Assembly: GCF_003367905.1 (NCBI RefSeq)
Contig: NZ_CP029462.1
Coordinates: 868,001 to 932,000 of the forward strand
Reading direction: 5' to 3'
Source: Megasphaera stantonii
GTDB taxonomy: Bacteria > Bacillota > Negativicutes > Veillonellales > Megasphaeraceae
DNA: 64,000 bases
In this document: positions 1 through 64,000 of the stretch, in pieces
Layout of the letters: the number at the start of each line of letters is the position of its first letter
How positions within the stretch are numbered: the first letter of the stretch is position 1
Made by a program: the position numbers and the translations under genes
The notes under the pieces: generated by a model
Databases searched by the model: none
What the model was told of the DNA's origin: nothing
What the model saw: the letters and a program-made list of their open reading frames with translations, nothing else

Positions 1-750
1 CTTCTGTGCTTCTTTGATTAAGATAGTTTCTCGAGGATTGTATACCGTATCGGCTACAACCAAATCGGGACGGAGATACTCAGGATGAATCAAGCTGTCA
101 TCATCGAGGGGCTTCATGCCCATTTTCGTCGCATTGACGAGAATATCCGCATCTGCAATGGCAGTCTTCAAAGCTTCAGCATTGGCCAAATCATCGACTT
201 CGACATGGCAGGCCGGTACGGCTTCACTCAACTTAGCGGCAATATCTTCGGCATTGGCATAAAATTCATCTTTAATATTAAAAATCTTCAAATCAGCAGC
301 TCCATCCAATGCTGTCTGTACGGCAATAGCCGTCGCAGCACCGCCGGCACCCAATAAGACAATTTTTTTCCCCTGTACGCCGACGCCGTGTTCCTGCAGA
401 TTTTTGACAAATCCGATACCGTCCGTATTATAAGCAACGAGCTTGCCTTCTTCTGTAATGACGACAGTATTGCTGGCTCCAATCAATTTCGCAGCCGGCG
501 TGATTTCGTCAACATAATTCAGCACTTCCCGCTTGCAGGGCATGGTGACGTTAAAACCGCCGACGTTCAGCATTTTGAGAGCAGCAACGCCTTCGCCGAC
601 CTTATCGACGGGAATATCAAAGGCCAGGTATGCCGCATCAATACCCAGACGTGCGAAGGAATAATTGTACATAGCCGGCGAGCCGGAATGCCCTACAGGA
701 GAACCGATCAATGCAAATAAACGAGTATGTCCAGAAATTCTTGTTTCCAT
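1..750 (-). CDS. Shikimate/quinate 5-dehydrogenase paralogue, 3' end cut by window edge
   Basis: This is a second shikimate dehydrogenase family protein, besides the biosynthetic one at 3513-4337. The family catalyses NAD(P)-dependent interconversion of 3-dehydroshikimate and shikimate, or dehydroquinate and quinate. 250 residues are visible before the window edge. The N-terminal substrate motif GSPVGHSGSPAM lies at residues 16-27, the presumed catalytic Lys at 73 (NVTMPCK), the Asp of YNTDG at 110, and the Rossmann glycine loop GAGGAAT at 134-140. The ATG at 750 follows AGGTGA. It sits 40 bp downstream of a TIM-barrel gene on the same strand, and a LysR gene is divergent. This suggests a catabolic quinate/shikimate operon rather than biosynthesis; that role is inferred, while the enzyme family is clear. 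Confidence 0.88.
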   Translation of the reverse strand, partial: METRISGHTRLFALIGSPVGHSGSPAMYNYSFARLGIDAAYLAFDIPVDKVGEGVAALKMLNVGGFNVTMPCKREVLNYVDEITPAAKLIGASNTVVITEEGKLVAYNTDGIGFVKNLQEHGVGVQGKKIVLLGAGGAATAIAVQTALDGAADLKIFNIKDEFYANAEDIAAKLSEAVPACHVEVDDLANAEALKTAIADADILVNATKMGMKPLDDDSLIHPEYLRPDLVVADTVYNPRETILIKEAQK

Positions 751-790
751 GTTATATCACCTTTCATTTTAGAATATATTGTTTTATTCA

Positions 791-1633
791 TTATTGGAGA
801 GCTTCAGGCCAAACCGATTCCAATACGGTTTTTGTATGGTCATAATCATGAACAGCCGTTTCGGCAACGCCTTTTGCTAAAATATCATCGCTGATGACTT
901 CAACGCCGATGACGGCCGGTTTAATGCCCTTATCCTTGATCATCTTGACAAAACCTGCCGTGTCGCCATATCCCGTGCCGGGCGCTACGCGGTCATGCAT
1001 GGACTCATCGCGAAGAATAGCCGCTGCATATGGACGGGCCAGGACATCATTAATCTGAATGGACACGACCTTATCAGCAGGTACATCGGCAAGGATAGAC
1101 GGATCATACGACTGGTTAGCCCGTACCCAGTGCCATGTATCAAGGATAAGCTTGGCATTATCACAACCAGACAGTTTTACTACATCCCAAGCTTTTTTGA
1201 CATCGGGAAGACCGCTGTACGGCATAGGTTCTACACCGATGACCCATTTGCCGGCACGCTGGCATAATTCTTTCAATTTCTGCGCTGTATGCTCCACAGA
1301 ATAATTCTCCATAAGACCGCAGTTGATATGCTGTACGCCGAACAATTCGCACATGTGGAAGCAAATTTGTTCTTTATACTTCTGCTCATACGAACGATGA
1401 TTTTCGGCCCATTGTACAATGTATTCTACTTCCGTGACTTTCATATCATATTTTTTCAAAATTGCCAAAATATCTTCATCGTGAAGCCCTTCAGCTAACG
1501 CGTCGACATACGTTTCAGCACGAAGGCCGATTCCTTCAAAGCCGGCTTCTTTGGCAGCGCGCACGCGTTCTTCAAAGGTGCATTGGTCTCCTAATGACCA
1601 GGAACTAATCGTAATAGGGAATTTTTTTGACAT
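791..1633 (-). CDS. TIM-barrel sugar phosphate isomerase/epimerase family protein, possible 3-dehydroshikimate dehydratase
   Basis: A 280-residue xylose isomerase-like TIM barrel (AP endonuclease 2 superfamily). Acidic and histidine metal-ligand candidates sit at strand ends: Glu in VIGVEPMPYS, Asp in LILDTWHW, and Glu in VIGVEVISDD near the C-terminus. The length fits single-domain IolE/hydroxypyruvate isomerase-like enzymes. It lies immediately upstream of a shikimate dehydrogenase paralogue and divergent from a LysR regulator. Since some members of this fold are 3-dehydroshikimate dehydratases, a role in shikimate or quinate breakdown is plausible. The substrate cannot be read from sequence, and a sugar isomerase or epimerase remains possible. 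The upstream sequence contains AAGGAGATGT just before the ATG at 1633. Confidence 0.75.
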   Translation of the reverse strand: MSKKFPITISSWSLGDQCTFEERVRAAKEAGFEGIGLRAETYVDALAEGLHDEDILAILKKYDMKVTEVEYIVQWAENHRSYEQKYKEQICFHMCELFGVQHINCGLMENYSVEHTAQKLKELCQRAGKWVIGVEPMPYSGLPDVKKAWDVVKLSGCDNAKLILDTWHWVRANQSYDPSILADVPADKVVSIQINDVLARPYAAAILRDESMHDRVAPGTGYGDTAGFVKMIKDKGIKPAVIGVEVISDDILAKGVAETAVHDYDHTKTVLESVWPEALQ

Positions 1634-1778
1634 CGTATATACATCTCCTTATATGATTTTCGTGAAAATTAGAACTATATATACTGCACAGATGCTATAT
1701 GCATCACATGCATCACTAACTCTGTGAACATAGTAACATGTCAGTTCCCTATTAACAAATCAATCATTTTTATTTTTC

Positions 1779-1795
1779 CATAGATTACATCTATG
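1779..1795. promoter_or_regulatory. Palindrome CATAGAT-TAC-ATCTATG, candidate LysR operator
   Basis: A perfect 7-bp inverted repeat with a 3-bp spacer lies 36 bp upstream of the LysR start, in the 197-bp intergenic region shared with the divergent TIM-barrel gene. It fits the T-N11-A dyad that LysR-type proteins usually bind. A nearby direct repeat, TGCATCACA/TGCATCACT at about 1700-1717, could be a second regulator contact. Function is inferred from position and symmetry. Confidence 0.5.
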
Positions 1796-1830
1796 TACTA
1801 TGATATACTACAGCTAAGGAGGAATACGCT

Positions 1831-2715
1831 ATGAATTTATCGCAACTTAGATACTTCGTAAAATTGGCCCACGAAAAGCATTATACAAAAGCAGCCGAGC
1901 AGCTCTGCATTACTCAACCCAGCCTGAGCCATGCTATTTCAACGCTGGAAAAAGAATTGGGAGTACAGCTATTTGAAAAGAAAAGCCGCAACACCGAGCT
2001 GACCTGCTGCGGCCGGCAATTTTTGACCGTTGCCGAGAATACGCTTAACGTACTGGATAACGGCATCCAAATGCTGTCCCGTGTCGCCAAAGGAGAGGGG
2101 CTGATTCGCGTCGGCTTTCTGAGAACGCTCGGCATTGAATACATTCCCGATATCATTTCCCACTATCGTGCGGCCCACCCGTCAGATAATGTCGAATTCA
2201 CCTTTGAAGTCGACTTATCTCCGCAGCTGCTGCAGGATCTGCTGGCCCATAAACTCGATGTCGTCTTCGCCTCCAAGCCGGCAGCCGACACAGCATTTCA
2301 CTGCACGGCTATCGAAAAGCAGGACCTCGTCCTCATCGTCCCTAAAAACCATCCTTTAGCCGGCCATTCTACCATCGACCTGAAAGACACGGCTGACTAT
2401 CCGTACATTGTCTTCAATAAAAAATCAGGGCTGCGCCTCATCGTCGATACGATGCTGGAAAAAGCCGGCGTCACGCCCCGCATTGCCTATGAAATATCGG
2501 AAGATGAAGTCATCGGCGGCATGGTCGCTAAAAACTTTGGAATTGCCGTCGTTCCCTTTATGAATCTGCTCCTGCAGCTCGACGTAAAAATCCTGCCTAT
2601 TTCCCATCCGCAGTATGAGCGCAAATTCTACATGATAACAAATAAGCAAATTTACCTGCCTCCTGTCGTTCAGCACTTTTGCGATTTTGTCATAGCGCAC
2701 AGCAAAATTGACTAA
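1831..2715 (+). CDS. LysR-type transcriptional regulator
   Basis: A 294-residue LysR family regulator. The N-terminal winged helix-turn-helix (residues 1-60: MNLSQLRYFVKLAHEKHYTKAAEQ..., then QPSLSHAISTLEKELG) is typical, followed by a two-lobed periplasmic-binding-protein-like effector domain from about residue 90. AAGGAGG lies 7 bases before the ATG. It is transcribed divergently from the TIM-barrel and shikimate dehydrogenase genes, so it most likely controls them in response to an aromatic or cyclohexane carboxylate ligand; the ligand is inference. LysR proteins usually repress their own gene through the shared intergenic region, which here carries a clean palindrome. Confidence 0.93.
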   Translation: MNLSQLRYFVKLAHEKHYTKAAEQLCITQPSLSHAISTLEKELGVQLFEKKSRNTELTCCGRQFLTVAENTLNVLDNGIQMLSRVAKGEGLIRVGFLRTLGIEYIPDIISHYRAAHPSDNVEFTFEVDLSPQLLQDLLAHKLDVVFASKPAADTAFHCTAIEKQDLVLIVPKNHPLAGHSTIDLKDTADYPYIVFNKKSGLRLIVDTMLEKAGVTPRIAYEISEDEVIGGMVAKNFGIAVVPFMNLLLQLDVKILPISHPQYERKFYMITNKQIYLPPVVQHFCDFVIAHSKID

Positions 2716-2745
2716 AAACAAATATTTCTTTTGCCGAATTATTAA

Positions 2746-2773
2746 AAAATATCTATGTCAGTATAGATATTTT
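2746..2773. repeat. AT-rich inverted repeat after the LysR gene
   Basis: An 11-bp perfect inverted repeat, AAAATATCTAT and ATAGATATTTT, is separated by GTCAGT, 30 bp after the LysR stop codon. It reuses the hexamers ATCTAT and ATAGAT of the palindrome at 1779-1795, in the opposite order. It may be a weak terminator for the LysR gene or a second binding site. Confidence 0.4.
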
Positions 2774-2863
2774 AAATAGAATCGACCAGACAATGTACCT
2801 ATGCATTGTGAAAAAAACGCCGTAATCATCCCCCCTTTATTCCAACACAGCATTATATGAAAC

Positions 2864-2902
2864 AAAAACCAGGCAGCGCCGTCTGTAAACGACGCTGCCT
2901 GG
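2864..2902 (-). terminator. Intrinsic terminator of the aro operon
   Basis: On the minus strand the stem CCAGGCAGC...GCTGCCTGG is followed by TTTTTGTTT. It lies about 120 bp past the stop codon of aroK, the last gene of the operon. The rest of 2774-3019 holds no gene that I can support. Confidence 0.8.
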
Positions 2903-3019
2903 TCCGTTTATGGCTCCCCTATCTAGATTTCCGATACTGCGAAAACAAATTTATATCTGTCAATATAAAAAACAACAGTATCTGAATCCACTCCTATAAA
3001 ACACTGCATCTTCTTCTAT

Positions 3020-3523
3020 TTATATTGCCTTTATCAGCTCTTCTAACTCATTCAATACAAAAGAAAGTTCTTTATCATTTGCAATAGTATAGTCAGCCGC
3101 ATTGCGGTATAAAGCAATGCGTTCATCGTACAAATCATAAACCTTCTGCTTCCCCTCTTTGAGAAGCGGACGGCTGGCTACATCGACGTCGGTGACGATG
3201 TCGTCTGGCGAGCGGTCGATAAAAACTACGACTCCCGACTGCTTAAATATCTGTATATTTACAGGACGCTTAATGACGCCGCCGCCGCAGGCAATAACCA
3301 GACCGCGCTTTGCAGCCAAGGCTTCAGCGGCTCTCGTCTCAGCGTCGCGGAAGTAGTCCTCGCTGATAGCAAACATATCCGGAATGGTCTTTCCTTCCAG
3401 CGCAACGACAAAATCGTCGGCGTCGATGAATTCCCGTCCCAGCCGGCTTGCCAAGGCTTTTCCGAAGGTTGTCTTGCCGCTGCCGGGCATGCCGATGATA
3501 ACGATGTTTTTATCATTTTTCAT
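3020..3523 (-). CDS. aroK: Shikimate kinase
   Basis: A 167-residue cytoplasmic P-loop kinase that phosphorylates shikimate to shikimate 3-phosphate with ATP. The Walker A loop GMPGSGKTT is at residues 11-19, the acidic shikimate/Mg-binding segment FIDADDF at 32-38, and the GGG of ACGGGVI at 80-82, all expected for AroK/AroL. The length is normal. It is the last gene of the aro operon; its start overlaps the end of aroE by 11 bp, with AGGAGATGG upstream of the ATG, so the two are probably translationally coupled. An intrinsic terminator follows. Confidence 0.95.
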   Translation of the reverse strand: MKNDKNIVIIGMPGSGKTTFGKALASRLGREFIDADDFVVALEGKTIPDMFAISEDYFRDAETRAAEALAAKRGLVIACGGGVIKRPVNIQIFKQSGVVVFIDRSPDDIVTDVDVASRPLLKEGKQKVYDLYDERIALYRNAADYTIANDKELSFVLNELEELIKAI

Positions 3524-4337
3524 ATTGCTTTTCCATCTCCTTTGCTATCTCTTCAATGACAGCTGAATCAATACGCCGTTCCTGCCATATTTCTTCAGCA
3601 CCTACAGCCTGAGCGACAAGCATATACATGCCATTCAGCGTCACTGCGCCATGCTTTGCTCCCCAGGCCAGGAGCTTCGTCGTCTTCGGATTGTAAATCA
3701 AATCGACGACGGCTTGGTATCCGACGACAACCGATTCCGGAACCGGCGACTCCTCTACATTCGGATACATACCGACAGGCGTACAGTTTACCAATATATC
3801 GCCACGGTGTTCTTCCAATTCATTATAACTAATAAGTTCAGCATGCAGCCCTGCCGCAAATGTTTCAAATTCCGTATCGTCTTGTATCCTCCGCGATACG
3901 ATAGTCAGAGACGCCGCCTCCTTATCAGCCAAGCACTTCAAGATGGCCCGGGCCGCGCCGCCTGTACCGAGAACGACGCATTTTTTTCCCTGTACATCGA
4001 TGCCGGCATGATCCAGCGAGCGGCCAAAGCCATGATAATCCGTATTATAGCCAAAATCGCCCTGGCTGGTCATATATATTGTATTGACAGCGCCAATGAC
4101 ATGGGCTTCCCTGGCAATATCATCCAGACACGGCATGACATCCCGTTTATAGGGAATCGTCACGTTGACGCCGGTATAGCCGCGCCGTTTCAGATCTTGC
4201 AGAGCCTTTGCCACTTCGCCTCGTTCTACTTCAATCAAATCATAGTCTCCATCTATGCCAAGGGCTTTGAAAATAAGCCTATGAATCGCCGGTGACTGGC
4301 TGTGTCCCAGCTTCTCACCAATGAGCCCGAGTTTCAT
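3513..4337 (-). CDS. aroE: Shikimate dehydrogenase (biosynthetic)
   Basis: A 274-residue NADP-dependent shikimate dehydrogenase. It carries GEKLGHSQSPAIH at residues 7-19, catalytic Lys64 in NVTIPYK, Asp100 in YNTDYHG, and the dinucleotide loop GTGGAARA at 124-131. A longer frame runs upstream to 4424, but I chose the ATG at 4337 because AAGGAGGG lies 9 bases before it and family similarity begins there. It overlaps the end of pheA by 23 bp and aroK by 11 bp, indicating one transcript. It is distinct from the paralogue at the left window edge, which differs in motif detail and belongs to another operon. Confidence 0.94.
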   Translation of the reverse strand: MKLGLIGEKLGHSQSPAIHRLIFKALGIDGDYDLIEVERGEVAKALQDLKRRGYTGVNVTIPYKRDVMPCLDDIAREAHVIGAVNTIYMTSQGDFGYNTDYHGFGRSLDHAGIDVQGKKCVVLGTGGAARAILKCLADKEAASLTIVSRRIQDDTEFETFAAGLHAELISYNELEEHRGDILVNCTPVGMYPNVEESPVPESVVVGYQAVVDLIYNPKTTKLLAWGAKHGAVTLNGMYMLVAQAVGAEEIWQERRIDSAVIEEIAKEMEKQYEK

Positions 4338-5187
4338 GGCCAATTCCCTCCTTGTCTGACGGATAGTTTCCCAATATTTTAAAATATTTGCACGTTCTTT
4401 CCAGAGCCTGCAAGGTTCGGACAACGCCAGGATCTTTCATGCTGCCCATAACATCGATGTGAAAAAAATATTCAAATGGCCGACCTTCAATAGGCCGCGA
4501 CTCCAGATGGGTCATATTCATATCGTTGTAGAAGAAATGCCCCAACACGTGATACAACGTACCCGGCGCATGATGAACAGTCAGGACAAGGGTAATCTTA
4601 TCCGCCAGCCCCGACTCTTCCGAATGGGGGGCTATCACAAAAAATCGGGTAAAATTCGTCGGATTGTCGTTGACATCGCGCTCTAAAATAGTCAGGCCGT
4701 ACATATCGGCAGCCGTACTGTTGGCAATGGCGGCAATATCATGACGCCGTTCCTTCTGTACAAATTGGGCGCTCTGCGACGTGCTGTAGTAAGGACACAC
4801 CGTCCAGTCGGCATGCTTTGTCAAATACTTCCGGCACTGGGCCAATCCCTGCGGATGGGAATATACCGTCCGTATATCTTCTAATTTCGTGTCTCCATAC
4901 GCCAGGAGATGATGCTCTACCTTCAAATATCGTTCGCCTACAATACGGCAGTCATACTTGTGTATCAAATCGTATACTTCCGTTATACCTCCTGTAGAGG
5001 AGTTTTCAATAGGCAGGACGCCGTAGCGCACCGTGCCGTCGGCCACGGCCTGCACTAAGTCAGCGAATTGCCCGTAGTATGTCGGCGTTATAGGCTTCCC
5101 GTCAAAATGTCCCATCATCGCCCGATAGCTGTATGAACCGGGAGTTCCGAAGCATCCGACAGGAATGGAATACTCGTCTGTCGCCAT
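4315..5187 (-). CDS. pheA: Prephenate dehydratase
   Basis: A 290-residue monofunctional prephenate dehydratase (prephenate to phenylpyruvate, the Phe branch). The PDT domain starts at the N-terminus (CFGTPGSYSYRAM); the catalytic TRF motif is at residues 180-182. The C-terminal ACT domain carries the Phe-binding ESRP motif at 229-232, so feedback inhibition by phenylalanine is expected. There is no chorismate mutase domain, unlike E. coli PheA. It sits 6 bp after aroC and overlaps aroE. AAGGATG precedes the ATG. Confidence 0.95.
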   Translation of the reverse strand: MATDEYSIPVGCFGTPGSYSYRAMMGHFDGKPITPTYYGQFADLVQAVADGTVRYGVLPIENSSTGGITEVYDLIHKYDCRIVGERYLKVEHHLLAYGDTKLEDIRTVYSHPQGLAQCRKYLTKHADWTVCPYYSTSQSAQFVQKERRHDIAAIANSTAADMYGLTILERDVNDNPTNFTRFFVIAPHSEESGLADKITLVLTVHHAPGTLYHVLGHFFYNDMNMTHLESRPIEGRPFEYFFHIDVMGSMKDPGVVRTLQALERTCKYFKILGNYPSDKEGIGHETRAHW

Positions 5188-5193
5188 ATATCT

Positions 5194-6285
5194 TCACATC
5201 CTTTTTTCTGTAGAAAGCCATACGTCCAATATTGCCCAGCTTGCCGCCGCCTCGACGACGGGCACGGCGCGCTGGACGATGCAGGGATCGTGCCGCCCCT
5301 TAATTTCCAGCGTGCAGTTTTCCTGTGTATCCGTATCTATTGTTTCCTGCAGGCGGCTGATGGACGGCGTAGGCTTGACAGCGACGCGGAACAGGACGGG
5401 CATGCCGTTGGTAATGCCGCCGTTGATGCCGCCGTTGCGGTTGGTCTTCGTCCTGACAGCGGCCCCGTCATAATAGAAGGCGTCGTTGGCCCCGGAGCCG
5501 CGCATGGAAGCCAGGGCAAAGCCGTCGCCGAATTCGATGCCCTTGACGGCCGGCACGGAAAACATCATATGGCTCAGAGCGCTTTCGACGGAATCGAAGA
5601 AGGGATTTCCCAATCCGGCAGGCAGGCCCGTAATCATGCATTCGATGACGCCGCCTACCGAGTCGAGGTCGCCCTTGGCTGCCATGATTTCCCCTTCCAT
5701 TTCAGATTGCTTCGTCTTGTCCAATACGGGCAAAGTTTCTTGTTTCAGCGATTCAAACAGCGCTTCGTCTTCGCCCAGGGGATGAAAGGACGCGTCGCGG
5801 ACCGAGCCGATTTGCAGGATATGCGCGCCGACGGCGACGCCGCGCCGCTTCAATATCTGCGAGGCCACTGCGCCGGCAAAGACCAGAGGCGCCGTCAGGC
5901 GGCCGGAAAAATGCCCTCCGCCGCGGAAATCGTTATATCCGCCGTAACGGATTTTGCCGCTGTAATCGGCATGACCGGGCCGCATGATATGGCGCAGCTG
6001 GTCGTAGTCCTTGGAGCGGTGGTCGCCGTTGCGGATGACGGCGCACAGGGGCGTCCCCGTCGTATAGCCGTTGAAAAAACCGCTCTGCACTTCAAAGGCG
6101 TCGGCTTCGGAACGAGCCGTCGACATAGCGTTTCGCCCCGGCGCGCGGCGGGCTATTTCCGTCCGCACAGCATCCCAGTCGATAGCTTCTCCTGCCGGCA
6201 GGCCGTCGAGGACGGCCCCGATAGATACGCCGTGGGATTCGCCGAATATGGTCAGGGCGGCGGACCGCCCGAATGTATTGTTCAT
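5194..6285 (-). CDS. aroC: Chorismate synthase
   Basis: A 363-residue FMN-dependent enzyme converting 5-enolpyruvylshikimate 3-phosphate to chorismate. Family landmarks are visible: TIFGESHGVSIGAVLDGLPAG near the start, the basic segment RRAPGRNAMSTAR, and RPGHADYSGKIRYG in the middle. Length is normal for the bacterial enzyme. RBS GGAGGAATAAGGC is placed before the ATG at 6285. It lies 3 bp downstream of aroA, inside the operon. Confidence 0.96.
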   Translation of the reverse strand: MNNTFGRSAALTIFGESHGVSIGAVLDGLPAGEAIDWDAVRTEIARRAPGRNAMSTARSEADAFEVQSGFFNGYTTGTPLCAVIRNGDHRSKDYDQLRHIMRPGHADYSGKIRYGGYNDFRGGGHFSGRLTAPLVFAGAVASQILKRRGVAVGAHILQIGSVRDASFHPLGEDEALFESLKQETLPVLDKTKQSEMEGEIMAAKGDLDSVGGVIECMITGLPAGLGNPFFDSVESALSHMMFSVPAVKGIEFGDGFALASMRGSGANDAFYYDGAAVRTKTNRNGGINGGITNGMPVLFRVAVKPTPSISRLQETIDTDTQENCTLEIKGRHDPCIVQRAVPVVEAAASWAILDVWLSTEKRM

Positions 6286-6288
6286 GCC

Positions 6289-7572
6289 TTATTCCTCCAC
6301 TCTGTATATCCCGCCGAGCTTGGCAAAATCCTGCCAGAAATCAGGATAGGATTTGCGCACGCATTCGGCGCCTTCGATGACCAGCTCGCCGCTGCAGCGC
6401 TGCGACGCAATGGCCAGGGCCATGGCGATGCGGTGGTCGTTCCAGCCGCTGACCCGGCCGCCGGTAAGGGCTCCTACACCGCAAATGATGAGGCCGTCCG
6501 GCTCTTCTTCTACGCAGCCGCCAATTTTATTGAGCTCCGTCGCAATGGCGTGAAGGCGGTCACACTCTTTCAGCCGCACGCGGGCTCCATGGATAATATG
6601 CGTCGTCCCCTGCCCGCAGGAGGCAGCCACAGCCAAAATCGGCACTAAATCGGGACAATCTTCCACGTCGATGACCTGACCCGTCAACTGCGACGGATGC
6701 GCCGCGATAGAATCCGTCTGCCCTATGACAGCGCCCATGCGCTGCAAAATGGAGACGATGACTTCGTCGCCCTGAGACGACGAATGGCGCAGGCCCAAGC
6801 ATTCCACAGGGTGTCCCAGCGTCCCGGCTGCAAGCCAAAACGCCGCCTGCGAATAATCGCCTTCGACGGCGTATGTCCCGGCCATATACTGCTGATTTCC
6901 AGGAATATGAAACAGGCGGCCTCCATCCCATTGAACGTCAACGCCGTGACGGGCCATGCAGTCCAATGTCATGGTAACATAACTCAGCGATTCCAAGGGC
7001 GTCGTACTCTCCAGCACCGAGTCTCCGTCCAAAAGGGGAAGCATAACCAGCAGGCCTGTAAAAAACTGGGAGCTTACGTCGCCGGCCAGGGCGTATCGTC
7101 CTGGTTGAAGACAGCCTTCCACCGTCAGGGGAAGACCGCCTTCCGTCGGCTTGTAAGACACACCGTGTTCGTCGAATATGCGGTAGTACGGCTCCAAGGG
7201 CCGTTTGACAAGCTGGCCCCGTCCCGTATAGACGACGGTATTGCCGCTGTATAAGCCGATGGGAATCAAAAAGCGCAGGGTGGAGCCAGATTCGCCGCAA
7301 TCAACAGTCAGCGCCTCCCCTTGTTTCGTCAGCCCGCCTTTGACGCGATACGCCGTCCGCCCTTCGTAGGCCGACGGGATTTCTTCAATCGAAGCGCCGA
7401 AGGCCTGCAGCAGCCGGCACGTCGCCTCAATATCCTGCGAGACGGAAATATTTTCTACGACGCTCTCTCCCTGAGCCAAGGCGGCACATATGAGCTCGCG
7501 ATGTCCAATACTTTTCGACGACGGGACGACGACAGAACCGTGAAGACGCGTCGGCGTAATACGTATATTCAT
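6289..7572 (-). CDS. aroA: 5-enolpyruvylshikimate-3-phosphate synthase
   Basis: A 427-residue EPSP synthase, which transfers the enolpyruvyl group of PEP to shikimate 3-phosphate. It shows the N-terminal VPSSKSIGHRELICAALA motif, the ECGESGSTLRF-like segment (here DCGESGSTLRF), a PLEP-containing stretch, and the C-terminal SGWNDHRIAMALAIA motif. Two inside-out alpha/beta domains of the usual size are expected. It overlaps nothing; spacing to aroC is 3 bp and to aroB 4 bp, consistent with a single transcript. Confidence 0.96.
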   Translation of the reverse strand: MNIRITPTRLHGSVVVPSSKSIGHRELICAALAQGESVVENISVSQDIEATCRLLQAFGASIEEIPSAYEGRTAYRVKGGLTKQGEALTVDCGESGSTLRFLIPIGLYSGNTVVYTGRGQLVKRPLEPYYRIFDEHGVSYKPTEGGLPLTVEGCLQPGRYALAGDVSSQFFTGLLVMLPLLDGDSVLESTTPLESLSYVTMTLDCMARHGVDVQWDGGRLFHIPGNQQYMAGTYAVEGDYSQAAFWLAAGTLGHPVECLGLRHSSSQGDEVIVSILQRMGAVIGQTDSIAAHPSQLTGQVIDVEDCPDLVPILAVAASCGQGTTHIIHGARVRLKECDRLHAIATELNKIGGCVEEEPDGLIICGVGALTGGRVSGWNDHRIAMALAIASQRCSGELVIEGAECVRKSYPDFWQDFAKLGGIYRVEE

Positions 7573-7576
7573 GAGG

Positions 7577-8644
7577 CTACTCTCCCTTGCGTATATATTT
7601 CGGCAGTTCGTCGGCCATTACCGGAAGAAGCTCACTTTGGCCGATAGCTTTAAGGATAATCAGCGTCATGCGGTTGCCCCGTTTCTTTTTGTCGTTGCCG
7701 ATATAACGGAGCAAATCATCTGCCGAAGCCTGCACGTCTGTCGGCAGGCCATAGCGGCGCAGCACCTTGCAGAGCCGTTCAGTCGTTCCCGCTTCCGTCA
7801 AGCCCATGTGTTCCGTCACGCCGGTCAGCATAGCCATGCCGGCGGCAACGCCTTCGCCATGTGTATAATAGCCGTAGCCATAGCACCGCTCGATAGCGTG
7901 ACCGATCGTATGACCGAAATTCAAAAGCATCCGTTCGCCCAAATCCAGCACATCTCGTTCAACAATGCGCCCTTTGGCCTCACAGCAGCGGCCGATGATA
8001 TCTTCCCAATGACCGGATATCGTCTCGTCGTCTAAGGCTTCCAGCAAAGCGAACAGCTCTTCGTCGTGAATACAGCCGTATTTGATCACTTCGCCCATAC
8101 CGTCGTGGATAAACCGCAGGGGCAGCGTCCGGAGCAGTTCCGGGTCGATGAGGACGCCTTTGGGCTGGTAGAAGCTGCCGGCCTGGTTTTTACCGCTGGG
8201 CAGGTCGATGCCGACCTTGCCGCCGACGCTGCTGTCTACCTGGGCGATAATCGTCGTCGGAATCTGGATAAAGGGCACGCCCCGCAGGAATGTAGCCGCG
8301 GCAAAGCCGCCCAGGTCGCCGACGACGCCGCCGCCGAAGGTGATGATATAGTCGCTGCGCGTAATGCCCGCGTCGGATAATTCCTGGTACAGCTGCAGGA
8401 GGGTCTCGGCGCATTTATATTTTTCCCCGGCGGGAAAGACGATGCGGCGCACGTTGTAATGCTCCTTGCGCAGGGCCTGTTCCAGCCGGTCGCCGTACAA
8501 GCCGTCGACCGTCGTGTCGCTGATGACGGCGAGGGTCTGCGATTTCGTCAAATTGCGGACGTACTCCCCGGCCCGGTCCAGCAGGCCGTTTTCGATATGA
8601 ATATCGTAGGAATCTTTTCCTAAATCAATGTGTATGCTTTTCAT
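7577..8644 (-). CDS. aroB: 3-dehydroquinate synthase
   Basis: A 355-residue NAD- and metal-dependent enzyme that cyclises DAHP to 3-dehydroquinate. The glycine-rich NAD-binding segment FGGGVVGDLGGFAAA spans residues 103-117. Candidate metal ligands are Glu185 (DGMGEVIK), His249 (NFGHTIGHAIE) and His262 (YTHGEGVAAGM). Length is standard. The start overlaps the 3' end of tyrA by 20 bp. The partner enzyme for the next step, dehydroquinate dehydratase (aroD/aroQ), is not in this operon or window. Confidence 0.96.
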   Translation of the reverse strand: MKSIHIDLGKDSYDIHIENGLLDRAGEYVRNLTKSQTLAVISDTTVDGLYGDRLEQALRKEHYNVRRIVFPAGEKYKCAETLLQLYQELSDAGITRSDYIITFGGGVVGDLGGFAAATFLRGVPFIQIPTTIIAQVDSSVGGKVGIDLPSGKNQAGSFYQPKGVLIDPELLRTLPLRFIHDGMGEVIKYGCIHDEELFALLEALDDETISGHWEDIIGRCCEAKGRIVERDVLDLGERMLLNFGHTIGHAIERCYGYGYYTHGEGVAAGMAMLTGVTEHMGLTEAGTTERLCKVLRRYGLPTDVQASADDLLRYIGNDKKKRGNRMTLIILKAIGQSELLPVMADELPKYIRKGE

Positions 8645-9515
8645 GAACTAGTTCCCTTCTCCGCATGGCGGCTTGCTGCAAATACTGCGTAATGGCCGGC
8701 GTGTCTTCCCGGCGGAGCATGTCGGCAAAGGTCTGCAGGGCGTCGCCGAAGCGGTCGATTTCGTACAAGAGATTTTCTTTATTGGATAAAAACAATTTTG
8801 TCCACAGCGGCGCGTTGATATCGGCGACCCGCGTGCCGTCGCGGAAGCTGCCGGCCACGAAAAATTTGGTCATCGGGCTCATGGCCTCGCTGTTGACCAA
8901 GGCCGTAGCCAGCACGTGAGGCAGGCTGCTCGTGTAGGCGATGAGCTTGTCGTGCTCCTCCGGCGACACGGTGACGACGTGGGCGCAGCCTAAGGCGTAG
9001 GCCATCGCCCGCACCTTGCCGATGTGCTCCGCCTTATTGGCCGGGCTCGGCACGATGATGTAATTCGCGCCGTCAAAGATTTCCGCCTGCGCCATGCCGT
9101 AGCCCTTGCCTTCCCGGCCGGCCATGGGATGTCCCGATATGAAATCGACGCCTGCCGGCAACATCCCTTCGATGGTCCGGGCCATGTCGCCCTTGATGCC
9201 CGTCACGTCCGTCAGGATTGCGCCGTCCTTGAAATGGGCGGCGTTGCCGCGGATAAACTCCAGCATGGCGTCGGCGGCCATGCAGAAGATGAGCATGTCG
9301 GCCTGGGCCAGGAATTCCCCGCCGGCCTGATGGCCTTCGTCGATCACGCCGTCGGCGAGGGCCGCCTGCAGCGCCTCTTCGTCAACGTCGACGGCGATGA
9401 GCTTCGCCGTGCCCAAACGGCGCAGCCCTTTAGCGTAGGAGCCGCCGATGAGGCCTAAGCCGATAATTCCGATTGTCTGTTCCGTTGCAAAATTGCAGTC
9501 TCCCTGTTCCATCAT
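8625..9515 (-). CDS. tyrA: Prephenate dehydrogenase
   Basis: A 296-residue NAD-dependent prephenate dehydrogenase (prephenate to 4-hydroxyphenylpyruvate, the Tyr branch). The Rossmann loop GLGLIGGS is at residues 19-26 and GHPMAGREGKG contains the catalytic-region His. There is no chorismate mutase domain and no C-terminal ACT domain, so feedback control is probably not through ACT here. Two ATGs are adjacent (9515 and 9512) after GAGGGGG; the second gives slightly better spacing. It is the second gene of the operon, 18 bp after aroF. Confidence 0.93.
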   Translation of the reverse strand: MMEQGDCNFATEQTIGIIGLGLIGGSYAKGLRRLGTAKLIAVDVDEEALQAALADGVIDEGHQAGGEFLAQADMLIFCMAADAMLEFIRGNAAHFKDGAILTDVTGIKGDMARTIEGMLPAGVDFISGHPMAGREGKGYGMAQAEIFDGANYIIVPSPANKAEHIGKVRAMAYALGCAHVVTVSPEEHDKLIAYTSSLPHVLATALVNSEAMSPMTKFFVAGSFRDGTRVADINAPLWTKLFLSNKENLLYEIDRFGDALQTFADMLRREDTPAITQYLQQAAMRRRELVHEKHTH

Positions 9516-9533
9516 ATCCCCCTCGGTCTGCCG

Positions 9534-10550
9534 TTATAATTCCCGGCCTACGATAGGCGCCAGCTGGCGCAGCGAATCCATGAGCCGGGCAAACATATCC
9601 GGCGTAATGGACTGGGCCCCGTCGCACAAGGCCTTGTCCGGATTATTATGTACTTCTATCATGACGCCGTCCGCTCCGGCAGCGATGGCCGCCTTGGACA
9701 GCGCTTCTACCATCCACCGCTTGCCCGTCGCGTGGCTCGGGTCTACGACGATAGGCAGGTGGCTCTTATGCTTGACGGCCAGCACGGCGCTGAGGTCCAG
9801 CGTGTTGCGGGTGTACGTTTCAAAGGTGCGGATGCCCCGTTCGCAGAGGATGACGTTGCGGTTGCCGCCGGCCATGATGTATTCCGCCGACATGAGCCAT
9901 TCTTCGATAGTCGCGCTGAGGCCGCGCTTGAGCAGGACGGGCTTGCGCGTCTTGCCGACGGCCTTGAGCAGCTCGAAGTTCTGCATGTTGCGGGCGCCGA
10001 TCTGAATGATGTCGACGTCGTCTTTCAAGAATAAGTCGATTTTATCGGCCGACATGATTTCCGTAACGACGGGCAGATGGGCTTTCTTCCCTGCCTGGCA
10101 GAGCATGTCCAGCCCCTTGTCCTGGAGGCCCTGGAACGAGTAGGGCGACGTGCGGGGCTTGAAAGCGCCGCCGCGCAGCATCGTCGCGCCGGCGGCCTTG
10201 ATGGCTTGGGCTACGCCTTCGATCTGCTCCGGCGTTTCTACGGAGCAGGGGCCGGCGATGACGGCCAGCTTCTTCCCGCCAATCTGTACACCGCCGACGT
10301 CGATGACCGTATCGGCCGGATGGAAGGTACGGCTGGCCCGCTTGTACGGCTCTTCTACGCGGATGACCTTGTCTACGTATTCATATCCTGCAATTTGCTC
10401 TCTATCGATAACCGACGTATTGCCGACTAATCCCAATATGGTTTTGCGCGCCCCCTTGCTGACGTCGATCTGAACGCCTTTGGCCTTGATGGAACTCATC
10501 AGCATATCGACGAATTCCTGCGGAGCATGTTGTTTCAATACGATAATCAT
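9534..10550 (-). CDS. aroF: DAHP synthase, class I-beta with N-terminal ferredoxin-like domain
   Basis: A 338-residue 3-deoxy-7-phosphoheptulonate synthase, condensing PEP and erythrose 4-phosphate. The first 70 or so residues (MIIVLKQHAPQEFVDML...) form the ferredoxin-like regulatory domain found in Thermotoga-type enzymes, which mediates feedback control. The catalytic barrel begins with VIAGPCSVE (GPCSVE at 100-105) and RGGAFKPRTSPYSFQG follows. It is the first structural gene of the aro operon, directly after a leader peptide and terminator, so it is the gene whose entry is gated. GGGGGTCTTTTATTT precedes the ATG. The symbol marks the function, not orthology to E. coli AroF. Confidence 0.94.
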   Translation of the reverse strand: MIIVLKQHAPQEFVDMLMSSIKAKGVQIDVSKGARKTILGLVGNTSVIDREQIAGYEYVDKVIRVEEPYKRASRTFHPADTVIDVGGVQIGGKKLAVIAGPCSVETPEQIEGVAQAIKAAGATMLRGGAFKPRTSPYSFQGLQDKGLDMLCQAGKKAHLPVVTEIMSADKIDLFLKDDVDIIQIGARNMQNFELLKAVGKTRKPVLLKRGLSATIEEWLMSAEYIMAGGNRNVILCERGIRTFETYTRNTLDLSAVLAVKHKSHLPIVVDPSHATGKRWMVEALSKAAIAAGADGVMIEVHNNPDKALCDGAQSITPDMFARLMDSLRQLAPIVGREL

Positions 10551-10575
10551 AAATAAAAGACCCCCATTTCATCAT

Positions 10576-10602
10576 AAAAAAAACAGGCTCACATGAGCCT
10601 GT
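10576..10602 (-). terminator. Attenuator terminator between leader peptide 1 and aroF
   Basis: On the minus strand ACAGGCTCA-TG-TGAGCCTGT, a perfect 9-bp stem, is followed by a run of seven or more Ts. It lies 36 bp after the leader stop codon and 26 bp before aroF. A terminator ahead of the first structural gene is the hallmark of attenuation. The 7-nt segment complementary to 10684-10690 in the leader (CTCATGT on the minus strand, 10591-10597) spans the loop and part of the 5' arm, giving a possible antiterminator pairing. Confidence 0.85.
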
Positions 10603-10637
10603 CCCAAATGCAGTGTCAAAAGGTATATGCAGGTAGC

Positions 10638-10811
10638 TTATATTCCCCCTGCCGCTAAGCGATACGATTTGCCGAAGTTTCTTCTCATGCGGATGTCATG
10701 CCTATTCAATTCGTCGCAGCAAAAATAGCCAGCGCTAAAATAAAAATAGCCCCAGCTAAAGTATGTAAAGACGTATTCAATTGCATGGTTCACGAAGGAT
10801 AGATTCTTCAT
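10638..10811 (-). CDS. Aromatic leader peptide 1, controls the aro operon
   Basis: A 57-residue leader ORF with 11 aromatic residues out of 18 at positions 13-30 (Y13 F15 Y17 F18 W20 Y22 F23 Y24 F25 Y29 F30), including VFTYFSW and FSAGYF. The ATG at 10811 has AAGGGAG upstream and lies about 40 bp downstream of a consensus-like promoter; an in-frame ATG at 10907 is upstream of that promoter and is rejected. An intrinsic terminator and then aroF follow. Stalling of the ribosome at the Phe/Tyr/Trp codons when these amino acids are scarce would favour readthrough; this mechanism is inferred by analogy with trpL/pheL leaders. A paralogue lies at 12626-12787. Confidence 0.88.
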   Translation of the reverse strand: MKNLSFVNHAIEYVFTYFSWGYFYFSAGYFCCDELNRHDIRMRRNFGKSYRLAAGGI

Positions 10812-10853
10812 GGCGATGCCGCTCCCTTTTGCAATATGCTGTATAATAATGCT

Positions 10854-10883
10854 ATTATATACTCCGAAAAAGCCTCTTGTCAA
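10854..10883 (-). promoter_or_regulatory. Promoter of the aro operon leader
   Basis: On the minus strand TTGACA (10878-10883) and TATAAT (10854-10859) are separated by 18 bp. Transcription would start about 35 bases before the leader ATG at 10811. This is a near-consensus vegetative promoter, consistent with control by attenuation rather than by initiation. Confidence 0.8.
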
Positions 10884-10945
10884 GACGAGAGGCCTAATGT
10901 TTTTCACCTAGCAGGCTGTAAAATTGTCCTTTTGCCCTGAAAATA

Positions 10946-10973
10946 TTTACAAAAGCTAAGTCTATGATATAAT
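10946..10973 (+). promoter_or_regulatory. Promoter of the divergent DAHP synthase gene
   Basis: TTTACA (10946-10951) and TATAAT (10968-10973) with 16-bp spacing precede the gene at 11044. No aromatic-rich leader ORF or terminator is visible in the 70 bases between them. Confidence 0.6.
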
Positions 10974-11043
10974 ATGCTATAATTCGAGTATTAATCGCAA
11001 AAAGGCCGACCGGCCGAAACTGCTTACAGGAGGGAATAGTATT

Positions 11044-12078
11044 ATGGCAATGCAAATTGAATTCATCAGAAAACTGCCGTCGCCGCAGGAGCTTATGGAA
11101 CAGTTCCCCATTGACGACCGCATCCGCAGCATCAAAGCGCAGCGCGACGAGACGATCCGCCGCATCCTGACCGGCGAAGACGACCGCTTCTTGCTCATCA
11201 TCGGGCCCTGCTCAGCCGACAACGAAGACGCCGTCGTCGACTACGCCCATCGCCTGGCCGCCGTGCAGGAAAAAGTCGCCGACACCATCTTCATCATTCC
11301 CCGCGTATACACCAACAAGCCGCGCACCATCGGCGTAGGCTACAAGGGCATGCTCCATCAGCCCGACCCGGAAGGCAAGGAAGACATGCTGGCCGGCATC
11401 ATTGCCATCCGCGAAATGAACGCCCGCATCGTCCGAGAAACGGGATTCACCTGCGCGGAAGAAATCCTCTATCCGGAAATCTACCGCTACTTGTCGGACC
11501 TCCTGTCCTACGCCGCCGTCGGAGCCCGCTCCGTCGAAGACCAGCTCCACCGCATGATTGCCAGCGGCGTCGGCATTCCCGTCGGCATGAAAAACCCGCC
11601 GTCCGGCGATATCTCAGTCATGCTCAACTCCATCGCCGCCGCCCAGCACTCCCAGGAATTCCTGTTCCGCGGCTGGGAAGTCCGCACGAAAGGCAATCCC
11701 CTGGCCCACGCCATCCTGCGCGGCTACGTCGACAACTTCGGCAACAGCCTGCCGAACTACCATTACGAAGACCTGCACAACCTGCTGGAAGCGTACGCCG
11801 AACGGAAGCTGGCGAACCCGGCCGCCGTCATCGACACCAACCACGCCAATTCCGGCAAAAAATATCTGGAACAAATCCGCATTGCCAAGGACGTCATGCA
11901 CAGCCGCCATATGTGCCCAGACATCCGCACCCTCGTCAAGGGCCTCATGATCGAAAGCTACATCGAAGACGGCAGCCAGAAAATCAGCGAAGGGACGTAC
12001 GGAAAATCCATCACCGACCCCTGCCTGGGCTGGGAAAAGACGGAACGGCTCATCCTCGAGCTGGCCGACCTCGTATAA
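11044..12078 (+). CDS. aroG: DAHP synthase, class I-alpha (AroF/G/H type)
   Basis: A 344-residue DAHP synthase of the E. coli AroFGH subfamily: no ferredoxin-like domain, but an N-terminal extension with the FPIDDRIRSIKAQRDETIRRIL segment typical of the regulated alpha class. IIGPCSADN carries GPCS at residues 54-57; GMLHQPDPEGKEDM, GIPVGMKNPPSGD and DTNHANSGKKY follow. RBS AGGAGGGAA precedes the ATG. It is transcribed away from the aro operon and has its own promoter and strong terminator. With aroF, the cell has two differently regulated entry enzymes to the pathway. Which amino acid inhibits it cannot be read from the sequence. Confidence 0.93.
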   Translation: MAMQIEFIRKLPSPQELMEQFPIDDRIRSIKAQRDETIRRILTGEDDRFLLIIGPCSADNEDAVVDYAHRLAAVQEKVADTIFIIPRVYTNKPRTIGVGYKGMLHQPDPEGKEDMLAGIIAIREMNARIVRETGFTCAEEILYPEIYRYLSDLLSYAAVGARSVEDQLHRMIASGVGIPVGMKNPPSGDISVMLNSIAAAQHSQEFLFRGWEVRTKGNPLAHAILRGYVDNFGNSLPNYHYEDLHNLLEAYAERKLANPAAVIDTNHANSGKKYLEQIRIAKDVMHSRHMCPDIRTLVKGLMIESYIEDGSQKISEGTYGKSITDPCLGWEKTERLILELADLV

Positions 12079-12090
12079 CGTCAGACAGAA

Positions 12091-12138
12091 ACATCCCCGC
12101 AATTCCTCGTGTCAGAGGAACTGCGGGGATGTTTTTTC
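12091..12138 (+). terminator. Intrinsic terminator after the class I-alpha DAHP synthase
   Basis: The long stem ACATCCCCGCA-TTCCTC / GAGGAA-TGCGGGGATGT (12091-12132, one internal mismatch) is followed by TTTTTT. It starts 12 bp after the stop codon. The opposite strand lacks a good T-run. Confidence 0.88.
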
Positions 12139-12145
12139 ATGCCTG

Positions 12146-12556
12146 TTAAATGGAATTGAGAAGGATATATCCCTTGCCGCGCAGAAACGTTTCCGTTTCG
12201 GGCTCGCTGGTCTTGAATACGGCTACGGGCGTCGACGTCTGGCGGTTGTACGAAATGTATAAGTAGTCGATCGATACGTTCGCTTCCTGCAAATTCGACA
12301 AAATGCCGTCCAGCGTGCCCGGCGCATCGGACATGTCAATGGCCAGCACCTTGTCCAGGCGGCACTGGTAGCCTGCATCCTGCAGGGCCTTCAGGGCCTT
12401 GTCCGGGTCCGTCACGATGAGGCGGATGATGCCGAATTCGGCGCTGTCGTTGGCCAGCATCGTATAAATATTGATGTGGGCCTGAGCCAAGACCGACGTG
12501 ATGCAGCGCAGGGCGCCCTTCTTATTTTCGGCAAACAATGAAATTTGATTCAGCAT
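12146..12556 (-). CDS. Tandem ACT-domain protein under aromatic leader control
   Basis: A 136-residue protein that consists almost only of two ACT domains (about residues 1-66 and 70-136), beginning MLNQISLFAENKKGALRCITSVLAQAHINI. ACT domains bind amino acids and act as allosteric sensors; free-standing double-ACT proteins of this type occur widely in Firmicutes without a settled function. I start at the ATG at 12556, which has GGAGGACTTATC upstream; the longer frame to 12580 would enter the attenuator. An aromatic leader peptide and terminator precede it, so it should be made when Phe/Tyr/Trp are scarce. A role as aromatic amino acid sensor is inference. Confidence 0.85.
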   Translation of the reverse strand: MLNQISLFAENKKGALRCITSVLAQAHINIYTMLANDSAEFGIIRLIVTDPDKALKALQDAGYQCRLDKVLAIDMSDAPGTLDGILSNLQEANVSIDYLYISYNRQTSTPVAVFKTSEPETETFLRGKGYILLNSI

Positions 12557-12577
12557 GATAAGTCCTCCACTTCTCCA

Positions 12578-12606
12578 CAAAAAAAGCAGGCTGCCATGAG
12601 CCTGCT
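12578..12606 (-). terminator. Attenuator terminator before the ACT-domain gene
   Basis: On the minus strand AGCAGGCT-CATGGC-AGCCTGCT is followed by TTTTTTTG, ending 22 bp before the ACT gene start. The segment GCTCATG (12595-12601) can pair with CATGGGC at 12665-12671 inside the leader ORF with one G-U pair, which parallels the arrangement at leader 1. Confidence 0.83.
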
Positions 12607-12625
12607 CGAATCCATCTGTATGATG

Positions 12626-12787
12626 CTATACGCCGCTGAAAACGGGTTCCGCCGTCTTCCCTATGCCCATGTCCCCATTGTCTCTATTGTATTCTCCGTA
12701 GCCGAAATAGCCGGCGCTAAAAAAGCTCCAGCTAAAGTACGTAAAGACAGATGCAATTGTCATAGGCAAAGATGACAAAACCTTCAT
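12626..12787 (-). CDS. Aromatic leader peptide 2, paralogue of leader 1
   Basis: A 53-residue leader ORF, too short for a 60-residue cut-off. It contains VFTYFSW at residues 14-20, exactly as in leader 1, then SFFSAGYFGYGEYNRD; ten aromatic residues lie between 15 and 33. The ATG at 12787 has AAGGAGACC upstream. The DNA around the core also resembles leader 1 (for example CCAGCTAAAGTA.GTAAAGAC on the plus strand in both). A promoter, this ORF, a terminator and the ACT-domain gene are in order. Together the two leaders form a small family of aromatic attenuators within 2 kb. Confidence 0.88.
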   Translation of the reverse strand: MKVLSSLPMTIASVFTYFSWSFFSAGYFGYGEYNRDNGDMGIGKTAEPVFSGV

Positions 12788-12830
12788 TTAGATGGTCTCC
12801 TTTGTGTAATAATTAAAATTTGTTGGTGCC

Positions 12831-12860
12831 ATTGTATACCTAAACGAAGGTTGTTGTCAA
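12831..12860 (-). promoter_or_regulatory. Promoter of leader 2
   Basis: On the minus strand TTGACA (12855-12860) and TACAAT (12831-12836) are separated by 18 bp, the same spacing as at leader 1, and lie about 45 bases before the leader ATG. Confidence 0.75.
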
Positions 12861-12879
12861 GAAAAATTTAAACTATATC

Positions 12880-13767
12880 CTACCAGGCCGGCGGCGTCGA
12901 CGGCGTAACGACGCGGAACGTATAGCCCTGCTGCTTCAGCATGGCGATGATGGGCGGCAGGGCCTTGACCGTCTCCTCATGGCCGGCAGCATCGTGCATT
13001 AATATGATAAGATGCGTATTTAAATACGGTCTGGCCGCCAGCTGGCTCCGCAGGTTTTCCACGGCCTTCGCCGCCGTTTTGCCCGTGCCGTCGGCATCGC
13101 CCGTCAAGGCGTTCCAGCCGACGTCGACGTAGCCTATATCCTGAATCGCCTGCCAGTATTCCTTCGTGAAGTGGCCGGCCGTACCGCCCGGCGCCCGGGA
13201 AATGACCGGCCGGACGCCGATGATATGGTAAATCATCTCTTCTGTTTTCAGCAGCTCGTCTATATAGGCCTGGGGAGAGCTGTACAATTTTTTGTAGTCG
13301 TGGCTGTACGAATGGACGCCGATGGCGTGGCCCGACTGATATATGCGGCGCACCACGTCGGGATAGCGGCCTACGTTCCGTCCGGTCAGGAAGAACGTCG
13401 CCCGTATATGCTCACGCTCTAAGATATCCAGTATTTTCTCCGTATTCGCCCGGTTCGGCCCGTCGTCAAAGGTCAGGTAGGCGACGTGGTCGCCGTAAAA
13501 GTAAGACCGCTTCGCGCCGTACGTCTGCGGCAATCCCTTGGCCCGGCGTTCCCGCGTCGTATACCGATCGTATACAGGCAGGTCGTTGTCCGCCGGCGGC
13601 AGGGAAAATTCATCTCCTACGTATACCTCCTTGGCCTGTCGTTCAAAGGGCAGGACGACGGACCGCACCCGGTCGAAGGAATGGCTCATGACGTGCATCG
13701 TAAGGCCGGCCGAAGCCAGGACGACGATGAGCACGCAGCCCAAGGCTAATTTCAATTTTGCTATCAT
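12880..13767 (-). CDS. Membrane-anchored polysaccharide deacetylase (CE4/NodB)
   Basis: A 295-residue protein with one N-terminal hydrophobic segment (residues 5-24), likely a signal anchor, then a NodB homology domain. Carbohydrate esterase 4 motifs are present: TFDDGP at 99-104, the metal-binding HSYSH at 152-156, RAPGG at 191-195, VDVGWN near 215-219, and LIILMHD near the C-terminus. Such enzymes remove N-acetyl groups from peptidoglycan or other polysaccharides outside the cytoplasm; the substrate here is unknown. It is the last gene of a minus-strand run of four (SUFU, FAD subunit, YqeC, this), 20 bp after YqeC. A functional link with those genes is unclear. Confidence 0.9.
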   Translation of the reverse strand: MIAKLKLALGCVLIVVLASAGLTMHVMSHSFDRVRSVVLPFERQAKEVYVGDEFSLPPADNDLPVYDRYTTRERRAKGLPQTYGAKRSYFYGDHVAYLTFDDGPNRANTEKILDILEREHIRATFFLTGRNVGRYPDVVRRIYQSGHAIGVHSYSHDYKKLYSSPQAYIDELLKTEEMIYHIIGVRPVISRAPGGTAGHFTKEYWQAIQDIGYVDVGWNALTGDADGTGKTAAKAVENLRSQLAARPYLNTHLIILMHDAAGHEETVKALPPIIAMLKQQGYTFRVVTPSTPPAW

Positions 13768-13787
13768 ATACTGTAAGCGCTTTCTTT

Positions 13788-14561
13788 CTATCTAGGTTCG
13801 TAGGAAACGTACTGGCGAATAGTGCAGGCTTCCCTGTAGCCGTCGGCCAATACGCTGGCGACCAGTCCGAAATCTTCCATTTCGTCCAGCAAGGCTTCCG
13901 TCATGCGGTGCTGCACGGCGTTATACCCCGTGCAGAATAAAATGCGGGCGCAGGGCATGCCGCGGAACATGCCGCGGGGATGCTTGATGAGCTTTGCCAG
14001 CATGGCCGGCGTAATGACGGCGCCCTGAGACCGGCCCATGATCATCGTCGCCGTTTCAATGCCTTCTACCTTTTCCGGAAGAAGCGAGTTTCCCAGCATT
14101 TGCAGGTTCAGCACGCCGATAATCGTATCGCAGTTTACCGGAACGGGCACGTCGTCGGGGAGAGGCGCTTTCAGCCATTTGCCCTTGGCTCCGTCTCCTT
14201 CAATGAGGATATACCAGGCCGGATGCCGTACCTTGAGCTGCTCGATGACCTTCGTCGGCAGGCCTGTGTAGCAGTCGTTGCCATCGAGGCCCCAAAACCA
14301 GGCCGGCACGCGGCCGTCGGCAATGCGGGCTGCGCAGAATGCTTCTCCTTTTTCGACGTCGGACGTGCAGATGACGTCGAAGGGCTCTACATTATCGATG
14401 TAAGCGCTGTCCATGGGGACGGTGCTGCTGATCATGATGGGCAGCTTGCTGTTGTGGCCGTATTTCCCCAGCCGTTCCAATACAGTCGTCTTGCCGCCGG
14501 CCCCGACGATTGCCGTAATGCCCGGCTTCAGCATGCGCAGCCACCGATTATCTTGATACAT
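13788..14561 (-). CDS. yqeC: YqeC-like accessory protein of selenium-dependent molybdenum hydroxylases
   Basis: A 257-residue P-loop protein of the YqeC family (putative selenium-dependent hydroxylase accessory protein). The Walker A-like GAGGKTT lies at residues 20-26 and the family signature EGDGAKGKWLKAP at 121-133. RBS AAGGAGGAG precedes the ATG. Known YqeC genes sit beside selenium-dependent molybdenum hydroxylase genes and are thought to help mature their Mo-Se cofactor. Here the immediate neighbour is a molybdenum-hydroxylase FAD subunit, which fits, but no catalytic subunit, 2Fe-2S subunit, selD or yqeB is present in the window. Confidence 0.85.
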   Translation of the reverse strand: MYQDNRWLRMLKPGITAIVGAGGKTTVLERLGKYGHNSKLPIMISSTVPMDSAYIDNVEPFDVICTSDVEKGEAFCAARIADGRVPAWFWGLDGNDCYTGLPTKVIEQLKVRHPAWYILIEGDGAKGKWLKAPLPDDVPVPVNCDTIIGVLNLQMLGNSLLPEKVEGIETATMIMGRSQGAVITPAMLAKLIKHPRGMFRGMPCARILFCTGYNAVQHRMTEALLDEMEDFGLVASVLADGYREACTIRQYVSYEPR

Positions 14562-14591
14562 AGACGAATCTCCTCCTTTTGATGATGCCCT

Positions 14592-15410
14592 TTATCTTTT
14601 TCCGGCCTTCTGCAGCTGGGCGCTGCGGCCTTTCCACGCTTCCTTAATCAGCTTGCGGACCATGTCGACAGTCAGGCTCCGCCGTTCCTGCTCGGAGCAG
14701 GTACCGTAATTGGCAAAGTCCAATTCCTCGCTGGCCAGATGAGCCACGTTCTCCCGTACAGCCATCCCCTTTTCCGTCAGCTCCGCGCTGGCCGTTTCGG
14801 CAATGGCGGCGACGCCGGGACGGCCGCCCACGACGACGCGCCATTCATCGTCCAGGGCCGCTACGGCTCCCGTCAGGTACGGTTCGTCCGTCGGCAGCTT
14901 GCGATAGGCTGCAAAGGCCGTGTATACCTCTTCCTTCGCAATGACGACCTGCGAAACCATCTCCCGCATAGGCGGGCAGGGAATGTAGTCGGCAAGGTTC
15001 ATGCGCCCCTTTCCTTCCAGGACGACGTCGACGCGCAGCGACATCAGCACGGGCAGCACGACGGAAAAGGGCGCCTTCACGGCGACGACTCCGCCAATCG
15101 TCGCTTTCTTCTCGTCGGAATTCTTGATATCCCGAATACACCGGCATATGGCGCCGCCGGCGATGGCCTGCACGACCGGCGATTTCTCCAAGTCGGCCAG
15201 CGTCGTCATGGCTCCGATAGCCACTTCGTCGCCGGCGTCGCGGATATACCGCAGCCCGGCCTTCGATAAGTCGACGATGAGGCCGTAATGGTCTTTCTTG
15301 TATTTTAAGCCCTGGGCTCCAGCCAAAAATACGGCGGAAGCGGCGTCGCGGTATACCTGGTACGCCTCTTCCGGGCTCTGCGGTACTGCAATCGTATCAC
15401 TTGTAACCAA
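14592..15410 (-). CDS. FAD-binding subunit of a molybdenum hydroxylase (XdhB/CoxM-like)
   Basis: A 272-residue protein resembling the FAD-binding middle subunit of xanthine dehydrogenase-type enzymes: a PQSPEEAYQVY start, LAGAQGLKYKK (FAD pyrophosphate region), IGAMTTLADLEKSP, the ATIGGVVA segment, and a C-terminal CO-dehydrogenase-like cap. The start is TTG at 15410, after AAGGAGATG. The usual partners, a small 2Fe-2S protein and a large Mo subunit, are absent nearby. It is flanked by a SUFU protein and YqeC. It may serve a hydroxylase encoded elsewhere, or act as a stand-alone flavoprotein. Confidence 0.85.
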   Translation of the reverse strand: MVTSDTIAVPQSPEEAYQVYRDAASAVFLAGAQGLKYKKDHYGLIVDLSKAGLRYIRDAGDEVAIGAMTTLADLEKSPVVQAIAGGAICRCIRDIKNSDEKKATIGGVVAVKAPFSVVLPVLMSLRVDVVLEGKGRMNLADYIPCPPMREMVSQVVIAKEEVYTAFAAYRKLPTDEPYLTGAVAALDDEWRVVVGGRPGVAAIAETASAELTEKGMAVRENVAHLASEELDFANYGTCSEQERRSLTVDMVRKLIKEAWKGRSAQLQKAGKR

Positions 15411-15461
15411 ACTGGGTGCATCTCCTTTCTTGTTTATATATATTCGCTTTATCTTGTCTTT

Positions 15462-16184
15462 TTATTCATATGTGCCGCCGGCAGCCACATTGGCGCGGCG
15501 GACATCCAGGGCAAAGGAACCCCTGTTGCTTTCCAGAATTTCATCTATGACGGCGTCGACGCCGATTTCATCGCACAGATCCAGCTCTTCCTTATAGGCC
15601 AGGATCGGCATGAGCAGCTCGACCGTCGTGCCGTCGGCCATAGTCAGGGCCCCCAGCTCGCCTTCAAACTGGACGATGATGACGCCGGACAAGTCCGTCA
15701 TCGGCGAAAAGGGCTCGCACGTCTCCGTATTGGGCAGGATAAACCCATAGGATATCCAGATTTGATGCACGTGGGGAAAGCGCCCCAGCTCCATGAGCAT
15801 CCAAATCGGCCAGGCCGCGGCGTCGGTCAGGGCGACGTCCTTCCCCTTGCCGAAGGGCCAGTCTGCCGGCAAAATCATGCACAGCTCGCCGTACACCTCG
15901 TGGCCCATTTCCAGCCTGCCGGCGGGGTAATGCATGGGAACGGCGCTCATCCCTATCGTATGCAGGAGATAAAAGGGCTCCTCTACGGTCGGGTACAGCA
16001 TTTCCACGCTGATGGGAATCGGGCTGGCCGTCGTGTCGGAAAAAACCTTCCATTCGCGGTGGGGAAACAGCTTATGAAAGTAGTCCTGCACCTGTTCGCC
16101 GTACTCGCCGTGACGAAGCGGCATGGGGCCGGCGTCGTTCATGGCGAAAAATCGCGAAGGTCGTTGTTGTATATCTATGCGCAC
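15462..16184 (-). CDS. Suppressor-of-fused (SUFU) domain protein
   Basis: A 240-residue bacterial SUFU-domain protein. Recognisable parts are HTIGMSAVPMHYP, the hydrophilic-to-hydrophobic strand ELCMILPADWPF and the PHVHQIWISYGF segment. I use the GTG at 16184, which has AGGAGGGATACA before it; the longer frame runs through the promoter-like TATAAT at 16212-16217. Bacterial SUFU proteins are often immunity proteins of polymorphic toxins or of unknown function; no toxin gene is visible here. It heads the operon with the FAD subunit and YqeC and is divergent from a nitrilase. Confidence 0.8.
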   Translation of the reverse strand: MRIDIQQRPSRFFAMNDAGPMPLRHGEYGEQVQDYFHKLFPHREWKVFSDTTASPIPISVEMLYPTVEEPFYLLHTIGMSAVPMHYPAGRLEMGHEVYGELCMILPADWPFGKGKDVALTDAAAWPIWMLMELGRFPHVHQIWISYGFILPNTETCEPFSPMTDLSGVIIVQFEGELGALTMADGTTVELLMPILAYKEELDLCDEIGVDAVIDEILESNRGSFALDVRRANVAAGGTYE

Positions 16185-16235
16185 TGTATCCCTCCTCACC
16201 AGTTCAGTCATATTATAGCATAAATGGCGGCTATA

Positions 16236-16260
16236 TCCTATGTATAATATCCACATAGGA
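16236..16260. promoter_or_regulatory. Inverted repeat between SUFU and nitrilase genes
   Basis: A perfect 8-bp inverted repeat TCCTATGT / ACATAGGA with a 9-bp spacer lies in the intergenic region of the divergent genes, and contains a TATAAT-like hexamer. It would be well placed for a repressor that controls both directions, though no regulator gene is adjacent. Confidence 0.45.
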
Positions 16261-16354
16261 ACGAGGCAATCGCGTCAAACTCGAAGGCCCCTCTTCGCAA
16301 ACCGCCGTTTTATTGATACAATCAGATTATATTCATGCAAAGGAGGCCACACCT

Positions 16355-17287
16355 ATGAAAATACTGAAAAAAAATCTGCGCGTCGCCGTCGTGCAGGCGT
16401 CGCCGGTCATGTTTGACAAGGACGCGACCCTCGATAAGGTCGTAAGCCAAATCGCCGAAGCAGGAACGCACGGTGCCGAACTCATCGTCTTTCCCGAATC
16501 CCTCGTCCCCTGCTATCCCTACGGGCTGACCTTCGGCTTCAACGTCGGCAGCCGGTCCGAAGACGGCCGCAAGGACTGGAAGATATACTACGATAATTCC
16601 GTCGTCGTCCCCAGCGCCGACACCGACCGCATCGGCAAGGCCGCCAAAGAAGCGGGGGCCTACGTCAGCATCGGCATTACGGAGCGGGACAGCACGAACT
16701 ATTCCCTGTACTGCACAAACCTCGTCTTTTCTCCCGACGGCAAACTCGCCGCAAAGCACCGCAAGATAAAGCCGACGGGAGCGGAACGGTATATTTGGGC
16801 CGATTCGCACGACCCCGACACGTATTTTCCCATCACGGACACGCCGTGGGGCCCCATGGGCGCCCTTATCTGCTGGGAAAATTACATGCCCCTGGCCCGC
16901 GTCGCCTTGTATCAGCAGGGAGTCTCCCTGTATCTTGCTCCTAATACCAACGACAATCCCGAATGGCAGGACACGATCCGGCACATCGCCATCGAAGGCC
17001 ACTGCTACGTCATCAACGCCGACCAGTACTTTACGAAGGCCATGTATCCTGACACGCTGTTGGCGAAAGACGAAATCGCCAGGCTGAAAGACGAAACGTG
17101 CATCGGCGGCAGCTGTATTATCGACCCCTACGGCCACTGCGTCACCGAGCCCGTATGGAATCAGGAGGCCATCATCTACGCCGACCTCGACATGGACGCC
17201 GTGCCGATGAGCCACATGGAGTTCGACGGCGTCGGCCACTATGCGCGGCCCGACATTTTAGAGCTTACCGTCCGCGACGGGAAATAA
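16355..17287 (+). CDS. Nitrilase
   Basis: A 310-residue carbon-nitrogen hydrolase of the true nitrilase branch (R-C#N to carboxylate and ammonia), or a close cyanide hydratase relative. The catalytic triad is Glu48 (VFPESLVPCYPYG), Lys137 (KHRKIKPTGAER) and Cys173 (ALICWENYMPLAR). The ATG at 16355 has AAAGGAGGCC upstream; I reject the 14-codon longer frame for lack of an RBS. Length is at the short end for bacterial nitrilases. It is monocistronic, divergent from the SUFU operon. The natural substrate is not evident; nitriles of plant or aromatic origin are a guess only. Confidence 0.93.
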   Translation: MKILKKNLRVAVVQASPVMFDKDATLDKVVSQIAEAGTHGAELIVFPESLVPCYPYGLTFGFNVGSRSEDGRKDWKIYYDNSVVVPSADTDRIGKAAKEAGAYVSIGITERDSTNYSLYCTNLVFSPDGKLAAKHRKIKPTGAERYIWADSHDPDTYFPITDTPWGPMGALICWENYMPLARVALYQQGVSLYLAPNTNDNPEWQDTIRHIAIEGHCYVINADQYFTKAMYPDTLLAKDEIARLKDETCIGGSCIIDPYGHCVTEPVWNQEAIIYADLDMDAVPMSHMEFDGVGHYARPDILELTVRDGK

Positions 17288-17298
17288 ATCCGTTTCCC

Positions 17299-17679
17299 TT
17301 ACCACAGCGCCGTCCCCGCCGCCAGGCCCAGCCAACAGAATAAAAACGCGCCGACAACATTCAGGCCGCCGTACAGCAGGGCAAAACCCATCTCGCCGGC
17401 CCGGATAAAGGTCAGCAATTCCATATTAAAGGTAGAAAAGGTCGTAAAGCCGCCGAGGACGCCCGTGACGGCAAAGAGCTTCACCGACGGCGGCAAGTCG
17501 GCCTGGGCCTGAAAATACATCATGAGCAGGCCGATGAGAAAAGAGCCTATGATATTGACCAAAACAGTCCCATAAGGGAAGGCGACGCCGCCGTGCGCGT
17601 TGGCAAGGAGCGTGACGGCATACCGCAGAGCGGCTCCGATGCCGCCGCCGACAGCCACGGCCAGTATATGCTGCATCAT
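17299..17679 (-). CDS. crcB: Fluoride channel Fluc/CrcB
   Basis: A 126-residue, four-helix membrane protein that exports fluoride as a dual-topology dimer. Signatures are GGGIGAALRY at residues 11-20, GTVLVNIIGSF at 37-47, and the phenylalanine-box region GGFTTFSTF at 76-84. I take the ATG at 17679 after AAGGAAGTGG. A single copy is consistent with a homodimer. I looked for the fluoride riboswitch upstream and did not find its conserved pattern. It ends 12 bp from the convergent nitrilase stop. Confidence 0.93.
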   Translation of the reverse strand: MMQHILAVAVGGGIGAALRYAVTLLANAHGGVAFPYGTVLVNIIGSFLIGLLMMYFQAQADLPPSVKLFAVTGVLGGFTTFSTFNMELLTFIRAGEMGFALLYGGLNVVGAFLFCWLGLAAGTALW

Positions 17680-17788
17680 AAAAACCACTTCCTTAGTTTA
17701 GCGTATGACGTCCCTATTGTACCACGTTTTACTGCTCCATAAAATAGGAAAGGGCATAACAATACGCTGTGCCCAGCCCATAAATCCC

Positions 17789-17817
17789 TTGTAAAAGGGC
17801 AGGAAATATAGTAAAAT
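17789..17817 (+). promoter_or_regulatory. Putative promoter of the 68-residue gene
   Basis: TTGTAA (17789-17794) and TAAAAT (17812-17817) with 17-bp spacing lie about 60 bp before the small ORF at 17876. Confidence 0.45.
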
Positions 17818-17875
17818 GACAATGAATACATACGCCGCAGGCTAACAAAATTTATTTACGCAAAGGGATGACGCT

Positions 17876-18082
17876 ATGAAAACACGATGTGTGGAGCTGA
17901 GTCAATTCGAATCTGAATTGCTTATCGCTTTTATGAACCAGCCTAAAGATACGCCGATTTCAGCAGGCTTGTGCCGTACGATTTACCGCCGCCTGGAAGG
18001 CCATCCGGCCTTCGCCCAAAGCCGCGTAAACGTATATGAAAAAAGCGGCGGCGCCGTTCGCGCCGCAATGGCTCAAAAATAA
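17876..18082 (+). CDS. Small hypothetical protein, 68 residues
   Basis: I do not recognise this protein. It starts MKTRCVELSQFESELLIAFMN and ends KSGGAVRAAMAQK; it is hydrophilic with no membrane segment or metal motif. Support for it being real comes from AAAGGGATG before the ATG, a promoter-like pair upstream, and an intrinsic terminator 26 bp after the stop. It could be a small regulator with two or three helices. The following GNAT gene has its own RBS beyond the terminator. Confidence 0.6.
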   Translation: MKTRCVELSQFESELLIAFMNQPKDTPISAGLCRTIYRRLEGHPAFAQSRVNVYEKSGGAVRAAMAQK

Positions 18083-18107
18083 GTATACCCACGCTCATTC
18101 CCCCTCT

Positions 18108-18158
18108 GACGAGCTGCTGCACGTACGCCTTTGGCTGCTGCGGCAGCTCGTCTTATAT
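18108..18158 (+). terminator. Intrinsic terminator after the 68-residue gene
   Basis: GACGAGCTGC (18108-18117) pairs with GCAGCTCGTC (18143-18152) and is followed by TTATATTT. The inner part can also pair TGC with GCA. It separates the small gene from the GNAT. Confidence 0.7.
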
Positions 18159-18191
18159 TTAGATACCCCTTCAACAACACGGGAGGCCTTC

Positions 18192-18797
18192 ATGAACCAA
18201 GACGACATCATCATCCGCGCGGCTTCGCCTGAAGACGGCGCAGCCCTTCTGGCGATTTACGCTCCTTATGTGCAGCATACCGCCATTACCTTCGAATACG
18301 CCGTTCCCAGCCTGGAAGAATTTACGGGCAGAATCGCCGCGACGCTGACTAAATATCCCTATCTCGTCGCCGAGCATCAGGGATGCCCTGCAGGCTACGC
18401 CTACACCGGGCCCTTTTCCGGCCGCGCCGCCTACGACTGGTCCGCCGAAACGTCGCTGTACATACGCCGGGACTGTCGCCGCCAAGGAATCGGCCGAAAG
18501 CTGTATGAAGCGCTCGAAGCCGTCTCGAAGGCGCAGCACATCGTCAATTTGAACGCCTGCATCACCTGTCCCGACGCCGACGACGAATACGTAACGCGAA
18601 ACAGCGTCCAGTTCCACGCTCATATGGGATACGCCATGGTCGGGATCTTTCACAGCTGCGGCTACAAATTCAGCCGCTGGTACCACGTCGCCTGGATGGA
18701 AAAGTTTCTCGGCGATCATCCGGCCGTCCCCGAACCGGTCATCCCCTTTCCCGTCCTCCGTCCCAGGCTGCGCCGCATCCTGAACGGGCAAGAATAA
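18192..18797 (+). CDS. GNAT family N-acetyltransferase, phosphinothricin acetyltransferase-like
   Basis: A 201-residue GNAT acetyltransferase. It begins DDIIIRAASPEDGAALLAIYAPYV and has the acetyl-CoA pyrophosphate loop RRDCRRQGIGRKLYEAL, then NLNACITCPD and the HAHMGYAMVGIFHSCGYKFSRWYHVAWMEK-type end, which resembles the PAT/YwnH group that acetylates phosphinothricin or methionine sulfoximine-like amino acids. I start at the ATG at 18192 after GGGAGG; the longer frame to 18036 reads through the preceding terminator. The C-terminal 30 residues are proline-rich and extend beyond most homologues. The substrate is unproven. Confidence 0.87.
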   Translation: MNQDDIIIRAASPEDGAALLAIYAPYVQHTAITFEYAVPSLEEFTGRIAATLTKYPYLVAEHQGCPAGYAYTGPFSGRAAYDWSAETSLYIRRDCRRQGIGRKLYEALEAVSKAQHIVNLNACITCPDADDEYVTRNSVQFHAHMGYAMVGIFHSCGYKFSRWYHVAWMEKFLGDHPAVPEPVIPFPVLRPRLRRILNGQE

Positions 18798-18883
18798 AAA
18801 AAATCGTCCCTGCGCGATGGGCTTTCTCCTTGCCGGAATACCCAGTAAGGAAAAAACCTATCGCCGCGAGGACGATTTTTTTT
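18796..18883. terminator. Bidirectional terminator between GNAT and sdaAA
   Basis: AAAAAAAATCGTCC (18796-18809) and GGACGATTTTTTTT (18870-18883) form the base of a long imperfect hairpin. It has an A-run on one side and a T-run on the other, so it works in both directions between two convergent genes. Confidence 0.82.
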
Positions 18884-18897
18884 ATATCTCTATGCCG

Positions 18898-19782
18898 TTA
18901 TTCGGCCATGGACCGTTCCAAGCGTTCGGCAATGGCCTTGCCTGTCGCCGTCTTAGCCAGGCCGCCGTCGGACGTTTCCTTCAGCGCGACGGGCATCATC
19001 CGGCCGATTTCGTTCATCGCTTCGATGACTTCGTCAGGCGGAATGACGCTGCGCACGCCGGCCAAGGCCATTTCGGCCGCCGTAATCGCCAGGATAGCGT
19101 AGCAGGCGTTGCGCTTGACGCAGGGAACTTCGACCAGTCCGGCTACGGGGTCACAGGCCAGTCCCAGCGTATTTTTCATGCAGAGGGCAAAGGCCTGCAG
19201 TATCTGGTCGTTCGTCCCGCCGGCCATTTCAGCGGCAGCAGCAGCGGCCATAGCGGCAGCCGTGCCGCATTCAGCCTGACAGCCGCCGACAGCGCCGGCC
19301 ACGGAGGCGTTGCGCGATACGACGGCGCCGACGCCGGCAGCCGTAAACAGGGCGTTGACGCTCGTTTCCGTATCGACGTCCAGCTCTTCGGCCACGGCCG
19401 TCATGACGGCCGGCACGATGCCGCAGGACCCTGCCGTCGGGCAGGCGACGATTTTAAACATCTTGGCGTTAGCTTCGCTGACTGCCAGGGCGTAGACAGC
19501 CGCTTTCTTTGCCAGCGGCCCCAGCAGCTTCGGCGCCGCTTTCAGGAGCTTATCGGCGTCGCCGCCGACGAGGCCGCTTACGGATTTTTCCGTATCGTTC
19601 AAGCCGGCGTCGATAGATTCTTTAAATACGGCCAGCCGGCCTTCCATGCGGCTGCGTACGTCTTGTTCCGTCTGTTCCGACGTTTCCATTTCGTGGCGCA
19701 CGACGACTTCCGACAACGACAGGTTGTGCGTTGCCGCCGCGTCCATCAGTTCGTGAAGGGTTTTGTATTCGTACTGGTACAT
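18898..19782 (-). CDS. sdaAA: L-serine dehydratase, iron-sulfur-dependent, alpha subunit
   Basis: A 294-residue catalytic subunit of the two-subunit, 4Fe-4S serine dehydratase (L-serine to pyruvate and ammonia). Conserved cysteines occur in IVACPTAGSCG, GGCQAECG and LACDPVAG, fitting cluster ligands and the active site. RBS AGGAGGTTAGGAT precedes the ATG. It follows the beta subunit gene by 11 bp. In anaerobic Firmicutes this enzyme feeds serine carbon into pyruvate. Confidence 0.94.
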   Translation of the reverse strand: MYQYEYKTLHELMDAAATHNLSLSEVVVRHEMETSEQTEQDVRSRMEGRLAVFKESIDAGLNDTEKSVSGLVGGDADKLLKAAPKLLGPLAKKAAVYALAVSEANAKMFKIVACPTAGSCGIVPAVMTAVAEELDVDTETSVNALFTAAGVGAVVSRNASVAGAVGGCQAECGTAAAMAAAAAAEMAGGTNDQILQAFALCMKNTLGLACDPVAGLVEVPCVKRNACYAILAITAAEMALAGVRSVIPPDEVIEAMNEIGRMMPVALKETSDGGLAKTATGKAIAERLERSMAE

Positions 19783-19793
19783 ATCCTAACCTC

Positions 19794-20453
19794 CTATAAC
19801 GGCAGCAGCGTGACGACGCTTTCAATTCCGGAAATATTCTGAATCATGCTGACCATTTCCTGCGGAACCGGGCTGTCCGTGCAGACGATCATAACGGCCG
19901 ACGCATTTTTAGCGCTGCGGAATACGCGCATGTTCGATACGTTGATGTGGCCGATAGCCAAAATCGTCGTAGCCTGGGCGATGACGCCGGGCTTATCGCG
20001 ATGCACCGTAATCAGCGTATGCTCTTCGCCGCTGAGCAGGACGCCGGCGCCGTTGATCTCGCGGATTTCCATTTTGCCGCCGCCGAGGGACACGCCCAGC
20101 ACTTCCATCTTCTTTCCCGTCTTGCCCGTCATGGCGATGCGCACCGTGTTGGGATGGTCTACCTCCGCTTCCGAGCGCTGAAATACGACGTTCATCCCCT
20201 GCTGGGCTGCCAGGTCAAAGGACGTGCGCAGGCGGACGTCGTCGGCTGAAAAGCCTAGTAATCCGGCGACCAGAGCCTTATCCGTGCCGTGGCCCTTATA
20301 TGTCTTGGCAAAAGAGCCGTATAAGGTAATCACAGCTTCTACAGGCTCATCTTTCAGGATTTCCCGGGCCATGAGGCCGATACGGGCCGCGCCGGCGGTG
20401 TGAGAACTGGACGGACCGATCATGACCGGGCCGACTACATCAAAAACTCCCAT
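19794..20453 (-). CDS. sdaAB: L-serine dehydratase, iron-sulfur-dependent, beta subunit
   Basis: A 219-residue beta subunit with the characteristic GPVMIGPSSSHTAGAARIG motif at about residues 8-26, which contributes to substrate binding. A C-terminal ACT domain begins near residue 148 (TLITVHRDKPGVIAQATTIL), probably sensing serine. It lies 38 bp after addA on the same strand and just before sdaAA. RBS AGGAGGTATAGT precedes the ATG. Confidence 0.94.
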   Translation of the reverse strand: MGVFDVVGPVMIGPSSSHTAGAARIGLMAREILKDEPVEAVITLYGSFAKTYKGHGTDKALVAGLLGFSADDVRLRTSFDLAAQQGMNVVFQRSEAEVDHPNTVRIAMTGKTGKKMEVLGVSLGGGKMEIREINGAGVLLSGEEHTLITVHRDKPGVIAQATTILAIGHINVSNMRVFRSAKNASAVMIVCTDSPVPQEMVSMIQNISGIESVVTLLPL

Positions 20454-20491
20454 ACTATACCTCCTTGTACTCTTACCTATATGGATAAAAT

Positions 20492-23400
20492 TTAAAATGG
20501 AAAGGCAATTTCTCTATCTAAATAAAAGCTGTATATGTACGCGCTGCCGACGGGAGCGCCGAGGACCTGCAAGGCAGCCTGGCGGTACAATGCCAGCTGC
20601 ACGGCGTAGCGCCGCCGAAAGGCCTCTTCATCGGGCAGGCGGTCCGTCTTATAGTCGACGAGGACCCATTGGCCGTCCTGCCAAAACAGGCAGTCGACGA
20701 CCCCCTGCACGAGGATTCGTTCCCCCTCTTCCAGGGCCGGCAAATACCCGCCGCCGGGCAGGAGCACGCTGAAAGGATATTCGCGCCGCACGTCGGAAGA
20801 CAAGGCCATGCGCCGCCCCAGAGGGGAACTGCAGAAGCGCTGCACAGACGGCACGAAGACGAGCCGCAGCTCTTCTTCGGAAAACAGCCCGTCAGCCTGC
20901 CACGACGCCATCTGACGCCGTATATCCCCGTCGGTCATATCCGGCGTCAGCTGAATATACTGCATGACCTTATGCATAACCGTTCCTCGCCATGCGCCGC
21001 CGGCGCTGCCGTCTTGTTCCACAAGCCAGGGCGGCGTCGGGCCGAAGGCATCTTCGTCCTCGGCGATGCCGGCCAGTGGGGAAGCCGGCGGCTGTTCTTC
21101 CTCCATTGCTTCGGCGTAACGGAGGTTGTACTGCCGCTTGATTTCTGATACGGAAAATTTAGCCGCCGTCTCCGTCGCCGCCGGGTAGCCGTAAGTCCAC
21201 GTCAGAGCTTGTTCCATCCACAGGGGCGCCGCCGTTCCCGTCGGCAGCCCCTCCTTCAGCCGGGCCAGGCGCGGTTCTTCCGCCGGTTCCCCTGCATCGG
21301 CCGCAGCCGCGCCGATACGGCTATGAATCGTTACCTGCCACAGCCCGCTCTGCCACGACGGCGCACCGCCCAAGAGCCAGGCCTCGCTTTCCGGCCGCGA
21401 CGCGACGCCGGGAAGCACCCAGTCAAAATACGAACGGGCCCGGGCCGGATTGACCTGGCCGCGCCAGCGCTGCCAGTCCCGCTCCAAGTGAGACGTATGG
21501 CCCGTAAGGATTAATTTATCCCTGGCCCTCGTCATGGCTACGTAGAGAACCCGTTCTTCCTCCGCCGTGCTTTCCCAGCCGATCTGCGCGCAGATGCCGT
21601 TCCATAAAAGCGTCGGATAGGCCATGCGCCACTGGGCGTCGTACTGCTTCAGGCCGATTCCCAGGGTATTGTGAAACAAGATGAGGGAATGCATGTCCTG
21701 GCGGTTGAAGGCCTTGCCCATATCGGCGGCAATGACGACGGGAAATTCCAGTCCCTTGCTCTTGTGGATGCTCATGACGCGCACTACGTCTTCCCGTTCG
21801 CTCAGCACCTTGGCCGGAGCCAGGTCCAGCCCGTCTTCCTTCATCTTGTCGATGAGGCGCAGGTAGCGGAATATCCCGCGGAAGCCCGAAGTTTCATACT
21901 GCCGCGCCCTGTCGTACAGGGCCTGTAAATTAGCCTGCCGGACGGCGCCGCCGGGCATGCCGCCGACGTAGTCGTAGTAACCTGTATCACGATACAATTC
22001 CTGCAATGTTTCCGCCACGCCGTGCCGGCGGCTGTACGTCCGCCAGGCCTGCAGCTTGGCGCAGAAGCCCAGCAATCGTTCCTTTTCTTCTCCCTCTTCC
22101 AAGGATGCGGCGTATGCCGGCAGGTTCCGCCACAGGGACTGCTCTCCGGCCAGGCGCAGCTCAGCCAGCGACGGCTCGTCCATCGCCGCGATGGGAGAGC
22201 GCAGGACCGCCGCCATGGGCAAATCCTGTTCAGGATTGTCGATGCAGCGCAGAAGCGACAAGACGGTCTGTACCTCTATGGCCGCAAAATAGCCGCCGTT
22301 CTGCTCCGCATAGGCCGGGATGCTATGGGCCTGCAGGACGCGGAGCAGTACGTCCGCCTTCCCGGCCATGGACCGCAGGAGCACGACGATATGGCGATAG
22401 GCCAAAGGCTCCAGCGTACCGTCCTTGCAGGCGGCCATCTTTCCCTGTTCCTTCAGCCGGCAAATTGATTCGGCAATGACCTGGCATTCCTGCTCAAAGG
22501 CCGTCATGTCCCGTTCCGGCGTCTCTTCATCTGCCGGCGAGTCGTCCCGCGCCGTATCGACGATATGCACCTCGACAGGGCCGCCGACCCAGCGTTCGTC
22601 TTCCGGGGCGGTTCGTCCGGCATAGAGCCGTTCCCGTTCGCTATAGCCCATACCGGCGGCTTCTTCGGTCATCGTCCTGGCGAACACTTCGTTGACGGCG
22701 TCGAGGATATTCGGAGCGCTGCGGAAGTTCCTTCCCAAGTCGATACAGCGCTGCACGGCGTCGGCATCGCGGCTGAAAGACCTGTATTTTTCCAGAAACA
22801 GCGTCGGGTCCGCCAGGCGGAAGCGATAGATGCTCTGCTTGATATCGCCGACCATGAAGCGGTTGTCGCCGCGGGAAATCAAGGCCGTAATCAGTTCCTG
22901 CACGCCGTTCGTATCCTGATATTCGTCGATGAGCACTTCCTTATAGGTCTGGCGCAGTTCTTCCGCTGCCGCCGAAGGCACGGGATGATCCGGCTCCGAC
23001 TGCGGCGACAGGAGAATCTGCAGGCAGAAATGTTCCAAATCGCTGAAATCGATCCAGCCCTTTTCCCTTTTCGCCGCCCCATAGGCCTCGGCGAAATCAG
23101 CCGTCAGCCGCACCAGCCCTTTCATGACCGGCGCCATCGCTCTCACGCCGTCCAGCCAGACGTCGGATGCAACGGAAAAATAAGGCGTCTGAAGGCCTTC
23201 GGCAATTTCCTTTTTCACGTCGCTGCGCACGGCCTTGCACTGTTCCCAGAAAACCTTATCTTCGTCAGACAGCTTGCGCAGCCCCTTTAAGCGGGGAAAT
23301 TCTACGGCCATGACGGCTTTCCGCATATCGTCCCAGGCGGTGCGCTCCAGCACGCGCCGCAGTGAATCGGCTTCGGCGGCGAAATCGGCGTACGGGCCGG

Positions 23401-24130
23401 CAAAGGCCGGACGAGCCTTCATCTCGCCCAAGAGGCCTTCGTACCGTCCGAGCTGTTCCTCTACGCTGCTCCGCACCAGCTTTTTGACGGGATCGCACCA
23501 GGCCATTTCGTCGATAGACGCGCCGTCAGGCACGTCATAGGCTTCGGCCGCATCGTCCAGCCATTTCCGGGGCCAGGGCATGCTGCGCGAATAGTCGTAC
23601 ATGCGGCTGACCGTATCCATGAGTGCGTCGTCTCCCCGGTCATTGCCGAACATATCTGCCAGCGGATAGAGAAAGGGCGCTTTCTCTTCGTCTTCATAAT
23701 AAGATAAAAACACGGCTTCCAGCACGCCCTTGCGCAGCAGGCGCAGCTCTTCCTCGCCGGCAATCGTCACGCGCGGGTCTATATCGATGGTATAGAAATA
23801 CTTGCGTATGACGTCTTGGCAGAAGGAATGAAGCGTCGATATGTGGGCCGACGGCAGCAGCGCCAGCTGCCGCTCTACAGCCGCGTCGCCCGTATCGGCT
23901 AATACCTGGGCCAGGGCCGCGCCTACGCGTTCCCGCATTTCCGCCGCCGCCGCCTTCGTAAACGTCACGACCAGCAGCTCCGTAATGTCGACAGGATTGT
24001 CCTTGTCGAGAAGACGGCGGATAATGCGCTCTACGAGAACGGCCGTCTTGCCTGATCCGGCCGCGGCAGACAGCAGCAGCGTCTGCCCCCGGCTGTCAAT
24101 GGCCGCCTGCTGTTCCGGTGTCCACGCCAT
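20492..24130 (-). CDS. addA: ATP-dependent helicase/nuclease subunit A
   Basis: A 1212-residue AddA, the UvrD-like helicase and nuclease that with AddB processes double-strand breaks for RecA loading (Firmicute counterpart of RecBCD). Walker A is LLSAAAGSGKTAVLVERI near residues 15-32; SF1 motifs such as VLIDEYQDTNGVQ and VRVMSIHKSKGLEFPVV follow. The C-terminal RecB-type nuclease motif is GQWVLVDYKTDRLP. Length fits. It overlaps the end of addB by 35 bp and starts with ATG after AAGGAGGGAGC. Confidence 0.96.
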   Translation of the reverse strand: MAWTPEQQAAIDSRGQTLLLSAAAGSGKTAVLVERIIRRLLDKDNPVDITELLVVTFTKAAAAEMRERVGAALAQVLADTGDAAVERQLALLPSAHISTLHSFCQDVIRKYFYTIDIDPRVTIAGEEELRLLRKGVLEAVFLSYYEDEEKAPFLYPLADMFGNDRGDDALMDTVSRMYDYSRSMPWPRKWLDDAAEAYDVPDGASIDEMAWCDPVKKLVRSSVEEQLGRYEGLLGEMKARPAFAGPYADFAAEADSLRRVLERTAWDDMRKAVMAVEFPRLKGLRKLSDEDKVFWEQCKAVRSDVKKEIAEGLQTPYFSVASDVWLDGVRAMAPVMKGLVRLTADFAEAYGAAKREKGWIDFSDLEHFCLQILLSPQSEPDHPVPSAAAEELRQTYKEVLIDEYQDTNGVQELITALISRGDNRFMVGDIKQSIYRFRLADPTLFLEKYRSFSRDADAVQRCIDLGRNFRSAPNILDAVNEVFARTMTEEAAGMGYSERERLYAGRTAPEDERWVGGPVEVHIVDTARDDSPADEETPERDMTAFEQECQVIAESICRLKEQGKMAACKDGTLEPLAYRHIVVLLRSMAGKADVLLRVLQAHSIPAYAEQNGGYFAAIEVQTVLSLLRCIDNPEQDLPMAAVLRSPIAAMDEPSLAELRLAGEQSLWRNLPAYAASLEEGEEKERLLGFCAKLQAWRTYSRRHGVAETLQELYRDTGYYDYVGGMPGGAVRQANLQALYDRARQYETSGFRGIFRYLRLIDKMKEDGLDLAPAKVLSEREDVVRVMSIHKSKGLEFPVVIAADMGKAFNRQDMHSLILFHNTLGIGLKQYDAQWRMAYPTLLWNGICAQIGWESTAEEERVLYVAMTRARDKLILTGHTSHLERDWQRWRGQVNPARARSYFDWVLPGVASRPESEAWLLGGAPSWQSGLWQVTIHSRIGAAAADAGEPAEEPRLARLKEGLPTGTAAPLWMEQALTWTYGYPAATETAAKFSVSEIKRQYNLRYAEAMEEEQPPASPLAGIAEDEDAFGPTPPWLVEQDGSAGGAWRGTVMHKVMQYIQLTPDMTDGDIRRQMASWQADGLFSEEELRLVFVPSVQRFCSSPLGRRMALSSDVRREYPFSVLLPGGGYLPALEEGERILVQGVVDCLFWQDGQWVLVDYKTDRLPDEEAFRRRYAVQLALYRQAALQVLGAPVGSAYIYSFYLDREIAFPF

Positions 24131-27100
24131 GTTCGCTCCCTCCTTCGTCCAGTTTTTCCAGCAAATCCTCTTTCCGTATCGTCACGACGTCATAGCCGTT
24201 GTCGGGCAGCTGCGCGTCAAACCGGCAGACGGCGTGATAGGGGCAATAGCGGCACGGGCTGGCCTGCCCCAATAAAATAGGCCGCACGGCGATGTCGCCG
24301 CTGTCTATGCGGCCGGCGATTTCGCGAATCCGCGCAACGGCCAGCGTCAGCAGCTTCTGCCATCCCGCTTCATCGTACATCGTATGGGATACGTTGCTCA
24401 GGGTGCCGTCTTTTTTTAACCGCAAATTTAAAAATTCCGAATAGCCTTCCATCGACGTATCCAAGGCCGTCATGACCTGGCTGTTGTCGAGATAATATCC
24501 GCTGAGGCGGCTTTTTTTATCGTATAAGGTCTTCTTTTCCTCTTCGTCGGCTACGTGGTCCAGGGACGTCTTGTCGTTGCGGACGTAGCAGTACAAGATA
24601 GCCGCCGGCACGGCGTCTTCGCCCATGTTCAGAAGCGCTACGTACATGTATGTCAGGAGCTGCAGCTCCAGGCCGACAAATACCTGGCTCAAATCGAGCT
24701 GCTTCCGCCCCGATTTGTAGTCGATGACGACGACGTACTTGGCGTCGCCGTCCCGCATGGAATCGACGCGGTCGATCTGCCCGGTGACGATGACTTCCAA
24801 GCCGTCGGGCAAGGTAAAGCGCAGGGCCTCCCACGGGCTGCCCTTGCGGCCGAAGGCCTTTTCCAGCCCTTCCATATGAAACTGGGACGACTCGCTGAAC
24901 TGGCAAAGACGCCGCACTGTCCGAGCCAGGGTTTGGATGAGTCGTTCCTTGATCTGCGCGAAATAGGCGTTGGACATGAGGATGTCGTGCTGTATATACG
25001 GGGCGAGCCGTTCCGTAGCCTGGCGGCATGCGGCCGGAATATCTTCCGCTCGGAGGTCGCGCCACTGCTTGTGTTCGCAAAGCAGGTCCTCGCCTAAGAT
25101 GCGCAGCGCGCCGTGGACGAGCATCCCCAGATCGGGGGCGGAAAAGTGATACATTTGCCGTTCTTCCAGCAGCAGGCCGTAGCGGGCAAAATAGGCGAAG
25201 GGGCAGCTGCGGTACTGCTCAAATTTCGTAACGGAGCCCCGCAGGACGCCGTCGGGCGCGTACAGCCGCTTGACGAGCGTCGCCGGCAGCCGCAGGGGCT
25301 GATTGCGGTGAAACAATCCCTGCACGGACTGCGCCGCCCGCTCTTTCCAGCCGTGGCTGCAGGCCCAGTCGTACAAGGCCCACCAAACGTCGTCCGTCTC
25401 TTTGCCCTCTGCCGCAGGCCGCAGCATGACAGGCAGCCACGACAGGGCCGCCGGCAGGGACGTAATGAACTCGGCCTCACGTCCCCCTTCGATCATCCCC
25501 GTTTCATGGCCGACAGCATCGACATAGCCTTTTTCTTCTATCTGCCGAATCCACGACGACGGCTCCATCGCCCCGCCGTCGTCGCCGGCCAGAATATACG
25601 ACAGGTGCAGCTGCTCTCCGGCCCGGCCGGCAGCCAGATAAAAGAGGAATTTTTCCTGGAACGAACGGAACCGGCTGTCCGGGCCGAGCCGGACGCCCAG
25701 GGCCTCCAGCTTCCGCCGTTCGGCGTCGTTCAGCATGCCTTCTTCGCTCGTGCGCTGGGGGAACACGCCGTCGTTCAGGCCGCAGAGGAAGACGACGCGG
25801 GCCTGCATGGTGTATCCCCGTTCGACCGACGTAAACGTAACGTGGTCCAGCGTCGGCGGAATCAAGCTGAATTTCAGCTGCTCCAGCCCGTCCTTTACGA
25901 TCTGGGAAAACTCCTGCAGCGGCACGACGTCGTCGCCGCACACGCGGACGATTTCATGAAGGAAGGCGACGATGCGCTTCCAGACCTGCTCGTGTTCCTT
26001 TCCTTCAGCAGCCCGTCCGGCCCCTTCGTCATCGCGTTTCCACTGCTGCAGCGACTGGGGAACTCCCAGGTCGTACAGCCATCGGTACAGCAGCGTGCAC
26101 CAATCTGCCAGGGAATGGTCTTCCTGCGCCTCTTCCCAGCACGGCCACAGGGCCTCCCATACGGCGCGGCGGATGCCATTGACATGCCGTATCGTTTCTT
26201 CTTCGCCTTCGTCTACGCCATGGCCTTCCTCGATATAGCGGCTTCTTCCGTACTGCCAGTCTTCGCCGGCCAGCCAATGATAGCCCCGGATACCGTAAGC
26301 CAGGCAATAGTTTTCCAAATCGTCGGCATCGCACCGACTGATAGGGAACAAGTCCGTCTTCAGCAGCTGAAACAACGGCTCGTGAGCCCATCGGGACGTA
26401 AACACGTCCAGCAGGGAGGAAATGGCCTCCGCCGCAGGATGGGACGTCATGGGACGCCGGTAATCGCTGAAAAAAGGAATGCCGTATTTGGCGAATATCT
26501 CCTCGGCAATATGGTAATAGGCCTCGCCGGTCCGCGCTAAAATAAGAAAATCGCGGTAGCGGTATCCCCGGCGGCACAAGGCCTGAATGCGGCGGGCCGC
26601 CGCGTCGAGCTCCAGTATCCTGTTTCCGCATTCCGTCAGTATCAAGCCCTTTACGGCCTCAGCCTGTACCGGCGGCACGGGACGGAAAAATTCATTCAAA
26701 AATACGGCCAGGCCCCCTTCGTCAGTCCCGGCGACGCGCCGTACCTCCAGGTGCGGGAATATGCGGCGCAGCTCCTGGTACACGGCATAGGGCCGGTGGA
26801 ACAGGGCTGTTTCCCGACGCTGCGCCTCGACGCGGTCCGGGTCCATGGTCAGGGTAATCGTCACCTGCGCCGCCGTCTGCTCGATGGCCTGCAGCACTTC
26901 CAGCTGCCGCGGCGTAAACCACTGGAACCCGTCAACCCATACGTGAGCCCCCTGCAAAAAGGAATACGAAGGAATTTCCCTTGCCAGTACGGTCATCGTA
27001 TCGTCGGCGCTGCCGAACCGTTCCTCTAAATAGGCCGTATACCCCTGATACAGCAGCGCGATATCCATGAGCTTGCGGCTCAAGGTCTGGCTGCCCAGCA

Positions 27101-27524
27101 GGGACGCGGCATGGCGCAGCATGTCAGGGCCAATGCAGAAGGAACGGCACTCGCCGATAAACCGGCCGGCCGTTTCTACGAAATTATCCTGCCGCGCCGC
27201 CGTCTGCAGCACCGTAAACTCGTCGGCGTGCCGCCGCAGCAGCCGCTGCAAGATGAGCTTCTGCGCCAATTCCGATACGAAGGCGCAGTCCTTGCCCTTT
27301 TCCTGAAATACGCGGTAGGCCAGCCGCGAAAACCCGACGATCTGCGTCCCCATAAAGCCCTTTTCCGGCAGCGACTCAGCAAACCGCCGCTCCGCGTTAT
27401 ACGACGCCTGATCGGGCACGATGAGCAGCGTGCGGCGGCCCTGGGCCGCTTCGGCCTTCATCTGCGAAAAGCAATATTCCGTTTTTCCGCTTCGGCCCTT
27501 GCCAAACAAAACAGTCAGCGCCAC
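24096..27524 (-). CDS. addB: ATP-dependent helicase/nuclease subunit B
   Basis: A 1142-residue AddB, partner of AddA, with an inactivated helicase fold and a C-terminal nuclease. Walker A is FGKGRSGKTEY near residues 7-17. The nuclease domain contains VVVIDYKSGRKQ. The iron-sulfur-binding cysteines are visible as YRSCPFAYFARY upstream of the nuclease and SPCRYCPYHAVCRF at the C-terminus. The start codon is GTG at 27524 after GGGAGGAG. It is the first gene of addB-addA. Confidence 0.95.
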   Translation of the reverse strand: MALTVLFGKGRSGKTEYCFSQMKAEAAQGRRTLLIVPDQASYNAERRFAESLPEKGFMGTQIVGFSRLAYRVFQEKGKDCAFVSELAQKLILQRLLRRHADEFTVLQTAARQDNFVETAGRFIGECRSFCIGPDMLRHAASLLGSQTLSRKLMDIALLYQGYTAYLEERFGSADDTMTVLAREIPSYSFLQGAHVWVDGFQWFTPRQLEVLQAIEQTAAQVTITLTMDPDRVEAQRRETALFHRPYAVYQELRRIFPHLEVRRVAGTDEGGLAVFLNEFFRPVPPVQAEAVKGLILTECGNRILELDAAARRIQALCRRGYRYRDFLILARTGEAYYHIAEEIFAKYGIPFFSDYRRPMTSHPAAEAISSLLDVFTSRWAHEPLFQLLKTDLFPISRCDADDLENYCLAYGIRGYHWLAGEDWQYGRSRYIEEGHGVDEGEEETIRHVNGIRRAVWEALWPCWEEAQEDHSLADWCTLLYRWLYDLGVPQSLQQWKRDDEGAGRAAEGKEHEQVWKRIVAFLHEIVRVCGDDVVPLQEFSQIVKDGLEQLKFSLIPPTLDHVTFTSVERGYTMQARVVFLCGLNDGVFPQRTSEEGMLNDAERRKLEALGVRLGPDSRFRSFQEKFLFYLAAGRAGEQLHLSYILAGDDGGAMEPSSWIRQIEEKGYVDAVGHETGMIEGGREAEFITSLPAALSWLPVMLRPAAEGKETDDVWWALYDWACSHGWKERAAQSVQGLFHRNQPLRLPATLVKRLYAPDGVLRGSVTKFEQYRSCPFAYFARYGLLLEERQMYHFSAPDLGMLVHGALRILGEDLLCEHKQWRDLRAEDIPAACRQATERLAPYIQHDILMSNAYFAQIKERLIQTLARTVRRLCQFSESSQFHMEGLEKAFGRKGSPWEALRFTLPDGLEVIVTGQIDRVDSMRDGDAKYVVVIDYKSGRKQLDLSQVFVGLELQLLTYMYVALLNMGEDAVPAAILYCYVRNDKTSLDHVADEEEKKTLYDKKSRLSGYYLDNSQVMTALDTSMEGYSEFLNLRLKKDGTLSNVSHTMYDEAGWQKLLTLAVARIREIAGRIDSGDIAVRPILLGQASPCRYCPYHAVCRFDAQLPDNGYDVVTIRKEDLLEKLDEGGSEHGVDTGTAGGH

Positions 27525-27615
27525 GGCAACTCCTCCCTTCCACTGTGCACTCTGAAATTACATTTTCAATTATTGTATCATATTTTCTGCACGCATAAAA
27601 CCGAAATGCCCATGC

Positions 27616-27651
27616 AAAAAAAGTCCGGCAAAGCGATTCGCCTCTGCCGGA
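27616..27651 (-). terminator. Intrinsic terminator of the radical SAM gene
   Basis: On the minus strand TCCGGCA...TGCCGGA, with an inner GCG/CGC pairing, is followed by CTTTTTTT. It lies 21 bp past the stop codon. Confidence 0.85.
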
Positions 27652-27671
27652 TCTTCCAGTTTGTTATGCAA

Positions 27672-28643
27672 TTATATAGCTGCGCAGGCCGATTTCAGAA
27701 ACGGCGCGCGCCGCCGTTCTTCCCGATAGAGCCACTTCAAATCGTACGGTTCAAACACGACACGGCGGTATGCGTCTACGTCCATCATCGTTCCGTCCCA
27801 ATCGGAGTGGATGTCGCCGTTCTGCTTGATCAGGATATCGTACAGGATATCGTAGGTCACGCCGTCTTTTTCATCCCGTTCCACAATGGTGCTGTACGGA
27901 AGGGTCTTGTGATAGGTCAGCTCCATCCCCTTGTAATCGAAATGGAAGCCGCAGCGCATACGGCAGCCGTCCAGCCCCGTATAGCGGGCGATGTACTTCA
28001 AATCGTGAAGGATCTTATCGTTCTTTTCGTCGTACAGGTTTTCCGGCGTCGTTTCCGTATAGTCGAAACGGAATTGGATTGACGCGCCGGGAATGGCATG
28101 GAATCGTTCCAAATAGGGGATTAAATCGCGGACCGGATAGTTTTTATACAGCACGCAGTTGATTCGGAACGGCACGGCCAGGCGCCCCAGCAATTCGTCG
28201 TTCGATTCTACGACATAATGCTGCATGTGGCGCGACACGTTGATGCAGGTAATCTTGTCCTTATTGCGCTGCGTAAAGGCGATGATATCGTCTTCGGTCT
28301 GAAACTCCGACACGGGCAGCGTCGTATTGATATATACCTTATGCGTACGGGGAATGCAGTCGAGCATATGCTGCAGCGAATCCAGGTCCGCGAAGGGCTC
28401 GCCCCCGGTAAACACAAAATCGCAGTACGGCGTAATGGCGTCCATGCGGGCGATGCTTTCGCAGATTTTTTCCGCCGAAAACCCTGTCATATCGGAATAT
28501 TCTTCTTTATTAATGCAGAACGGGCAGTGATTGCGGCAGTTATACGGCACAAATACCGTCACCGTCGCCCCGCCTTCTCTTGTCTTGTACGGATGCCTGA
28601 CGTGAACTGCCGGCTCCGCTGCTTCATGTATCATGCTGTTCAT
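27672..28643 (-). CDS. Radical SAM protein of unknown specificity
   Basis: A 323-residue radical SAM enzyme. The cluster motif CRNHCPFC (C36, C40, C43) and GGEP (residues 80-83) are intact. No SPASM-type cysteine-rich C-terminus is obvious; single cysteines occur around GCRMRCGFHF (about 245-254). The N-terminal start is unclear, since ATGs at 28643 and 28634 both have AAAGAGA upstream. A 49-codon frame of unknown status precedes and overlaps it, and an IclR regulator gene lies upstream. The family resembles anaerobic modifying or activating enzymes, but I cannot assign a substrate. Confidence 0.82.
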   Translation of the reverse strand: MNSMIHEAAEPAVHVRHPYKTREGGATVTVFVPYNCRNHCPFCINKEEYSDMTGFSAEKICESIARMDAITPYCDFVFTGGEPFADLDSLQHMLDCIPRTHKVYINTTLPVSEFQTEDDIIAFTQRNKDKITCINVSRHMQHYVVESNDELLGRLAVPFRINCVLYKNYPVRDLIPYLERFHAIPGASIQFRFDYTETTPENLYDEKNDKILHDLKYIARYTGLDGCRMRCGFHFDYKGMELTYHKTLPYSTIVERDEKDGVTYDILYDILIKQNGDIHSDWDGTMMDVDAYRRVVFEPYDLKWLYREERRRAPFLKSACAAI

Positions 28644-28773
28644 TTCTCTTTCGCCTCAACTCTTGAGCAGTCGCCGTCAATATGCTCCCACACCGCTTTG
28701 CCGCCGTAAGAATAAAAGGATTTTCATACGGCTCAAAGCAGACACACTGGCGCGGCTGCCCCTTTATCCACAC
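28624..28773 (-). CDS. Possible 49-residue ORF upstream of the radical SAM gene
   Basis: A GTG-initiated open frame (beginning MWIKGQPRQCVCFEPYENPF) fills the leader between the promoter and the radical SAM gene and overlaps that gene by 20 bp. It has three cysteines and a basic tail. There is no convincing ribosome-binding site, since its GTG is almost at the predicted transcription start, so it would need leaderless initiation. FEPY also occurs in the radical SAM C-terminus. It could be a precursor peptide or a chance frame. Confidence 0.22.
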   Translation of the reverse strand: MWIKGQPRQCVCFEPYENPFILTAAKRCGSILTATAQELRRKRNEQHDT

Positions 28774-28776
28774 TCC

Positions 28777-28805
28777 ATTCTACCATAAAATTTCATTTCG
28801 TCCAA
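28777..28805 (-). promoter_or_regulatory. Promoter of the radical SAM gene
   Basis: On the minus strand TTGGAC (28800-28805) and TAGAAT (28777-28782) are separated by 17 bp. The roughly 130-base leader that follows contains GCTTTG-GCCGTA / TACGGC-CAAAGC, a nested stem that may be regulatory. Confidence 0.55.
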
Positions 28806-28865
28806 TACATATTGCGTATTCTTTTATAGCATACATCGTATAGCAAATAATTCACATAACACATA

Positions 28866-29615
28866 TTAGTGCAGGGCCTGGGTAATCTCGGCAGCCGTTT
28901 TCTTGACGGCCTGAATAATCTGCTCCTGCATGTCTTCCGTCACGCGGGATACCGGACCGGACACGCTGATAGCGGCGATGATTTCGTGATTTGAAAAAAT
29001 AGGCGCGGCAATGCAGGTCATGCCCAGCTCGACTTCCTCCCGCTCGATGGCGTAGCCGTTGCGCCGAATGGCTTCCAGCTCCTTCAGCAGCTCGTCCCAG
29101 TCGGTAATCGTATATTCCGTAAACTTCTTCAATTTGCATCCTGCGTACCGGCGGCAGTATGATTCGGAAAAGGCCAGCAGGCATTTTCCCGACGCCGCGC
29201 AGTAACTGGGCCGGATCGCGCCGATAGGAGGCGCCATGTCGACGGTCTGGGGCGATTTGATTTTTTCCAGTATGACGTGCTGCGGATACGGCGCGTCGGA
29301 CTGGACAAAGGTCGTCATGTGGACGCTCTCCTTGCATTGAAGGGACAGAGCCTTCGCATAGGGGTAGGCGACCTTTTGAAAGGATTCCTTTTCGCGGAAC
29401 AGCATGCCCAGGGAGTACACCTGCAGGCCCAGCCAATACAGACCCGTTTCGCCGTCGCGGCGCACGAAGTCCCGCCCCTCCAGCGTATCCAGGGTCCGGC
29501 TCACAGTGCTCTTGTGCATTCCCATCTTCTTGCTGATCTGCGTAAGGCTCAAAGGCGCTTCTTCCTGTAAAAAGAGTTGAAGGATTGCCAGCGCCCGGTC
29601 AATTGATTCTATCAT
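28866..29615 (-). CDS. IclR family transcriptional regulator
   Basis: A 249-residue IclR-type regulator. The N-terminal winged helix (residues 1-65: SIDRALAILQLFLQEEAPLSLTQISKKMG, then HKSTVSRTLDTL) is followed by a GAF-like effector domain ending GPVSRVTEDMQEQIIQAVKKTAAEITQAL. I start at the ATG at 29615 after AAGGAGCGGAACGT; the longer frame to 29657 would cover the operator-like repeat. Members often control catabolism of aromatic or sugar acids. Candidate targets are itself and the downstream radical SAM gene; this is inferred from position only. Confidence 0.92.
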   Translation of the reverse strand: MIESIDRALAILQLFLQEEAPLSLTQISKKMGMHKSTVSRTLDTLEGRDFVRRDGETGLYWLGLQVYSLGMLFREKESFQKVAYPYAKALSLQCKESVHMTTFVQSDAPYPQHVILEKIKSPQTVDMAPPIGAIRPSYCAASGKCLLAFSESYCRRYAGCKLKKFTEYTITDWDELLKELEAIRRNGYAIEREEVELGMTCIAAPIFSNHEIIAAISVSGPVSRVTEDMQEQIIQAVKKTAAEITQALH

Positions 29616-29651
29616 ACGTTCCGCTCCTTCCTGCCAACAGCGTGCAGTTCC

Positions 29652-29679
29652 CGCCAACGCAATGGTTGTTGCGTCGGCG
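29652..29679. promoter_or_regulatory. Candidate IclR operator
   Basis: An 11-bp inverted repeat with one mismatch, CGCCAACGCAA / TTGCGTCGGCG, and a 6-bp spacer lies between the promoter's -10 box and the IclR start codon. Its placement over the transcription start region fits autorepression. Confidence 0.55.
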
Positions 29680-29693
29680 CAGTCTTACGTTTC

Positions 29694-29721
29694 ATTATAC
29701 GTACATTGGGAAGGATGTCAA
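29694..29721 (-). promoter_or_regulatory. Promoter of the IclR gene
   Basis: On the minus strand TTGACA (29716-29721) and TATAAT (29694-29699) match consensus exactly, with 16-bp spacing. Confidence 0.7.
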
Positions 29722-29730
29722 TATGTACGT

Positions 29731-30795
29731 TTACTCGTCCGTTTCCTTAGCTTCTGCCGCCGCAGAGCCGACGCCCTGTTCGTATAATCCCTTCGCCAGC
29801 CCCTGCAGGAGATCCAGGCATTCCATGTGGGTCAGCCAGTTCTTAGGCACGTCTTTCGCGCCGTACAACGCGCCGGCAATGCTGCCGCTGACGGCGCCGC
29901 ACGTATCGCTGTCGCCGTCCTGATTGCAGGCCATGATGACGGCGTCCTTCAGAGAGGTCGTCTTCATGACGCAGTATAAGGACAAGGCCAGCGCTTCGTC
30001 GGCATTCCAGCCCAGGCCGAGCTTCTTCATGGACCGCACGGGGTTTCTGTCGCTCATAGCTTCGTCGACGGCTGCCTGCAAGGTCTTCCATAGTTCGACG
30101 CCGCCTTCTTCCTGCTGCAGACGCTCGAAAGCGCCAACAACGGCCTGCCCCAGCGTCTTTCCGGCGGCCAGCAGCGAAATGATGGCGCTGAACGTTCCCG
30201 CCGCTAAATAAGCCGTCGCGCCGCCGTGCGTCAGCAACGCCGCCCGGCAGCCCACGGCAAAGGCCGCGTCGGCATCGCCGGCATAAAACAATCCGACGGG
30301 CCCGGTCCGCAGGGCGGCGCTGCTCTTGCAGGCATTGGCTTTTTTCTCCTTCGTAAAGCGCAGCCCCGACGCCAGGGCAATCAAGCAGGCCTTGCCGGGG
30401 GCCCGGCGGGCAAACAGCAACGGTTCGCCCATGAGGTCGTATCCCAACGATTCTTCATGGGCCTGCTTTTTCATCCACCGCGCATGCTCGGGCCGGATAA
30501 TCCGCTCGGTCTGGGTATAATACCAGCGCATGTAGGACCGGTACAGCCCTTCCTCCGGCGCAAGGCCGTCGTGCTTGGCCCAGAGCAGTCCGTCGGCCGT
30601 AAACAAGGCCAGCTGCGTGTCGTCGGAAATGATGCCCCGCTTGCCGTTCGCTTCCAATTTCAATACGGTCCGCAGCCCATAGGGGCCGTATTTCTTATGA
30701 ATCGTCTTCAAATCGACATATTCGATGAGATACCCTAACGCATCGCCTGCCGCGCCGCCCAACATGCATCCTACAAACCGTTCCGCTCCGTCCAT
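29731..30795 (-). CDS. ADP-ribosylglycohydrolase family protein
   Basis: A 354-residue DraG/ARH-type hydrolase that would remove ADP-ribose from a target. The dinuclear Mg site motifs are present: SDDTQ at residues 57-61 and NQDGDSDTCGAVSGSIAGALYG near residue 300. The ATG at 30795 follows GGAGGTATAGCC; the longer frame to 30870 is unsupported. No DraT-like or other ADP-ribosyltransferase gene is adjacent, so the target is unknown. Possible roles include reversal of protein ADP-ribosylation or hydrolysis of ADP-ribosylated metabolites. Confidence 0.9.
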   Translation of the reverse strand: MDGAERFVGCMLGGAAGDALGYLIEYVDLKTIHKKYGPYGLRTVLKLEANGKRGIISDDTQLALFTADGLLWAKHDGLAPEEGLYRSYMRWYYTQTERIIRPEHARWMKKQAHEESLGYDLMGEPLLFARRAPGKACLIALASGLRFTKEKKANACKSSAALRTGPVGLFYAGDADAAFAVGCRAALLTHGGATAYLAAGTFSAIISLLAAGKTLGQAVVGAFERLQQEEGGVELWKTLQAAVDEAMSDRNPVRSMKKLGLGWNADEALALSLYCVMKTTSLKDAVIMACNQDGDSDTCGAVSGSIAGALYGAKDVPKNWLTHMECLDLLQGLAKGLYEQGVGSAAAEAKETDE

Positions 30796-30975
30796 GGCTA
30801 TACCTCCAAAAAAATCAAAAAAGACATTTACATTATCGCCATTATTAGATATAATATTAATTTTACACATATACAGTATACCAGATACTAGCGGTCATAC
30901 GCAAATGATATCTTGACATAGACAGGCATCTCACTCGTACTTGCCTATTTTTGTATGATATATACCCCCATGGGA

Positions 30976-31004
30976 TTACAAAAATCAGGCGAATCCTGTA
31001 TAAT
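30976..31004 (+). promoter_or_regulatory. Promoter of mscS
   Basis: TTACAA (30976-30981) and TATAAT (30999-31004) are separated by 17 bp, about 60 bp before the mscS ATG. Confidence 0.65.
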
Positions 31005-31065
31005 GAACCGTAACGGCGTACTGCGGCGCCGTCAAAGGACTTTTGTTTTAAGAAAGGATCAAACT

Positions 31066-31953
31066 ATGAATACATCTACTGCTACCGCGACGGCTGCCGT
31101 CGCCCAAGACGTAAAGGAACAGGTCGCCCAGGGCGTGACTATGCTGGACCGCATTACAAATCTGCTGATTGACCGCGGGCCGGACATTCTATTTGCTATC
31201 GTCATCTTCATCATTGGCCGGTATATTGCCAAGCTGCTGAAAAACATCGCCGTGCGCATGATGACCCACGCCAACTACGACCACACCGTCATCACCTTCG
31301 TCAGCCAGATCATTTATTACGCCGTCATGGCCCTCGTCGTCCTGTCCGCCGTCAACAAGCTCGGCGTACCGACGACATCCTTTATCGCCGTCTTCGGCGC
31401 CTTCGGCTTAGCCGTAGGCCTGGCCCTGCAGAACAACCTGTCAAACTTCGCCTCAGGCCTGCTCATCCTCATTTTTAAGCCCTTTAAGGCCGGGGACTGG
31501 GTCAATATCGGCGGCGTTGAAGGCAGCATCAAGGCCATTCAGGTGCTGAACACGGCCATCATCACCAAGGACAACAAAACCGTATTCATCCCCAACTCGC
31601 TCATCACCTCTTCCCAGGTCACGAACAGCTCCTACCTGGACGAACGGTTTATTCCCTTCCTCTTCGATATCAGCTACAATAACGACCATCACAAGGCAAT
31701 CTCTGTCCTGAAGGATATATTCGCCAAAGACCCGCGCATCCTCAACAACGATACGATGGAAATCGGCATTAAAGAATTCGCCGACAACTCCGTCCGCATC
31801 GCCGCCTATCCCAAGGTGCGGCGCCAGGACGTCATTCCCACGACGTACGACATCATGTCGGCCGTAAAAGACGCCTTCGACGCCAACGGCATCGAAATCC
31901 CCTACCCGCAGCGCGTCGTATACGTACAAAAAGCGGAACAAAAAGACAATTGA
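31066..31953 (+). CDS. mscS: Small-conductance mechanosensitive channel
   Basis: A 295-residue MscS family inner-membrane channel that opens under membrane tension during osmotic downshock. Three transmembrane helices lie in residues 30-140; the glycine/alanine-rich pore helix is AVFGAFGLAVGLALQNNLSNFASG, and the beta domain begins FKAGDWVNIGGVEGSI. The C-terminal alpha/beta domain ends with a conserved PYPQRVVYV. I start at the ATG at 31066 after AGAAAGGATC. It is monocistronic with a terminator shared with argH. Confidence 0.94.
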   Translation: MNTSTATATAAVAQDVKEQVAQGVTMLDRITNLLIDRGPDILFAIVIFIIGRYIAKLLKNIAVRMMTHANYDHTVITFVSQIIYYAVMALVVLSAVNKLGVPTTSFIAVFGAFGLAVGLALQNNLSNFASGLLILIFKPFKAGDWVNIGGVEGSIKAIQVLNTAIITKDNKTVFIPNSLITSSQVTNSSYLDERFIPFLFDISYNNDHHKAISVLKDIFAKDPRILNNDTMEIGIKEFADNSVRIAAYPKVRRQDVIPTTYDIMSAVKDAFDANGIEIPYPQRVVYVQKAEQKDN

Positions 31954-31968
31954 CATTCGCCGCACAGC

Positions 31969-32001
31969 AAAAAGGCCACCGCACCAAGCGATGGCCTTTT
32001 G
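31969..32001. terminator. Bidirectional terminator between mscS and argH
   Basis: AAAAGGCCA / TGGCCTTTT forms a hairpin with an A-run before and a T-run after, serving both convergent genes. Confidence 0.83.
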
Positions 32002-32016
32002 TCATATCCTGTTTTA

Positions 32017-33450
32017 CTATTTTAACAGTTCGTACACCGAGGCTACCGTATCGTTCCACAGCGCGGCTGTTTCTCCCTCGGCAGCGATAGCTCCGCGGCC
32101 GGCTTCGCACTGGCGCTTTACCGAGGCCGGCGACGTGCCGTTATACGTGTTGCGCTGGTTTACGCACGTTTCGATGTCCAAGAAATGGTGAATATCTTCG
32201 GCAAAGAGGGGGCTCATGGACTGCAGTTCGTCCAGCGTGAGCTGCTGCAGCACCTTTCCCTGCTCGATGCAGTAGTGGACGGCCTTGCCGACGACGGCGT
32301 GGGCTTCGCGGAAGGGCAGTCCCTTTTTGGCCAAATAGTCGGCCATGTCCGTCGCATTGGAAAAATCGCTTTCCAATACGTCACGCATATGCTGCCCGTT
32401 GACCGTCATCTTTTCGATCATGGCGGCGTAAATCGTAAGGGCAAATTTCAAGTTGTCGACGGCGTCAAACAGACCTTCCTTATCTTCCTGCATGTCTTTG
32501 TCGTAGGCCATGGGAATTCCCTTCATCATCGTCAGCACGCCCATGAGATGGCCGTAGAACCGGCCCGTCTTGCCGCGGACGAGTTCGCAGATATCGGGAT
32601 TCTTCTTCTGCGGCATAATGGAGGATCCTGTGCAGTGAGAATCATCCAACTCAATAAACTTGAATTCCGACGACGACCAGAGGATGAATTCCTCCGACAG
32701 CCGGCTCAAATGCATCATGAGCTGGGCCGCAAATTCCAGGAAGGCGATGATGTAGTCGCGGTCGCTGACGGCGTCGAGGCTGTTGTCGTAAATCTTGCCA
32801 AAATGGAGCGTACGGGCCACGAAGGGCTGATCCAGGGGATACGTCGTGCCGGCCAGCGCGCCTGCGCCGAGAGGCATCATATCGGCCATATCCCAGGCGT
32901 ATTTCAAATGAGCAAAATCACGGGACAGCATGGAGAAATAGGCCATCAGGTGATGACTGAACAAGATGGGCTGAGCCCGCTGCAGATGGGTATAGCCCGG
33001 CATGATGACATCGCCGTACTTCTCCGCCGCTTTGACGATGGATTCCTGCAGCTGGATCATCAACTTCGCAATCGCGGCGATTTCCCGGCGCACGTACATA
33101 TGCGTGTCCAGCGCTACCTGGTCGTTGCGGCTCCGACCCGTATGAAGCCGTTTGCCCGCTTCGCCGATAGCGTCGGTCAGGCGCTTTTCGATATTCATAT
33201 GAATATCTTCCAGCTCGACGGAAAATTCAAATTCACCTTGTTCAATTTGCCCGTAGATGGCCTTCAGCCCGGCTACGATGGCATCCTTATCTGCCGCAGA
33301 AATAATGCCCTGCCGTTCCAGCATCGTCGCGTGGGCGATGCTGCCGCAAATATCTTCTGCATACATGCGGCAGTCAAACTGGATGGAGGCGTTAAATTCT
33401 TCTACGCTTTTATCCGTGGCCTTCGTAAACCGGCCGCCCCATAATTTCAT
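32017..33450 (-). CDS. argH: Argininosuccinate lyase
   Basis: A 477-residue member of the fumarase/aspartase superfamily that splits argininosuccinate into arginine and fumarate. The signature GSSIMPQKKNPD is near residues 277-288, and the N-terminus MKLWGGRFTKATDK and the DxHMYVRRE helix are typical. AAGGAGAGACTAGTACT precedes the ATG. It follows argG by 15 bp, so the last two steps of arginine synthesis are co-transcribed. Confidence 0.96.
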   Translation of the reverse strand: MKLWGGRFTKATDKSVEEFNASIQFDCRMYAEDICGSIAHATMLERQGIISAADKDAIVAGLKAIYGQIEQGEFEFSVELEDIHMNIEKRLTDAIGEAGKRLHTGRSRNDQVALDTHMYVRREIAAIAKLMIQLQESIVKAAEKYGDVIMPGYTHLQRAQPILFSHHLMAYFSMLSRDFAHLKYAWDMADMMPLGAGALAGTTYPLDQPFVARTLHFGKIYDNSLDAVSDRDYIIAFLEFAAQLMMHLSRLSEEFILWSSSEFKFIELDDSHCTGSSIMPQKKNPDICELVRGKTGRFYGHLMGVLTMMKGIPMAYDKDMQEDKEGLFDAVDNLKFALTIYAAMIEKMTVNGQHMRDVLESDFSNATDMADYLAKKGLPFREAHAVVGKAVHYCIEQGKVLQQLTLDELQSMSPLFAEDIHHFLDIETCVNQRNTYNGTSPASVKRQCEAGRGAIAAEGETAALWNDTVASVYELLK

Positions 33451-33465
33451 AGTACTAGTCTCTCC

Positions 33466-34698
33466 TTATTTTCCTGCTTTTTCTGCGTGCTGCTTCATGA
33501 GGGCCCGCATCTTGAGCGGCAGGCCGAAGAGGTTGATGAAGCCTTCCGCGTCGGTCTGATCGTATACGTCGTCTTCGCCGAAGGTGACGTATTCTTCGCT
33601 GTACAGGGAATACGGCGACGTAGAGCCGGCGCTCATGATGTTGCCCTTATAAAGTTTCAATTTAACCGTGCCCGTGACGGTTTCCTGCGTTTCGTTGACG
33701 AAGGCGTCCAGCGCTTCCCGCAGCGGCGAGAACCATTTGCCGTCGTATACGAGTTCGGCATATTTGTTGGCCACGAGTTCTTTATAATGGAACGTATCGC
33801 GGTCGAGGCAGAGGTATTCCAATTCTCTGTGCGCGTACATGATAATCGCTCCGCCGGGGTTTTCATAAATGCCGCGGCTCTTCATGCCGACCAGTCTGTT
33901 TTCTACGATATCGACGATGCCGACGCCGTTTTTCGCGCCGATTGCGTTGAGTTCCGTCAAAAGTTCGACGGCGCCCATCTTCTGGCCGTTGACGGCGACG
34001 GGAACGCCCTGTTCGAAATCAATCGTAACGTATTCGGGAACGTCGGGAGCTTTTTCCGGCGGCGTCGTGACCATGTATACCATATCCTTCGGCGCGTTGG
34101 CCGGATTTTCCAAATCGTCGCCTTCGTGGCTCAGATGCCAGATGTTCCAGTCCATGCTGTAGGGATAGGGATTTTCTTCCGATTTATAATCGATGGGCAC
34201 GCCGTGTTTTTCAGCGTAAACCAATTCGTCTTCACGGGATTTCATATCCCACATTCTCCAGGGAGCGATGAGCTTGATTTCCGGAGCCAGGGCCTTTACG
34301 GTCAATTCGAACCGAACCTGGTCGTTGCCCTTGCCGGTCGCGCCGTGAGCGATGGCGTCGGCGCCTTCCTGCTTGGCGATTTCGACGAGTTTCTTGGAAA
34401 TGAGGGGCCGGGCGAAGGACGTGCCTAAGAGATATTTGCCTTCGTATACGGCGCCGGCTTTTACCGTCGGCCAAACATATTCTTCCAGGAATTCCTTTTT
34501 AATATCCATGATGTATACTTTGGAAGCGCCGGAAGCGTAGGCTTTCTTTTCGATGGCTTCAAAGTCGTCGGGCTGACCTACGTCAGCGCAGGCCGCGATG
34601 ACTTCCGCGCCGGCATAATTTTCTTTCAGCCAGGGAATAATAACGGACGTATCCAAACCACCGGAATAGGCTAAGACAATTTTTTTGATTTCACTCAT
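33466..34698 (-). CDS. argG: Argininosuccinate synthase
   Basis: A 410-residue ATP-dependent ligase joining citrulline and aspartate. The N-type ATP pyrophosphatase loop AYSGGLDTS is at residues 10-18; [15 protein letters not shown] and the DRDTFHYKE segment are also typical. I start at the ATG at 34698 after GGAGGAAGTTATC; a longer frame to 34767 enters the promoter. It is the first gene of argGH, with an ARG-box-like operator upstream. Confidence 0.96.
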
Positions 34699-34758
34699 GA
34701 TAACTTCCTCCTCTATGCAACATACATGCTGTAACTGGTATTCTTGTCTACGGGTGTT

Positions 34759-34787
34759 AGTATACACCTATTTGAAATAATATGCAA
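34759..34787 (-). promoter_or_regulatory. Promoter of argGH
   Basis: On the minus strand TTGCAT (34782-34787) and TATACT (34759-34764) are separated by 17 bp. Confidence 0.6.
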
Positions 34788-34799
34788 GTATATTGCATA
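34773..34799. promoter_or_regulatory. ARG-box-like operator overlapping the argGH promoter
   Basis: The plus-strand segment TGAAATAATATGCA (34773-34786) resembles the ArgR/AhrC half-site pair TGAAT-N4-ATTCA, with 8 of 10 positions shared. It overlaps the spacer and -35 box. The adjoining perfect palindrome TATGCAA-GTATA-TTGCATA (34781-34799) extends it upstream. Arginine-dependent repression is inferred. Confidence 0.5.
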
Positions 34800-34817
34800 A
34801 ATTTTTGTGAGATATTT

Positions 34818-34853
34818 AAAAAAAGAGCCGCAAGCCAATGCTTGCAGCTCTTT
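34818..34853 (-). terminator. Intrinsic terminator of tuf
   Basis: On the minus strand AAAGAGC-GCAAGC / GCTTGC-GCTCTTT is followed by a run of Ts, about 35 bp past the tuf stop codon. Confidence 0.85.
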
Positions 34854-34887
34854 CTATGTCTTAATCTGCCCGTAATCTTACGGCGAA

Positions 34888-36075
34888 TTACGCTTCGATT
34901 TCAGATACGACGCCTGCGCCTACCGTACGGCCGCCTTCGCGGATAGCGAAGCGGAGGCCCGGTTCAATAGCGATCGGCGTAATGAGTTCTACGTCCATCT
35001 TTACGTTATCGCCAGGCATGCACATTTCCGTGCCTTCCGGCAATTTGATAACGCCCGTTACGTCCGTCGTGCGGAAGTAGAACTGCGGACGATAGCCGTT
35101 GAAGAACGGCGTATGACGGCCGCCTTCGTCCTTCGTCAATACGTATACCTGCGCTTTGAACGTCGTGTGCGGATGAATCGTTCCCGGTTTTGCCAATACC
35201 TGGCCGCGTTCGATTTCCTTACGGTCGATGCCGCGGAGCAGTGCGCCGATGTTGTCGCCAGCTTCTGCCAAATCGAGGAGCTTACGGAACATTTCTACGC
35301 CCGTTACGACGGTCTGTTTCGGTTCGTCGGACAAGCCTACGATTTCGACTGCGTCGCCTACTTTAACCGTACCGCGTTCTACACGGCCCGTTGCTACGGT
35401 GCCGCGGCCCGTAATCGTGAATACGTCTTCGACAGGCATCAGGAACGGTTTGTCCGTCGGACGGTCCGGCGTCGGGATGTATTCGTCAACAGCGTCCATC
35501 AGTTTGAGGATAGACTGTTTTGCTTCTTCGTCGCCTTCGAGGGCTTTCAATGCGGAGCCTACGACGATAGGTACTTCGTCGCCGGGGAAATCGTAGGAGC
35601 TCAGGAGGTCGCGGACTTCCATTTCTACGAGTTCGATCAGTTCGGGGTCGTCAACCTGGTCGGCTTTGTTGAGGTATACGACGATAGCCGGTACGCCTAC
35701 CTGGCGGGCCAACAGGATGTGTTCGCGAGTCTGAGGCATCGGGCCGTCAGCTGCGCTTACGACAAGGATTGCGCCGTCCATCTGAGCAGCGCCGGTGATC
35801 ATGTTCTTAACATAGTCGGCGTGGCCCGGGCAGTCAACGTGAGCATAGTGACGGTTGTCCGTTTCATATTCAACGTGAGCCGTGTTGATCGTAATGCCGC
35901 GTTCACGTTCTTCCGGAGCCTTATCGATATCAGCATAGTCTTCGAATTTAGCATAGCCTTTTTCGGACAATACTTTCGTAATAGCAGCCGTCAACGTCGT
36001 TTTGCCATGGTCAACGTGACCAATCGTGCCGATGTTAACATGGGGTTTGGTTCTTTCGTAATGTTCTTTTGCCAT
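34888..36075 (-). CDS. tuf: Elongation factor Tu
   Basis: A 395-residue translation GTPase that delivers aminoacyl-tRNA to the ribosome. The G motifs are intact: GHVDHGKT at residues 19-26, [13 protein letters not shown], and the C-terminal beta barrels end [11 protein letters not shown] use the ATG at 36075 after AGGAGGAAATC; the 12-codon longer frame is unsupported. The codon-biased sequence matches a highly expressed gene. Five tRNA genes lie directly upstream on the same strand, an old arrangement also seen in proteobacterial tRNA-tufB operons. rpsL, rpsG and fusA are not adjacent, so this is not the str operon copy. Confidence 0.97.
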
Positions 36076-36182
36076 TTTACTGATTTCCTCCTTTAGGAAA
36101 AAATTTACCATCTATATTGTATTCTATCACACAATACCTATTTTTGCTCTGTTTTCAGAAAAAAATAGTATTGCATATAGAA

Positions 36183-36205
36183 ATAACCTCGTAAAACGAG
36201 GTTAT
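36183..36205 (-). terminator. Hairpin between the tRNA cluster and tuf
   Basis: A perfect 9-bp stem ATAACCTCG / CGAGGTTAT with a 5-base loop lies 6 bp after tRNA-Met. The T-run after it on the minus strand is short (ATTTC), so it may be a partial terminator or a processing site that sets tRNA versus tuf levels. Confidence 0.5.
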
Positions 36206-36210
36206 AAATG

Positions 36211-36287
36211 TGGTGGCGGCTCGGAGATTCGAACTCTGGACACTGCGGGTATGAACCGCATGCTCTAGCCAACTGAGCTAAGCCGCC
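36211..36287 (-). tRNA. tRNA-Met(CAT), elongator
   Basis: A 77-nt cloverleaf with encoded CCA. The acceptor GGCGGCT pairs with AGCCGCC, the D arm is AGCTCAGTTGGCTAGAGC, and the anticodon loop TTCATAC gives CAT. The fully paired first base and this loop fit elongator methionine rather than the initiator or lysidine-type tRNA-Ile. Confidence 0.9.
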
Positions 36288-36292
36288 ATGTT

Positions 36293-36368
36293 TGGAGCTA
36301 TTGACCGGGATTGAACCGGTGACCTTATCCTTACCAAGGATACGCTCTACCGACTGAGCTACAACAGC
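36293..36368 (-). tRNA. tRNA-Thr(GGT)
   Basis: A 76-nt cloverleaf with encoded CCA. The acceptor GCTGTTG pairs with CAATAGC (one G-U), and the anticodon stem TATCC/GGATA encloses the loop TTGGTAA, anticodon GGT. Confidence 0.93.
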
Positions 36369-36423
36369 TTACACCGTTCAAAGCACATATACAGTTTTTC
36401 TTTACTGCCTTGCAGTAAAAATT

Positions 36424-36499
<76 letters not shown>

Positions 36500-36505
36500 A
36501 TGATA

Positions 36506-36591
36506 TGGTGGTGGGGGAAGGATTCGAACCTTCGAAGGCAGTCGCCGGCAGATTTACAGTCTGCTCCCTTTAGCCACTCGGGAACCCCACC
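36506..36591 (-). tRNA. tRNA-Tyr(GTA)
   Basis: An 86-nt class II tRNA with a long variable arm and encoded CCA. The acceptor GGTGGGG pairs with CCCCACC; the anticodon loop CTGTAAA gives GTA. Confidence 0.94.
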
Positions 36592-36596
36592 ATACC

Positions 36597-36672
36597 TGGA
36601 GCCGACAATAGGACTTGAACCTACAACCTACTGATTACAAGTCAGTTGCTCTGCCAATTGAGCTATGTCGGC
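36597..36672 (-). tRNA. tRNA-Thr(TGT)
   Basis: A 76-nt cloverleaf with encoded CCA. The acceptor GCCGACA pairs with TGTCGGC; the anticodon loop CTTGTAA gives TGT. It is the first gene of the cluster. Confidence 0.93.
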
Positions 36673-36698
36673 GTGTCCTGTCTCACAGAACGTAATTG

Positions 36699-36727
36699 AT
36701 TATACTTGATAATCTCGATTCTGTCAA
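36699..36727 (-). promoter_or_regulatory. Consensus promoter of the tRNA-tuf cluster
   Basis: On the minus strand TTGACA (36722-36727), a 17-bp spacer and TATAAT (36699-36704) match the sigma-A consensus perfectly, as expected for stable RNA and tuf transcription. It lies 27 bp before tRNA-Thr(TGT). The rest of 36728-36866 is AT-rich and holds only the queG upstream region. Confidence 0.88.
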
Positions 36728-36866
36728 GACATTTTTCAGAAGTTTTTTTCTTTCCTCAAAAGCTTTTCTTTTAAAGAAGTCTTTAAAACTGCTGACTTAG
36801 ATAGTATACTATACTCTATAGAAAAAAGCAAGAGATAAATTCAAATTTTTTGGAGGATACTTCTAT

Positions 36867-37787
36867 ATGATAGACAGCACAGATATGAAACGGTTTGCCG
36901 CTGCCCTCGGCTTGGACTGCGTCGGCGTCGCCCCGGCCGATCTGCCCCGGCCGCCCTACGCCGAAGACCCGCCGTGCCCGCTGGCCGCCGGCACAGGAGA
37001 CGAACGATACGAGCCGCGCCGCCTTCTCCCGTCGTGCCGTTCCGTCGTCGTCGTCTTAGTTCCCTATTATACGGCGCAGGCAGAACCAGGCAACCTCTCC
37101 CTCTATTGCCGGAGCGCAGATTATCATGTCGTCGTCCGTTCCTATTTAGAGCAAATCGCCGCGTACCTGCAGCGGCAATATCCCGGCAGCGAACAACGCT
37201 GCGTCGTCGATACGTCCCCGTTGTCGGACCGCTGGCTGGCCTATCAGGCCGGCCTGGGCTTTTTCGGAGACAATCGCTGCCTCATCAACGATACGTACGG
37301 CTCCTACGTCTTTATCGGCAGCGTCCTCACGTCCCTGCCCTTCGCGCCGGACCAGCCCCTGCAACAGGAATGCTCCCACTGCGGCGCTTGTCAGTCAGCC
37401 TGTCCGGGACAATGTTTTTCCGGCGGCGCTTACGATTACAGCCGCTGCAAATCGTATATTACGCAAAAAAAAGGCAGCTTTACGCTGCCTGAAATACAAT
37501 GTATGGAAAAAACGCCGCTCATCTTCGGCTGCGACGTATGTCAGGAATCGTGTCCCCACAACGCCGGCGTCAAGGCAACGCCCCTTCCGGAATTTTATCG
37601 GAACCGCCTGTCACAGCTCTGCCCTTCGGATATCGAGTCGCTGTCCAACAAACAGTTCCAACAGGCCTTCGGCGACCGTGCCTTCGCCTGGCGCGGCAAA
37701 AAGGTGCTGCTCCGCAATCTGGAATACGCGGCTAACCCGGCCGCCGCGTCAGCTGAAAATCGAAACGACGGCAAAGACGACGTATAA
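36867..37787 (+). CDS. queG: Epoxyqueuosine reductase
   Basis: A 306-residue cobalamin- and 4Fe-4S-dependent reductase for the last step of queuosine synthesis in tRNA. Two ferredoxin-like cysteine clusters are visible: CSHCGACQSACPGQC at residues 169-183 and GCDVCQESCP at 221-230; VVDTSPLSDRWLAYQAGLGF precedes them. RBS TTGGAGGATAC precedes the ATG. Compared with E. coli QueG (about 380 residues) it lacks the C-terminal HEAT-repeat tail, as many Firmicute forms do. Its 3' end overlaps the convergent Yip1-like gene by 39 bp, and it encodes an antisense terminator. Confidence 0.93.
   Translation: MIDSTDMKRFAAALGLDCVGVAPADLPRPPYAEDPPCPLAAGTGDERYEPRRLLPSCRSVVVVLVPYYTAQAEPGNLSLYCRSADYHVVVRSYLEQIAAYLQRQYPGSEQRCVVDTSPLSDRWLAYQAGLGFFGDNRCLINDTYGSYVFIGSVLTSLPFAPDQPLQQECSHCGACQSACPGQCFSGGAYDYSRCKSYITQKKGSFTLPEIQCMEKTPLIFGCDVCQESCPHNAGVKATPLPEFYRNRLSQLCPSDIESLSNKQFQQAFGDRAFAWRGKKVLLRNLEYAANPAAASAENRNDGKDDV
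37465..37490 (-). terminator. Antisense intrinsic terminator inside queG
   Basis: On the minus strand AGGCAGC-GTAAA-GCTGCCT is followed by eight Ts. It lies within queG codons 200-208 and about 260 bp past the stop of the convergent Yip1-like gene, so it most likely ends the minus-strand transcript that runs into queG. Confidence 0.7.
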
Positions 37788-38309
37788 CAAGACGACGACA
37801 GCCAAGACGGCCACGGCGGCCAGGGGTAGCAGCAAGACGGCAATACTTCGTCCCGTTCCCATGGCGTACGTTTCTTTGACAGCCCATACGTCCAATACCA
37901 AAGCCCAGACCCCTGCCGCCAGCGACACGGCCTGCACCAGCAGCTCCGGCGCGACGAATACGAAGCTGCCGGCTAAGGTCGCCAGGTTGAGGGGGAGTTC
38001 CGTAAAGCAGAGGGCCGCCGCCAGGCTTTTCATAGACCCGTTTCGTCCGAGAAGGCGGGCGGCTCCATGATACAGCAAGATGCGCGCGGCAAAACAGAAG
38101 GCCGCACCGCCGTACATGGCTATGGCCGTCCACACTGCCGCATCCTGCCACTGCGCCCATACGGACACGACTGAAAGCATCACGGAAAGGGACCAGATGA
38201 CGATTCCTTCGCGAAGGCGCTGCTCCGGAACGATGACGGCCAGCGTTTCCTTAGGCGATACGACGATGCCGTAGGCCAGGGCTAAGGCTTCTTCGATGTA
38301 ATATCTCAT
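37749..38309 (-). CDS. Yip1-like integral membrane protein
   Basis: A 186-residue hydrophobic protein with about five predicted transmembrane helices, of the Yip1/DUF1282 type (YIEEALALAYGIVVSPKETLAVIVPE start, which is the family's usual pre-membrane segment). The ATG at 38309 overlaps the sppA stop (ATGA), so translation is coupled; GGAGGG precedes it. The function of bacterial Yip1-like proteins is unknown; membrane stress or secretion roles have been proposed by association. Its 3' end overlaps queG on the other strand by 39 bp. Confidence 0.78.
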   Translation of the reverse strand: MRYYIEEALALAYGIVVSPKETLAVIVPEQRLREGIVIWSLSVMLSVVSVWAQWQDAAVWTAIAMYGGAAFCFAARILLYHGAARLLGRNGSMKSLAAALCFTELPLNLATLAGSFVFVAPELLVQAVSLAAGVWALVLDVWAVKETYAMGTGRSIAVLLLPLAAVAVLAVVVLLYVVFAVVSIFS

Positions 38310-39256
38310 TGCTGCCGCCCTCCTTTCCATATTATGAGGGGGAAGGGGATTCTCTGTCCGGCTTCATACAGCCCTTCGGCCAGAGAAGGCGCCGTGATCC
38401 GGCCGGACAGCAGCTGATCCCACGAAAAAGCGTCGTCGTACGTCACCGTCGCCACCTTGTCCGGATCGGCGTGAATCAGCGTCCCCGCATAGCCCAAGGC
38501 GTCGTAATAATTCCCCAGCTCGTCGACGAGGCCCGCCTCCTTTGCCTGCACGCCTGTAAACACCCGACCGTCGGCCAGGGAGCGCACCGTTTCGCCGTCC
38601 ATATGGCGCTGCTCGGCCACGACGGCGACAAATTGCTCGTACATATCGTCGACCATATTCTGGGTCAGCCGCCGTTCCTCTTCGGTCATCGGGCGGAAGG
38701 GCGAGAAAATATCTTTATGGGGCCCCGATTTGATTTTTTCTTCCCGCACGCCCAGCTTTTCGCTCAGTCCCTGCACATCATAATACGACATATACACGCC
38801 AATGCTTCCCGTAATCGTCGAAGGATTGGCGTATATTTTATCTCCATAAGCCGCCAGCCAGTAGGCCCCCGACGCGGCCGTATCGCCCATGGATACGACG
38901 ACAGGCTTGCCTGAATCCTTCAGCTTCTGCAGCTCTGCCGCCGCTTCCTGCGTCGCCGCCGCGCTGCCGCCGGGGCTGTTGACGCGCAGCAGTACAGCCT
39001 GTACGCTGTCGTCCTGCCTGGCCTTGCGGAACTGGCGCATCAGCGCGCCCGACGTCGTCGAAGACGGGCTTCCCCAAGCCATATCGGCGTCGTCGCCGCC
39101 GACAATGGGGCCATTGACGCGGATAACGGCTACGCGCGGCTCCTGATACAGCTTCCGCACGCTGTCCGAGCGGGACAGGGACCCGGCCGCGGCAACGGCA
39201 ATAAACAGCACTGCCGCAACGACGCCGGCAATGCGGATTTTTTTCTTCTTTTCCAT
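38306..39256 (-). CDS. sppA: Signal peptide peptidase SppA
   Basis: A 316-residue single-domain S49 peptidase, the short Firmicute form. An N-terminal signal anchor spans residues 8-27. The nucleophile is Ser129 in GDTAASGAYWLAA, with VNSPGGS at 93-98. The general-base Lys is probably Lys181 in KSGPHKDI, at the same 52-residue spacing as in B. subtilis SppA. GAGGAGG precedes the ATG at 39256. It degrades remnant signal peptides at the membrane. A terminator separates it from dnaB. Confidence 0.92.
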   Translation of the reverse strand: MEKKKKIRIAGVVAAVLFIAVAAAGSLSRSDSVRKLYQEPRVAVIRVNGPIVGGDDADMAWGSPSSTTSGALMRQFRKARQDDSVQAVLLRVNSPGGSAAATQEAAAELQKLKDSGKPVVVSMGDTAASGAYWLAAYGDKIYANPSTITGSIGVYMSYYDVQGLSEKLGVREEKIKSGPHKDIFSPFRPMTEEERRLTQNMVDDMYEQFVAVVAEQRHMDGETVRSLADGRVFTGVQAKEAGLVDELGNYYDALGYAGTLIHADPDKVATVTYDDAFSWDQLLSGRITAPSLAEGLYEAGQRIPFPLIIWKGGRQQ

Positions 39257-39272
39257 AGGGCCTCCTCTATAC

Positions 39273-39312
39273 AAAAATAAGGGACGCAAGAGCGACGGCT
39301 CTCTATCCCTTA
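39273..39312 (-). terminator. Terminator between dnaB and sppA
   Basis: On the minus strand TAAGGGA...TCCCTTA, with an inner GAGC/GCTC pairing, is followed by TTTTTG. It lies just after the dnaB stop codon and suggests that sppA is at least partly expressed from its own start. Confidence 0.65.
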
Positions 39313-39316
39313 CGTA

Positions 39317-40651
39317 TTACAGACGGTCTTCATGGGTCGTATCCAAATTCAAGAATAAGGTATACTCGCCCTTGAAGTACAGCTTTACAGAACCGACGGG
39401 GCCGTTGCGGTGCTTGGCCAGTATGATTTCTGTAATGTGCTGATTTTCCGTTTCCTTATCATAATAATCTTCGCGATACAAGAACGACACGATATCGGCG
39501 TCCTGTTCCAGCGCGCCCGATTCGCGCAGGTCGCTGAGCATAGGCCGCTTATCCTGCCGGCTTTCTACGCTTCGGCTGAGCTGCGACAGGGCGATGAGGG
39601 GCACCTTGAGCTCCCGGGCCAGGGCCTTCAGCGAACGGGAAATTTCGGAAATTTCCTGCTGGCGGCTTTCGGAGTTGCGCCCCTGCATGAGCTGCAGGTA
39701 GTCGACGATGATCAGGTCCAGGCCGTGTTCCGCCTTGAGACGGCGAGCCTTGGAGCGCATCTCCGTCACGGAAATGCCCGGCGTGTCGTCGATATAAATG
39801 GGCGCCTGATACAATTTATCGCAGGCGTCGGTCAGCTTCGTCCACTCGTCGTCGCTGTTGAGCTGGCCTGTGCGCAGCTTCTGCGAATCGATGTGGGCGA
39901 TCTGGCACAGCAGACGCTGTACGAGCTGTTCCTGAGACATTTCCAGGGAAAAGAAGGCCACGGTCTTATGCTGCTTTACGCCTACGTTCTGCGCGATATT
40001 CAAAGTAAAGGCCGTCTTCCCCATGCTCGGACGAGCCGCGACGAGGATTAAGTCCGACGGCTGCAGCCCCGACGTTAGGCGGTCTAAATCGCGAAATCCC
40101 GTAGGCAGGCCCGTAATACCCGCCTTATTTTCGTACAGCTTGGTGATCTTGTCCAGCGTTTCTTCGACGACGACGCCGACAGGCGCGAAGTCTCCCCGCC
40201 GCTTGCTCTCGGAAATCTGTAAGATACGCCGTTCGGCGTCGTCCAGCAAATCCTCCGGCTCTTTCTCGCCGTCGTAAGCCTCCGAGGTCAATTCGGTGCA
40301 CGTCGTAATGATATTGCGGGCCAAGGCCTTTTCCGCCACGATATTGGCGTGATATTCGATATTCGCGGCCGTCGCGACCAAATTCGGCAGGCTGAGGATG
40401 TACTCCAGGCCGCCGACGTCGTCGAGCTTCTTCATGCGCCGCAGCTCTTCCGGCAGGGTGATGACGTCGACTTCCTTGTTGTCATGGTGCAGGTGCTCCA
40501 TGGCTTCGAAAATCGTCCGATGCACTTCCCTGTAAAAATCGCCGGGCCGCAGCTTTTCCATGGCGGCTACGACGGCGTTATGCTCCAGCATCATCGCGCC
40601 GAGCACGGCCTGCTCCGCTTCTACGTTCTGCGGCGGAATCCGCTGCTCCAT
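39317..40651 (-). CDS. dnaB: Replicative DNA helicase
   Basis: A 444-residue hexameric 5'-3' helicase of the replication fork. The N-terminal domain (RIPPQNVEAEQAVLGAMML...) and linker precede the RecA-like domain with Walker A AARPSMGKTAFTLNIA (near residue 205), the H4-like FSLEMSQEQLVQRLL and DLIIVDYLQLM. No intein. It is directly downstream of the Lon-like gene, 15 bp apart; rplI-dnaB proximity is classic for Firmicutes. Confidence 0.97.
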   Translation of the reverse strand: MEQRIPPQNVEAEQAVLGAMMLEHNAVVAAMEKLRPGDFYREVHRTIFEAMEHLHHDNKEVDVITLPEELRRMKKLDDVGGLEYILSLPNLVATAANIEYHANIVAEKALARNIITTCTELTSEAYDGEKEPEDLLDDAERRILQISESKRRGDFAPVGVVVEETLDKITKLYENKAGITGLPTGFRDLDRLTSGLQPSDLILVAARPSMGKTAFTLNIAQNVGVKQHKTVAFFSLEMSQEQLVQRLLCQIAHIDSQKLRTGQLNSDDEWTKLTDACDKLYQAPIYIDDTPGISVTEMRSKARRLKAEHGLDLIIVDYLQLMQGRNSESRQQEISEISRSLKALARELKVPLIALSQLSRSVESRQDKRPMLSDLRESGALEQDADIVSFLYREDYYDKETENQHITEIILAKHRNGPVGSVKLYFKGEYTLFLNLDTTHEDRL

Positions 40652-40666
40652 AGTATATGCACACTC

Positions 40667-42574
40667 CTACTTTACAAACATAACATCCAATACGTCCTGA
40701 ATCGTTTCAGCGCAGCGTATATCCAAATCCAGATGGTGTTCCGGAATATCCTGCCCATTGTCCTTAGGAATGACGATGGCCTTCATGCCGGCCTGGCAGG
40801 CGCCGTAGGCCTTTTCAAATACGCCGCCGACGGGCTTTACCTGTCCCCGCACGGAAATTTCGCCCGTAACGGCCACATCCTGTCGGATCGGCGTCTGCGT
40901 AATAGCCGAGATGAGGGCCGTCGTAATCGCGCAGCCTGCCGACGGGCCGTCGATGTTCCCGCCGCCGACAAAATTGATATTGACGTCGTAATCGGACAGT
41001 TCCTTGCCCGTCACGCTGCGCACTACGGCGGCGGCGTTGAACATGGAGTCCTTGGCCATTGAGCCGGCCGTATCGTTGAAGCGGTAATAGCCCTTGCCGG
41101 CTTCACGGGCGGGAAAGGCGACGGCTTCGATTTCAATCGCCGAGCCTAAATATCCCGAAACTCCGAGGCCGAATATTTTCCCCACAGCCGGCACGTCGCT
41201 CGCCTTTTCCATGGCGTACGGCGTGAGGCGGCTGATCTGGGACACGCGGTGAATGTGATCCTTCGTGATGACGACGCCGTCCTTGCGGCCGGCCCGATAT
41301 ACGGCCAAGCCGTAAGCGTCGGCCAGAATATTGACGGCTTTGCGCCCTTCGATCGTAAAGGTGCTGATAAGGGCCGCCGCGCCGTCTTCCAAGACTGCGC
41401 CCAGCTCCTTTGCCGCGTTTTCTACGATAGTCTGTATATCCGACGGCACGAGGGGCTCGAAAAAGATTTCGGCGCAGCGCGAGCGAATCGCCGGATTGAT
41501 TTCCCAGGGGCTCCGCGTCGTCGCCCCGATGAGGATAAAATCGGCCGGCGCGCCTTCGGCAAACAGTTTCTTAATATACTTAGGCACGTTCGGGTCTTCT
41601 TCGTCGTAATAGGCCGACTCGAACTTCACCCGTTTATCTTCCAATACCTTCAGCAGCTTGTTCAGCAGCATAGGGTCCATTTCGCCGATTTCGTCGATGA
41701 ACAGGATGCCGCCGTGGGCCTCCGTCACCAGTCCCGGCTTGGGTTCGGGAATCCCCGTGTCGGCCAAATCGCGGCGCGCGCCCTGATAAATGGGATCGTG
41801 GACCGAGCCGATGAGGGGATTGGTCATATCGCGCGAATCCCAGCGCAGCGTCGTCCCGTCCGTTTCGACAAAGGGCGCGTCAGGTCCGAAGGGCGTAAAG
41901 GGAAGGCCTTTCGCCTCCTGCAGGACGATGCGGGCCGCCGTCGTCTTGCCTACGCCGGGAGGTCCGTACAGCAGAAGATGCTGCGGATACACGGAAGCCA
42001 GCTTGCTCTGCATCGCTTCTACGGCCCGTTCCTGGCCGACGACGGCGCTGAGCTTTTTCGGACGGACTTGCTCCATAATCGATTCGGACAGCTGTATCGT
42101 GTCGAGCTTCTGCAGCTCGGCCAGCTTGCGCTTCGTCTGCGGCGTCTCTACATCGTGCAGTTCTTCCTTGATAATCTGCATCTTGATTTCCTGCACGTAT
42201 TCCTGCTGCTTTTCTTCCATCCGCTGGGAAATCTTCTTTTCCAGCCGCTCTTCCACAGCCTGGCGGGCCAGCATTTCAGCCAGTACGATTTCCAGCTCGT
42301 TCAATACGTCGATGACCTCGTCATCCTTCGGGATGCGGTCGTACGACGCGTTTTCATATACGAGGCGCTGCAGGCCGACCAGCCGCTGCCGCGGGTCTTC
42401 CGAATGAACATAGGACAGGGCGGCGTATTTACTGGCCCTGAGCACCATCTTTTCCGCCCCTATAAGACCAGTAAAAGCGCCGTAAAGCACGTTAACCTGA
42501 CGGCGGAGCTCTTCCTCCGCCGTCGGTTCCAGATACTTATGGCGCTGTAACAGTTTATCAAGCAATTCTTTCAT
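40667..42574 (-). CDS. Lon family ATP-dependent protease, LonB/LonC type
   Basis: A 635-residue AAA+ protease of the Lon family that lacks the classic N-terminal substrate domain. A helical or coiled region (1-165) is followed by Walker A GPPGVGKT at 204-211, ILFIDEIGEM (Walker B) and a C-terminal S16 domain with Ser545 (DGPSAGC) and Lys588 (FEKAYGA), 43 residues apart as in E. coli Lon. Architecture and length resemble the sporulation-associated second Lon of spore-forming Firmicutes. It sits between rplI and dnaB. Substrates are unknown. RBS GGGGATACT precedes the ATG. Confidence 0.9.
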   Translation of the reverse strand: MKELLDKLLQRHKYLEPTAEEELRRQVNVLYGAFTGLIGAEKMVLRASKYAALSYVHSEDPRQRLVGLQRLVYENASYDRIPKDDEVIDVLNELEIVLAEMLARQAVEERLEKKISQRMEEKQQEYVQEIKMQIIKEELHDVETPQTKRKLAELQKLDTIQLSESIMEQVRPKKLSAVVGQERAVEAMQSKLASVYPQHLLLYGPPGVGKTTAARIVLQEAKGLPFTPFGPDAPFVETDGTTLRWDSRDMTNPLIGSVHDPIYQGARRDLADTGIPEPKPGLVTEAHGGILFIDEIGEMDPMLLNKLLKVLEDKRVKFESAYYDEEDPNVPKYIKKLFAEGAPADFILIGATTRSPWEINPAIRSRCAEIFFEPLVPSDIQTIVENAAKELGAVLEDGAAALISTFTIEGRKAVNILADAYGLAVYRAGRKDGVVITKDHIHRVSQISRLTPYAMEKASDVPAVGKIFGLGVSGYLGSAIEIEAVAFPAREAGKGYYRFNDTAGSMAKDSMFNAAAVVRSVTGKELSDYDVNINFVGGGNIDGPSAGCAITTALISAITQTPIRQDVAVTGEISVRGQVKPVGGVFEKAYGACQAGMKAIVIPKDNGQDIPEHHLDLDIRCAETIQDVLDVMFVK

Positions 42575-42600
42575 AGTATCCCCTTACAGTTTGTCGCAGC

Positions 42601-43047
42601 TTATCCTTCTACGACATGAACCTTGATGACGCTCGTAATGGTCGGATGAACGCGGATGACGACGTCGTACGTTCCCAGCGATTTAATGGGTTCCTTGATT
42701 TCGACTTTCTTCTTGTCGATGTCGATGTCGTACTGGGCCTTCGCCGCTTCGCTGATATTTTTGCCCGTAATCGCGCCGAATACCTTTCCGCCTTCACCGA
42801 CCTTTACGGGAATCGTCAATTCTACCTTTTTCAGCTGGCTGGCCAGGACGACGGCTTCGTCGGACGCTACCTGGGCCTTATGCTTAGCCGCCGCCTGCTT
42901 CTGCTTCGCGTCGTTGATGTTTTCCGACGTGCCCGGCGCGGCTAATTTGCGGGGCAGCAGGAAATTGCGGCCGTAGCCTTCCGATACTTCTATGATTTCA
43001 CCTTTTTTACCCAATTTTTTTACGTCTTGCAATAATATTACTTTCAT
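42601..43047 (-). CDS. rplI: 50S ribosomal protein L9
   Basis: A 148-residue L9. The N-terminal domain MKVILLQDVKKLGKKGEIIEVSEGYGRNFLLPRKLA contains the family signature, followed by the long connecting helix and the C-terminal rRNA-binding domain. Its ATG overlaps the gdpP stop codon (ATGA), so it is translationally coupled. Part of the conserved yybS-gdpP-rplI-dnaB neighbourhood. Confidence 0.97.
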   Translation of the reverse strand: MKVILLQDVKKLGKKGEIIEVSEGYGRNFLLPRKLAAPGTSENINDAKQKQAAAKHKAQVASDEAVVLASQLKKVELTIPVKVGEGGKVFGAITGKNISEAAKAQYDIDIDKKKVEIKEPIKSLGTYDVVIRVHPTITSVIKVHVVEG

Positions 43048-45059
43048 TCTTTTTCAGTCTCCTTATTTTGATTGATTACGTCCCGCAGGGCCGTCATGAC
43101 GTCCTGCTGCGCTTCTTCTACAGTACGCTCTTTGAGCTGCGCGCCGGCGACGGTGCGATGGCCGCCGCCGCCTAAGGCTTCCATGACGAGCTGTACGTTA
43201 ATATCTCCCTTGGAGCGGGCGCTGACGCCGATATTGCCGTCAGGAAGCTCGCAGAACGTAAAGCTGGCGTTTACGTTGTCTATATTGATAAGCATATCGG
43301 CGATTTGCGCCGCTACAATGGTCGTGTTCTTTGTCCCCTTCGGGCAGGAAGCCATGGCCACGCCGTCTACGATGCGCGCCTCCGATAAGATGGCCGCCTT
43401 TTCCCGGACTGTCGTAAAGTCGGAGCTGAACAACTCCCGCACGATTTCCGGGTCGGCGCCGCTGCGGCGCAGGTAGGCTGCGGCGTCAAAGGTACGGACG
43501 CCGGTCTGGACGGCGAAGTTTTTCGTATCGACGATAATGCCGGCATACAGGGCCGTCGCTTCGATTTTTTCCAGCTCTACGTCTTCCTGATAATACTGGA
43601 GCAGTTCCGTGACGAGCTCGCTCGTCGAAGAGCTGGACGGCTCCGTATACGTCAGGAGGGGCTTCTTGATAAAGTCGGAGCTGCGGCGGTGATGGTCGAT
43701 GACGACGCGCCGTTCCGTCTGTTCGATCAAGGCCGGCGCGACGGTCATGTCCGTCCGATGGGTATCGACGATAAACAGCAGCGTCTGGCTGTTGCACAGC
43801 TCTTCCGCCGTTTCCGCCGAAATGAGCAAGTCCTTAAAGGCCGGCACGTTGAGTATCTGCGTTTCCAGGCGTCGGATGGCGTCGGTCTGCTTGCTGATGA
43901 CGATGTGGACGGGCTTGCCGATGATGCGGGCCATGTGAGCCACGCCGACGGCAGCTCCGATGCTGTCGTAATCTTCCCGTTCATGCCCCATGACCAGGAC
44001 GAGATCGCTCGTGTCGATGAGTTCGCGTATCGCCTGGGCGACGACGCGGGCCCGGACGCGGGTATTCTTTTCGACAGACCGGGTCTTGCCGCCGTAAAAA
44101 TGAGGCGAGCCGTCTTCTTCATATACGACGACCTGGTCGCCGCCCCGTCCCAAGGCCAGATCCAGCCCGGCCTGGGCCTTGTCGGCCAGCTCGTTGAAGT
44201 TGACCATGCCCTGGGTCACGACATCCTTCGGGCAAGCCGCCACGCCCATGCTGAGCGTAACGGGAATGCGGTTGACCGTATGGATCATGCGGATTTTTTC
44301 GAGAAAGGAAAAATTATCCTTCTTCAGTTCGTCGAGGGCCTCGCGGCTCAGGCAGGCGAAGTACTTTTCGTTGCCGTACGAACGGACGAAAGCTCCCAGC
44401 GACGTCAATTCGTCGATCAGGCAGTTGTTGACATTCGTCCACAGCGTCGTCTGCTGGACCGACGTCATGCCCTTGGCGACTTCTTCCATGTTGTCAATTT
44501 CAATATCGCACAGTACCGGCACGGAGGCAATACAGTTCATCTTCTGCGTTTCCGTGTCCGTAATATCTTCAAAATACAAGATGAGATAGTTGTCGTCTTC
44601 CGCCGCTTCCGTCTGCAAATACTTGTAGACGACGCGGTAATACCGCTTATCGATATGTTCGAAAAAGTAGCCGAATTTCCCCCAAAATTTATCGATATTT
44701 AAATTGGGCATAATATGATCCAGCTTCTGGTCGTTGTCGATATCGCCGATCCAGTCGCGGAACACGCTGTTAGCCCAGCAGAGGCTGGACTGCATATCGA
44801 CGATGGCTATGCCGATGGGCAGATTCTGCACGGCGTAAGTCGACGCCTGGTCGACGCTTTGGGAAACGGCGTCGAAAAACTGACTGATTTCCCGATTGCG
44901 CTCGTTCGTATTTTTCCGCGTCAGCACGTAGGCCCCGATGATCAGTATCAGCGCCAGCAGCGCTATGACCCAATTATATACGGCGATAATAATCAGCAGC
45001 AAGACCGTAATGAGGAAAAAGGGCTCCTCGTTTCGTCTTGACAGCATTTCCTTCAGCAT
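43044..45059 (-). CDS. gdpP: Cyclic-di-AMP phosphodiesterase GdpP
   Basis: A 671-residue membrane-bound phosphodiesterase that hydrolyses c-di-AMP to pApA. Two N-terminal transmembrane helices (13-50) are followed by a PAS domain, a degenerate GGDEF domain and the DHH-DHHA1 catalytic module with GHEREDYDSIGAA, VDTHRTD, VIDHHRRS and GGGGHRTVAGA. In the first motif the usual GHxxPDxDS reads GHEREDYDS, keeping the metal-binding aspartates. Located between yybS and rplI as in many Firmicutes. Confidence 0.95.
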   Translation of the reverse strand: MLKEMLSRRNEEPFFLITVLLLIIIAVYNWVIALLALILIIGAYVLTRKNTNERNREISQFFDAVSQSVDQASTYAVQNLPIGIAIVDMQSSLCWANSVFRDWIGDIDNDQKLDHIMPNLNIDKFWGKFGYFFEHIDKRYYRVVYKYLQTEAAEDDNYLILYFEDITDTETQKMNCIASVPVLCDIEIDNMEEVAKGMTSVQQTTLWTNVNNCLIDELTSLGAFVRSYGNEKYFACLSREALDELKKDNFSFLEKIRMIHTVNRIPVTLSMGVAACPKDVVTQGMVNFNELADKAQAGLDLALGRGGDQVVVYEEDGSPHFYGGKTRSVEKNTRVRARVVAQAIRELIDTSDLVLVMGHEREDYDSIGAAVGVAHMARIIGKPVHIVISKQTDAIRRLETQILNVPAFKDLLISAETAEELCNSQTLLFIVDTHRTDMTVAPALIEQTERRVVIDHHRRSSDFIKKPLLTYTEPSSSSTSELVTELLQYYQEDVELEKIEATALYAGIIVDTKNFAVQTGVRTFDAAAYLRRSGADPEIVRELFSSDFTTVREKAAILSEARIVDGVAMASCPKGTKNTTIVAAQIADMLINIDNVNASFTFCELPDGNIGVSARSKGDINVQLVMEALGGGGHRTVAGAQLKERTVEEAQQDVMTALRDVINQNKETEKE

Positions 45060-45077
45060 ATGACTTCCCCCTGGGCA

Positions 45078-46034
45078 TCACATCGTATTGCGTTTCTTGC
45101 GATAATTCAAAAGCATGTCCATCAATCCGGCGGCAAAGGCCGCGTAGGAAAACACGGGCATGACAAAAAACAAAATGATAATGAGCACCTGCAACCCCGT
45201 GCTGATATGAAACCGGCGGTCGAGGAAATAAAACAGGAAGGCCAGGCCCTGAATGCATATGAAGAAAAAGGCGACTTGATTCAAGTTGACGCCGGCGATG
45301 CTGAGCCACTCGATATCCCGCGTCGTCCCCCAATATTTCATGACCAATGCCAATACATATAAGTATATCACACTGCGCGAAATTTCCCAATAACGAATCG
45401 GCAAAAAGGGCTTAATGGAAAAACCTAAGCGAATGAGCACCAGCTGGGAAATCTTGACGTTGATATAGGCAATAACCGCCATGGCCAGGCATAAAAACAT
45501 GGGAAGCATAGACGGCAGAAGACGCCGCACTTCTTCCAGCTGCATCCGCGCCTCGGCCAGCTGGATATCAGACATGCCGCTGGTTTTATACTGGGCGATC
45601 GTATCGGCGACGACCGTATCGAAGGCGCTGTAAATCGCCGCCAGCAAATTGATGTCGAGAACAATATACATAAGTGCGAGAAGAACGCCCGTGGCGGCAA
45701 TGAGGGCCGCCGCTACGCAGGCCAGCATCTTGGCCGGCGCCCATTCATAGCGGAATCCGGCGCCGATAGCCAGGCCGACAGAGGCAAAGGTAATGAGCTG
45801 GGCAACTGCCGTCAGGGGATCGATGAAAATTCCCATGAGGATACCTACGACGACGCCGAGCAGCAGCGCCTGGCGCATGCCGTATTTCATATAGATAATC
45901 GTCATGGGAATAGGCATGATAAAGTACCCTACAAAGGAAAAGAAGGGCATAAAGGTGCTGAGAAGGGCCAGGATAAGCATGACAGCGGCAAAGCAGCCGG
46001 CAGTCGTAAGAGGCGTAATGCGCTTTTGTTCCAC
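45078..46034 (-). CDS. yybS: YybS-like membrane protein (DUF2232)
   Basis: A 318-residue polytopic membrane protein with about eight hydrophobic segments. The start is best placed at the GTG at 46034, with AAGGAGATGATTCA before it; the longer frame to 46073 adds a hydrophilic stretch with no RBS. DUF2232 proteins share the ECF-transporter S-component fold by some models, but their role is not established. It precedes gdpP by 18 bp, a conserved pairing. The gene is preceded by rnj on the same strand, with a hairpin between. Confidence 0.87.
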   Translation of the reverse strand: MEQKRITPLTTAGCFAAVMLILALLSTFMPFFSFVGYFIMPIPMTIIYMKYGMRQALLLGVVVGILMGIFIDPLTAVAQLITFASVGLAIGAGFRYEWAPAKMLACVAAALIAATGVLLALMYIVLDINLLAAIYSAFDTVVADTIAQYKTSGMSDIQLAEARMQLEEVRRLLPSMLPMFLCLAMAVIAYINVKISQLVLIRLGFSIKPFLPIRYWEISRSVIYLYVLALVMKYWGTTRDIEWLSIAGVNLNQVAFFFICIQGLAFLFYFLDRRFHISTGLQVLIIILFFVMPVFSYAAFAAGLMDMLLNYRKKRNTM

Positions 46035-46078
46035 TGAATCATCTCCTTTCAAGAAAGGCATCTCTACCTGCATGGTAA

Positions 46079-46106
46079 ACAGCGGAGGCGCGCTGGCCTC
46101 CGCTGT
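46079..46106 (-). terminator. Hairpin after rnj
   Basis: A perfect 11-bp stem ACAGCGGAGGC / GCCTCCGCTGT with a 6-base loop lies 16 bp past the rnj stop. The following minus-strand sequence (TTTACC) is a poor T-run, so it may be a weak terminator or an RNA-stabilising element. Confidence 0.55.
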
Positions 46107-46121
46107 CTCCGCAGTATTGCA

Positions 46122-47783
46122 TTATACTTCCATAATAATCGGCAAAATCATAGGCCGGCGTTTCGTCTTTTCATACAAGTACCGGCTCAGCGTATCGCGA
46201 ACCTGCGACTTAATGACCGCCCATTCGCGGATGTTGCCGGCTTCGCACCGTTCGAGGACGGCGGCGACGCGGTCGTGAGCTTCGCTGATCAGCTCTTCCG
46301 AATCGCGGACGTAGACAAAGCCTCTCGATACGATATCCGGTCCGGCCAAAGCGTGGCTCGTCCCCTTCGCCAAGGTCATGACGACGATGACGACGCCTTC
46401 CATAGCTAATTGCTGGCGGTCGCGGATGACGATGTTGCCGACGTCGCCGACGCCGAGGCCGTCGACGAATACGCGGCCGGCGTTGACCCGGCCGGCTTTA
46501 TTGCCGGAGCGGTTGGAAAATTCGAAAATCTGCCCGTTGTCGCCAATGAGGACGTGGCTCTTTTCGACGCCCATCTGCACTGCCAAATCGCCGTGCTGCT
46601 TCAGCATGCGGTATTCGCCGTGAACGGGAATAAAATACTTCGGCCGGATCAAATCCAGCATAAGCTTCAATTCTTCCTGGCTGGCATGGCCCGACACGTG
46701 AATTTTCTTATCCCGGCCGGCAACGACATTGGCGCCCAGCTTCATGAGGTTGTCGATAGTCCGGCTTACGCCCATTTCGTTGCCCGGAATCGGCGTCGCC
46801 GAAATGATGACCGTATCGCCCGGCATGATGCTGACGCTGCGGTGATTGTTGGAGGCCATGCGGGATAAGCCGGCCATAGGCTCGCCCTGGCTGCCCGTCG
46901 TCAGGATCAGGACCTGGTCGTCGGGATAACGTCCCAATTCGTCGGGCTCAATGAGCACGCCGTCAGGCACGTTCAGATACCCCAATTCGATGGCGATCTG
47001 CACGTTATTGACCATGCTGCGGCCTAATACGGTCACCTTGCGCTTAAACTGCACGGCCGTATTGATAGCCTGCTGAATACGGGAAATATTCGAAGCGAAG
47101 GTCGCTAAAATAATGCGTCCCGTCGCAGCCCGGAAGGCCTTGCGGAATGCGTGGCCTACAGTCGTTTCCGATTCGGTATAGCCCGGCCGTTCCGCGTTCG
47201 TGCTGTCCGACATGAGCAGCAGTACGCCGCGGCGGCCCAGGTCTGCAAACTTGTGGATGTCCATCGGCTGGCCGTCCACCGGGGTCAGGTCGATTTTAAA
47301 GTCGCCCGTATGGACGATCGTGCCTACAGGCGTCTTGAAATACAGGGCGCTGGCATCGGGAATAGAGTGATTGGTTCGGATAAAGCCCACTTTCATGCAG
47401 CCGATCTGTACTTCGTCGCCGTGCTGCACCTCGTTCAATTTGTAATTCGTAATGTGATTTTCCTTCAATTTGCCTTCAATGAGGCCGCATACTAATTTCG
47501 TCGCGTAAACGGGCACATTTACTTCATTGAGCAAATATGCCAAACTGCCGATATGGTCTTCGTGACCATGCGTAATGACGACAGCCCTCACCTTATCCCT
47601 GTTTTCAATCAAATAGCTCATATCAGGGATGACGAGGTCAATGCCAAACATATCGTCGTCAGGGAAAGACAGTCCGGCGTCAATTACGATGATGTCATTT
47701 CCGTATTGGATTACGGTCATATTCTTGCCGATTTCGCCCAAGCCGCCCAATGGAATGACCATCAGCTTTTCTTTCTTAGCCAA
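46122..47783 (-). CDS. rnj: Ribonuclease J
   Basis: A 553-residue metallo-beta-lactamase/beta-CASP ribonuclease (endo- and 5'-exonuclease) central to mRNA decay in Firmicutes. The zinc motif HGHEDH is at residues 72-77; GDFKIDLTPVDG and SDSTNAERPGYTESE follow, and the beta-CASP region contains ISATPIPGNE. The start is TTG at 47783, 8 bases after AGGAGG, an uncommon initiation codon. The upstream region contains a folded element. Confidence 0.95.
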   Translation of the reverse strand: MAKKEKLMVIPLGGLGEIGKNMTVIQYGNDIIVIDAGLSFPDDDMFGIDLVIPDMSYLIENRDKVRAVVITHGHEDHIGSLAYLLNEVNVPVYATKLVCGLIEGKLKENHITNYKLNEVQHGDEVQIGCMKVGFIRTNHSIPDASALYFKTPVGTIVHTGDFKIDLTPVDGQPMDIHKFADLGRRGVLLLMSDSTNAERPGYTESETTVGHAFRKAFRAATGRIILATFASNISRIQQAINTAVQFKRKVTVLGRSMVNNVQIAIELGYLNVPDGVLIEPDELGRYPDDQVLILTTGSQGEPMAGLSRMASNNHRSVSIMPGDTVIISATPIPGNEMGVSRTIDNLMKLGANVVAGRDKKIHVSGHASQEELKLMLDLIRPKYFIPVHGEYRMLKQHGDLAVQMGVEKSHVLIGDNGQIFEFSNRSGNKAGRVNAGRVFVDGLGVGDVGNIVIRDRQQLAMEGVVIVVMTLAKGTSHALAGPDIVSRGFVYVRDSEELISEAHDRVAAVLERCEAGNIREWAVIKSQVRDTLSRYLYEKTKRRPMILPIIMEV

Positions 47784-47835
47784 TTTTTTTACCTCCTGTA
47801 CTATGAAATTTTATCCGTTCTAACTGTGTATATTG

Positions 47836-47881
47836 GATTGCCCGTCGGCCTGCGCCGACCTATTCTCCCGTGCAGGCAATC
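47836..47881 (-). promoter_or_regulatory. Structured element in the 5' region of rnj
   Basis: On the minus strand GATTGCC...GGCAATC encloses GTCGGC-GCAG-GCCGAC, giving a nested stem-loop 50-100 bases before the rnj start codon. The remainder of 47882-48087 is AT-rich; I see a possible TTGACA on the minus strand near 47980 but no gene. Confidence 0.45.
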
Positions 47882-48087
47882 GATGCCAACTGTCTTATCA
47901 AAGATGCTTGCGTTCAGATATAACGAACAATAATGGACTTACCCTTCTATCATATTTTCCGTTATTTCTCTTCCTATGTCAATAATATGACTGTAAAATT
48001 CTACAATTTAAGGAAAATTTTAGAGTCCCCTCGACTGCCCGTTCATATACTTGTCCCTATTCCATGCCGTGCCGCACCTGGTTTTAT

Positions 48088-48131
48088 AAAAAAACAGCAG
48101 GACCGCAGCGACGATACCGCATGCGGCCCTG
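48088..48131 (-). terminator. Intrinsic terminator of the 301-residue secreted protein gene
   Basis: On the minus strand CAGGGCCGCA / TGCGGTCCTG (one G-U pair) is followed by GCTGTTTTTTT, about 36 bp past the stop codon. Confidence 0.78.
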
Positions 48132-48166
48132 ATGCCAAAACATATGTAGATGTCTTCCTGCCGCCC

Positions 48167-49072
48167 TTAGGCCGCTTCTGCCGCAGCACCGTCTTTATCG
48201 GATTCCGCCGCGTCGTCGGAGCCCGGAATCGTTCCCGGAACGGCCGCTTCCTTAACTTCTTTCGGAGCCGTCAAATCAGCGTCTTTCGGAAGGGGAGCAC
48301 AGTCGATAGTCATGGATATTTCGCTGTACTTGATAAACTGTTCCATAATGGCTTTATTCGCGTCGGACGCGTCGCTTTCAGCCAACACTTCCTGCGCAAC
48401 GGCGCGCATCTGCGGCGTCAAAGGCATCGTCACCTTGGAAATCCGCTTGGTCTTCGGATCGACGGTTACATTGACCGTTACGTCGCCCGTTTTCTGCAGG
48501 GCCTGAAGGACCTTTGCAAAGCCTTCGGCCTGTTCTTTCTTATAGCCGTCGGCAGCCCATTTTTCCTTGTCGCCTTCGCGGTACAGGCGGCTCGCGTCAT
48601 ATACGACATCGTACGAATTCTTGCCGGCTGCCGTTACGGATTTCACGCCGGCCAGTACGTTGTGGTCGCCATGGAAGCGCTTGGAAATGGGATCGGCGCT
48701 CTTCAATTTGCGGGTTGCCTTTTTCCACGCGTTGTCGGCCTTCGAATCTTCATAGTAGATGTGCAGTACGTCGCCGTCCTGTTCCACATAACTGTGGACG
48801 GTCTTCGTGTTGTTCAGGACCTTCGCTACAGCTTCGCTCTTCATCTGGAAGGGTTCAGCCTGCATATCGATGGTGTTGGTCAGGGACACATTGCCCAAAA
48901 AAGGCATTTCCATATTGACCTGCAGGACGTATTCGCCTGTCGGTTCAGCCATCATATTGCGGGCCGCTTCTTCGTATACCTGCGACGGAGACGCCGCGAA
49001 TGCCGCGCCGCTGGCCATAGCCAGGGCCGCGACCGTACAAAGAGCCTTTTTTACACGCATTCTTAAATTCAT
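48167..49072 (-). CDS. Secreted protein of unknown function, LolA/LppX-like size
   Basis: A 301-residue exported protein. A Sec signal peptide occupies residues 1-26 (hydrophobic core, cleavage at AFA-A); no lipobox cysteine follows. The mature part is beta-rich and polar with an acidic alanine-rich C-terminal tail (residues 275-301). Segments such as LQVNMEMPFLGNVSLTNTIDM and VNVTVDPKTKRISKVTMP recall the open-barrel LolA/LppX or DUF6612-type fold, but I do not claim it. A periplasmic role is likely in this two-membrane cell. Monocistronic with its own terminator. Confidence 0.75.
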   Translation of the reverse strand: MNLRMRVKKALCTVAALAMASGAAFAASPSQVYEEAARNMMAEPTGEYVLQVNMEMPFLGNVSLTNTIDMQAEPFQMKSEAVAKVLNNTKTVHSYVEQDGDVLHIYYEDSKADNAWKKATRKLKSADPISKRFHGDHNVLAGVKSVTAAGKNSYDVVYDASRLYREGDKEKWAADGYKKEQAEGFAKVLQALQKTGDVTVNVTVDPKTKRISKVTMPLTPQMRAVAQEVLAESDASDANKAIMEQFIKYSEISMTIDCAPLPKDADLTAPKEVKEAAVPGTIPGSDDAAESDKDGAAAEAA

Positions 49073-49100
49073 ATTTCATTCCTCCTTGCGCAATAATAAC

Positions 49101-49135
49101 TATTCCCGGAAAAGCCGAGGGACTGCCGGGGAATA
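49101..49135 (-). terminator. Possible terminator after thiD
   Basis: On the minus strand TATTCCCCGG / CCGGGAATA with a 16-base loop is followed by GTTATTATTG. It lies 15 bp past the thiD stop; the T-run is imperfect. Confidence 0.5.
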
Positions 49136-49150
49136 ACCTGAACACAGAAG

Positions 49151-49948
49151 CTACATGCCCGCCTTGCGGTACAGGCTGTAGAAATGATGGATAGGCCCGT
49201 GGCCTTTGCCAATCGGTTCGGCGTGGCTGATGCCGTCGAAGACGTACTGCTTGGCCACCGCGACGGCGTCGGCCAGGTTCATGCCGTTCGCCAGATTGGA
49301 GGCGATGGCACTGGACAGGGAGCATCCCGTGCCGTGAGTGCTCGTGCTTTCGACGCGGCGGCCTTTGAAATAATGGAAGCCTTCGCCGTCGTATAAGATG
49401 TCCGTCGCATCTTCTACGCGGTGGCCGCCTTTGACCAGCACGGCCTTCGCTCCTAAGGCTGCGATGTCTTTGGCCGCCTGTTCCATAGACGCAAAATCAT
49501 CGATATGACGTCCCGTCAGCACTTCTGCTTCGGGAATATTCGGCGTCAGTACGTCTGCCAGGGGAATCAACTCCTCCTTCAGCGTCTGTTCTGCTTCTTC
49601 GGCCAGCAGCCGATGGCCGCTCGTCGCCACCATGACTGGGTCGACAACGACAAAGGAAGGCTTGTACTGGCGCAGCTTGCCGGCAATGATGCGGATCGTC
49701 TCGGGAACGCTGACCATGCCGATTTTCACAGCGTCTACCTCTATATCTTCAAATACAGCGTCAATCTGCGATGCGATCATCTCCGGCGTCACGTTCATAT
49801 ATCCCCGCACGCCCTGCGTGTTCTGCGATACGACAGCCGTTATGACGTTCATGGCATAACAACCATGGGCGCAAAAGGTCTTGCAGTCCGCCGCCGCTCC
49901 GGCCCCGCCGGACGGGTCCGTCCCGGCAATCGATACTACGTGTTTCAT
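49151..49948 (-). CDS. thiD: Hydroxymethylpyrimidine/phosphomethylpyrimidine kinase
   Basis: A 265-residue ribokinase-fold kinase that phosphorylates HMP and HMP-P for thiamine synthesis. It shows GTDPSGGAGAAADCKTF at the N-terminus, VVDPVMVATSGHRLL in the middle and the anion-hole motif STHGTGCSLSSAIA at the C-terminus. AGGAGGTATAGCC precedes the ATG. It follows sixA by 26 bp. I found no TPP riboswitch upstream; as a stand-alone thiD it may act in HMP salvage. Confidence 0.93.
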   Translation of the reverse strand: MKHVVSIAGTDPSGGAGAAADCKTFCAHGCYAMNVITAVVSQNTQGVRGYMNVTPEMIASQIDAVFEDIEVDAVKIGMVSVPETIRIIAGKLRQYKPSFVVVDPVMVATSGHRLLAEEAEQTLKEELIPLADVLTPNIPEAEVLTGRHIDDFASMEQAAKDIAALGAKAVLVKGGHRVEDATDILYDGEGFHYFKGRRVESTSTHGTGCSLSSAIASNLANGMNLADAVAVAKQYVFDGISHAEPIGKGHGPIHHFYSLYRKAGM

Positions 49949-49974
49949 AGGCTATACCTCCTAATTACTATCTA

Positions 49975-50460
49975 TTATTTCTTTATCAGCTTTGCTGCCT
50001 TCGGGCTCATATACAGGAGCAGCGACGCCGTGCCCCCGTTGCTATCAAAGGGATCGTAATCAAACAAGGCCATGCTGCCCGTTTTGAACTGTATATCCAG
50101 ACCGGTCCATGCCTTAGTCCATTGCTCTAAATAGGGCGAATGGCCGACAATGCACACGACCTCCCCGTCGCTCCCGCACAGAATATCCTTATAGACGGCG
50201 TCCAGATCACCGGCTGCAATGGCCGGATGGGTATGAAAAGCAGTATAGGGAATGCGCGTATCAAAAAACGCCGCCGTTTGACACGTGCGGATATACGGGC
50301 TGGCCCACAGGACGGTAGTCCCTTCGGGCCACCACAGCCGGGCGGCGTCGAGCATTGCCACAGCCTGCTTCTTGCCCTTTTCAATCAGTTCCCGCTTTTT
50401 ATCGTCCATTCCGTCATGGTACGGCTCGGCTTTGCCATGACGCATCAAACAAACATACAT
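49975..50460 (-). CDS. sixA: Phosphohistidine phosphatase SixA-like
   Basis: A 161-residue histidine phosphatase superfamily protein. The catalytic RHG (residues 7-9) sits right at the N-terminus, and the second catalytic His is in VGHSPYLEQW; the short length and lack of insertions match SixA. In proteobacteria SixA dephosphorylates the PTS protein NPr; its target here is unknown. AAAGGAGAATTGACG precedes the ATG. It starts a small operon with thiD. Confidence 0.87.
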   Translation of the reverse strand: MYVCLMRHGKAEPYHDGMDDKKRELIEKGKKQAVAMLDAARLWWPEGTTVLWASPYIRTCQTAAFFDTRIPYTAFHTHPAIAAGDLDAVYKDILCGSDGEVVCIVGHSPYLEQWTKAWTGLDIQFKTGSMALFDYDPFDSNGGTASLLLYMSPKAAKLIKK

Positions 50461-50610
50461 GATTCGTCAATTCTCCTTTGCTCCCGCGTATTTCATTGTA
50501 CATTGCTTTACGCGGCTACTTTGAGCTCCTGCGGCTCGCCTAATTTTTATTTATTATACCATAATTCAGCACGCATATATATTGTCCTGACCAAATTGTT
50601 AAAAAGCTGT

Positions 50611-50646
50611 AAAAATTGGCGCCGCCTACATTTCGGCAGCGCCAAT
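50611..50646 (-). terminator. Intrinsic terminator of the outer-membrane cluster / lpxL
   Basis: On the minus strand ATTGGCGC...GCGCCAAT with inner GCCG/CGGC pairing is followed by TTTTTAC. It lies 8 bp past the lpxL stop and probably ends the long tamB-to-lpxL transcript. Confidence 0.82.
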
Positions 50647-50653
50647 GGATGAG

Positions 50654-51568
50654 CTAGTTCTGTTGTTCTTTCAGCTTTTGTTTCTCTTTATACCGTTTCG
50701 TCCATTTCCAGCGATTGTGAAGCCAGAACCATTCGTCGGGATACTTGCGGATATGCGCTTCCAGACGATCGTTCAGCTGCTGCGTAACGTCATATACGAT
50801 CCGCTTCTTTTCTTCCTTCGACAGCGGCGCGTCAGACGTATAAGGCCGAATCGGCGGCAGCGCTTCTACGACGTAATGATAGGGCCTGTCTTCGTGAATG
50901 AAAATAGACAATATCGGATAGTTTTGTATGCCGGCCAGCTTCGCCGGCCCGTCGGCAGTCAAGGTGTCCCGGCCGAACAATTTGACCATGATGCCGGTAT
51001 ACCCCGGGTCCTGGTCCATGAGCAGACCGATATAATGCCCCTTGGCCAAAAACCGGACCATGTCGCGGATACCCGTCTTATACGTAACGTGCTGCTTCAT
51101 CATCGCCCGGTATTCGTTGATGAACGTATCCGACCCCTTATTGTCCTGCTGCTGCGCCACCGATATGAGGGGATAACCGCTCATCGCCAAATACGCGCCG
51201 AGAAGCTCCCAGTTCCCTGCGTGAGAAGCCATAAAAATCGCGCCCTCGCCGCTCTCCTTGAGCTCGTCGAGATATTCTTTGCCATGAAATACGATTTTTT
51301 TATCGAGAATCTCTTTGTCGTACACAGGATAAGACAGCACCTCGATGATCATACGGCCGAAGCGCGTCGTGCTGGCTTTGGCAATCGCCATCGCTTCGCC
51401 GGCGTCTGTCGTAAGGCCGCATTCAAGGATTTGATCCCGCGCCAAGACCTTGCGCTTCTTCGGCACAAAGGTCCAGAAAAAGACGCCGAAAAACGAACCC
51501 AGGCCGCGGCGCATGAAAAAGGGAATATGGCAAATCAGAAAACTGAGGCATTTCATGAATGTATACAT
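50654..51568 (-). CDS. lpxL: Lipid A acyltransferase (LpxL/HtrB family)
   Basis: A 304-residue lysophospholipid acyltransferase superfamily protein that adds a secondary acyl chain to lipid A at the inner membrane. The catalytic HX4E motif is His116-Glu121 in SHAGNWE; an N-terminal hydrophobic stretch (residues 8-34) anchors it. It follows lpxD by 10 bp and shares its strand with the whole outer-membrane cluster. It is direct evidence for LPS in this Firmicute. The ATG at 51568 is likely, but M5 is an alternative start. Confidence 0.92.
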   Translation of the reverse strand: MYTFMKCLSFLICHIPFFMRRGLGSFFGVFFWTFVPKKRKVLARDQILECGLTTDAGEAMAIAKASTTRFGRMIIEVLSYPVYDKEILDKKIVFHGKEYLDELKESGEGAIFMASHAGNWELLGAYLAMSGYPLISVAQQQDNKGSDTFINEYRAMMKQHVTYKTGIRDMVRFLAKGHYIGLLMDQDPGYTGIMVKLFGRDTLTADGPAKLAGIQNYPILSIFIHEDRPYHYVVEALPPIRPYTSDAPLSKEEKKRIVYDVTQQLNDRLEAHIRKYPDEWFWLHNRWKWTKRYKEKQKLKEQQN

Positions 51569-51578
51569 AGGCGTTCTC

Positions 51579-52607
51579 TTACACTCCCGCCTTCTTTTCT
51601 AATTCGGCAATTTTCTTTTCCAGCGCCTTGATCGTCTTGGCCATTTCAGGCAGGCGTTTGATGTAGGCCTGTGTACGGCTCCATTCGATGTGGGGACGGA
51701 CGGGGAATCCGGCGTAGACCTTATTGCCTTCCATGTTGCCGGTAATCCCTGATTTTCCGGCAAATACGGCGTTGTCGCCAATCGTAACGTGCCCCGTGCA
51801 GCCCGTTTGCCCAGCAAAAATAACGTGGTGGCCGACCTTCGTGCTGCCGGCAATCCCCGTCTGAGCGATAATAAAGCAATCTTCGCCGATTTCTACGTTA
51901 TGGCCCAGGTGGACGAGGTTGTCGATTTTAGTTCCCGCCGCTACCTTTGTCGAACCAAGCGTCGCGTTGTCAATACACGTGCAGGCGCCGATTTCGACGT
52001 CGTCTCCGATTTCGACGTTGCCGATTTGGGGAATGCGCGTATGCTTGCCGTCTTTCGTAGCAAAGCCGAATCCTTCGCCGCCGATGACGGCGTGGGCCCG
52101 GATAACGTCGCGTTCTCCCAGAACGCAGTTTTCATGGATAACGGCGCTGGGGAAAATCGTCGTACCGTTACCAATGGAAACGTTGTCGCCAATGAACACG
52201 TAGGGATAGATGATGCAGTCTTCGCCGATCTTGACGTTCTTTCCGATAACGGCGTACGCCATAATGGCGGCATTTGCCCCTACAGACGCGCTTTCATCGA
52301 CAATCGCCGTAGGATGGACGCCCGATTGTACAGACTGGCGAGGATGAAACAGCACAAGGAGCTTGGAAAAAGCCAAGCGGGGATTTTCTACGATCACCAG
52401 GGTATTGTCGCCGGCAGGTACTTCTTTTTCAACCATAACGGCGCCGGCATGGACCTGGGGAAGATATTCCGTATAGGGATCGACGGCGAAGGTAATGTCC
52501 TGTTTCCCCGCTTCCGCCAACCCTTTAATATCCGAAATCACGGCGCTGCCGTCGCCAATCACAGTTCCGCCCAAAAATTCTGCTAATTCTTGCACTGTTT
52601 TTTCCAC
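51579..52607 (-). CDS. lpxD: UDP-3-O-acylglucosamine N-acyltransferase
   Basis: A 342-residue trimeric acyltransferase that N-acylates UDP-3-O-acyl-glucosamine, the third step of lipid A synthesis. The N-terminal uridine-binding domain (1-100) is followed by a left-handed beta helix of hexapeptide repeats (ENPRLAF, then repeats such as IGENC, VGANA, IGDNV; about 100-310) and a C-terminal helix. The active-site region HLGHNVEIGEDC has the catalytic His. The start is GTG at 52607 with AAGGAGTGTACATT upstream; the longer TTG frame has no RBS. Confidence 0.94.
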   Translation of the reverse strand: MEKTVQELAEFLGGTVIGDGSAVISDIKGLAEAGKQDITFAVDPYTEYLPQVHAGAVMVEKEVPAGDNTLVIVENPRLAFSKLLVLFHPRQSVQSGVHPTAIVDESASVGANAAIMAYAVIGKNVKIGEDCIIYPYVFIGDNVSIGNGTTIFPSAVIHENCVLGERDVIRAHAVIGGEGFGFATKDGKHTRIPQIGNVEIGDDVEIGACTCIDNATLGSTKVAAGTKIDNLVHLGHNVEIGEDCFIIAQTGIAGSTKVGHHVIFAGQTGCTGHVTIGDNAVFAGKSGITGNMEGNKVYAGFPVRPHIEWSRTQAYIKRLPEMAKTIKALEKKIAELEKKAGV

Positions 52608-52623
52608 AATGTACACTCCTTTT

Positions 52624-53043
52624 TTACTGCAGCTTTGCAATTAACTCATCGGTCACGTCGATGCCGCCGTTAGGCACGGCTTCTTTCACCATGACGATGC
52701 CCACTTCTTTTTCTTTAGCTATTTCGCCCAAGTTCGTCTGAATATCCGACATAAACTGCCGCTGCATGCTGGCGGCAAAAATATTCAATTCCTGCTGCGA
52801 CTGCTGCTGTTTCTTTTGGAAGTCTTCAGCCGACATCGTGCTCTGCGCCTTCTGCAATTCCTCCGTTACGGACTTTTGCTTTTCTTCCGTTTTTTCTTTA
52901 TATTTCTGTACGAGCGGCGCTTCCTTCCGCACCCGTTCCAAGTCGACGACGCCGACCCGGTCTTCGCCGCCGCATCCGGCAAGCATGCCGACGCACAGGG
53001 TTAACAGCGCGGCAGCCGTCAGCCGCTTCCACATTGTTTTCAT
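52624..53043 (-). CDS. OmpH/Skp-like periplasmic chaperone, lipoprotein form
   Basis: A 139-residue OmpH family protein. A lipoprotein signal peptide ends in LAGC with Cys24 as the lipidation site, so it is probably anchored to a membrane facing the periplasm. GVVDLERVRKEAPLVQKYK is the family start; a long coiled coil (45-100) forms the Skp tentacle, and EVGIVMVKEAVPNGGIDVTDELIAKL ends it. It is the third of three adjacent ompH-like genes, just before lpxD, as in many LPS bacteria. Confidence 0.88.
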   Translation of the reverse strand: MKTMWKRLTAAALLTLCVGMLAGCGGEDRVGVVDLERVRKEAPLVQKYKEKTEEKQKSVTEELQKAQSTMSAEDFQKKQQQSQQELNIFAASMQRQFMSDIQTNLGEIAKEKEVGIVMVKEAVPNGGIDVTDELIAKLQ

Positions 53044-53062
53044 CGTACAAATCCTCCTACTA

Positions 53063-53992
53063 TCAGCCTAATCTGGCAATAATATCGTCGGTAACATCCC
53101 GCGCCGTTCCCACGCCGGCATATTCGCAGAAAATCATCTCTATGCCCTGCTCGTGCGCGACGTCGGCGGCTCTTGTCCTGATATCTGCCAGGATGGCCTC
53201 TTTGACATCTTTCATTTTCTTTTCTTTAGCCTGCAGTTTTTCTTTCCACTGCCGGTTCCACTCTTCCGGCTCCGGCCGGTCCTGCAGCGCGCTCAGCTGT
53301 GACTGGAAGGCGCTGCGGCTGTCGTCGCGGCGTTTTTCCAAATCGCCTTTTACGGTCTTGGCGTATTCTTCCAGCTCTTTCTGCGCCTTTTCCCGATACG
53401 GAGCCATTTCCTTATCGATTTCCGCCGCCGTTTCGCCGCTGATTACTACGCTAGGTTCCGCCGATTTCAGCAGCTGCGCCAGCTCCGCTTCAGCGGCCTG
53501 CCGTTCTTCCTGGCTCAAGACCAGATTTTGCAACTTCAGCTGCAAATTGACGATTTTCAGCGAATCGGCATTCGAAATCATAGGCTGTGATTTCCTCTTT
53601 TCCTGCAGTATCCGGTCGTACTGCTGCTTCAGTCCGTTATTTAACTCCTGTTCCTTCAGCAGCACCTTGGCCTGCAGCTCCTGATTCAGCGCCGCCGTCC
53701 CGGCAGCATCCACAGCAGCAAACTGCTGCGACGCAATGCCTTCTGCCGCCGCCTTATGGGAGTAGTTCCACTGCTCAAACTGATATTGGGCAACCATGGC
53801 GTTGTATTCCAGCTCCAGCCGATGATATTCGCTGTATCTGGGATGACTCATAACCACGTGCTCCAGGTCGACATAGGCATACGACGGCCCTATCTCCGAT
53901 ACCTGATTTCGTTGTTCCATCGCACGCCAGCCTACGACTATGCAGGCGGCTATGACGACGGCGCCGATAACTGCCGCATATATCCGCTTCAT
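53063..53992 (-). CDS. Long OmpH/Skp-like protein with N-terminal anchor
   Basis: A 309-residue OmpH-like protein, twice the usual length. An uncleaved-looking N-terminal hydrophobic helix (residues 5-22) is followed by YAYVDLEHVVMSHPRYSEY and two long coiled-coil regions (roughly 75-160 and 185-270), then the typical C-terminal strand HEQGIEMIFCEYAGVGTARDVTDDIIARL. The doubled coil may give longer tentacles than Skp or reflect internal duplication. Between two other ompH genes, it probably assists outer-membrane protein transit. Confidence 0.82.
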   Translation of the reverse strand: MKRIYAAVIGAVVIAACIVVGWRAMEQRNQVSEIGPSYAYVDLEHVVMSHPRYSEYHRLELEYNAMVAQYQFEQWNYSHKAAAEGIASQQFAAVDAAGTAALNQELQAKVLLKEQELNNGLKQQYDRILQEKRKSQPMISNADSLKIVNLQLKLQNLVLSQEERQAAEAELAQLLKSAEPSVVISGETAAEIDKEMAPYREKAQKELEEYAKTVKGDLEKRRDDSRSAFQSQLSALQDRPEPEEWNRQWKEKLQAKEKKMKDVKEAILADIRTRAADVAHEQGIEMIFCEYAGVGTARDVTDDIIARLG

Positions 53993-54001
53993 GAGATCTC
54001 C

Positions 54002-54487
54002 TTATTTGGACTGAGAATCGTTCAGCTGCTTCGCTACTTGATCGGTAATGTCCGTACCGCCGTACAGGACGACGCGCTTATCTACGACGAGGCTGAGGCC
54101 CTTCGTGCTGGCGACGGAACCGATAGCCGTATCGACTTTATCCTTCATGCCCTTGAAGATTTCTTCCTGCTTCTGGTTCATTTCTTCCTGCATTTTCTGG
54201 AACAGCGCCTGTTTTTGTTCGTCCGTCATGTTCGCAGACTGTTCGTCAAACTGTTTCTGCATGTCTTCGCCGGCCTGCTGAAGCTGTTTCTGCGCTTCGA
54301 CGGCGTCCTGATTATCCGGCGTGATGACTTTGCTCATATCGACGACGCCGATATTGCTCGACGGCGCGGCGTTTACGGGATTCCCCATCTGCATGACGGC
54401 TAAGCCGGCAATACTGAGAACGAAGACGACGGCGATTACGCCGGAAAAAATTTTAATATTTCGTTTTTTACCCATTTCTGACATCAT
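54002..54487 (-). CDS. OmpH/Skp-like periplasmic chaperone
   Basis: A 161-residue OmpH family protein. A signal anchor or peptide spans residues 12-40 (cleavage possible at VNA-AP), followed by NIGVVDMSKVITPDNQDAVEAQ, a charged coiled coil (55-115) and a C-terminal strand GLSLVVDKRVVLYGGTDITDQVAKQL characteristic of Skp. The start is taken as the ATG at 54487 with AAGGAG 11 bases upstream; ATGs at 54484 and 54475 are alternatives. First of the three ompH genes after the OMP gene. Confidence 0.88.
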   Translation of the reverse strand: MMSEMGKKRNIKIFSGVIAVVFVLSIAGLAVMQMGNPVNAAPSSNIGVVDMSKVITPDNQDAVEAQKQLQQAGEDMQKQFDEQSANMTDEQKQALFQKMQEEMNQKQEEIFKGMKDKVDTAIGSVASTKGLSLVVDKRVVLYGGTDITDQVAKQLNDSQSK

Positions 54488-54509
54488 AACGGCATGTACT
54501 CCTTTATGT

Positions 54510-55796
54510 TTACAAATATCCGATGACCCTGAGCCAATTGTCATGGTCGGATATGATATATTCTAACCCGATGTATTCGTGGACGCGGTAGGTCAGGCCG
54601 ATTTCGTCCTCATGATTTGTCAAATCCCTGTCGAAGCGAAGCATCCATTTTTTGCCCAGGTACTGGCGCACCCATACGTGGCAGCTGTCGTCGTCCGTCT
54701 CGTACTGATAACCCAGACGGGTATATTTTCCCCAGCGGTAGAAGTAGCCGGGAATGATATTCCAATCGACGGAGCTGGGCATGAATTCCACCTGCGTATA
54801 CACCTCGTGATGGCCGCCGATTTTGCGGCCAAAATGGGCTTTTAAAACCGTGTCGTCGCCGCTGTTGTCATCGCGGCCGACGTCGACGTAGGCCCCGGCC
54901 TGAACATCGTAAAAATCAGTTCGGGAACGCAGCTGGATCTTCATATTTTCCCCGATTTCCACGACAGGGTCAACTTTCAGCTTGTACTTGCGGATAACCC
55001 ATTGGCTGTCTACGCTCCGGCGCAGGTCAGCCTGTATATCTCGTTCATGGCGGTGAACAAACGCCACGGGCAGGCCTTCCAGCCCGGCGTAGCGTTCTTC
55101 TATGTTCTTGCGGGCGCTGAGGAAAATCACCCTCGGCAGATGTTCCGCCTCGATCGCTACGTCTACGTTGCGCACTACGGGCAGCTTCGGCAGCAAGTAA
55201 ATCTGCACCTCCGCCCTGCGCCCCGGCGTAATGGCGATATGGGGATAGAATTCCGGCAGCTGGCTTTCCAGCTCGCTTTCCATCACGGCTTTTATCGTGC
55301 CGTTCGCCCAGTCCAGGGCGTCGACAGGAAGGCCGACGAGGAGATTTTCCACGATAGACGAAGCATTGCGCAAATCACCGTCGGCCAGGCGGCGGCCCAT
55401 ATCGGGAAGGGCGCCGTAATCTACATGCATGGCAACAGACTGAATCGTCTCTCCCCACGGACGGATCTGCACGGCCAGCGTCGTGTCCTCGCCCGGCTGA
55501 ATCTGAATCGACTCCACAGTGTATCCGATGAGGACCCGATTGACGATATCGTTGATAATCCGGTTATATTCCTCGCCGTTTGCCAGCACCTCGCCGCTGT
55601 CATGGGTCAGAAGCACGTGATTTCCTACGGTTTGAATACTGGCCGCTATGCGCTTCTGCACCAAGGGCGGCATTTTCTCCTGTACGGAGGAAACGCTGAC
55701 GCTGACATGAGCGATGGGAGCCGCCCATGCGCCGCCAACACTGCAGCAGGCGCATACGGCTGCTCCCAAGCCCGCTCGAAGTATAGTCGCTTTCAT
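54510..55796 (-). CDS. Exported protein, probable outer-membrane or surface-assembly component
   Basis: A 428-residue protein with a Sec signal peptide (residues 1-25, cleavage near AWA-AP). The middle region (about 50-230) looks like repeated alpha/beta units with POTRA-like spacing. The C-terminal 200 residues alternate polar and aromatic positions (YTQVEFMPSSVDWNIIPGYFYRWGKYTRLGYQYE), as in membrane beta strands, but it does not end in Phe. I do not recognise the family. It lies 13 bp after bamA and before the chaperone genes, so a role in outer-membrane biogenesis is likely. The ATG at 55796 replaces a longer frame that overlaps bamA. Confidence 0.7.
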   Translation of the reverse strand: MKATILRAGLGAAVCACCSVGGAWAAPIAHVSVSVSSVQEKMPPLVQKRIAASIQTVGNHVLLTHDSGEVLANGEEYNRIINDIVNRVLIGYTVESIQIQPGEDTTLAVQIRPWGETIQSVAMHVDYGALPDMGRRLADGDLRNASSIVENLLVGLPVDALDWANGTIKAVMESELESQLPEFYPHIAITPGRRAEVQIYLLPKLPVVRNVDVAIEAEHLPRVIFLSARKNIEERYAGLEGLPVAFVHRHERDIQADLRRSVDSQWVIRKYKLKVDPVVEIGENMKIQLRSRTDFYDVQAGAYVDVGRDDNSGDDTVLKAHFGRKIGGHHEVYTQVEFMPSSVDWNIIPGYFYRWGKYTRLGYQYETDDDSCHVWVRQYLGKKWMLRFDRDLTNHEDEIGLTYRVHEYIGLEYIISDHDNWLRVIGYL

Positions 55797-55809
55797 TGGT
55801 CCGACAACA

Positions 55810-58161
55810 TTAGAACTTGCCGCCGAAGCTGAAGTGGAACTTGCCGCCTTCATCGCCTACGCCGTAGTCAAGACGAATCGGGCCGATAGGCGTCGTGACG
55901 CGGAAGCCCAAGCCGCCGGCTACGTGCAGTTCGTCTTTATCATGGTACCAAGGAACCTTATCCGTGCCGCCCCAGGCGTTGCCGGCATCGACGAAGAATA
56001 CGCCCTGTACTTTCTTAGCAATAGGATAGCGGTATTCGATCGTACCCAAATACATCTTATCGCCGCGGAATTCGTCGTCTTCATACCCGCGAAGGTTATC
56101 GGCGCCGCCCAGCGTGAACAAGTCGTTGTACGGCATGTCGCCATCGGCAATGCCGCCCATGAGGCGTACAGCGATGACGTGGGCATGGCCGACCTTGTAA
56201 TACAGGCGATTTTCGACAATGAACTTAAAGTAGTCGAAATCGCCGCCCAAGCCGTTGCCGGCCCAAACGCCCGTAAAGGACAGGCGTTTGCCCCGCGTCG
56301 GGTCGAAGACGTTGTCGCGGTTATCGAATACATGAGACCAGCGCAGGCTGTTCGTACGACCGAAGTTGTCGTCCATGTAATCGTGATATTCCGGATGATC
56401 AGGATCCTTCGATAATTCAGGATAATTCAATCCACTGTTCCAGTCTTTGTACTTCGTTTCCTTCGTTTCCAAGGTTACGAAATCGCTGACGTATTCGCTG
56501 CGGACGCGGCCGTAGGTGATATTAAAGCCCCGGGTCTGGCGGTCATAGTCAGCCTTTTCATCACCATTTTCGTCGTAGTCGTTATAATCATTTTCGCGGT
56601 CGAACAAGCTGAAGCCGATGGAATCGCCCTGATCGTTGAGCCACGGATGGGTATAGGAGAAAATATAGTTCTTGTTGGAATTGGTTTCGCCGCCAAATTC
56701 CCACTGGATGCTGACCTTATCGCCTGTACCGCGCAGGTTCGTTTCGCTCAGACCCAGGATACCTACCAGGCCGTCCGAATCGGAATAGCCGGCGCCGATG
56801 GTAACGGTACCTGTTTTCTGTTCTACGACGTCGATTTCAACGATGACGTCCTGGGCGTTTTTCTGGCCCGGCAGAAGGCGGACGTTTACGTCTTCAAAGT
56901 AGCCCGTATTATAGACGCGCTGAATGCTTCGGCTGGCAACTTCGCGGTTAAATACGTCGCCCTTCTTGAAACGCAGTTCGCGGAGAATAACCTTATCACG
57001 GGTCTTCGTATTGCCCCGCAGGGAAATGTCTTCTACATGGACTTCGGAAATGCCGATGTGAAGAATCCCTTTTTCGTCGAGGCTGACTTCCGATACGCGG
57101 TTCAGCATGTAGCCAGCGTTATTGTACGTCGTATTGATAGCGGCAATGTCGCGGCTGACAATAGACGTATTGAGCACCGAGCCCGGCGTAATCGTAATGA
57201 GCTTTTTAATATCGCCGTCCGAAAGGGACTGATTCCCTGTGATTTCTATGCCGTTGACGACAGGATTCATCTGAACGGTGTAGTTCAGCATAACCCCTTC
57301 AGGCACGTTGGTAAAGGACGGCTTCACTGTAGAAAAAATACCTGTCGAGCCGATGACGTTCAAGTCATGGCGGATATAGGCCATATTGACGGCGTCGCCG
57401 ACGCGCATAGCCAATCGCGGAAGGATGTTTTCTTCGATTTTTTCATCCGGCACCGGGCTGACCGTAACGGACGTAGCCGTCTTGTTGAGGTACGGCGCGA
57501 CGTCGCTGTCCGATACGAGGCTGCCGTAGGGCAGGTTGACCCCGCCTTCCGGTGGAATGACAGCCATAGGATAATTGGGAACGCTCGTATCTACGACAAA
57601 ATCGCCGATTCTGGCCGGAAACTGTACCGGCGTGCCCGGCAGTTTGGGAGCAGGCGCAGCAGGTGCAACCGGAGCTGCCGCAGGCTGAGCTGAAGCATCA
57701 GGCACTGCGGCCTGAGCCGTTCCAGCGGGAGCCGCTGTTTCCGCGGCCTGAGGCGCAGCTTCATATCCAGTACCTGGAACAGCAACAGGAGCAGCGCTTT
57801 CCTGGGAAGAAGCTTCGGCGGCCTTATGAATTTCTTCCGGCGTCTTGCCTTCAGCAATTGCTGCCAGCTCTTCCTCCGTTTCATACCCAGTCAGCCCCGA
57901 TTGGGCTGCTGCCATCGTATCCTGCGTCGCCTTGTCGGCCCGCGCCGTTATCGTCGCGTTGACGGCCATCTTTTCAGTGCCCGACATTCCTGCGGCTGAA
58001 ACGACATCAGCAGCGACGACGTCCTTGCCTACTGGTTCATATCCCGTCGCACCGGCAGCCGGAGCCGGCTGCGCCGCCGTTTCGTCGCTTGCCCATACCG
58101 GGCAGGTCATCATTGCGCTGGTCATCATCAAGACAAGAAGCTTCTTCTTCCGCGTATTCAT
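55810..58161 (-). CDS. bamA: Outer-membrane protein assembly factor BamA (Omp85)
   Basis: A 783-residue Omp85 protein that inserts beta-barrel proteins into the outer membrane. A signal peptide (1-24, VWA-S) is followed by an unusual alanine/proline-rich stretch (25-175) containing TGYE three times (39, 91, 131). POTRA domains (about 210-450, for example VNGIEITGNQSLSDGDIKKL) come next, then the 16-strand barrel with the LRGYEDDEF region and the terminal FSFGGKF ending in Phe. AGGTTTTGT precedes the ATG. Other subunits (BamB-E) are not nearby, as usual in Negativicutes. Confidence 0.93.
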   Translation of the reverse strand: MNTRKKKLLVLMMTSAMMTCPVWASDETAAQPAPAAGATGYEPVGKDVVAADVVSAAGMSGTEKMAVNATITARADKATQDTMAAAQSGLTGYETEEELAAIAEGKTPEEIHKAAEASSQESAAPVAVPGTGYEAAPQAAETAAPAGTAQAAVPDASAQPAAAPVAPAAPAPKLPGTPVQFPARIGDFVVDTSVPNYPMAVIPPEGGVNLPYGSLVSDSDVAPYLNKTATSVTVSPVPDEKIEENILPRLAMRVGDAVNMAYIRHDLNVIGSTGIFSTVKPSFTNVPEGVMLNYTVQMNPVVNGIEITGNQSLSDGDIKKLITITPGSVLNTSIVSRDIAAINTTYNNAGYMLNRVSEVSLDEKGILHIGISEVHVEDISLRGNTKTRDKVILRELRFKKGDVFNREVASRSIQRVYNTGYFEDVNVRLLPGQKNAQDVIVEIDVVEQKTGTVTIGAGYSDSDGLVGILGLSETNLRGTGDKVSIQWEFGGETNSNKNYIFSYTHPWLNDQGDSIGFSLFDRENDYNDYDENGDEKADYDRQTRGFNITYGRVRSEYVSDFVTLETKETKYKDWNSGLNYPELSKDPDHPEYHDYMDDNFGRTNSLRWSHVFDNRDNVFDPTRGKRLSFTGVWAGNGLGGDFDYFKFIVENRLYYKVGHAHVIAVRLMGGIADGDMPYNDLFTLGGADNLRGYEDDEFRGDKMYLGTIEYRYPIAKKVQGVFFVDAGNAWGGTDKVPWYHDKDELHVAGGLGFRVTTPIGPIRLDYGVGDEGGKFHFSFGGKF

Positions 58162-58174
58162 ACAAAACCTCCAT

Positions 58175-58750
58175 TTATTTATTCTTTACGTCCGTACCGC
58201 GCAGGCTATGGCGCGCATCTCGTACGGCCTGCTGTATCTGCGCGTCTGTCAGCACCTCTTTCGGCGCCGGCGCGCTGCGTTGAATCGGCGCGGCAGCTTC
58301 TGATGCCGAAGCAGGCGCCGCTGCGTCATCGCGTTGTTCCTGCGAGGCTGTCGGCCTCGCCGCAGCGGCAGGCTCTGCCTGAGCCTGCCGTCCTGTATAT
58401 GGTTCAGGCTGCGCCGCCGTCTTGGCCGGTACAGCCGGCAATTTTTCAGGAGACTGCTGGACTGCCGGTATGGCATCCCGCGCCGGCAACGCCGTCGAAG
58501 GGCTTTCCCTGGTCGCGGCATACCACAATCCGGCGGCCATGACGGCAATCCCCATGGCCGCTGCGACGCGAAGTTTAGCGCGCACCTTCAGGCCATGGCG
58601 TTTCCGCAGATTTTTCATCTCGGCTTCTGCCAGCATGAGATTCAGTTCTCCCTGGATTTCAGACTGGCGGTCAAAGGACTGCTCCGCTTTTTCCAGCCAC
58701 ATCTTAGCCGACCGGACATGTTCAGCTATATTATTGCCTGATTTTCCCAT
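58175..58750 (-). CDS. Single-pass membrane protein of unknown function, candidate anti-sigma factor
   Basis: A 191-residue protein with a charged, helical N-terminal segment (1-58), one transmembrane helix (61-80) and a proline/alanine/glutamine-rich tail (85-191) predicted to lie in the periplasm. I do not recognise it. Its topology (cytoplasmic N-terminus, one helix, extended periplasmic tail) and its position directly after a sigma factor gene resemble anti-sigma factors, but no ZAS motif (HXXXCXXC) or RseA similarity is seen. It precedes bamA by 13 bp. AAAGGAGTCAGC precedes the ATG. A structural or tethering role is also possible. Confidence 0.65.
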   Translation of the reverse strand: MGKSGNNIAEHVRSAKMWLEKAEQSFDRQSEIQGELNLMLAEAEMKNLRKRHGLKVRAKLRVAAAMGIAVMAAGLWYAATRESPSTALPARDAIPAVQQSPEKLPAVPAKTAAQPEPYTGRQAQAEPAAAARPTASQEQRDDAAAPASASEAAAPIQRSAPAPKEVLTDAQIQQAVRDARHSLRGTDVKNK

Positions 58751-58889
58751 ATACTGCTGACTCCTTTCTGAACATACCTATAGTATCCTGGCATAGGTCT
58801 TCGTTTGTAACAGAAAAAAATCAGCGAAATTTCTATATTACACGAAAAATACTCACTAAATCTTTATTTTTCTAAGGAAAACACCTCGG

Positions 58890-59528
58890 TTACTTCTTTT
58901 TGCAGTCGTGAATAAACTGACTGAGCATGCCGCGGATGCGGCGAATCCCCCGTTTCTGCAGGCGGTAGACATAAGGCAGGCTCACGTCCATGTCGCGGGC
59001 CAGGTATTTCTGCTGCTTATCCTGCAAATACACGCCCTCAAGGACGGCCTGCTCCTTCTGCGGCAGACGCTGCAGCGTCTTGGCTACGTGTTCAAACAGC
59101 AATCGGCGCCCCGTCTGCTCTGCAATATCTACGTCTTCGTCAGGAAGCATTTCCCGCAGCGTCAGTCCGTTTTCATCAGGCTCGTCGATGGACAAGGACG
59201 CCATGCTGCCTTCCTTATTCAGGTAGTCAACGATTTCTCCCCGAATGCGGTGTACGGCAAACAAAGGAAAAGCCACATTGCGCCGGTAGTCAAAGCGCTC
59301 GACGGCTTCGATGAGGCCGACCGTCCCTTCCTGCACGGCGTCAGGCAGCAAATCCGCCCGGATATGCCAGCGCATCGCCTCTTTGAATACGAGAGGCTGA
59401 TATTGCTCGATGAGCTTTCTGCGGCTGGCCATATCGCCGTCGTCCTTGTACGCCTTCCATAAGGCCCGCTCTTCCTCCGGCGTCAAGAGGGAAATGCGCT
59501 TTAATTCTTCTAAATATCGTTCCAGCAC
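58890..59528 (-). CDS. Alternative sigma-70 family RNA polymerase sigma factor
   Basis: A 212-residue sigma factor. Residues 2-50 resemble region 1.2/2.1 of sigma-A (YLEELKRISLLTPEEERALWKAY); region 2.2-2.4 follows (PDAVQEGTVGLIEAVERFD, then FPLFAVHRIRGEIVDYL), then a short region 3 and region 4 (LQRLPQKEQAVLEGVYLQ... VSLPYVYRLQKRGIRRI). It lacks the long 1.1 region, so it is an alternative group 3-like factor, near the sigma-28/sigma-B type. The start is GTG at 59528 after AGGAGGGGAC. It lies 17 bp after tamB, inside the outer-membrane cluster, so its regulon may concern the envelope. Confidence 0.9.
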   Translation of the reverse strand: MLERYLEELKRISLLTPEEERALWKAYKDDGDMASRRKLIEQYQPLVFKEAMRWHIRADLLPDAVQEGTVGLIEAVERFDYRRNVAFPLFAVHRIRGEIVDYLNKEGSMASLSIDEPDENGLTLREMLPDEDVDIAEQTGRRLLFEHVAKTLQRLPQKEQAVLEGVYLQDKQQKYLARDMDVSLPYVYRLQKRGIRRIRGMLSQFIHDCKKK

Positions 59529-59545
59529 GCTGTCCCCTCCTGTTC

Positions 59546-62500
59546 CTAATAGAATGAATAGCGGTACATGCCGCCGACAAAACTGTCGTCGTCGGACGTC
59601 CAGGCGTTGACGCTGAACCGGCTGCCCAAATCATACTGGGCGCCGAAACGGTTGTCGTCGTGATTTAACCCGAAAGCCGCCGTAAGCATGAAGTTATCAA
59701 ACAGATATTTGCCCATTTCGATGTTGTAATAGTTGTTGCTTACATCGCTGTGCTTGTCGCTGAAATCCAAAGACCCGTTGGTAACGGTCAGCATGTCCAG
59801 ATACAGCGCCTTTTCCAGCTCCTGCGTAATACCCAGGCTGTTCAGGGTCATGCGGATACCCGAACCGACGAGGGTACTCATGTCCTCGCTGTTCAGGGAG
59901 CTCTGCTGCTTACTGCTGCTGTTGCGCAGCGTAATCAAGGAAATGATCTGCTGCTTCGTAAGCGGCGGGTCCGACCGCAGCACCAGGTCCATATTTTCTA
60001 CAGGACCTCGGAGCGTCAGCAAGACGCCGTACTGGCCGACGCGCGTGTTCCCTTCGATGTCGACAGACGGCAGGAACGAGCCGAACTGATTAAAGTCAGC
60101 CCGGGCTTTAGACAGGCGGAACGTCGTATTTAAGTAATAGACCGTCCCGCGCGACGCTTCGAACCGGCCCGACGGCATGGGCCATGTCGTCGATCCTCTG
60201 AAACGAGCAGAGCCATTTACCATTAAATCATATAATGCCGGATTATACAACCTTACTTTTTCCCCTAAGTTTACAGAAACGTCCAATTCCAACTCGGGAG
60301 CGCTGGAACTATCGGAAAAGCTCAGGGGTATATCCAGGGTCGTATTCGCTATATCGATAGAACCGCTTAGCTTAGGACCTCGCCGACCTTCGCCTAAGGT
60401 AAAGGTCCCGTTCAGCGGGCCTTTAAAGTAATCGCAGTCCAAGGCCAGGCGATTCAAAAACAGATTGCCTTCATACTTCGTCAAATGCCAGCCGTCCCAG
60501 GCGGCCTGGCCTTGGACGAAAACGCTGCCCGGATCCTTGGCGCCTTCTTTGTCCATCGTCGCCGAGGCGGTTACAGAGACGTTCTGGCCGCCAAATACGA
60601 TATTGCCCGTAATGTGTTCCAGCGGATAGGTGACATCGCTGAACTGGATGGAACCGTCCTGCACGCTCACGCTGCCGTTTATCTGCGGCTCTGCCAGCGT
60701 GCCTCCCAGCTGCAGCTCCCCTTCGACGCCGCCCTGAGCCGACTCGACGGCAGGCGTCAGGACCGCTAAAATATCCAGCCCCGTGTTGTCGAGCTTGAGC
60801 GTCACATTCATCGGCTCGGCGCCCCGCCCGCCGTGAAGCGCGCTGACAGGTATGTCGCCGTAGGCCGCGACTTTATAGGGATCGCGGGCTAAATAGGCCT
60901 GATCGATATGTATATTTCCATCGCGGATGTTCAATAAGGCAAAGCCGTTGGTGAAGGATACGCCGTTAATAGCGCCGCCGTTCAGCTGCGCCGACACGTC
61001 GGCTTCCAAATCGTCGCCCGTACCGCCCAGGGCCGCGGCAAAATCAATGGGCGTATCGACGTCTACGTCAGTCTGCCCCAAAATATCCAGCAAGGCCCGG
61101 GACGGGAAATTGCGGGCCGCCACCTGCATATCGACGGGACCGTGGAAGGCATAAGTCCCCTTCGCGGCCAGCAGGCTGTCGCCGGTCTTCAGGGACAGCT
61201 TATTGACCTGTACCGTTCCCTTTTCCAGGCGAATATCTATATCTGCCGGTTCGACAGCTTGTCCGGCCAGCGACGCGTCCGTAATCTGCCCTATAATAGA
61301 CGCTTTCGGATCAGACGCCGTCCCTTCCAAATCAATTTGGCCGTTTATATGCCCTTCTACCTTCTGTACAGGCACGGCGGCCAGCTTCAGGATGCTGGCG
61401 ATGTCGCCGTTGCGAACGCCGGCCTGTCCGCGCATCCAACCGTCTTCCGTACGGTACAGCAGGTTCGCATCGTACGAGCCGCCGCTTTGGTCAAAGTGCA
61501 GATCCGTCAGGCGCACCAGCTTGTCATAATACGCAAAATCACCACGTACGTTCGTCAGCTCCATGCCGTTGATCGTAAGCGTATCAGCCCGCAGAGAGCC
61601 TCCGGCCGTCGGGTTGTCCGGCGTGCCGCCAATATGGGCGCTGACGTTGAACACGCCGCTCCGCGGCAGGCGGCTGCGCGGCATCATGCGGGAAATATCC
61701 AGTTTCTTTCCTTCAATATCCAGGTTCAAGGACTGGCCGACAGAGCCCTGTACGGATACAGACGCGTTGTACGACGAAATATCGCCGTTCGAAATATAAA
61801 GGACGCCCTGATCCAGGCGATAGTCGGCGCTGATATTTTTATATAAGTACCCGGCGTAGGAACCGCTGGTCAAGTGGAAGGTTCCCTCTGCGACCGGGTC
61901 GTCTATGGTTCCGCGAATCGACACGGTATTATCCGCCCAGCCCGTCATGGGCAAATCGCCCTGCCCAATCGCCGGCAGGAGTTTTTCCAGGCGCATGTGC
62001 TCCGTAGTCATCGTCCCGCTGACGGCTCGCGTATCTAAATCTACCGTTCCCGACAGTGTATGAACGCCGTCTTTATATCGCCAGTATGCAGCGGGGATTT
62101 CAATGCGACGGCCGACACCGCGAAGGGTTCCGTCGATAGAATCAAAGGCCAAGTGCTGAATCGAGCCGTTCCGCCCGCTGACAGACAGTTCCCACTGCAG
62201 GTCGGGGCCGTATACATGGCCTGCAGCCGACACAGAGCCGCTCATAGGCACGGAGGCGGCAGAGCTCAGCACGTCGAGGGACACGTTTTCTGCCGTAAAG
62301 GCAATGTTCGGCGCGCCCGTATGCATATCATAGGTACCGCCGCCCCGAATCGTGCCGCCGCCGACAGCCATGTCCAATTTCGACAGGGTAATAACTCCGT
62401 CGGTGTAGGAAAAATCGGCAGAACTGCGATCCGATTCTATGCCGTTGTATGAAAGGCCGTAGGCTTCCGCTCGGCCCAAGGCCTGCACCGTACCGCTCTG

Positions 62501-63847
62501 GAGATTGCCGGCCGCCTGGACTTCTGCCGAAACAGACCCCAATACAGAAACGGGGACCGCAGGAAGCTGCGACAAGTCGACAGACGCAGCCTTCGCCTCG
62601 GCGGTGAAATCGCCCGTATCGGCATGATAAGCGCCGCGGCCCGTAATCTCGCCTCCGGCGGCATGGGCTTTTAGATTTTCGATCTGCGCCACGTGGTCTG
62701 CGTAGGAAATATCCGCCACGCCGTCGTCGAGAAGCCAGCCGTCGTAAGCGACGTTCGAAGCGGTGAGCTTGCCCTTGCCGCTTACGTCGTCGGCCGTCCC
62801 CCACAGGGTTCCCTTAAATCCGACTGTACCGGAAACGGGAGCCGGTATAAATTCAGAAAAAGCGTCCAGCGCCGCACCCGGCACGTCGACGTCTATATTG
62901 AATACAGGAGACGCGCCGTTGGTCTTCACAATGCCGTCGGCCTGAAATTCCTGGCCGTTGATCGTCCCCGATACACCTTTCAGCAGCACATCGTCCGTCC
63001 CCAGGGAAACATGGCCCGTAAGCCCGTCTACGCTGAGGCCGTACGCGGCGGCTGCGCCGTCTGCAATGTCGGCCTGCCCCGATACGAAGAGGCCGTCTTT
63101 GCCGTCGGCTACCCGCGCTTTTACATTCTCGGCAGCGCCGCCGAGAATCGTCACGTCTACGTCCTTTGGAATAAAGGGAGCGGCATACGACGCGTCGATG
63201 CGTTCGGCCTGTATCGTCATATCATATTGCCGCGCCGACGTATACGTTCCCGAAAGAATCAGGTCGTAGCCGTCCAGCGAGGCATCGGCTGTCAAGGCGA
63301 TGGCCTTGGGGTATTCGGCAAAGGACACAGAGCCATCTACGTCTTCCAAAGCCACCGTCCTGCCGCTTCCATCAGGCAGCAGCACGCGCACGACGCCGTC
63401 GCTCAGGCGCACGACGCCGTAAAAATCTGCGCCTCTTTCCGTATCACTCGGTTTAATAAGGGCAGCAACATTCCACGAGCCGTCTTCATTTTCCCAGAGA
63501 TGCACTACGGGCTTGTCGACGGCTACTGTATCCAGCGACGCCAATACGTTCCCATCCCATAGAGAAGGCAGTATTTTGACGGGATTGACATACACGTCGA
63601 TATCTTCGCTTTCCAGCACGATCCGCCCCTTCGCGTCGCGGATAACCGGACGGGATATGGTCACCTTCCCCGTCAGGGAAATATCCATCGACGCGAAGGA
63701 TAAGGTTCCGTTTAGCTTGCTATTTGCTGTTGTCGTTACGATTTCGCTCAGCTGCTGCGTTAAAGCCGGTTTTTCCATCCAAAAAGCCGCCGTGGCCGAC
63801 AGAAAAAAGGCCGATGCAGCGCAGCCGGCTATCCATTTTTTCTTCAC
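59546..63847 (-). CDS. tamB: Translocation and assembly module protein TamB (AsmA-like, DUF490)
   Basis: A 1433-residue protein with an N-terminal signal anchor (GVKKKWIAGCAASAFFLSATA) and a very long beta-helical or AsmA-like periplasmic domain, built of repeats of the type GTYD, GTVDLDTRAVSGT and GGSLRADTLTING. The C-terminal DUF490 domain (about 1100-1433) ends in YSFY. TamB-family proteins span the periplasm and move phospholipids to, or help assemble, the outer membrane. No TamA gene is adjacent; BamA downstream may be the partner. GTG at 63847 after GGGAGACTCGG is preferred over the upstream TTG frame to 63880. Confidence 0.92.
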   Translation of the reverse strand: MKKKWIAGCAASAFFLSATAAFWMEKPALTQQLSEIVTTTANSKLNGTLSFASMDISLTGKVTISRPVIRDAKGRIVLESEDIDVYVNPVKILPSLWDGNVLASLDTVAVDKPVVHLWENEDGSWNVAALIKPSDTERGADFYGVVRLSDGVVRVLLPDGSGRTVALEDVDGSVSFAEYPKAIALTADASLDGYDLILSGTYTSARQYDMTIQAERIDASYAAPFIPKDVDVTILGGAAENVKARVADGKDGLFVSGQADIADGAAAAYGLSVDGLTGHVSLGTDDVLLKGVSGTINGQEFQADGIVKTNGASPVFNIDVDVPGAALDAFSEFIPAPVSGTVGFKGTLWGTADDVSGKGKLTASNVAYDGWLLDDGVADISYADHVAQIENLKAHAAGGEITGRGAYHADTGDFTAEAKAASVDLSQLPAVPVSVLGSVSAEVQAAGNLQSGTVQALGRAEAYGLSYNGIESDRSSADFSYTDGVITLSKLDMAVGGGTIRGGGTYDMHTGAPNIAFTAENVSLDVLSSAASVPMSGSVSAAGHVYGPDLQWELSVSGRNGSIQHLAFDSIDGTLRGVGRRIEIPAAYWRYKDGVHTLSGTVDLDTRAVSGTMTTEHMRLEKLLPAIGQGDLPMTGWADNTVSIRGTIDDPVAEGTFHLTSGSYAGYLYKNISADYRLDQGVLYISNGDISSYNASVSVQGSVGQSLNLDIEGKKLDISRMMPRSRLPRSGVFNVSAHIGGTPDNPTAGGSLRADTLTINGMELTNVRGDFAYYDKLVRLTDLHFDQSGGSYDANLLYRTEDGWMRGQAGVRNGDIASILKLAAVPVQKVEGHINGQIDLEGTASDPKASIIGQITDASLAGQAVEPADIDIRLEKGTVQVNKLSLKTGDSLLAAKGTYAFHGPVDMQVAARNFPSRALLDILGQTDVDVDTPIDFAAALGGTGDDLEADVSAQLNGGAINGVSFTNGFALLNIRDGNIHIDQAYLARDPYKVAAYGDIPVSALHGGRGAEPMNVTLKLDNTGLDILAVLTPAVESAQGGVEGELQLGGTLAEPQINGSVSVQDGSIQFSDVTYPLEHITGNIVFGGQNVSVTASATMDKEGAKDPGSVFVQGQAAWDGWHLTKYEGNLFLNRLALDCDYFKGPLNGTFTLGEGRRGPKLSGSIDIANTTLDIPLSFSDSSSAPELELDVSVNLGEKVRLYNPALYDLMVNGSARFRGSTTWPMPSGRFEASRGTVYYLNTTFRLSKARADFNQFGSFLPSVDIEGNTRVGQYGVLLTLRGPVENMDLVLRSDPPLTKQQIISLITLRNSSSKQQSSLNSEDMSTLVGSGIRMTLNSLGITQELEKALYLDMLTVTNGSLDFSDKHSDVSNNYYNIEMGKYLFDNFMLTAAFGLNHDDNRFGAQYDLGSRFSVNAWTSDDDSFVGGMYRYSFY

Positions 63848-63900
63848 GCCGAGTCTCCCGCATGTACATATAAAAAACAAAAGTGTATGAATCTCTTTTT

Positions 63901-63929
63901 ATTCTACCTAGGCCGGTACATAAAATCAA
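63901..63929 (-). promoter_or_regulatory. Promoter upstream of tamB
   Basis: On the minus strand TTGATT (63924-63929) and TAGAAT (63901-63906) with 17-bp spacing precede tamB by about 55 bp. The last 70 bases of the window hold no gene I can support. Confidence 0.55.
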
Positions 63930-64000
63930 GAAATATATGGCGTCCTTCAAAAATTGTTTAAAACTTGTGACACGCCGTCTGTATTGCAAAGAAGGTCATA

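Follow-up and report, generated by a model that had tools for sequence, protein, structure and literature searches.

An aromatic-codon leader ORF as a probable ribosome-mediated attenuator of the aro operon in Megasphaera stantonii, with related leaders in Negativicutes and Clostridia

The aro operon of Megasphaera stantonii is preceded by a short open reading frame (ORF) dense in aromatic codons, and comparison across relatives indicates that this element is probably a ribosome-mediated transcription attenuator, a reading to which we assign a probability of about 0.85. An earlier, sequence-only reading had proposed attenuation of this kind ahead of the operon, and the comparison largely supports it. 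What the compared sequences back is the ORF, its aromatic character, a hairpin (P1) within the aromatic codons, the complementarity between a downstream strand (region 2) and the terminator (region 3), and the terminator itself.

The aro leader and its surroundings

By the window we mean the whole stretch of DNA analyzed, 64,000 nucleotides of a genome that consists of one contig (2,652,760 bases). The features listed next all lie on its minus strand.

10883-10854, minus: match to a sigma-70 promoter, TTGACA-18-TATAAT (12 of 12 positions)
10811-10638, minus: leader ORF of 57 codons, translation MKNLSFVNHAIEYVFTYFSWGYFYFSAGYFCCDELNRHDIRMRRNFGKSYRLAAGGI and then a stop
10722..10775, minus: aromatic core, 11 of 18 codons Phe, Tyr or Trp (translation and leader alignment)
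10727..10757, minus: hairpin P1, within the run of aromatic codons, with its arms at 10757-10747 and 10737-10727 (folding and comparison)
10684..10689, minus: region 2, CATGAG, candidate antiterminator strand (comparison)
10592..10597, minus: region 3, CTCATG, terminator 5' arm and loop, putative partner of region 2
10576..10605, minus: intrinsic terminator (3:4) with T run, 11-pair stem at 10605-10580
10550-9534, minus: aroF, with which the operon begins, coding for a class I-beta DAHP synthase (NCBIfam)
3020..9515, minus: tyrA, aroB, aroA, aroC, pheA, aroE and aroK (NCBIfam; tyrA and aroK by best family, below the curated cut-offs)
12860-12831, minus: promoter of a second leader, TTGACA-18-TACAAT (by eye)
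12787-12626, minus: second aromatic leader ORF, 53 codons (profile match, E 2.8e-5)
12606-12579, minus: terminator of the second leader, AGCAGGCTCATGGCAGCCTGCT plus T run (by eye)
12556-12146, minus: protein with paired ACT domains, 3' of the second leader (Pfam ACT_8)

Promoter, aromatic-rich short ORF, terminator and first aro gene were all confirmed in the order that the sequence-only reading had described; the interval it marked was the ORF alone, with promoter and terminator outside. The operon runs aroF-tyrA-aroB-aroA-aroC-pheA-aroE-aroK. Residues 13-30 of the leader comprise five Tyr, five Phe and one Trp, and a GGGAG lies 10 nt 5' of its ATG (by eye). The leader has the highest aromatic count among the 1747 stop-to-stop frames of at least 18 codons in the window, and 11 aromatics in any of six frames arose in 1 of 4000 mononucleotide shuffles of 10552-11043. 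Two plus-strand frames, at 42945 (10 aromatics in 18) and at 52644 (9 in 18), were not accepted as leaders. The best named matches to the leader, in a search that possibly excluded the window's own record, are in Megasphaera cerevisiae, Megasphaera sp. NM10 and M. massiliensis. The leader ORF has no match in NCBIfam, and an Rfam scan of the window returned tRNAs only, with no T-box and no amino-acid leader family.

A GCCTCT...AGAGGC inverted repeat (10872-10893) overlaps the -35 box of the operon promoter and may be an operator or a terminator remnant; an operator was considered, and the repeat is not evident by eye in the relatives compared. Divergent from the operon lies a second DAHP synthase gene, class I of the AroFGH type (11044-12078, plus strand), with a promoter match of its own (10946-10973). 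By eye there is no aromatic leader 5' of this gene, so the two DAHP synthase isozymes may differ in control. The window also holds a gene for a SUFU (Suppressor of fused) domain protein (15462-16256, minus strand) and a cluster of five tRNA genes (36214-36672, minus strand).

Distribution of the leader and exchange with T-boxes

AroF was sought in 60 relatives and in 380 Negativicutes genomes, and 354 of the latter gave a match at 1e-80. We examined 79 aroF upstream regions (L001-L079), counting as a leader any ORF that has 7 or more aromatics among 18 residues and lies at most 420 nt from aroF. Relatives without a conserved ORF, which the sequence-only reading had named as evidence against itself, were looked for, and the outcome did not go against it: 68 of the 79 Negativicutes regions carry such an ORF (L051 through a competing frame). 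Another three (L048-L050) have 6 aromatics each and share a Veillonella-like peptide, L032 has its leader further out, at -502, and seven regions lack one (L024, L038, L061, L067, L069, L078 and L079). At L038 aroF is duplicated in tandem; the region examined belongs to the second copy, and the profile places a leader ahead of the first; in L024, from the genus of the window, no aromatic ORF is visible and the T run behind the hairpin is interrupted, as if leader ORF and terminator had decayed. A further 30 aroF copies, drawn from f24 and other lineages and sharing four places with the 79, formed a second set; none of them reaches 7 aromatics, the maximum being 6. The f-numbered families are here called Megasphaera, Veillonella-like and Sporomusa-like, which are names of our own choosing.

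Leader alignment A1 holds 40 of 71 leaders, the Veillonella-like ones being omitted because they do not align. A 40-leader profile matched 108 of the 380 class genomes at E 0.001, a lower bound because it misses the Veillonella-like type. In an even sample of the phylum (398 genomes) five matches were found at 1e-4, and the two outside Negativicutes both stand ahead of an aroF-like start (by eye). Eighteen further leader places came from the class, 17 of which lead into aromatic-pathway genes: aroF (10), tyrA (L143, L144 and L157), aroA (L147 and L150), pheA (L149) and a shikimate-kinase-like gene (L146). NCBIfam puts the aroA and pheA genes over cut-off, while tyrA and the kinase are assigned by best family below it. 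A match at L152 (G265, E 2.2e-4) was rejected as a leader, having no terminator by eye. In one genome (G122, L145) a single strand carries three leaders within 4 kb. Two of these resemble each other, an aroF start follows all three, and the aroF copy behind the third seems broken.

The family extends beyond the class. A search of 84,980 species genomes with the window leader gave 33 loci, 6 from Megasphaera and 27 from records of Clostridia or other Bacillota, including Clostridium magnum, C. carboxidivorans, C. drakei, C. ljungdahlii, Niameybacter and Tindallia. All 27 have the core WGYFYFSA(G/S), and terminators are present in all 20 of the Clostridia loci used in the larger swap test below. 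Judged by eye from protein starts, the genes 3' of the 27 leaders are aroF-like in 20 cases, a P-loop kinase in 5 (L119, L121, L123, L124 and L131, with products resembling shikimate kinase) and aroQ in 1 (L127), L117 being unassigned; in NCBIfam aroQ of L127 scores above cut-off, the L119 kinase fits shikimate kinase models below cut-off, and that of L123 does so weakly. Together, these results suggest a leader family common to many Negativicutes and some Clostridia and placed at several pathway genes.

A T-box senses tRNA charging by reading the tRNA directly, without translation, whereas the leader type described here relies on translation; T-boxes occur before aroF in other Negativicutes families. 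Among 24 leaderless or decayed aroF loci of the class scanned with Rfam (some from one genome), 13 have a T-box within about 200 nt of aroF, three have one about 1 kb upstream ahead of another gene (L094, L098 and L100), and eight, L024 included, have none. The same scan of 40 leader-bearing Negativicutes aroF loci, 20 of them only about 0.6 kb long, found no T-box. No locus was found to combine a leader with a T-box (0 of 40 versus 16 of 24), and the T-boxes that the sequence-only reading had expected in Firmicutes are often carried by the leaderless aroF copies of this class. The window's genome has 18 T-box matches, 6 above cut-off, with two below cut-off preceding trpS and pheS; the organism therefore uses T-boxes, though none was found at the aro leader. 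The Rfam leader families for Trp, Phe, His, Thr and Leu have no match in the window or in the scanned leader loci. The marks of TRAP-controlled leaders are (G/U)AG repeats and an mtrB gene in the genome.

Pairing within the leader RNA

P1 is formed by the codons of SWGY...SAGY, and that both its arms and its loop lie within the sensing codons is new as far as we have checked. In 13 aligned Megasphaera-family rows 96.8% of P1 cells are paired, compared with 22-50% in slid controls, and no pair is altered on both sides. Codon alignment of 51 distinct leaders (from 67 rows, Veillonella-like excluded) gave 83.5% paired cells against a permutation mean of 80.1%, with 0 of 5000 permutations, which ignore kinship, as high. 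This narrow margin reflects the conserved arms together with unpaired positions, the inner pair c1-x1 being open in 39 of the 51 and the outer pairs a1-z1 and a2-y3 in 8 and 11. Two-sided changes occur at four pairs: A-U to U-A at a1-z1; G-C to C-G, U-A and A-U at a2-y3; C-G to U-A at a3-y2; and G-C to U-A and A-U at b3-x2. For the f5 group, RNAalifold gave no structure when run on the whole stretch and, in the output listed, only part of P1 once the alignment was cut.

Codon choice points the same way. In the 27 Clostridia loci, whose codons are unselected because the loci were found through peptide patterns, Ser is encoded by AGC in 23 of 23 and 27 of 27 cases (background 0.145) and Gly by GGC in 25 of 27 (background 0.16); the 27 loci comprise only 10 distinct sequences and are hence related.

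These observations bear on whether the conserved object is the peptide. In TnaC the peptide stalls the ribosome together with Trp, and a similar nascent-peptide sensor would stall when an aromatic amino acid or a pathway compound binds in the exit tunnel. The core SWGYFYFSAGYF is indeed nearly letter-identical between Megasphaera and Clostridia. However, the conserved codons include those of the non-aromatic residues (Ser AGC and Gly GGC, over those 10 distinct sequences), which points to the RNA hairpin P1, and the compensated changes in P1 alter residues (SWG..SAG to TQS..GFG or SYS..GYG); in addition, the Veillonella-like leaders have just the aromatic run in common. On the codon and compensation results we set the peptide aside as the conserved object and regard a peptide sensor as improbable. 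The strong conservation of P1 could instead suggest an RNA element that binds a protein or small molecule at P1, with the ORF incidental. Such an element would hardly account for a frame that stays open with Tyr and Phe exchanging, for a core whose length varies by whole codons or for Veillonella-like leaders that keep the aromatic codons with no P1 of this type by eye, and 49 distinct leader loci gave no Rfam match; we consider it slightly less probable still. That the ORF encodes a small functional (membrane) protein preceding aroF by chance is very improbable despite its hydrophobic aromatic stretch and conserved core, given that the stretch behind the core is of variable length and, among Clostridia, shifts in frame relative to AUGAG, that the terminator separates ORF from gene, that NCBIfam has no match and that 17 of 18 further places lie ahead of aromatic-pathway genes.

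A candidate antiterminator emerged from the alignments. With the 13 Megasphaera-family rows cut ahead of the terminator 3' arm (alignment A2, 13 of the 14 f1 leaders, L007 omitted as close to L005), RNAalifold paired CAUGAG (10689-10684) with CUCAUG (10597-10592), and 78 of 78 cells are paired, compared with 17-71% in slid controls. In a swap test on 43 leaders of the class, pairing of leaders with their own terminators exceeded 20,000 of 20,000 permutations; on 63 leaders in six groups, Clostridia included (20 of the 27 loci), 0 of 20,000 permutations were as good (6.4 sd). The leaders in these tests were hand-picked, one or a few per lineage, and the permutations ignore kinship. In the 63-leader test the own-group block tops its row in f1, f4, f5 and, barely, Clostridia, whereas the f2 and Sporomusa-like blocks do not top theirs. 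The candidate antiterminator appears to track each leader's own terminator, in favor of the attenuation claim.

In Clostridia 21 of the 27 loci have AUGAG past the core, at a spacing of 25-28 nt in most of them, and the other 6 have none within 60 nt of the core. The motif lies in reading frames 0, 1 and 2 in 6, 14 and 1 loci, respectively, and therefore seems to be kept as RNA. In the Veillonella-like leaders the aromatic codons are matched by the stretch that follows them (1:2; 12 pairs, 100% of cells), and that stretch in turn pairs with the terminator arm (2:3; 8 pairs, 99.1% of cells); these predicted pairings are the textbook 1:2, 2:3 and 3:4 set. The underlying alignment A3 holds 14 of 20 f4 rows; L029, L030, L045 and L049 were omitted as near-copies, as were the divergent L047 and L052, whose omission favors the pairing.

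Several results weigh against an attenuator or limit the strength of the pairing. The antiterminator pairs show conservation rather than covariation in Megasphaera-family and Veillonella-like rows, none of them being altered on both strands. The stop codon lies well past region 2 (43 nt in the window and 13-51 nt at 20 of the 21 Clostridia loci), a distance at which a ribosome on the stop codon would scarcely shield region 2. For L001 alone, the duplex with the terminator arm is matched by 135 of 200 shuffles, only 6 of 67 leaders have a duplex reached by at most 10 of 200 shuffles, and shuffles fold as well as the region past the core (z -0.66). In these sequence tests the decisive signal came only from comparison across leaders, single-sequence tests being weak. 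Across leaders, an antiterminator sharing the 5' arm of the terminator is present as a conserved potential pairing.

Proposed mechanism, precedents and meaning

In the proposed attenuator, RNA polymerase would start just past the promoter (10883-10854) with a ribosome trailing on the leader ORF. With charged aromatic tRNAs in ample supply, the ribosome would cross the aromatic codons and region 2, the terminator would form and the transcript would end near 10576. With charged aromatic tRNA scarce, the ribosome would stall in the Phe/Tyr/Trp codons, opening P1 and exposing CAUGAG of region 2, which would take CUCAUG of the terminator 5' arm and loop; the terminator would then come too late, and aroF and the rest would be transcribed. 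At 6-8 pairs the antiterminator duplex would be short, and in the window 86 nt separate its two strands; its success must therefore depend on timing. In the fed state of the Megasphaera type, ribosome passage and fast terminator folding would presumably keep region 2 unpaired. Stalling, the kinetic competition, the role of P1 as a pause or timing hairpin and the identity of the tRNAs that count are what we infer beyond the conserved features.

The leader alignment bears on what would be sensed. Eight of nine mostly aromatic columns are 82-97% aromatic, with Tyr and Phe swapping (e.g., 26 Tyr to 12 Phe), and such interchange without loss of aromatic character agrees with the sensing of codons for any aromatic residue. 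Phe, Tyr and Trp are all present in 55 of 70 leaders and Trp is lacking in 12 of 70 (L051, with its competing frame, excluded). The further suggestion that one leader integrates all three end products is weakened by those 12, and also by the AroR leader peptide of Corynebacterium glutamicum, described as responding to Phe and not to Tyr (PMC11802643).

The kind of mechanism is already known from trpL and pheL. In trpL the Trp codons lie within one strand of the first hairpin, whereas P1 has both arms and its loop inside the aromatic run, and the leaders described here match no Rfam leader family. As described in part of PMC11802643, enteric trpL and pheL likewise combine an ORF rich in end-product codons, alternative hairpins and an intrinsic terminator before a biosynthetic operon; they sense one amino acid each, whereas here a mixed Phe/Tyr/Trp run stands ahead of the common pathway. 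C. glutamicum aroR, a Phe-Tyr-Phe leader before the DAHP synthase gene aroF, is described as responding to Phe limitation, Tyr having no effect (PMC11802643 and PMC4046766, in part); it belongs to another phylum and has three aromatics where the present run has 11, and we liken the two by description. Acholeplasma uORFC-13-1, which stands with a terminator ahead of aroF and contains one or more Phe codons, is reported, in the portion of PMC8632094 available, only from Acholeplasma and environmental DNA, with no mixed aromatic run described there. His leaders are known in some Firmicutes, according to parts of PMC9413887 and PMC2965389.

The Fig. 6b legend of a 2019 study mentions a pair of candidate uORFs, notable for Phe and Tyr, that are located at shikimate genes; Clostridium novyi is among the five genomes of that study, and according to its accessible text some motifs of this species are also present in Negativicutes (PMC6429828). 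Compared by that legend alone, these uORFs may be the clostridial side of the present family. The available part of PMC11109978 describes no aromatic leader, and a literature search on aromatic leaders in Negativicutes or Clostridium, which took in few subscription papers, found no other description among the papers listed. As far as we have checked, what is new is how far the family extends, the placing of the hairpin wholly in sensing codons, the presence of a second leader in the window and the alternation of leader and T-box. More tentatively, and with somewhat less than an even chance in our estimate, these may be one leader family in which all of P1 consists of sensing codons, so that shortage of any aromatic amino acid would melt P1 and free AUGAG, a device adopted by aroF, tyrA, aroA, aroQ, pheA, aroK-like kinases and an ACT-domain gene and alternating with the T-box at aroF in one class.

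These findings suggest that translation-coupled attenuation, best known in proteobacteria and actinobacteria, is apparently a regular form of control of aromatic biosynthesis in Negativicutes and is used also in Clostridia, where T-boxes are usual. The swap between leader and T-box at aroF within one class offers a natural series on the replacement of sensing systems, and the mixed leader would be a direct test case for one attenuator weighing three end products.
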